DNA from: a virus
Strand: one strand, 5' to 3'
Length of the DNA: 20,048 nucleotides
Virus record (IMG/VR): IMGVR_UViG_3300000553_000421
Location: 1 to 20,048 of that record
Below are positions 1 to 20,048 of this stretch, piece after piece. Each line of letters starts with the position of its first letter. The first letter of the stretch is position 1. The position numbers and the translations under genes are program-made. The notes under the pieces are model-generated. The model had not been told where the DNA came from, did not search any database, and worked only from the letters and a program-made list of their open reading frames with translations.

Positions 1-540
1 AAGTTCTATGAACTAACAATGCAATCCAAGAAGCCTAAATCAATTGATGAGTTTATTAACAGCCCATATTACATTGACTTTGCTAAATTCGGAAATCATT
101 TAGCAGCACTGAAACCATTATATATTGACAAATACATAGAATTTGTTATTATGAACGGTGTAAAGTTAAAAGACTGGACAAAAGACTTTGTCTATGACAC
201 ATATATCATTGATGTAATAAAGAAAGAACCGTCAGACAGTGCCACTGATCGTTCAATTACAGAAATAGTAGAATGGTGCGATAAAAATCATATTCCTTTT
301 AAAGACTTCTTCTTTAGTATATCTACAAATGAAGGAGCATATCTTATTAGGACGGGTAGAATAAGTCCGTGGGTATTATATCTATCTCCGAGCGGTGAAC
401 AATTAATGAGTCGATTTAATGAAGAACATGGCAAGATGATTGCCGGCATCATCGATGCAGCATATTGGATGAAAATATTTAAGAAGTCTGAAGATGATGT
501 GGAATATATTAGAACGCTATTGGAGCAATCAGGGTTATGA
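1..540 (+). CDS. conserved phage protein of unknown function, 5' partial
   Basis: The reading frame is open from base 1 (codons KFYELT precede the first ATG at 19), so the gene probably starts before the window and the ATG at 19 may be internal. At least 179 codons are visible, ending in TGA at 538-540. The product is charged and aromatic-rich, with FAKFGNHL, a central GRISPWVLYLS segment and C-terminal YIRTLLEQSGL. I see no catalytic motif, signal peptide or membrane segment. From memory, proteins with a similar FxKFG and GRISPWVL layout occur in marine T4-like phages without assigned function. The gene overlaps the next by four bases (ATGA), which suggests translational coupling with the two genes downstream, including the DnaE-like one. 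A replication or transcription role is a guess from context only. Confidence 0.7.
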   Translation, partial: KFYELTMQSKKPKSIDEFINSPYYIDFAKFGNHLAALKPLYIDKYIEFVIMNGVKLKDWTKDFVYDTYIIDVIKKEPSDSATDRSITEIVEWCDKNHIPFKDFFFSISTNEGAYLIRTGRISPWVLYLSPSGEQLMSRFNEEHGKMIAGIIDAAYWMKIFKKSEDDVEYIRTLLEQSGL

Positions 541-806
541 GAGAAATCCAATTATATAAATGGAACATAACAAAGCTTCAGTTTTTAGAATGGGTGTCGG
601 AAACTAATGCTGATGTCTACAGAGTAACATATGACGATGTGCATCCTATAGATAGACATATTGAATACGGTTTTGCTAATGATGAAGATTTCTTAGCATT
701 CAAATTAAAATTTACAGAATATAAACCCGAAATGGTGGGATATAAAGGTAAGACGACTCTCGATACATCACTTGTCTACTGCCCTTACATTCCTTTGTTA
801 AAATGA
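537..806 (+). CDS. small hypothetical protein
   Basis: An 89-residue protein whose ATG overlaps the previous stop (ATGA at 537-540) and whose TGA overlaps the next start (ATGA at 803-806), so it sits tightly coupled in a three-gene unit. The N-terminal part (MREIQLYKWN, then LQFLEWVSETNADVYRVTYDD) looks like a mixed alpha/beta fold. The middle has FANDEDFLAFKLKF, a spacing reminiscent of small phage proteins with an amphipathic helix after a beta strand. There are no cysteine clusters, catalytic motifs or hydrophobic segments. I do not recognise the family. Confidence that it is a real gene rests on the two precise four-base overlaps and on coding continuity. Confidence 0.7.
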   Translation: MREIQLYKWNITKLQFLEWVSETNADVYRVTYDDVHPIDRHIEYGFANDEDFLAFKLKFTEYKPEMVGYKGKTTLDTSLVYCPYIPLLK

Positions 807-1393
807 AAAAAGTAACAACAGACGTAGACGTAGACGTATTTGGTAGAGAAGATATCTTAAAAGGTATCGAATGCATCTATGGTCGCATTGATAGGGCCGA
901 TGATAAGTTTGAAAAGCATCCAACAGGTGTTTACTTCCAAAATATTCCACGCGATCCTATCACAAATATGTCTACAGTTGATCATCGAATTGCAAGTGAT
1001 TATGGATACTTTAAGATTGACTTTCTAAACGTCAATATGTATGAAAATGTTCGCAGTGAAGAACATCTACTTGAACTGCTAAACAAAGAACCACCATGGG
1101 ATTTCTTCGAGTTCGAGGAAATTACTGATAAATTATTCCATCTTAAGGGATATGGTTATCTATTACAAAAGTATAAACCACAATCAGTTGAAGATTTAGC
1201 AATGATACTTGCTATTATTCGTCCATCAAAGGCTCATCTACAACAAAGTAGTTGGGAAGATATTAGAAAAGATGTGTGGGTAAAACATGCTGGTGACACT
1301 AGTTATCAGTTCAAAAGAGCGCACGGAATTGCCTATTCTCTGGCTATTATTGTAAATCTAAATCTGATGATAGAGAAAATGTCTAAGGACTAA
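803..1393 (+). CDS. miniature DnaE-like (DNA polymerase III alpha) palm/fingers protein
   Basis: A 196-residue protein whose motifs follow the order of the bacterial replicative polymerase DnaE, though it is about a sixth of that length. Residues 7-13 (DVDVDVF) align with the DnaE PDFDxDF palm motif carrying two catalytic aspartates. HPTGVYF at 39-45 resembles the DnaE HAAGVVI motif. FKIDFL at 70-75 resembles VKFDFLGL, which carries the third catalytic aspartate (here D73). KPQSVEDLAMILAIIRP at 125-141 resembles the fingers segment of the KPDCFEDMIALVALYRPG type, and FKRAHGIAYSLA at 170-181 resembles FNKSHSAAYALV. The PHP nuclease, beta-binding and tau-binding regions of DnaE are absent. From memory, short proteins of this kind exist in marine T4-like phages; their function is unknown to me. 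T4-like phages normally replicate with a family B polymerase, so this may be an accessory or decoy factor. It overlaps the previous gene by four bases and the stop region of the convergent gene. Confidence 0.62.
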   Translation: MKKVTTDVDVDVFGREDILKGIECIYGRIDRADDKFEKHPTGVYFQNIPRDPITNMSTVDHRIASDYGYFKIDFLNVNMYENVRSEEHLLELLNKEPPWDFFEFEEITDKLFHLKGYGYLLQKYKPQSVEDLAMILAIIRPSKAHLQQSSWEDIRKDVWVKHAGDTSYQFKRAHGIAYSLAIIVNLNLMIEKMSKD

Positions 1394-1761
1394 TCAGCTC
1401 TTCGAATTAGTTGTATTTGGCGCTTCTTGATGCGCTTTTTCATTATGTTGTTTAGACTGGTTAATGAACCAAACATAATGTCGATGTCTTTGTTTACGAC
1501 AGTTTTCATACAATATCTAAACGGTAGCATTTGACCTTGTAAGAATATGTTGATAGGTAATAGTCTATTACTTTCCCACCACCATATCTCGCCTAGTTCA
1601 AGAAATAATATTTTCTCTTCGGGCGAACGTAAGGCTTCATAATCGTAGAAGCTTATAATTTTGTCATCAGAATTTTGAATGATGCCGATATATTCGTGCA
1701 CCTGGCATCGTAGTCCGGTTAGGAATGGGAATTTTTCTTTAACTTCTTCAAGATTTATCAT
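1390..1761 (-). CDS. conserved phage protein of unknown function (minus strand)
   Basis: The only minus-strand gene here: 123 residues starting at the ATG complementary to 1759-1761 and ending in a TAG whose complement overlaps the stop of the convergent DnaE-like gene by four bases. The N-terminus is MINLEEVKEKFPFLTGLRC. A central aromatic-rich block reads LGEIWWWESNRLLPINIFL, and the C-terminus is strongly basic (KKRIKKRQIQLIRR), which suggests nucleic-acid binding. From memory, a WWWESNRxLPINIFL block recurs in unassigned proteins of marine T4-like phages. A perfect T4-type late promoter octamer TATAAATA lies on this strand at 1775-1768, seven bases before the start codon, so the transcript should have essentially no leader. 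No Shine-Dalgarno sequence precedes the ATG. A late-phase small DNA- or RNA-binding protein is an inference. Confidence 0.75.
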   Translation of the reverse strand: MINLEEVKEKFPFLTGLRCQVHEYIGIIQNSDDKIISFYDYEALRSPEEKILFLELGEIWWWESNRLLPINIFLQGQMLPFRYCMKTVVNKDIDIMFGSLTSLNNIMKKRIKKRQIQLIRRAD

Positions 1762-1767
1762 ACGAGT

Positions 1768-1775
1768 TATTTATA
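1768..1775 (-). promoter_or_regulatory. T4-type late promoter (TATAAATA) for the minus-strand gene
   Basis: The plus strand reads TATTTATA, giving the exact T4 late consensus TATAAATA on the minus strand. With T4 geometry (octamer at -13 to -6) transcription would start at 1762, one base before the start codon at 1761. It is paired back-to-back with the plus-strand octamer at 1816-1823. Confidence 0.7.
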
Positions 1776-1815
1776 TGTTTTAGAAAGGGGTGAAACTTTT
1801 TTTGATGTTCTTCTT

Positions 1816-1823
1816 GATAAATA
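1816..1823 (+). promoter_or_regulatory. late-type promoter (GATAAATA) for the HNH endonuclease gene
   Basis: GATAAATA ends seven bases before the ATG at 1830. By T4 late geometry the start site would be 1829, leaving about one base of leader. No Shine-Dalgarno site precedes this ATG, so leaderless or coupled initiation is expected. Confidence 0.62.
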
Positions 1824-1829
1824 TACAAA

Positions 1830-2471
1830 ATGACTAACTATCTCGACATTATCTGGGAACTCTCGTTAAAGAATCAACCAGCAATTGATTACATTACTCT
1901 ATGTGGTTCGGCAGTCTCGCGAGAGTTGGTAGATGGCTATATCGAAAAACATCATATTTTACCTAAATGTATCTGTAACGATAATACTCAGAAATTAGAT
2001 AAAAGTAATCTAGTTGTATTGACAGCCAGAGAACATTTTTTAGCACATCAACTACTTTCTCAAATGTTTATTGGCCAGACAAAGAGAAAGATGTTATACG
2101 CATTATCAGGACTATGTTTTAGAAAAAATGGTGAACAAATATTCAATGCGGATGAATATGCGATCATTAAAGAAGCATCAAGAATAGCAAAACGCGGTAT
2201 TCCATTAACTGAAGAGCATAAACAAAAAATAAAAGACTCGTTTGCTATTTTTAATCCTAATATCGGTAGAAAGATATCCGATGAAACAAGGCTCAGACAG
2301 AGCAATGCCAAGATGGGAAAACCACATTTACATTCTGATGAAACTCGTGTTAAATTAAGTCTTTCTAAATTACAAAAGCCGGATGTGGTTTGCCCTCATT
2401 GTTCTAAGATTGGCCGCCCCGGCGGCATGGAACGATGGCATTTTAACAATTGTAAATCGGTAAATAAATAA
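1830..2471 (+). CDS. HNH homing endonuclease with NUMOD3 repeats and C-terminal zinc finger
   Basis: A 213-residue freestanding homing endonuclease. The HNH core is visible as YIEKHHILPKC (H41/H42), SNLVVLT (N60) and REHFLAHQLL (H69/H73), the usual beta-beta-alpha metal layout of phage HNH enzymes. Three NUMOD3-like DNA-binding repeats follow: LTEEHKQKIKDS (about 126-137), ISDETRLRQSNAKMGK (149-164) and HSDETRVKLSLSKLQK (168-183). The C-terminus carries C188-PH-C191 and H204-F-N-N-C208, a short zinc-binding module that also ends the GIY-YIG enzyme at 18506-19036. Such enzymes cut a cognate site in related phages and spread their own gene. It has its own late-type promoter, is divergent from the minus-strand gene, and its TAA overlaps the next ATG by one base. 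Confidence 0.88.
   Translation: MTNYLDIIWELSLKNQPAIDYITLCGSAVSRELVDGYIEKHHILPKCICNDNTQKLDKSNLVVLTAREHFLAHQLLSQMFIGQTKRKMLYALSGLCFRKNGEQIFNADEYAIIKEASRIAKRGIPLTEEHKQKIKDSFAIFNPNIGRKISDETRLRQSNAKMGKPHLHSDETRVKLSLSKLQKPDVVCPHCSKIGRPGGMERWHFNNCKSVNK
2459..2466 (+). promoter_or_regulatory. possible late-type promoter embedded in the 3' end of the HNH gene
   Basis: GGTAAATA in the last sense codons of the HNH gene, five bases before the ATG at 2471; the overlapping AATAAATA at 2463-2470 is an alternative match. The geometry resembles the octamer before the GIY-YIG gene at 4464. The match is imperfect and AT-rich coding ends give chance hits. Confidence 0.3.
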
Positions 2472-3340
2472 TGGATATAACTTTTCACAAGGTATTTTTA
2501 TATGATCACGTTAGACAATTACTCGCAGTCGATGATATCTTCTGCCCTCTTCGGGATAATGGGCCTATGAACAAAAATCCTATACTGGCACATAAAGGAA
2601 TTGACAATCGTATTATATTCAGAGCACTAGGCCCTGATAGGGTGCCAGTTGATATTGCCTGCACTCAACAGGTATATGCCAGAATTATTGATGTAATGAA
2701 TAATACAGTTGCATTAGAAAAACTATGTAGATTAGGTCCAGCTAAAGGTCTCATTACATTAGAACTCGACAGTGGAGACATTGTAGATGTTGCTCCGGGA
2801 CTATATCAAATGGTTCTTATTAGGACGGAAGAATTTGTTTCAAATATTCCTGGATACTATATTGAGAAACCGTTATACAGCGATATGAACGATAATATTT
2901 CTATGGAAATAGAGATTACCGAACAAGCGTTCAAGGCACCATTGCCTAGCATTACATTGTTGCCGAAAGATTGGACGCCAGATATTTTATCTCCAGTTAT
3001 GGGCGCACCACGTCCGTGTTTCTATACTCAGCGAATTGCTGGTGGCAGAATACTTAACCATAAAGAATCGGTCCAATCATTCTCTACATACACAGAAAAC
3101 TTTACAGGTGTATTAGAAACTTGGGGAACACTAGAAGAAACACCAGATGCATATCTTAATGATTTACGTTGGTTTAAGATTTATCCATCATCTATGTCTC
3201 AGGATATTGAATTCACAGGATATACAGGTACACAGGCGTGGACATTTTCAGCGAATTTTCTCTGGCTCAAATTTAGATATTTTCCCTCTACCGCTGTATT
3301 AGATCCGGGCAAGTTTTCAAAACTAATTGTTAGAACATAA
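2471..3340 (+). CDS. probable virion structural protein
   Basis: A 289-residue protein rich in beta-strand-like, proline- and aromatic-spaced segments, with no enzyme motif. It starts MDITFHKVFLYDHVRQLL and its second half reads like a tail, baseplate or neck component (ETWGTLEETPDAYLNDLRWFKIYP, then GTQAWTFSANFLWLKFRYFP). The C-terminal block resembles jelly-roll-like phage structural proteins in texture, but I cannot name a T4 counterpart. The start ATG overlaps the HNH stop (TAATG), and a promoter-like octamer lies just before it. It is an unexpected neighbour for replication genes: the endonuclease lies on one side, while the primase on the other side has its own promoter immediately after this stop. 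The assignment as structural is inference from composition. Confidence 0.6.
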   Translation: MDITFHKVFLYDHVRQLLAVDDIFCPLRDNGPMNKNPILAHKGIDNRIIFRALGPDRVPVDIACTQQVYARIIDVMNNTVALEKLCRLGPAKGLITLELDSGDIVDVAPGLYQMVLIRTEEFVSNIPGYYIEKPLYSDMNDNISMEIEITEQAFKAPLPSITLLPKDWTPDILSPVMGAPRPCFYTQRIAGGRILNHKESVQSFSTYTENFTGVLETWGTLEETPDAYLNDLRWFKIYPSSMSQDIEFTGYTGTQAWTFSANFLWLKFRYFPSTAVLDPGKFSKLIVRT

Positions 3341-3369
3341 TTGACTTTCGTTATAGCATATGCTATAAT
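3341..3369 (+). promoter_or_regulatory. sigma70-like promoter driving a leaderless primase mRNA
   Basis: TTGACT (3341-3346), a 17-bp spacer, then TATAAT (3364-3369) preceded by the extended -10 dinucleotide TG (3361-3362). Six bases separate the -10 box from the ATG at 3376, so the expected start site (seven bases past the box) is the A of the start codon. The promoter begins immediately after the stop of the upstream gene. Confidence 0.82.
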
Positions 3370-3375
3370 TACTGA

Positions 3376-4446
3376 ATGATTATCATAGATGTCTTGAAAG
3401 ACGCAATTCTTGCCAACATAGGTCCACTAAAGCAGGCTCCTAAAGGATGGAATAAGCGTCATTGTCCACTTTGCCATACGCAAGGTCACGGCAAAGACAC
3501 ACGCAATCGTTTCGGCATACAATTTAATCCGCAATCTATCGCAATGAATTGCTTTAACTGTGGATTCTCTGCTGGTTATACTGAAGGCCAGCCATTATCT
3601 AAATCCCTTAAGTTCTTCCTAGGTCATCTTCATATTGATGAAAAGTTTATAGAACAGTTAGAATTTGAAATATTCAAACAAAAGAATCAAATTCAATCTA
3701 TCAGAGAAGGTGAAGAAAAAGAGGATAAGGAAACTAAGTTTAAGAACTTATTCCTAAAATGGCATCCTATGGAGTTGCCAGATGATTCACTACCTATCAC
3801 TGAATGGTTAGAGAATGGATTAGACGATCCGGATTTCCTAAAAGTGGTTAATTATGCGTTAGATCGGAAGTTGTTTAATTTAGGCGAATTTTACTGGTCG
3901 CCAATGACATCGCATAACTTGAATCAGAGACTAATTATACCCTATCAGCATAAGGGTAAAATTGTAGGATTTACAGCTAGACTATGCTACAACGTGCCTG
4001 ACAAATCTATCCCAAAATACTTCCAACAATGTCCACCTGACTTTGTCTATAACCTTGACCATCAACAGGGCTGGTCACGTAAATATGCAATAGTTACAGA
4101 AGGTGTGCTTGATGCGTGGGTAGTGGATGGGATAAGTATATTAGGCGAGATAGGTCAATCCAAGGTAGATATAGTTAATAGATTACAGAAAGAAATCATC
4201 GTATGTCCCGATAGAGATAAGAAGGGACGAGATCTAGTTGACATAGCAATAGAAAATGAATGGTCTGTTGCTTTCCCAAAATGGGAAGTAAATATCAAAG
4301 ATGCTGCCGCAGCAGCAGAAAAATATGGACGATTATTAACAACACATTCTATAATTTCCTCAGCAGTAGCTGGCGAACTTAACATACGAAATACTTGGAA
4401 AATACAGCAAAACGAAAGAAATCGTAACATCAAAGGTTCCTACTAA
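3376..4446 (+). CDS. 61: DNA primase, T4 gp61-like
   Basis: A 356-residue primase that would lay down RNA primers for lagging-strand synthesis together with the helicase encoded just downstream. The N-terminal zinc ribbon is C30-PL-C33 and C59-FN-C62, framing a DnaG-like DNA-recognition domain. The catalytic TOPRIM motifs are clear: TEGVLDAW with E242, and CPDRDKKG with D279 and D281. The length is close to that of T4 gp61 (342 residues as I recall it). The upstream promoter places the transcription start at this ATG, no Shine-Dalgarno sequence exists, and the next methionine (residue 57) lies beyond the first zinc ligands, so the annotated start is well supported. The gene order primase then helicase is interrupted by a GIY-YIG endonuclease gene. 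Confidence 0.88.
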
Positions 4447-4451
4447 AGTAT

Positions 4452-4459
4452 GATAAATA
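4452..4459 (+). promoter_or_regulatory. late-type promoter (GATAAATA) at the GIY-YIG endonuclease start
   Basis: GATAAATA ends five bases before the ATG at 4464. By strict T4 geometry the start site would fall at or one base inside the ATG, so leaderless initiation or slight start-site variation would be needed. It lies in the 17-base gap after the primase stop. Confidence 0.55.
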
Positions 4460-4463
4460 CATA

Positions 4464-5354
4464 ATGATATATTATATTTACGCATACCTAAGAAATAAAG
4501 ATAGCACCTCCGGGAAGATCGGGACACCCTACTATATAGGTAAAGGTAGTGGTAACCGAGCATATGACGAACACGATTATACAACAACCCCGACAAATCG
4601 TGATTATATTGTTATTATGGAAGAACATTTATCTGAATTAGGCGCATTTGCTTTAGAGAGATTTTATATAAGATGGTATGGCAGAAAGGATCTAAACACT
4701 GGAATTTTAAATAATAGAACAGACGGGGGAGAGGGTGCTGCTGGAAGATTAGTAAATCAAGAGACAAGACAGAAATTATCAATAGCACAGACTACGTATT
4801 ATAATTCTTTATCCCACGAAGAACAGATTGAGCGAAATTTAAAAACAAAAATACCAACAACATCAGGTTTAAGATGGGATGAAGATACTAAGAAAAAGAT
4901 GAGTAACTCTCAATTAGGGAAAGTAGCCATTAATAACGGAGAGAAATATATAAAGGTGGATAAGCATTTATTGAACGATTATTTATTAGCAGGATGGCTT
5001 CTGGGTAAATTGAGAACAGGAAATATCTATATAAACCAAAACGGTGATATCAAGAAGATATCACCAGATGATTTATCGATATATGTCGCTGATGGATGGT
5101 TCCCGGGCCGCGGCCCTATGCCTCAAGAAAGAAAGGATAAGATAGGAATTTCTAACGCTGGCAAGAAGAAAAAGCAAAAGACCGAAGAAGAAAAAGATAG
5201 AATATCATCCAATATTTCGGCAAGATTAAAGAACGAGTGGGCAACAGGAAAACGTAAGGTCACTGGTATGACCGGAAAGCATCAATCAGAAGAGACAAAG
5301 AATAAGATATCTTTATCGGTATCTAAGAAACGCAAGGATAAAAAAGATGAGTAA
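4464..5354 (+). CDS. GIY-YIG homing endonuclease with NUMOD3 repeats
   Basis: A 296-residue freestanding homing endonuclease placed between primase and helicase. The GIY-YIG fold is shown by [10 protein letters not shown] with TPYYIGKG (the YIG at 24-26), the helix [16 protein letters not shown] with the likely metal-binding E65, and NNRTDGGEG near 83-91. At least four NUMOD3-type DNA-binding repeats follow, for example [12 protein letters not shown] (98-109), [31 protein letters not shown] and [16 protein letters not shown] near the C-terminus. A different module, with paired LLAGWLLGK and VADGWFPGR segments, sits between them. The end is very lysine-rich. The coding region overlaps the helicase start by eight bases and therefore also supplies the helicase Shine-Dalgarno site. 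It has its own late-type promoter. Confidence 0.9.
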
Positions 5355-6789
5355 TGAAATAGACAGTGAGATACCTAACTACGATACCGAAATAGAAACA
5401 TTGTTCATTCAATTTATGATGAGTAATCACGAATTATTTGTTAGATGTTCGGGAATTATAAAAGATATATTTTTCGATAATAAACAAAATAGAGATACAA
5501 TGAGTATTATTATATCTCATTTTAGTCAATATTCGACATTACCTTCGATAGAACAAATTAAAGCAATAACTGGTAAAGATATTACATTAATTCCCGAAGT
5601 GGCATCTAAAGAAGATAAATGGTTCTTGAAAGAAATAGAACTTTTCTGTAAATATAAATCATTACGTGATGCAATTTTAGCATCACCGGGAAGATTAGAT
5701 CAAGGTAGATATGGCGAAGTATTGGTCGATATTAAGGCAGCGGTAGAAATTGCACTAGTCAAGGATTTAGGATTAGATTATTATGCTGATCCAAAAGCGC
5801 GACTAGAAGCATTACGAGAAAATAAAGGCCAAGTATCCACTGGTTGGAAAACAGTTGACGAAAAGTTGTTCGGTGGATTGAACAAAGGTGAAATTACTAT
5901 CTTTGCAGGGCAATCCGGTGCAGGTAAATCACTATTCTTGCAGAATCTTGCTGTAAATTGGGCAATGGCTGGACAAAATGTGGTCTATCTATCATTAGAA
6001 TTAAGTGAGAAGTTATGTGCTATGCGTATCGATGCAATGCACACAAACTACGAAACACGGGAAGTTATGCGTAATATTGACGATGTGCATATGAAAATTC
6101 GTGCATCACAACAAAAGAGTCAAGGTTCATTGCGTATTAAACAAATGCCGAACGGATGCACAACAAATGATATCAGAGCATTCATTAAAGAATATGAAAT
6201 TCATTCGGGTAAGAAGGTAAGTGCAATCCTAGTTGATTACTTAGATCTTATGTCGCCATTAAGTAAGAAAATTTCAGCAGAAAACTTGTTCGTTAAAGAC
6301 AAATACGTGACAGAAGAATTGCGTAACTTAGCAGTCGAGTTGGATATGGTAACAGTATCAGCTTCGCAGTTAAATCGTGGATCTTATGAAGAGATTGAAT
6401 TTGATCCAAGTCATATTGCAGGCGGTATTTCTAAAGTTAATACGGCAGATAATGTTATCGGCATTTTTACAAGCGCAGCAATGAAAGAAGGCGGCCGTTA
6501 TCAAATTCAATTTATGAAAACACGTTCGAGTTCTGGTGTGGGATCTAAGGTAGACTTATCATTTAATAATAAGAGTTTAAGAATTATGGACTTAGAAGAA
6601 GATGCTGATAATGCAATCACAGCAACATCTAAGAATATCTACGATCAGCTAAAGAGAAACAGCGTAGTAAGGTCTGGTGAGAAACTCGATGCCAAGACAG
6701 GCGAGATTACATCAACAGTGGGAATGGATTCAAAAGCAAATCCAATAGATAGCGCATTAGGTCTCCGGGCTTTTCTCAAGAAAAGGTAA
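5347..6789 (+). CDS. 41: replicative DNA helicase, T4 gp41-like (DnaB family)
   Basis: A 480-residue RecA-fold helicase of the DnaB/gp41 family, expected to form a hexamer that unwinds DNA at the fork and pairs with the primase encoded upstream. Walker A is GQSGAGKS (188-195), Walker [10 protein letters not shown] with D297, the H3/sensor segment is SASQLNRG (338-345), and FMKTRSSSG (389-397) is the expected arginine-finger region. The roughly 150 N-terminal residues are helical, as in the family. The start ATG at 5347 lies inside the 3' end of the GIY-YIG gene and has a good Shine-Dalgarno site AAGGA at 5334-5338 with eight bases of spacing. The C-terminal 60 residues beyond the core are polar and may be an interaction tail. 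Length is close to T4 gp41. Confidence 0.92.
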
Positions 6790-6794
6790 AAGCT

Positions 6795-6802
6795 GATAAA
6801 TA
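6795..6802 (+). promoter_or_regulatory. late-type promoter (GATAAATA)
   Basis: GATAAATA six bases after the helicase stop. The predicted start site is about 6808, giving a leader of about 19 bases to the TTG start at 6827, with GGAG in it. It would drive the genes at 6827-7096 and 7104-8468. Confidence 0.6.
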
Positions 6803-6826
6803 ATAGAAAGTAATTTGGAGACGAAA

Positions 6827-7096
6827 TTGTCTATTAATCGAAGAAGCAGATCTATATTAGAAGAAATTAGTTCTTACGTACCTCAAAAAAGTAGGGAAGA
6901 ACTAATTGAAGCGCGCGCCCAACATATAATAGTCTCTGCTATTAATTTGCTCGAAACAATTGACGAAGCATTCTCTCCGGAAGAAGCCGAAGCCTTGAAG
7001 AAACGCTTTGTCTCCAGTATCCGCGGCGCAGATCCCAATCGTTTTACCCGAATGGTACATCGTATCAAAACAGGGGATGATTGCGATAGCAATTAA
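6827..7096 (+). CDS. small conserved phage protein, TTG start
   Basis: An 89-residue, charged, mostly helical protein. There is no ATG in a sensible position. I choose TTG at 6827 because GGAG (6817-6820) sits six bases upstream; the alternative TTG at 6815 would overlap that site and has only a weak AGAAAG before it. Visible segments are NRRSRSILEEISSYVPQ, then EARAQHIIVSAINLLETIDEAF, EEAEALKKRF and a terminal RFTRMVHRIKTG. From memory, short proteins with this RAxHxIxSAINLxxxIxxxFSxEEAExL layout are common in marine T4-like phages, with no known function. It lies between helicase and a large modular protein and seems to be co-transcribed with the latter from a late-type promoter, so a virion or assembly role is possible. 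Confidence 0.68.
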   Translation: MSINRRSRSILEEISSYVPQKSREELIEARAQHIIVSAINLLETIDEAFSPEEAEALKKRFVSSIRGADPNRFTRMVHRIKTGDDCDSN

Positions 7097-7103
7097 TTGA
7101 TAG

Positions 7104-8468
7104 ATGCGTTTTGATGATATACAACCGTTAGATGAAGCCCCGAAAAAGCCAGCTGGCGGCGCAGGCGCATTTGGGCAGATGGGTAATACCTTAAGTGGTG
7201 CAAACAAATCGAAATCCAGTACAGGTGGCACAATTACTAGAACACCTACGGGATTGGTACATACTGCGAAACCCGGTGCAGATAAGCCAGCACCTACGCC
7301 TAAACCAGGGGCACCTACTCCGGCACCTACACCCGGATCAGCTAATACAGGTGAATTAACAAAAGCCTGGATTCAATATTTAAAGAATAATCAAATTGTA
7401 GCATTACAATCAGATCCTAAAACTGGTCAACTCGCATATAAGAAAAAAGTAACTACTGATAATCTATCACAGTTTTTGCGAAGCGAAACAGACTACGATA
7501 AAGAAGTAATTAATAGCACAATTCAGTCTGTAATGGCCAAAGGTGCAGCACCCGAACAGGTTAAACAACACACAGGTGGCAAAGTCGCTGGACAATTAAG
7601 TCAATCACCGGGTGCGATTAAAAAGCGCGATGCTCGAACAGCACAGAAACAACCTCAACCTCCACAGCCAGGCGAACCAGTCAATGAAGCAATGATTGAT
7701 AAACCGATAGAGATAAGTGAAAAGGATGTAGAGGCAGTATTTTCGGCTCTATTATCGCAGGCTCCGTCGGGCGCATCTGCAGAAGAACCTGCCGCGGAAC
7801 CTAGTACCGAACCAGCCCCAGAGGATGCAGAGAAGAAAGGGGCAGATCTTGAGAAGTTAAAGAATCTTATTGGTACAGGAATGACATCTGCTCAGCGTAA
7901 AGAACTATGGACATCATTAAAAGGAACTGCCTTATCTGAAAGTAGGGTAGATAGGAGAGAAGCAATACAAATTCTTAAGTATGCTGCTAAGATAAAGCAT
8001 ACAATTAAATTAGAAGATCTTCAGGCCTCCTGGTCAAAAGCAGGGTATCCTACTGATTTAGATGAAATAGCTAAGATATTAAATAAAGCCGGATTTGGTA
8101 GAACAGATATAAAAGATATTTTTGATGAAGTAATTGGAGATGATGGAAGCGAGGATTATGAAGATGAAGAATCCGGTCCTAGCCCGACGATTATAAAGAT
8201 TATTGATTATATAAACAAAAATGGTATCAAAGACGACATTCTTGCCTATATGGAAGAAGAATTTGGTGATGAATTAAACGCACCAGAGCCCGAACAGAAA
8301 GGTTGGTTTGATAAGGTAAAGGATTTTGGAAAAAGAATGTTTACTAGAGAAGCAACAGTTAAAGAGATAGAACAAATCTTCACAAAAATTCTATTAAAGG
8401 AACGTACAGAGCTTCCTATGCGTATTAAAGAACAAGATAGACAAAATCTTGGGCGCCAGAGAAAATAA
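7104..8468 (+). CDS. large modular protein with Pro/Ala-rich linkers, probably virion-associated
   Basis: A 454-residue protein built from folded segments joined by low-complexity linkers. Residues 1-50 are glycine- and serine-rich, and about 56-82 is a proline/alanine/threonine linker (repeats of the PTPxPGAP type). About 84-150 is a helical domain starting ELTKAWIQYLKNN. A second proline-rich linker follows near 187-200 and an acidic Glu/Pro/Ala linker near 228-247. Residues 250-350 look helical, and an acidic segment precedes the C-terminal helix EATVKEIEQIFTKILLKER. No catalytic motif is visible. The same linker style appears in the protein at 13624-14316, suggesting related roles in the capsid, the scaffold or the injected contents. 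The start ATG is eight bases after the preceding stop and has only a weak ribosome site, so coupling is likely. Function is unrecognised. Confidence 0.7.
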   Translation: MRFDDIQPLDEAPKKPAGGAGAFGQMGNTLSGANKSKSSTGGTITRTPTGLVHTAKPGADKPAPTPKPGAPTPAPTPGSANTGELTKAWIQYLKNNQIVALQSDPKTGQLAYKKKVTTDNLSQFLRSETDYDKEVINSTIQSVMAKGAAPEQVKQHTGGKVAGQLSQSPGAIKKRDARTAQKQPQPPQPGEPVNEAMIDKPIEISEKDVEAVFSALLSQAPSGASAEEPAAEPSTEPAPEDAEKKGADLEKLKNLIGTGMTSAQRKELWTSLKGTALSESRVDRREAIQILKYAAKIKHTIKLEDLQASWSKAGYPTDLDEIAKILNKAGFGRTDIKDIFDEVIGDDGSEDYEDEESGPSPTIIKIIDYINKNGIKDDILAYMEEEFGDELNAPEPEQKGWFDKVKDFGKRMFTREATVKEIEQIFTKILLKERTELPMRIKEQDRQNLGRQRK

Positions 8469-8496
8469 TTGACATTTATAATTATATTGTTATAAT
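8469..8496 (+). promoter_or_regulatory. sigma70-like promoter of the glycosyltransferase/radical SAM unit, leaderless
   Basis: Consensus TTGACA (8469-8474), 16-bp spacer, TATAAT (8491-8496) with TG at 8488-8489 (extended -10). Six bases separate the box from the ATG at 8503, so the expected start site is the first base of the start codon. The promoter starts directly after the stop of the upstream gene. Confidence 0.8.
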
Positions 8497-8502
8497 TATA
8501 TT

Positions 8503-8799
8503 ATGGACAATCAGCAATTAAAAATTGATATTCTAAAGAATTTCGATTTTGCATTTAAAATTAATTGGGAAAGTGAACACCATAGGCGTATTCATACGTA
8601 TCTGGTGTCTTTAACTATGTATTTCGGTGTCAAGATGAATGGACATATCGCCGAAACTGGCTCGTTTCTTGCCTATAGATTCAACGAACGAGATAATTTG
8701 GGATCATCAATAGACATGTTTAGAAATCTGTTTAAAAACGAAGGTGCTGACACATTTACCGAAGAATATTGCCATGGATGTTATATTTTTACATTCTAA
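8503..8799 (+). CDS. hypothetical protein, first gene of the glycosyltransferase unit
   Basis: A 98-residue protein with no recognised motif, containing FDFAFKINWESEHHRRIHTYL, a hydrophobic/aromatic stretch (LVSLTMYFGVKM), and a C-terminal CHGCYIFTF. The single CxxC pair (about residues 91-94) could bind metal but has no partner pair. The ATG coincides with the transcription start predicted from the promoter at 8469-8496, and there is no Shine-Dalgarno sequence. Its 3' end overlaps the next gene (ATG at 8774) by 26 bases. Position suggests that it serves the sugar-transfer or radical SAM enzymes downstream, but no function can be read from the sequence. Confidence 0.65.
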   Translation: MDNQQLKIDILKNFDFAFKINWESEHHRRIHTYLVSLTMYFGVKMNGHIAETGSFLAYRFNERDNLGSSIDMFRNLFKNEGADTFTEEYCHGCYIFTF

Positions 8800-9406
8800 T
8801 GAACTAAATTGGCAAGAAAATTTCATCCGAGCCCAACAGGTATTAGATAGAGATATAATATTGATTGACGGTAGTAATGCCTCATCAATAAAAAATGCAT
8901 ATGAACTTGTATTCGCTTCGACATCTTCTGATCACTTCATGATGATTGAAGCAGATAATTACATTCTAGAAGATTGTGTTAAATATGTCAATATTCATAA
9001 ACCAATAAAATTCTGGTCTATAAATAAATATGGAATTACTTATGAACATGGCGGAGTTAAAATTCTAAATACAGATGCTTGTCGTAGACAATTGATTAAG
9101 AATGCAAATATATACGAAAATTTTGAAATAAGTGCGAATCTAATGCTCGAATCATCTCCTGTCGTATTATCTGAACATAGATTTGACTGGAGTCCAAAAA
9201 ATGAATGGACCACGATAGCGAAAGAACTAATTAAATTGCACTATTGGAATCATAAAGATTACATAAACAATTGGATCATTCACGATCGCCCACGTGAAAT
9301 CTATAACGATGTATTATCTATAATTCAAGATATAAGTTTCACGGAATTATTTGAGACACTATTACCTTCGCTGGGAATAATTTATGAAACTAGATTTAAA
9401 GTCTGA
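8774..9406 (+). CDS. possible glycosyltransferase-like protein
   Basis: A 210-residue protein if started at the ATG at 8774, which gives the natural beginning MDVIFLHSNELNWQENF; the upstream in-frame ATG at 8744 would lengthen the overlap with the previous gene and adds ten unlikely residues. The fold reads like the start of a GT-A Rossmann domain: MDVIFLHS strand, IILIDGSN, an Asn/Ala-rich helix (NAYELVFASTSSDHF), then MMIEADN (E59-A-D61), which sits where the DxD-type metal/sugar-nucleotide motif of glycosyltransferases lies. KYGITYEHGGVKILNTD follows, similar in texture to acceptor-loop segments of such enzymes. The protein is short for a complete enzyme and the DxD is degenerate, so the call is tentative. 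It overlaps both neighbours (26 and 23 bases), implying coupled translation with the GT2-like protein. Confidence 0.48.
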   Translation: MDVIFLHSNELNWQENFIRAQQVLDRDIILIDGSNASSIKNAYELVFASTSSDHFMMIEADNYILEDCVKYVNIHKPIKFWSINKYGITYEHGGVKILNTDACRRQLIKNANIYENFEISANLMLESSPVVLSEHRFDWSPKNEWTTIAKELIKLHYWNHKDYINNWIIHDRPREIYNDVLSIIQDISFTELFETLLPSLGIIYETRFKV

Positions 9407-10409
9407 TCTAACTATTTTAAATATATTCAAGGATGATTTCGAATATATAGATTGTTTTGTTGAGACACATTGTAAACTGGCAAGATCAGTTATAATGCTT
9501 AATACAGGAAATCAACAATCATATGAGTACACTAAATCTCTTGAATCAGCGTATCCAAATTTGACTGTGCTTTTCAAAGAGTATTCTGATGTTAATTTTT
9601 CTAATTTTAGGAATGATTGTTTATTATTGTTCCCGAATGATACTGAATACTATTGTTGGGTAGATACGGATGAATTATTAATAGCAGAAAATAATGAAAT
9701 TGATGTTGATGCAGACGTGTCGAGTATTAACAGAATAGATGGATCGAAAAGATTTAGTACATCTCTTAATCGGATGTTCAGGCGAAATATAGCAGGAACA
9801 TGGGTTAAACGAATACACGAACACTTTTCTATTTCTCAGGGATGTTCGTATGCTGTATGCACAGATTTAACAATACAGCATCTTTCATCGGAAGCACATA
9901 GACCTTTGAGCAAGAAACAAATGTATTTTGATATATTAGAATCAGAATTAAATAAATCGATAGAGACTAATAATCGAAATGGTATCATAGATGCTCTCCA
10001 GCATTTAATATTAATGTCATCACACGATTTTAAAGATCCTGAATTGTGTATTTCGTATTTTTATAAATTTAAAGAATTAATATTTAATATGGATCCTACT
10101 ACTGCTGAAATATCAAAAGTTCAAAAATTGAACATATTACTACATTCTCTTATATCTCTTTCTAGATTAGGTATTGTACCGGAAGATGCCCTCATTGAAC
10201 ATATCTTAGAAATTGATAAATCTAAGTCAACTGTATTTCAATTACTACGAGGATTATTATTTAATCCAGCAAATAAATACACAGTAAAAGATATTTACGA
10301 AGTAGTCTACATTAACTTAGATGATAATACAGATACAGAATTTAATAATTTGGATTTTATTAATCCAGTTGAAATATCCCGATTTGAAACTAAACTATAC
10401 GCCAACTAA
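9384..10409 (+). CDS. GT2-like glycosyltransferase
   Basis: A 341-residue protein with the hallmarks of family 2-type GT-A glycosyltransferases of the kind that act on polysaccharide or protein acceptors. The N-terminal strand TILNIFKDDFEYIDCFVETH resembles the common 'knee-deep in E-x-x-xl-x-e-fi' start. NFSNFRNDCL (71-80) corresponds to the arginine-asparagine helix. CWVDTDELL (91-99) is the DxD-like metal site followed by glutamate. WVKRIHEHF (140-148) matches the W-x-g-x-x-H-E motif. The last 170 residues are helical and may bind a partner. The ATG is preceded by GGGA (9373-9376) seven bases upstream and overlaps the previous gene by 23 bases. It probably adds sugars to phage DNA, virion proteins or host envelope; the sequence does not say which. 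It is noticeably AT-rich compared with the structural genes downstream. Confidence 0.74.
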   Translation: MKLDLKSDLTILNIFKDDFEYIDCFVETHCKLARSVIMLNTGNQQSYEYTKSLESAYPNLTVLFKEYSDVNFSNFRNDCLLLFPNDTEYYCWVDTDELLIAENNEIDVDADVSSINRIDGSKRFSTSLNRMFRRNIAGTWVKRIHEHFSISQGCSYAVCTDLTIQHLSSEAHRPLSKKQMYFDILESELNKSIETNNRNGIIDALQHLILMSSHDFKDPELCISYFYKFKELIFNMDPTTAEISKVQKLNILLHSLISLSRLGIVPEDALIEHILEIDKSKSTVFQLLRGLLFNPANKYTVKDIYEVVYINLDDNTDTEFNNLDFINPVEISRFETKLYAN

Positions 10410-10417
10410 GAAATAAT

Positions 10418-11782
10418 ATGTTAAACTCAGACGTTTTTAAGAATATAAAAGACTTCAAGGAAGAATTAAATAAGATATCTCCTACATTTTGTACAGCCAA
10501 ATGGCTTCAGAGTACAATTTTATTATATAATGGGGAGACTCATTCATGCCATCACGTTCAGAGAAATAAGATTTCAGTTGAGCAATTAAAGGACAATCCT
10601 AAAGCAATTCATAATTCACCTATTAAGATGTTGGCAAGAAGAGACTTAATGGAAGGTAAACAGTCGCCCGAATGTGATTATTGTTGGAAAATAGAAAATC
10701 TTGGTACAGATCGTGTGTCAGATAGAATCTATAAATCTTCTGCTCCGTGGGCAGCACCTTATCTGCAGAAAGTTGTCGAAAGCGGCGACGGAGCAGATAT
10801 TGATCCAACATATCTCGAGGTGGCATTTGATTCAACATGCAATTTTGCTTGTATGTATTGTACCCCTGAAGTATCATCTAAATGGATGGAAGATGCTGAA
10901 ATAAATGGCCCATATAGATTGCATACAATTTCCCTTCATGATACAGAATATATAAGAAATGTCGACAAATATCCAATTCGTCATAATGAATATAATCCCT
11001 ATATTGACGCATTTTGGAAATGGTGGCCAGATCTATACCCCAATCTAAGAACATTCAGGATTACAGGCGGCGAACCATTATTGTCGAAGCATACATGGAC
11101 TGTTATGGAATGGATAAAGAACAATCCCAATCCCGATATAGAATTCGCAATAAACACGAATCTAGGTGTTCCACGAAAACTGATTGAAAAATTTGTAGAA
11201 GAGATAAGGGCAATTGAGGGAAAGGTTAGGAGAGTTAAGATTTTCACGAGCCTAGAAGCTACTGGACAGCATGCCGAATATATACGTCATGGATTAAATT
11301 ATACTGAATTCTTAGATAATCTTAACTATATCATGACAGAACTCCCGGGTATTAGGGTAATATTCATGACAACAGTTAATGCACTGAGTATATTTACATT
11401 TAAGGATTTCTTGGCTGAAATTATCAATCTACAAATGAAATACTCGAGAGATTCGGTAGGATTGAGCATTAATTATTTACGTTGGCCGATGTGTATGGAT
11501 ATACGAATATTAGATAAGAAGCTAATGCAGCCATACCTTGATGAGATTGTTGAATATGTAGAGAATCATCGGATTAAGATTCCGGGATCAAAAAATGTTA
11601 AGTTTTATCTAGAAGAAATAGATCAAATAATGAGACTACGAGAATACGCAATGCAACCGTGTGATAATAGGCAAGATCTCATTAAAGACTTCATCTTATA
11701 CTTTAATCAATACGATATCAGACGAAAGCTGGATTTACACAAAACTTTTCCAGAAGTTGCGAATATGTTAGTCGACGAATAA
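10418..11782 (+). CDS. radical SAM protein with extra N-terminal cysteine cluster (twitch/SPASM-like)
   Basis: A 454-residue radical S-adenosylmethionine enzyme. The [4Fe-4S] motif is C141-NFA-C145-MY-C148 and the SAM-binding motif is ITGGEPLL (GGEP at 217-220). An N-terminal module with FC25TAKWLQSTILLYNGETH, C44 and C86-DY-C89 could hold an auxiliary iron-sulphur cluster; it resembles the FCxxPW...pCC segment of marine phage and bacterial 'twitch domain' radical SAM proteins, though here the second cysteine pair is Cys-His. Further cysteines lie in RWPMCMD and MQPCDN. Such enzymes typically make a radical on a peptide or small-molecule substrate; no precursor peptide is obvious next to it. 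It follows the two sugar-transfer proteins with an eight-base gap and is the last gene of the unit. Substrate is unknown; a coat, tail or glycan modification is an inference. Confidence 0.85.
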   Translation: MLNSDVFKNIKDFKEELNKISPTFCTAKWLQSTILLYNGETHSCHHVQRNKISVEQLKDNPKAIHNSPIKMLARRDLMEGKQSPECDYCWKIENLGTDRVSDRIYKSSAPWAAPYLQKVVESGDGADIDPTYLEVAFDSTCNFACMYCTPEVSSKWMEDAEINGPYRLHTISLHDTEYIRNVDKYPIRHNEYNPYIDAFWKWWPDLYPNLRTFRITGGEPLLSKHTWTVMEWIKNNPNPDIEFAINTNLGVPRKLIEKFVEEIRAIEGKVRRVKIFTSLEATGQHAEYIRHGLNYTEFLDNLNYIMTELPGIRVIFMTTVNALSIFTFKDFLAEIINLQMKYSRDSVGLSINYLRWPMCMDIRILDKKLMQPYLDEIVEYVENHRIKIPGSKNVKFYLEEIDQIMRLREYAMQPCDNRQDLIKDFILYFNQYDIRRKLDLHKTFPEVANMLVDE

Positions 11783-11813
11783 ATCTTCATATCTGTAATA
11801 TTTTCCTTCAGAT

Positions 11814-11821
11814 GATAAATA
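11814..11821 (+). promoter_or_regulatory. late-type promoter (GATAAATA)
   Basis: GATAAATA 45 bases before the ATG at 11867. The predicted start site is about 11827, so the leader would begin just before the hairpin at 11831-11845. Confidence 0.65.
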
Positions 11822-11830
11822 AGTTTATGA

Positions 11831-11845
11831 ATAGGATTATCCTAT
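11831..11845 (+). other. 5'-leader hairpin of the gene at 11867
   Basis: ATAGGAT and ATCCTAT arms with one central base (effectively six pairs and a three-base loop) begin four bases after the predicted late transcription start. A hairpin at the very 5' end could protect the message from decay. The short AT-rich stem makes this tentative. Confidence 0.5.
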
Positions 11846-11866
11846 CAAAAATAAGGAGTTATTAAA

Positions 11867-12460
11867 ATGACACAAAAAATTAATGGCGCAGCATACTCTG
11901 GTATCTGGGTAGAAAAACAAGTAGCTTTTATCAAGCTTACATTTAACCACAGTCTTGTAGCTATTCCAGCAGCTCAGATGTTCTTAACTGGTACAAGCAC
12001 AGCAACAACAACAACTTCAGCAGGCGACACATCGTTCGGCGTAGTTGAGTCCGCAGTTGTCCAGGCATTGAAGCAATTAGAATTGAAAGCAACAGTATTA
12101 GGTATTTCTATGTTGAGTGCAGCAGGAACAGTTGTTGACGTAATGGTTGGATGTTCGGAAGGTTACTTCTCGGACAACGTTGGTTCTATCTCTACTGGTA
12201 ATGCAGTAGTTGGTGCTAAGGCAATTATTACAACAGCAGGTGGTAATACAGCACTTGGTCAACTAGTTGACGTTAGTGGTTCGTACTTGACATTTGCTAT
12301 GGATTTTGCAACGTTCGATGGTACAATGCCAGTTGCTACAGTAGCTAACGGCGATCTAGAAACAGGCGTAGGTTCTACACCAGGTTCTACAGCTACACCA
12401 AACGGTGCCCCAATTGGCTCTGCAAACAGCTATCAGCCAGTCACATTTATTACAACTTAA
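11867..12460 (+). CDS. probable abundant virion protein (Ser/Thr/Gly/Ala-rich)
   Basis: A 197-residue protein with the best expression signals in the window: a late-type promoter, a leader hairpin, the strong Shine-Dalgarno AAGGAG (11853-11858) eight bases before the ATG, and a strong terminator 19 bases after the stop, so it is probably monocistronic and highly expressed. It is low in cysteine (one) and rich in small residues, with TGTSTATTTTSAG near 42-54 and a C-terminal tail of the GSTPGSTATPNG kind. It alternates hydrophobic residues as beta structure does. No signal peptide or enzyme motif is present. A decoration, head-fibre or tail-tube-like role fits, but I do not recognise a specific family. 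Neighbours on the downstream side are also structural in texture. Confidence 0.65.
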   Translation: MTQKINGAAYSGIWVEKQVAFIKLTFNHSLVAIPAAQMFLTGTSTATTTTSAGDTSFGVVESAVVQALKQLELKATVLGISMLSAAGTVVDVMVGCSEGYFSDNVGSISTGNAVVGAKAIITTAGGNTALGQLVDVSGSYLTFAMDFATFDGTMPVATVANGDLETGVGSTPGSTATPNGAPIGSANSYQPVTFITT

Positions 12461-12479
12461 TTGGTGTATTAAAGAAAGA

Positions 12480-12506
12480 AGAGCAGCTTTCGAGCTGCTT
12501 TTTTTT
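12480..12506 (+). terminator. intrinsic terminator, UUCG loop
   Basis: Arms AGCAGCT (12482-12488) and AGCTGCT (12493-12499) enclose the TTCG loop, followed by eight consecutive Ts (12499-12506). It ends the message from 11867-12460. Confidence 0.93.
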
Positions 12507-12525
12507 GACATAAATTTCTAAACTT

Positions 12526-12533
12526 GATAAATA
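12526..12533 (+). promoter_or_regulatory. late-type promoter (GATAAATA), with possible overlapping TTGACA box
   Basis: GATAAATA with a predicted start site of about 12539, giving a 17-base leader containing AAGGAA before the ATG at 12556. TTGACA at 12505-12510 overlaps the end of the terminator T-tract; AATAAT at 12530-12535 would be its -10 with a 19-bp spacer, so a second, weaker sigma70-type use is possible. Confidence 0.6.
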
Positions 12534-12555
12534 ATGTAAATGATAAGGAACAGTA

Positions 12556-12822
12556 ATGTCTACACCCCCACCAGTGCCGCTAGGATATACAAGCTGGAAT
12601 GTTTACATCGAAGAACAAGCAGATGAATCGCCAGACCAGAGTATAGAAGCTCGTAGGCTTATTAAGCGTAATATTAAACTTGAGCAGATCGCTCAAGAAA
12701 TACGTCAGGCCGGTGGTGATACAAGCAGCCCTAGTTATCGACCTTATAACATATATGAAACACCAGGCACATTTAGCCCAGCAGAAGGGCATCCTTGGTT
12801 GTTGACACCTACCTATCCATAG
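12556..12822 (+). CDS. small phage protein ending in an amber codon, possible readthrough
   Basis: An 88-residue protein started at ATG 12556 with AAGGAA (12545-12550) five bases upstream. It has a proline-rich start, then PLGYTSWNVYIEEQAD, a basic helix (SIEARRLIKRNIKLEQIAQEI) and SYRPYNIYETPGTFSP. From memory, the YRPYNI-x3-PGT layout recurs in small proteins of marine T4-like phages. Translation stops at TAG (12820-12822), but the same frame runs on for 22 sense codons to TAA at 12889-12891 and ends LGNNLITESGDILITE, which resembles C-termini of phage structural proteins. The full frame would be 110 residues plus the amber position. Either suppression of the amber codon or a recent nonsense mutation would explain this. 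The gene lies in a short cassette between two intrinsic terminators. Confidence 0.7.
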   Translation: MSTPPPVPLGYTSWNVYIEEQADESPDQSIEARRLIKRNIKLEQIAQEIRQAGGDTSSPSYRPYNIYETPGTFSPAEGHPWLLTPTYP

Positions 12823-12891
12823 GCTCATATTACTGATCAATTAGGTAATAATTTAATCACAGAGTCTGGTGATATATTAATTACGGAGTAA
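12823..12891 (+). other. in-frame extension after the amber stop
   Basis: Twenty-two codons in the frame of the preceding gene, encoding AHITDQ, then LGNNLITESGDILITE, then TAA. The repeated LITE/ILITE texture is typical of phage protein C-termini, so the stretch looks like coding sequence rather than spacer. Whether it is translated depends on readthrough of TAG 12820-12822. It also carries the Shine-Dalgarno GGAG (12885-12888) of the next small gene. Confidence 0.5.
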
Positions 12892-12894
12892 GAT

Positions 12895-12960
12895 ATGCCA
12901 GATGTAAAAATTTCAGTTCGTTTGAAAGAGTCCGGTTCGGCAGCAGTAGTTGTAAATTAA
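12895..12960 (+). CDS. 21-residue peptide gene before the terminator
   Basis: ATG at 12895 with GGAG (12885-12888) six bases upstream, 21 sense codons and TAA at 12958-12960, followed 18 bases later by a strong terminator hairpin. The peptide starts MPDVKISVRLKES and ends GSAAVVVN. It is too short for most gene callers, yet it has a well-placed ribosome site and sits between a structural-type gene and a terminator, in the same late transcript. It could be a genuine microprotein or the remnant of a longer gene. No function can be read from it. Confidence 0.55.
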   Translation: MPDVKISVRLKESGSAAVVVN

Positions 12961-12978
12961 CATCACTATCGTATAGTC

Positions 12979-13007
12979 AAAGAGCCTCCTTCGGGAGGCT
13001 CTTTTTT
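12979..13007 (+). terminator. intrinsic terminator, cUUCGg loop
   Basis: AGAGCCTCC (12981-12989), loop TTCG closed by C-G (12990-12993), GGAGGCTCT (12994-13002), then a T-run to 13007; two flanking A-T pairs can extend the stem. It is a textbook terminator closing the 12556-12960 cassette. Confidence 0.95.
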
Positions 13008-13028
13008 GGGTTAGCTTTGATTAGTAAA

Positions 13029-13036
13029 GATAAATA
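13029..13036 (+). promoter_or_regulatory. late-type promoter (GATAAATA)
   Basis: Octamer 22 bases after the preceding terminator. The predicted start site is about 13042, three bases before the leader hairpin at 13045-13071 and 85 bases before the ATG at 13127. Confidence 0.6.
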
Positions 13037-13044
13037 GCATATAA

Positions 13045-13071
13045 GTGGAAATACATAACTCTGTATTCCAC
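13045..13071 (+). other. 5'-leader hairpin
   Basis: GTGGAAATACA (13045-13055) pairs with TGTATTCCAC (13062-13071): ten pairs with one bulged A and a six-base loop. It starts about three bases after the predicted late start site, as does the hairpin at 11831-11845. Confidence 0.6.
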
Positions 13072-13101
13072 CAGATTGGTTCTACATTATAATAAAACCC
13101 A

Positions 13102-13109
13102 GCTAAATA
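13102..13109 (+). promoter_or_regulatory. second late-type promoter variant (GCTAAATA)
   Basis: GCTAAATA 18 bases before the ATG at 13127, with AAGGA between. The same variant precedes the tail gene at 19078. It would give a short leader lacking the upstream hairpin. Confidence 0.45.
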
Positions 13110-13126
13110 GCAGATAAGGATAAGAA

Positions 13127-13627
13127 ATGCCAATTAGAATTCACGGTGCAGCAACGTCAATGCAAAATTTGACCGCAGATTTGCAATATTATGTTTGCTA
13201 CGCATCCTCACCTGGTGCATTTACTAACCCTAATCCTAATCCTCCACCTTCCGAAGAATTAGCTCGATTAGTGAATATTCAGGTTACAGGTAGTCCTTTA
13301 GATCAGAGTCAGAAGAATTTCGAAGTGTTTTTAATGAGTATTGGGTTGCGAGCGATGCCGGTTGTATTATCGGATCCAGCAGCGGTGATACAACTAGCTG
13401 ATTATACACCAGAATTGTCGGGTGAGGGGTTTGTATGGAAATTTGCCGTAGAAAGAGGAGTGCAGTTTTATAATTTTACTCCCTATGGTACACCTGGTCC
13501 AGTTGGTTTATTAGTGGATGATTTAAACGGTGTTATTATTCCCACCGGCGTTAGAATTACTACAGTAACAGGTAGCCCTAGTGGCTGGGGAAAGAATGTT
13601 GCATTTTCGAGGATGGATTCGATATGA
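13127..13627 (+). CDS. probable virion structural protein
   Basis: A 166-residue protein with Shine-Dalgarno AAGGA (13116-13120) six bases before the ATG. It is beta-rich in appearance, with a short Asn/Pro linker (NPNPNPPPSEE near 36-46), then VNIQVTGSPLDQSQKNFEVFLMSIGL and a C-terminal GVRITTVTGSPSGWGKN. No catalytic motif, membrane segment or cysteine cluster is visible. Two candidate late promoters and a leader hairpin precede it, and its TGA overlaps the next ATG (ATGA at 13624-13627), so it heads a late unit with the proline-rich protein and the conserved protein that follow. Its role in the particle is inferred from context and composition; I do not recognise the family. Confidence 0.62.
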   Translation: MPIRIHGAATSMQNLTADLQYYVCYASSPGAFTNPNPNPPPSEELARLVNIQVTGSPLDQSQKNFEVFLMSIGLRAMPVVLSDPAAVIQLADYTPELSGEGFVWKFAVERGVQFYNFTPYGTPGPVGLLVDDLNGVIIPTGVRITTVTGSPSGWGKNVAFSRMDSI

Positions 13628-14316
13628 TTAGAAATGATAGAATTATAAATTCACTTATACACGGTGATGCAGTTGAAAAACTCATCAAAGAGAATAATAT
13701 TGATGTTACAGAAGCAAGAGCAATGATTTCGGAAATGTCATTCAAAGACTATTGTGCTTTAGATGAAGCGAGTGCCGATATTGTACCACCATCTGGAAAA
13801 CCTTTGTCGCCTACAGGTCCAGGCGGCGAACCGCCAGCAGCGCCCGGCACACCTATTAAGCCAGGTACAACACCTGCCAACCCGCCAGGACAACAAAGCC
13901 AACCAGCTGCAACTGCACCAACACCTGTAAAACCAGCAGCTGATCCACGTGGTGTTCAAGTTAAGAATCCGCAGACAGGCAAAATGGAATGGATGAAACC
14001 ATCTGTTGATCAATCTGGAAAACCTGTAGCCGAAGATAAAGAACTAACAAGAATGAAACAGCTTGCTGGTATTGTAGAAGATGGTAGTGGTGGAGCATCG
14101 TGTGCAGGCGGTATTGCAGTTGCGCCAATGCCTATGGGTGGTGTAAAGCGCCGTCAACCTACTGATGAAGAGCTTAAAAAAGAATATACTCCGAAAGTGG
14201 CTAAAACAGTTGTAGGTGATACAAAGCCTTCACAGGCATCGGGTGAATTATCTGCAAATCTTGCAGTGCGTGGAAAGAAAACAGCTAGTAGAACAAATAA
14301 CGGATTTAAGAGATAG
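13624..14316 (+). CDS. proline-rich modular phage protein, possibly internal head or scaffold component
   Basis: A 230-residue protein coupled to the previous gene by an ATGA overlap. Residues 1-50 form a helical head (INSLIHGDAVEKLIKENNIDV). About 52-110 is a long Pro/Ala/Thr/Gly linker. Residues 125-175 contain ELTRMKQLAGIVEDG, then a small-residue block GGASCAGGIAVAPMPMGG (154-171). The C-terminus is basic (RGKKTASRTNNGFKR). From memory, R/K-M-KQLAG followed by a GASxxGxIA block is seen in proteins of marine T4-like phages and might be a processing or targeting site, but that is speculation. The linker style matches the protein at 7104-8468. No enzyme motif is visible. The stop is TAG at 14314-14316, one base before the next ATG. 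Confidence 0.68.
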   Translation: MIRNDRIINSLIHGDAVEKLIKENNIDVTEARAMISEMSFKDYCALDEASADIVPPSGKPLSPTGPGGEPPAAPGTPIKPGTTPANPPGQQSQPAATAPTPVKPAADPRGVQVKNPQTGKMEWMKPSVDQSGKPVAEDKELTRMKQLAGIVEDGSGGASCAGGIAVAPMPMGGVKRRQPTDEELKKEYTPKVAKTVVGDTKPSQASGELSANLAVRGKKTASRTNNGFKR

Positions 14317-14317
14317 C

Positions 14318-14764
14318 ATGAGTAGATCATCCTTACTTGAAAAGTTAGATAAGGCTACCGATCGTGGTGCCCAACTTGCTATCAGCAAAGGATATCCTAT
14401 ACGTATGTCTAAAAAGACCACCTTAATCGGCAATACATTCATAGAAAAGAATACTGAAGGTCTTTATAATATAGTATCGAATAAAAAAACAATATACGAA
14501 AATATATCAATATTTGATATTGCTGTAATTGTAGCTCAAAGATATAATACAGGCGAACAGGCAGCTATTAGGAAAGTAATGGCACTAGAAGAGCAATTTA
14601 CTAAATATCACACCGATATGATTCATTATCTGAATTGTTTGAAAGGTGCTCAGAAGAAACACGATATAGAACGTATGGCAATATTGGAAGACAAATTTCA
14701 AGTAGCTGAAATTCTCGCTAAGAAAGCTAGAGATAGTATCTCTATTTTCAAACGAATAAAATAG
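14318..14764 (+). CDS. conserved phage protein of unknown function
   Basis: A 148-residue helical protein. I choose ATG 14318, directly after the preceding stop, over the in-frame upstream ATG at 14216, which would overlap the previous gene by about 100 bases in another frame. The sequence starts MSRSSLLEKLDKATDRGAQL and contains AISKGYPIRMSKKT, FDIAVIVAQRYN and a C-terminal helical half (TKYHTDMIHYLNCLKGAQKK and LEDKFQVAEILAKKARD). From memory, this layout is conserved in marine T4-like phages without a known role. It ends in tandem stops TAG-TAA (14762-14767), so termination is doubly secured. It probably belongs to the late unit begun at 13029. Confidence 0.75.
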   Translation: MSRSSLLEKLDKATDRGAQLAISKGYPIRMSKKTTLIGNTFIEKNTEGLYNIVSNKKTIYENISIFDIAVIVAQRYNTGEQAAIRKVMALEEQFTKYHTDMIHYLNCLKGAQKKHDIERMAILEDKFQVAEILAKKARDSISIFKRIK

Positions 14765-14774
14765 TAAGTATAAT

Positions 14775-14782
14775 GATAAATA
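14775..14782 (+). promoter_or_regulatory. late-type promoter (GATAAATA)
   Basis: Octamer in the short gap before the gene at 14814. The predicted start site is about 14788, and the 26-base leader carries AGGA (14801-14804). It should drive 14814-17800, as no other promoter or terminator is visible up to 17800. Confidence 0.65.
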
Positions 14783-14813
14783 CTAGAAATAAAACTTAAC
14801 AGGAACGATTTAT

Positions 14814-16313
14814 ATGCTTTTAAACGATATTGGTAAATCACCAGATGCCACATTCAGAAGGATAAATCAGCACCTCGAAACTAATTACGGTTTTAAGATC
14901 TCTGAAGATGTTAGTGATAAAGACTTAGTTGCTATCATGGAACAGATTGAAGAAGAAATAACTGGCTTAAAGGTTAAGGGCGATGATGCAAGAGATTCTT
15001 CGGAGATTTCGAAGAGATTATTAGTGCTTGAAGGTATTAGAAACCTTAGAGAACATGGTATATTCCATATGGGTATTCCCGAACGTTCGCCAGATGAAGA
15101 ATCTGTTATCGGCGCTATGATCGACAGAGTTGTTAAAGAATTTAAGTTGAGTGGTAACTTTACAGATTCTATTAAAGATGCAATGAATAGATATCGTTCT
15201 AGTGAATATCGTTTCCTGCCAGACGATGAAGTAGAACAAAGAGTATATGCCGGTGCATTGTCTAAACTTCGTGCAGATCCTGTCTTATCTGATGCTGGTT
15301 CTGCAATGATGGAAAGTGATAAGTGGGGTACTGTCGGAAAACGTGCCTCGGCTCACGGAGGCCATGCAGCTTCTGAACCGAGCACACAAGCAGGTCAACA
15401 GGCTGCAAAAGTATTAGATAATCCAGATTTAGAGTTAGTTCCACATGATGAAGAAGAAAAAGATCCGTGGAAAGCTCAGGCAAAGAAAAGAGCTCAAGGT
15501 ATTGTACATACAGAAGGAAAGAAAATGAGAGAACATAAAAATTTAGTAAAGAACTTACGCCGCCTTCTAGAAACAGAAGTAAGCCAGGCCGAAGTTATGA
15601 TGGCAGCTAAGGGCTTTGCTCAAGAGCTACAAGAAATGGTTGAAAAGATTGGTCGTTTACAAAACGAAGATCTACCACCTGTAACAGATCAAATGCGCGA
15701 AACATACGGTATGGAATCTGCTTCAGCATTCCAGACACAAATTTATGGTGCATTACAAGGTGTTATGGATTCACTTTATACAGCTAAACAACAAGTTGAT
15801 GATGCTGTAGGTAATATGGCTTCAACAGGTCAAGTTACTGCACAAACAGATATGGATGTACCAATGGACGGCATGGATGATGGCACAGGCGCCGATATGG
15901 CTGCTGATGATGGCATGGGTGATGAAAATGACTTAGACAACATCGGTGCTGAATTGGGCGCAGAAGGCGAAGAAGGCGATGAATTCGGCGGCGAAGAAGC
16001 ATTAGGTCGTTCTAAGAAAATGGAATCCATCTTGCAGAAGAAGGTTATGGAAATGTCCAGACTAGTTGCTAAGGCGAGAGCATTACGCGAATCCCAAATT
16101 GACGAAGTATCGGATGCTACAGTGGGTTCACTAATAAACCAACGTCGCGGCGCCGCTAGAACAGCACAAGATGCAGCAAGCACTACTCATGTACAGGGAA
16201 GTCGCAAGACATCCGGACAAATGCAGAAAGATTCTGATGCAGAGGGTGTAGCAGTATCAAAGCGCAATAATGCAATGGATCTTGCAGGTAAACGTCTAAA
16301 TAGAACTAGATAA
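14814..16313 (+). CDS. large acidic phage protein, possible head core or internal protein
   Basis: A 499-residue protein with AGGA nine bases upstream of its ATG. The N-terminal 220 residues are helical and charged (DATFRRINQHLETNYGFKISED, then a long helix pair around 30-90). About 225-330 has a further helical region (HKNLVKNLRRLLETEVSQAEV). Residues about 345-399 form a very acidic Asp/Gly/Met/Glu tract (MDGMDDGTGADMAADDG and similar). A basic helix (ILQKKVMEMSRLVAKARAL) and a polar tail ending GKRLNRTR follow. Such acidic, helical, linker-containing proteins are typical of phage scaffold or core components, but I see no diagnostic motif. Its TAA overlaps the next ATG by one base (TAATG). 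Confidence 0.7.
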   Translation: MLLNDIGKSPDATFRRINQHLETNYGFKISEDVSDKDLVAIMEQIEEEITGLKVKGDDARDSSEISKRLLVLEGIRNLREHGIFHMGIPERSPDEESVIGAMIDRVVKEFKLSGNFTDSIKDAMNRYRSSEYRFLPDDEVEQRVYAGALSKLRADPVLSDAGSAMMESDKWGTVGKRASAHGGHAASEPSTQAGQQAAKVLDNPDLELVPHDEEEKDPWKAQAKKRAQGIVHTEGKKMREHKNLVKNLRRLLETEVSQAEVMMAAKGFAQELQEMVEKIGRLQNEDLPPVTDQMRETYGMESASAFQTQIYGALQGVMDSLYTAKQQVDDAVGNMASTGQVTAQTDMDVPMDGMDDGTGADMAADDGMGDENDLDNIGAELGAEGEEGDEFGGEEALGRSKKMESILQKKVMEMSRLVAKARALRESQIDEVSDATVGSLINQRRGAARTAQDAASTTHVQGSRKTSGQMQKDSDAEGVAVSKRNNAMDLAGKRLNRTR

Positions 16314-16633
16314 TGAGAGCACGAGAAATACTTGACGAAGATTATAACCAAAGTCTAGAGTCCGATCTTAATAATTTACTAATTGCGTTCAAGGGCAATG
16401 GTGGCACAGAAATTTCTACACAGAAATTAGCTGATAAATTACAACAATCGGGCTATTCGGTTACTCCTGATAGTTTAATGGTTCTTCTACAAGATAATCC
16501 TATCGTTGCCAATGTTACTCCTGACATTATAAACCTTGTTGCACCAGAGGCTGGCCAAGGTGAAGCAGGACAAACACAAGATAGTGCTTCCCAAGTTAGC
16601 GATATGGCTCAGTCAGCCACAAAGATAGGATAA
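16313..16633 (+). CDS. small conserved phage protein
   Basis: A 106-residue protein starting at the overlapping TAATG (16311-16315). The start MRAREILDEDYN is followed by helical LESDLNNLLIAFKG, then EISTQKLADKLQQSGYSVTPDSLMVLLQDN, which reads as a small winged-helix or helix-bundle-like segment, and a Gln/Ser/Ala-rich tail. From memory, proteins beginning MRAxxI with a similar KLADxLxxxGYxV segment occur beside structural genes in marine T4-like phages. The C-terminal tail from about 80 is low complexity. Function is unknown; co-transcription with the acidic protein upstream and the tail protein downstream suggests a virion assembly role. The stop region TAA lies between the AGGA Shine-Dalgarno site (16627-16630) and the next ATG. 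Confidence 0.65.
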   Translation: MRAREILDEDYNQSLESDLNNLLIAFKGNGGTEISTQKLADKLQQSGYSVTPDSLMVLLQDNPIVANVTPDIINLVAPEAGQGEAGQTQDSASQVSDMAQSATKIG

Positions 16634-16639
16634 GATAAT

Positions 16640-17800
16640 ATGTCTTGTGAAGGATTAACGGGGTTCCCTACAGCTACCCAGATGGAAGGTCTTGCTACAA
16701 ATCTTCCTGTGGTATGGGAAGAAATTTGTGCAATTCAACAAGCGATATTAGCAGCATCTAGTCAATGTCAGCCCGGTGGCGGGCAAATGTGTACTACAAT
16801 AAATGGTACAACCCCGATGACATTCGTCAACGGTGTATCATCAGTACATGTCGATGTTGTTGGTTCAGGATATTATCTAGATTATCCAGGTGTTGTTTTT
16901 ATTCCGCCGGTTGGTTCTGTTCCTAGCATAACTGCTACGGCTACGGTTACAACAAATGGTGGAAATATTCTATCTATTAATGTGATCAATGGTGGATTAG
17001 GTTATCAACCGGTCCCTGCAACATTAGCAGTAAGTTCAGTAGGTGGTACACTAGCTGTATTAGAACCATTAGTTAATGCAAGTGGTCAGATAATGGGTAT
17101 AAACATTGTTAACGGTGGATCAGGTTATACGACTGCCGATTCTATTATTGCAACTCGCGCAGTATTACCTAATCCCGGATATGTTAATGCTATATTTGCC
17201 ATTACTTCCGTAAGTATTACAGGACAGATTATCGGTATTGCTATATTAAATCCTGGTTCGGGATATCAGAATAGCATAACAACATTACAAATTGTTTCTT
17301 CATTAAATCCTTTATTACCGTATCCAATTGGTGGCAGCTTTATAGGAACAGTTTTAACTGATTCTTTTGGTGTGATTAATAGCAATGTGTTGATAAACAA
17401 TACAGGTGCTGGATATGCAGATATATTACCTTATCTTGTTATTACCGATCCCGGCACAGGTGCAACAACATCATTAACACTTAGTGGAACTTCTATAGCA
17501 TCCATTGCTGTAACTTCTCCCGGTACACAATATACTCAGTCAGCAACCGGCGCAGTTCTAAATCCTCCAACATATATAGCACCGGTAGTACCGGCTGTAG
17601 TTACTGTAAATGTGGCGAATAATACGTTCGGAACTAACCCTGCACTATATTGGCAGGTATGGGCTGGCACAACAACAGATAAGGCTATTTCTACACAATT
17701 AAATGCTGTCTTATCTTATTTTGCTGGATTAGGCTACACAATAGTAATTCAAACAAACCCTGCAACAGGATCTACTATTCAGTGGAGAGTTTGTTGGTAA
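16640..17800 (+). CDS. tail-fibre-like structural protein with repeated GxGY modules
   Basis: A 386-residue, beta-rich protein. The N-terminus is MSCEGLTGFPTATQMEGLA followed by an Ile/Gln/Ala helix and four cysteines in the first 51 residues. From about 70 to 300 there are six repeats of roughly 40-50 residues, each with a strand, a small turn and the signature G-x-G-Y or close variants: VVGSGYY (73-79), INGGLGY (116-122), VNGGSGY (157-163), NPGSGY (204-209), NNTGAGY (253-259) and SPGTQY (293-298). The final 60 residues (YWQVWAGTTTDKAI, then LSYFAGLGYTIVIQTNP and QWRVCW) look like a trimerisation or attachment domain that I recall from tail proteins of marine T4-like phages. The same GxGY module appears once in the protein at 19078. 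AGGA precedes the ATG by nine bases. A receptor-binding or fibre-accessory function is inferred. Confidence 0.75.
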   Translation: MSCEGLTGFPTATQMEGLATNLPVVWEEICAIQQAILAASSQCQPGGGQMCTTINGTTPMTFVNGVSSVHVDVVGSGYYLDYPGVVFIPPVGSVPSITATATVTTNGGNILSINVINGGLGYQPVPATLAVSSVGGTLAVLEPLVNASGQIMGINIVNGGSGYTTADSIIATRAVLPNPGYVNAIFAITSVSITGQIIGIAILNPGSGYQNSITTLQIVSSLNPLLPYPIGGSFIGTVLTDSFGVINSNVLINNTGAGYADILPYLVITDPGTGATTSLTLSGTSIASIAVTSPGTQYTQSATGAVLNPPTYIAPVVPAVVTVNVANNTFGTNPALYWQVWAGTTTDKAISTQLNAVLSYFAGLGYTIVIQTNPATGSTIQWRVCW

Positions 17801-17804
17801 TACA

Positions 17805-17834
17805 TTGACTTCGTGATACTCTTTGTGTTACAAT
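17805..17834 (+). promoter_or_regulatory. sigma70-like promoter driving a leaderless nuclease mRNA
   Basis: TTGACT (17805-17810), 18-bp spacer, TACAAT (17829-17834) with TG at 17826-17827 (extended -10). Six bases separate the box from ATG 17841, so transcription should start at the A of the start codon. The promoter begins five bases after the tail gene stop. Confidence 0.75.
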
Positions 17835-17840
17835 TCATCT

Positions 17841-18506
17841 ATGCTAATACAGAAACTCTACGATTACAAGCCTCTCGAACGAATCTCTACCGAAAATGGT
17901 AGACGATATATAGTTGGAGAAGGCAGACCACTCCCCTCCGTCACAACAATTCTCGAAAAGACAGCCGATAAAACCCATTTATACGAGTGGAGAAAACGAC
18001 TCGGCCCGGTTGAAGCGACTCGCATAACGGTAGAAGCCAGCGGATTAGGCACCGGTATGCATAATAATCTCGAAAATTACATATTAGACAAGCCTATGAA
18101 GGGCAATTTCATGCAACGTGCCCTTGCAGATGTGATTATCAAACACGGTCTATGTAATGTAAGTGAAGTATGGGGTACAGAAGTGGCTCTATATTCTAAA
18201 GAATTATACGCAGGTACAACAGACCTTGTTGGATTACATCAGGGAATACCTTCTATTATGGATTTTAAGAATAGTTTGAAGGAAAAGAAGCGTGAGTGGA
18301 TCGAAGATTACTTCATGCAACTATGTGCATATGCTTTATCTCATAACGAAATGTTTGGCACAAACATAAACCGAGGTGTTGTCATGATTGCAACTCGAGA
18401 GGCTAAATATCAAGAGTTTGTAATTGAAGGCGACGAGTTTATTCATTATGAAACTATGTGGGCAAACAAGGTGTGTGAATATTATAATAGATTCGGTAAA
18501 GAATAA
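17841..18506 (+). CDS. PD-(D/E)XK family exonuclease (Cas4/RecB-like)
   Basis: A 221-residue nuclease if started at ATG 17841, which is where the promoter predicts transcription to begin; a TTG at 17823 would lie inside the promoter and is rejected. Motifs in order: G-T-G-M-H74-N-N-L-E78, WGTEVALYS with E114, the strand ending AGTTDLVG with D128, IMDFKNS with D141 and K143, and [12 protein letters not shown] with Q160 and Y164. This is the order of the RecB/Cas4-type nuclease core (H-E-D-DxK-QxxxY). No cysteine cluster for an iron-sulphur cluster is present, so it is not a full Cas4. It probably processes DNA ends during replication or recombination. It is an early-type gene embedded in a late structural region, and the GIY-YIG endonuclease starts at its stop codon. 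Confidence 0.82.
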
Positions 18507-19036
18507 TGTTTTATGTTTATGCTTATTTACGGAAAGACGGAACACCTTACTATATAGGGAAAGGTAAAGGTAGGAGAGCATATAATAAGATGCACAGTAT
18601 TTCTTTACCAGAAGATAAATCGAGAATAATCTTTCTTGAAACTAATCTTACCGAGCTAGGTGCATTCGCACTTGAACGAAGAATGATTAGATGGTACGGA
18701 AGAAAAGATCTAGGAACTGGTATTCTTCGAAATAGAACAGATGGTGGCGAAGGTGGAACCGGGTCGATAAGGACTCCGGAACAGAAAGAAAGAAGTTCCG
18801 AAGCAAGAAAAGGTAGGCCGGGTAAACCGTGTTTAGACGCAACAAAAGAAAAGATACGTCTAATACACAAAGGAAGATCCGGTATTATTCCTTCAGAAGA
18901 GACAAGAATAAAACTTCGACGTAAGAAGAAACCACAAGAAATTATAAAATGTCCACATTGTAATAAACAGGGGAGTTCGGGTAATATGAAAAAATATCAT
19001 TTTGATAATTGTAAATTTATTAGTAGTTTTCTCTAG
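18506..19036 (+). CDS. second GIY-YIG homing endonuclease with C-terminal zinc finger
   Basis: A 176-residue enzyme starting at the TAATG overlap with the exonuclease stop. The fold is marked by [17 protein letters not shown] (YIG 16-18), [15 protein letters not shown] with E57, and RNRTDGGEG (76-84), nearly the same motif set as the enzyme at 4464-5354. NUMOD3-type repeats follow: [14 protein letters not shown] (90-103), [14 protein letters not shown] (110-123) and [14 protein letters not shown] (129-142). It ends with C149-PH-C152 and H165-F-D-N-C169, the module that also ends the HNH enzyme at 1830-2471. It is shorter than the first GIY-YIG enzyme and has no obvious promoter of its own, so it is probably co-expressed with the exonuclease. 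Confidence 0.88.
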
Positions 19037-19046
19037 TTCGGTCTCG

Positions 19047-19054
19047 GCTAAATA
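19047..19054 (+). promoter_or_regulatory. late-type promoter variant (GCTAAATA)
   Basis: GCTAAATA 23 bases before the ATG at 19078, the same variant as at 13102-13109. The predicted start site is about 19060, leaving an 18-base leader that carries AAAGGGA (19063-19069). Confidence 0.45.
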
Positions 19055-19077
19055 CATCACAGAAAGGGATTTACAAA

Positions 19078-19914
19078 ATGACATCACCGGTAGTAGTTTC
19101 AAGAATTCAGAATCGACGCGGCACGCAGTCGCAATTCGATGCATTATATCCTATTGGATATAATGGTGTTGGAGGGGTAGATATTCTAATCTATCCTAAT
19201 ATCTTATTACCGGGAGAATTGGCTCTATGTACTGATTCTCGTAAGGTATTTTTAGGTAATTTAGGTGGCGAATATGTAGAATTAGCAGAAATGTCTGCAT
19301 CTGGAGAAGTATTAGCACCATTAACATGGGTATTACCACCGTCCCCGATATCTTTTACAGCTATACCTGGTTTAGATTTCGATACAACACCGTTCTTTCA
19401 AATAGTATACAGTATAACTGATTCAGCAGCACCAGATTGGAATACAATTGGTACAAATTTTTCAAAGAATGGACAATTAGATATCACAGCAGCCGCATAT
19501 CGTGATCCAGTAGCTAATACAGCATCCGGAAATGCTGTATTATTTCTTGACACACTTGGATCAATTTCTCTTACTAGTTCGGGAAATTATTATACATTCA
19601 TCCCACATGTTTATATTACAGGTGTCGGTGCCGATGCCGCAGCCCATGCAATAATGTCGGGATCAACAGTGGCTACCTTCGTTGTTGATAATCCGGGATC
19701 TGGCTACACAATTGCCCCCACTATTTCTATTGATCCACCTGAATTCACTACACTTTATGATGAAGGAATAGAAATAAATTTTGTTACTCCATCTGAAATT
19801 CATTTTAAAGCAGAATATAATCTAACTCAATCTAAAATTGAGATTTTATATATGCACGATTTTCCCGGACCTTTAACATTTAGCACAAGCACAGTTCGCT
19901 GGCTACCATTCTAA
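19078..19914 (+). CDS. tail-fibre-like protein with a tropism-determinant-type N-terminus
   Basis: A 278-residue protein with AAAGGGA (19063-19069) eight bases before the ATG. Residues 6-66 (RIQNRRGTQSQFDALYPIGY, then LLPGELALCTDSRKVFLGN) match the R-x-RRGT...pGE-ig-x-tD-x-k-vf-iG pattern found at the N-terminus of phage tail fibres and tropism determinants, which typically forms the attachment knot to the virion. The middle (75-150) is beta-rich. Residues near 175-225 contain SSGNYYTFIPHVYITGVG and VVDNPGSGYTIAPTISIDPP, one copy of the GxGY module repeated in the 386-residue protein at 16640. No enzymatic motif is visible. A structural role in the tail is well supported; receptor binding is an inference. 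Confidence 0.82.
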   Translation: MTSPVVVSRIQNRRGTQSQFDALYPIGYNGVGGVDILIYPNILLPGELALCTDSRKVFLGNLGGEYVELAEMSASGEVLAPLTWVLPPSPISFTAIPGLDFDTTPFFQIVYSITDSAAPDWNTIGTNFSKNGQLDITAAAYRDPVANTASGNAVLFLDTLGSISLTSSGNYYTFIPHVYITGVGADAAAHAIMSGSTVATFVVDNPGSGYTIAPTISIDPPEFTTLYDEGIEINFVTPSEIHFKAEYNLTQSKIEILYMHDFPGPLTFSTSTVRWLPF

Positions 19915-19922
19915 GAAAAACT

Positions 19923-20048
19923 ATGATCTGGAACACAATTCCAAATGAAGAGCGGCTCCACCTCTGGAAAAAGCTAAGAGACGACATTAAAGAACTCTCT
20001 TTGATAAATCAAGTAGACGAAATTGCTAAATTTTGCTCTAAAATGCCA
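19923..20048 (+). CDS. conserved phage protein, 3' partial
   Basis: ATG at 19923, eight bases after the tail-protein stop, opens a frame of 42 codons that runs off the window. It begins MIWNTIPNEERLHLWKKLRD and continues helical and charged (DDIKELSLINQVDEIAKFC). No strong Shine-Dalgarno sequence precedes it (AAGAAA at best), so coupling to the upstream gene is likely. From memory, a W-x-x-IPxEERLxxWKxLR start is common in unassigned proteins of marine T4-like phages near structural genes. Coding is supported by the open frame and amino-acid composition; function is unknown. Confidence 0.62.
   Translation, partial: MIWNTIPNEERLHLWKKLRDDIKELSLINQVDEIAKFCSKMP

Follow-up and report, generated by a model that had tools for sequence, protein, structure and literature searches.

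Some twitch radical SAM enzymes, such as BtrN, AprD4 and their relatives, act on sugars. Radical SAM genes have also been described in phages: the host recognition cluster of pelagimyophages contains radical SAM cassettes together with glycosyltransferases (PMC7029224), and 12 radical SAM genes occur in a T4-like environmental genome (PMC5332604). Jumbo phages possess sporadic clusters of glycosyltransferases for the modification of capsular polysaccharide and O-antigen, and a diversification of the outer glycan has been proposed for them (PMC7824862). No function has accompanied the reports of radical SAM arrays in marine phages and, in the literature searched, no paper was found that deals with radical SAM enzymes, jumbo phages and glycosyltransferases together. 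Phage clusters of radical SAM and glycosyltransferase genes being already reported, the cassette presented here adds to them a well-defined minimal unit.

The window, i.e., the whole stretch of DNA analysed, is a complete IMG/VR virus record of 20,048 bases, which probably represents a genome fragment. The closest named phages to its helicase are PA5oct, Paride (Arenbergviridae, Wroclawvirus) and other 287-kb Pseudomonas phages, with 53-56% identity, and owing to this proximity the window probably derives from a jumbo genome of myophage-like type. The cassette and its immediate surroundings are organized as follows:

7104 to 8468, + strand: p454, the left flank, a 454-residue protein used for the comparison with sister phages.
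8469 to 8496, + strand: cassette promoter of the host sigma-70 type, TTGACA-16-TATAAT, a 12/12 match with TG before the -10 element.
8503 to 8799, + strand: g1, a 98-residue protein with homologues only in company of the cassette.
8774 to 9406, + strand: g2, a 210-residue sugar-transfer-like protein with a predicted GT-A fold, IEADN at residues 58-62 and YEHGGVK at residues 90-96.
9384 to 10409, + strand: g3, a probable GT2-like glycosyltransferase of 341 residues, with DTDE at residues 94-97 and a helical C-terminal half.
10418 to 11782, + strand: g4, a predicted twitch-domain radical SAM enzyme of 454 residues, matching NF033640.
11813 to 12460, + strand: the right flank, consisting of a late-type TGATAAATA motif (11813-11821), a leader hairpin, a Shine-Dalgarno sequence and p197.
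11867 to 12460, + strand: p197, a 197-residue gene.

As the sequence-only reading of this DNA had described, the four genes are tightly packed, g1 overlapping g2 by 26 nt and g2 overlapping g3 by 23 nt, with a spacing of 8 nt between g3 and g4. That reading had also proposed a search for their co-occurrence in other phages, and all four genes do occur together, with intact reading frames, in another phage contig (L085), which shares with the window 80% identity in g1, 71% in g2, 67% in g3 and 69% in g4. The dN/dS values calculated against L085, with synonymous sites near saturation, amount to 0.06 for g1, 0.12 for g3 and 0.09 for g4, and by these measures the cassette is real and constrained at the protein level. 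The first part of the cassette is present in two additional contigs, L086 and L097.

In a sister phage whose helicase is 95% identical (L177), p454 is followed by a gene for 71 residues and then by p197, without any cassette, and six other contigs (L176, L181, L182, L189, L190 and L201) are similarly devoid of it; in the sister phages, p197 follows p454 either directly or after an intervening gene of 71-73 residues. The left junction of the cassette lies immediately 3' of the stop codon of p454. In L085, the cassette occupies a different but nearby site, between a gene for 76 residues and a gene for a protein of at least 235 residues, the length of which is cut by the contig end, and the counterparts of these two genes adjoin directly, with no cassette, in L183 and L179. 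Because of these empty sites the cassette is regarded as an insertion and, taking into account both its presence or absence and its differing position in L085, the stretch between p454 and p197 as a variable site. The base composition has another meaning. The GC content is 0.324 in the cassette and 0.386 in the rest of the window (permutation p about 0.0006), with an AT excess confined to codon positions 1 and 2, a GC3 of 0.266 versus 0.279 (p 0.27) and a marginal codon-usage distance (p 0.048). Since the excess concerns only positions 1 and 2 and GC3 equals that of the flanks, the AT richness reflects the amino-acid content of the proteins and not a recent foreign origin. The cassette had been seen as A+T-rich, as if acquired, and located between late gene blocks; it is indeed richer in AT and, judging from the empty sites, acquired, but composition is ruled out as a sign of the acquisition, and the location given is correct in part, with late-type genes on the 3' side and the primase, the helicase and p454 on the 5' side.

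Two promoter classes are distinguished in the window, a leaderless host-type class and a TGATAAATA class. The -10 element of the cassette promoter ends at 8496 and the first ATG, that of g1, stands at 8503 with no Shine-Dalgarno sequence before it; sites resembling this promoter with at most one mismatch are expected 0.38 times in the window. The resulting gap of 6 nt falls within the distance of 5-8 nt between -10 element and start codon that was taken to define leaderless sigma-70 promoters, and because of this gap the mRNA of the cassette is probably leaderless. The -10 element is kept as TATACT in L085, L086 and L097, with a gap of 7 nt. Three genes of the window have a -35/-10 pair at a distance of exactly 6 nt from the start codon, versus 0-1 genes for each of the control distances:

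Start at 3376: primase, leaderless-type promoter, 11/12 match.
Start at 8503: g1, leaderless-type promoter, 12/12 match.
Start at 17841: exonuclease (phrog_298), leaderless-type promoter, 10/12 match.

The primase promoter is present in most of the relatives whose upstream sequence was inspected, and the cultured phage Paride exhibits a TTGACA-17-TATAAT promoter with a GTG 6 nt further on; from this GTG, which precedes the annotated start, a primase-like frame begins. The TGATAAATA motif, in contrast, occurs in 6 copies, all on the + strand (none of 100 shuffles reaches 6), which stand before other genes, mostly of late type, some of them also equipped with a Shine-Dalgarno sequence. Late promoters of the T4 type (TATAAATA) were rejected, their two matches being below the chance expectation, and the phage has TGATAAATA instead. 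The early-type, leaderless sigma-70-like promoter previously claimed for the four genes is thus recovered, in an early-like class which the cassette shares with the primase and the exonuclease and which would imply an early timing.

Among the four proteins, g4 is the most readily identified. It matches NF033640 (N_Twi_rSAM) with 323.3 bits for a cut-off of 170, residues 21-450 being aligned to positions 1-397 of the 398 of the model, and displays a CxxxCxxC motif (C141NFACMYC148), GGEP at 217 and an N-terminal cluster of cysteines (C25/C44/C86/C89), so that its former assignment as a radical SAM protein with an extra cysteine cluster is upheld. It is a member of the twitch radical SAM family, for which Fe-S binding and cleavage of SAM are predicted. 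Among named phages, only weak matches to g4 were found, in Vibrio phages, and none to g2 or g3; a search of solved structures gave no sequence match for g2, g3 or g4.

Modelled from an alignment of 33 sequences (pLDDT 86), g2 would adopt the GT-A fold, in agreement with the GT-A-like character attributed to this 210-residue protein when its structure prediction was proposed. The best matches of the model are B4GALNT1 (Z 12.0), a Leptospira glycosyltransferase (11.3) and SpsA (11.2), over 134-137 residues, but the cytidylyltransferase IspD comes out nearly equal to these glycosyltransferases (Z 11.1), and the GT-A fold alone therefore leaves the reaction of g2 unfixed. The motifs conserved in the g2 family, (V/I)(D/E)xD and a YxxGGxK loop, fit a nucleotide-sugar enzyme; g2 itself possesses ExD in its IEADN motif, where most of the 33 aligned relatives show DxD. 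No glycosyltransferase of Pfam or NCBIfam was matched by g2, and one of its relatives touches PF13704 at E 0.037, below the cut-off. On the basis of the model, g2 is confidently considered a GT-A-like protein, not assigned to any filed glycosyltransferase family.

Similarly, g3 and two homologues all match phrog_13126, a phage glycosyltransferase family (E 7.5e-5, 1.9e-6 and 4e-7), and these three proteins back the earlier designation of g3, which is a probable glycosyltransferase. No glycosyltransferase match was obtained for g3 in Pfam, and a distant scan returned the same lineage only. Its structure model is of too low a quality for a structure search (pLDDT 58). Profile comparisons gave no sign of a common ancestry of g3 with g2, nor of a match between g3 and the GT2_4 profile. 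For g1, no profile match at E <0.05 was found in Pfam, PHROGs, NCBIfam or PADLOC, and no relative outside the cassette, a distant scan giving again the same lineage only; the protein is conserved at 76-81% along its whole length, contains C90 and C93 and ends in TFTEEYCHGCYIFTF.

The association of a g2-type gene with a twitch radical SAM gene extends far beyond the window. Scanning with g4 retrieved 80 phage loci, corresponding to 40 non-redundant clusters, 33 of which contain at least two tandem twitch radical SAM genes; 26 of the 40 have a g2-family gene at most two genes away from a gene of the twitch type, whereas 77 helicase-centred loci, amounting to 830 kb, yielded none. When 175 radical SAM proteins were placed in a tree, the clade of g4 comprised 18 of the 19 located directly after a g2-family gene and a single one of the 33 others from g2-carrying loci. 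The use of g4 to retrieve the phage loci favours g4-like copies among them, but their position directly after a g2-family gene was not built in. When bacterial genomes were scanned, with g2-family proteins as the only queries, a twitch radical SAM gene stood nearby in most of the non-actinobacterial matches, e.g., in Bdellovibrionota and Neomarinimicrobiota; relatives without it occur in actinobacteria and in Photorhabdus, where the g2 relative is flanked by a GT4 gene on one side and two GT2 genes on the other (Pfam). Five genomes to which such loci led, mostly titled Bdellovibrionota (L101, L102, L109, L161 and L171), contain 11-33 twitch radical SAM matches each, all matches being counted, including those below the cut-off. 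Other neighbours in the wider family include a carbamoyltransferase, Pfam glycosyltransferases and, as recognized by eye, SGNH-like hydrolases.

This pair of sugar-transfer and radical SAM genes, recurrent among numerous phages and predatory bacteria, suggests a common way to build or alter a glycan. Neither the pairing nor its presence in Bdellovibrionota was found in the literature searched, largely outside subscription papers. A bolder proposal, considered rather unlikely, is that the g2-type GT-A protein works with the twitch radical SAM enzyme encoded directly after it as a functional pair so far undescribed, distributed in phages and Bdellovibrionota, that would make a novel, radically modified sugar linkage, and that the window contains the minimal, single-radical-SAM form of this pair under early control.

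The reading preferred here, to which a probability of about 0.45 is given, is that of an inserted early cassette for the building and tailoring of a glycan, the product of which would most likely change the surface glycan of the infected cell. The host RNA polymerase would transcribe g1 to g4 early, probably as a leaderless mRNA; g2 and g3 would transfer sugars, and the radical chemistry of g4 would alter a sugar or the growing glycan, e.g., by oxidation, deoxygenation or epimerisation in the manner of BtrN or AprD4, with g1 as a conjectural accessory or acceptor protein. The altered surface might, for example, block competing phages. This target is preferred because of the predicted early expression and the phage precedents, and the context favours a glycan on the surface or the virion over DNA.

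Alternatively, the same enzymes might build a glycan on a capsid or tail protein, tailored by the radical SAM enzyme, for adsorption or stability. In about 32 phage loci, the g2-family and radical SAM genes follow a conserved gene for a GTGSGxSGYGQ-type protein and one for a 116-residue protein, and late-type genes come immediately after the cassette in the window. However, the cassette promoter belongs to the early class and not to the TGATAAATA late class, the proteins of the window that were inspected include none of the GTGSG type, and a Bdellovibrionales contig carries the same module beside aminoacyl-tRNA synthetase-like genes (by eye), which makes a decorated virion rather unlikely.

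It is improbable that g1, with its C-terminal TFTEEYCHGCYIFTF, is a peptide crosslinked or epimerised by g4 and glycosylated by g2 and g3. Twitch and SPASM domains typically mark radical SAM enzymes that modify peptides, and g1 is a strongly conserved, cassette-specific protein carrying C90 and C93; its conservation over the whole length, however, departs from a leader-core design, and other GT-A/radical SAM clusters are devoid of g1 and have a different protein of 190-210 residues in its place. Phage DNA glucosylation is known, as are radical SAM steps in the hypermodification of thymidine, and early expression would agree with the addition to a modified base of a sugar tailored by g4 as a protection against restriction; yet the 20-kb fragment contains no evident gene for a base hydroxymethylase or another enzyme of base modification, and the bacterial relatives of g2 stand among cell glycan genes, leaving to this reading a very low probability. 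A viperin-like antiviral or nucleotide-modifying system, evoked by the weak similarity of g4 to pVip in PADLOC (E 7.6e-6, 23.6 bits), is hardly credible for a protein that reaches 17.1 bits with the NCBIfam viperin model, the cut-off of which is 180, and 323 bits with NF033640.

The small size of the cassette, with one radical SAM gene, two sugar-transfer-like genes, a small protein and its own promoter, makes it amenable to expression and assay. The tight GT-A/radical SAM pairing designates two proteins for joint testing, and the occurrence of the leaderless early promoter class in the cultured Paride offers a quick handle on timing.

Compared with the other members of NF033640, g4 is alike in its full-length match, N-terminal cysteine cluster, CxxxCxxC and GGEP motifs, but stands as a single copy, whereas most phage relatives and Bdellovibrionota possess several to many. 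With the pelagimyophages and the T4-like genome, the window shares phage-borne radical SAM genes gained and lost in a cassette-like manner and, with the former, glycosyltransferases; it differs from both by its PA5oct/Paride-like helicase, its single radical SAM gene, its two sugar-transfer-like genes and its own early-class promoter. Unlike that of the pelagimyophages, the cassette is located between p454 and p197, outside a recognised tail-fibre region, the only tail-fibre match among the tested neighbours being a weak one to phrog_8745 (E 0.66). Radical SAM enzymes are unmentioned for the jumbo-phage clusters of PMC7824862, whose glycosyltransferase families differ from those of the window as far as can be discerned. 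Like BtrN and AprD4, finally, the window combines a twitch-type radical SAM enzyme with adjoining sugar-transfer enzymes, but the twitch domain of g4 is N-terminal and its sequence stands apart from those of the solved structures.

The motif TGATAAATA occurs six times in the window, exclusively on the + strand and each time preceding genes, a number of copies reached in none of 100 shuffles. It is probably a motif of late promoters in this group of phages. These copies and the other features discussed here are distributed as follows.

1815, 4451, 6794, 11813, 12525, 14774 (+): copies of TGATAAATA
11822-11866: small stem that follows TGATAAATA and precedes the Shine-Dalgarno sequence of p197, the 197-aa gene right of the cassette
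3341-3376: leaderless-type promoter of the primase, 6 nt from -10 to start
about 17794-17841: leaderless-type promoter of the exonuclease, 6 nt from -10 to start
1830-2471, 4464-5354, 18506-19036: genes which, by their motifs, resemble homing endonucleases of the HNH and GIY-YIG types

The stem in the p197 leader reads TAGGATTATCCTA in the window and TGGGATGATCCCA in the relative L177, and both of its sides co-vary among relatives. At the variable site between p197 and p454, the 454-aa protein left of the cassette, other phages carry a 456-aa gene (L085 5939-7309) or a 298-aa gene (L183 5745-6641), possibly a ligase and a nucleotidyltransferase as judged by eye. The homing endonuclease-like gene at 4464 has identical copies in L177 and L176, and was not detected in several other relatives.

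Relatives of the cassette protein g2 belong to a recurring operon (L023, L025, L033, L067 and further loci), which begins with a GTGSGxSGYGQ-type protein and a 116-aa protein, continues with GT8-like genes and then a 190-210-aa protein with YxxFDPxTGxVxGIYP, and ends with the g2-family gene followed by radical SAM genes. A Bdellovibrionales contig (L101 2279-5779) possesses a version of this operon. In the genomes behind L101, L102, L161, L109 and L171, for the most part Bdellovibrionota, twitch radical SAM matches number 11-33 per genome, and many of them lie in clusters.

With respect to the leaderless-type promoters, the primase of the cultured phage Paride (L253 2921-2960) displays TTGACA-17-TATAAT followed, after 6 nt, by GTG, so that the start annotated for this gene (L253 3058) seems to lie some 100 nt too far downstream.
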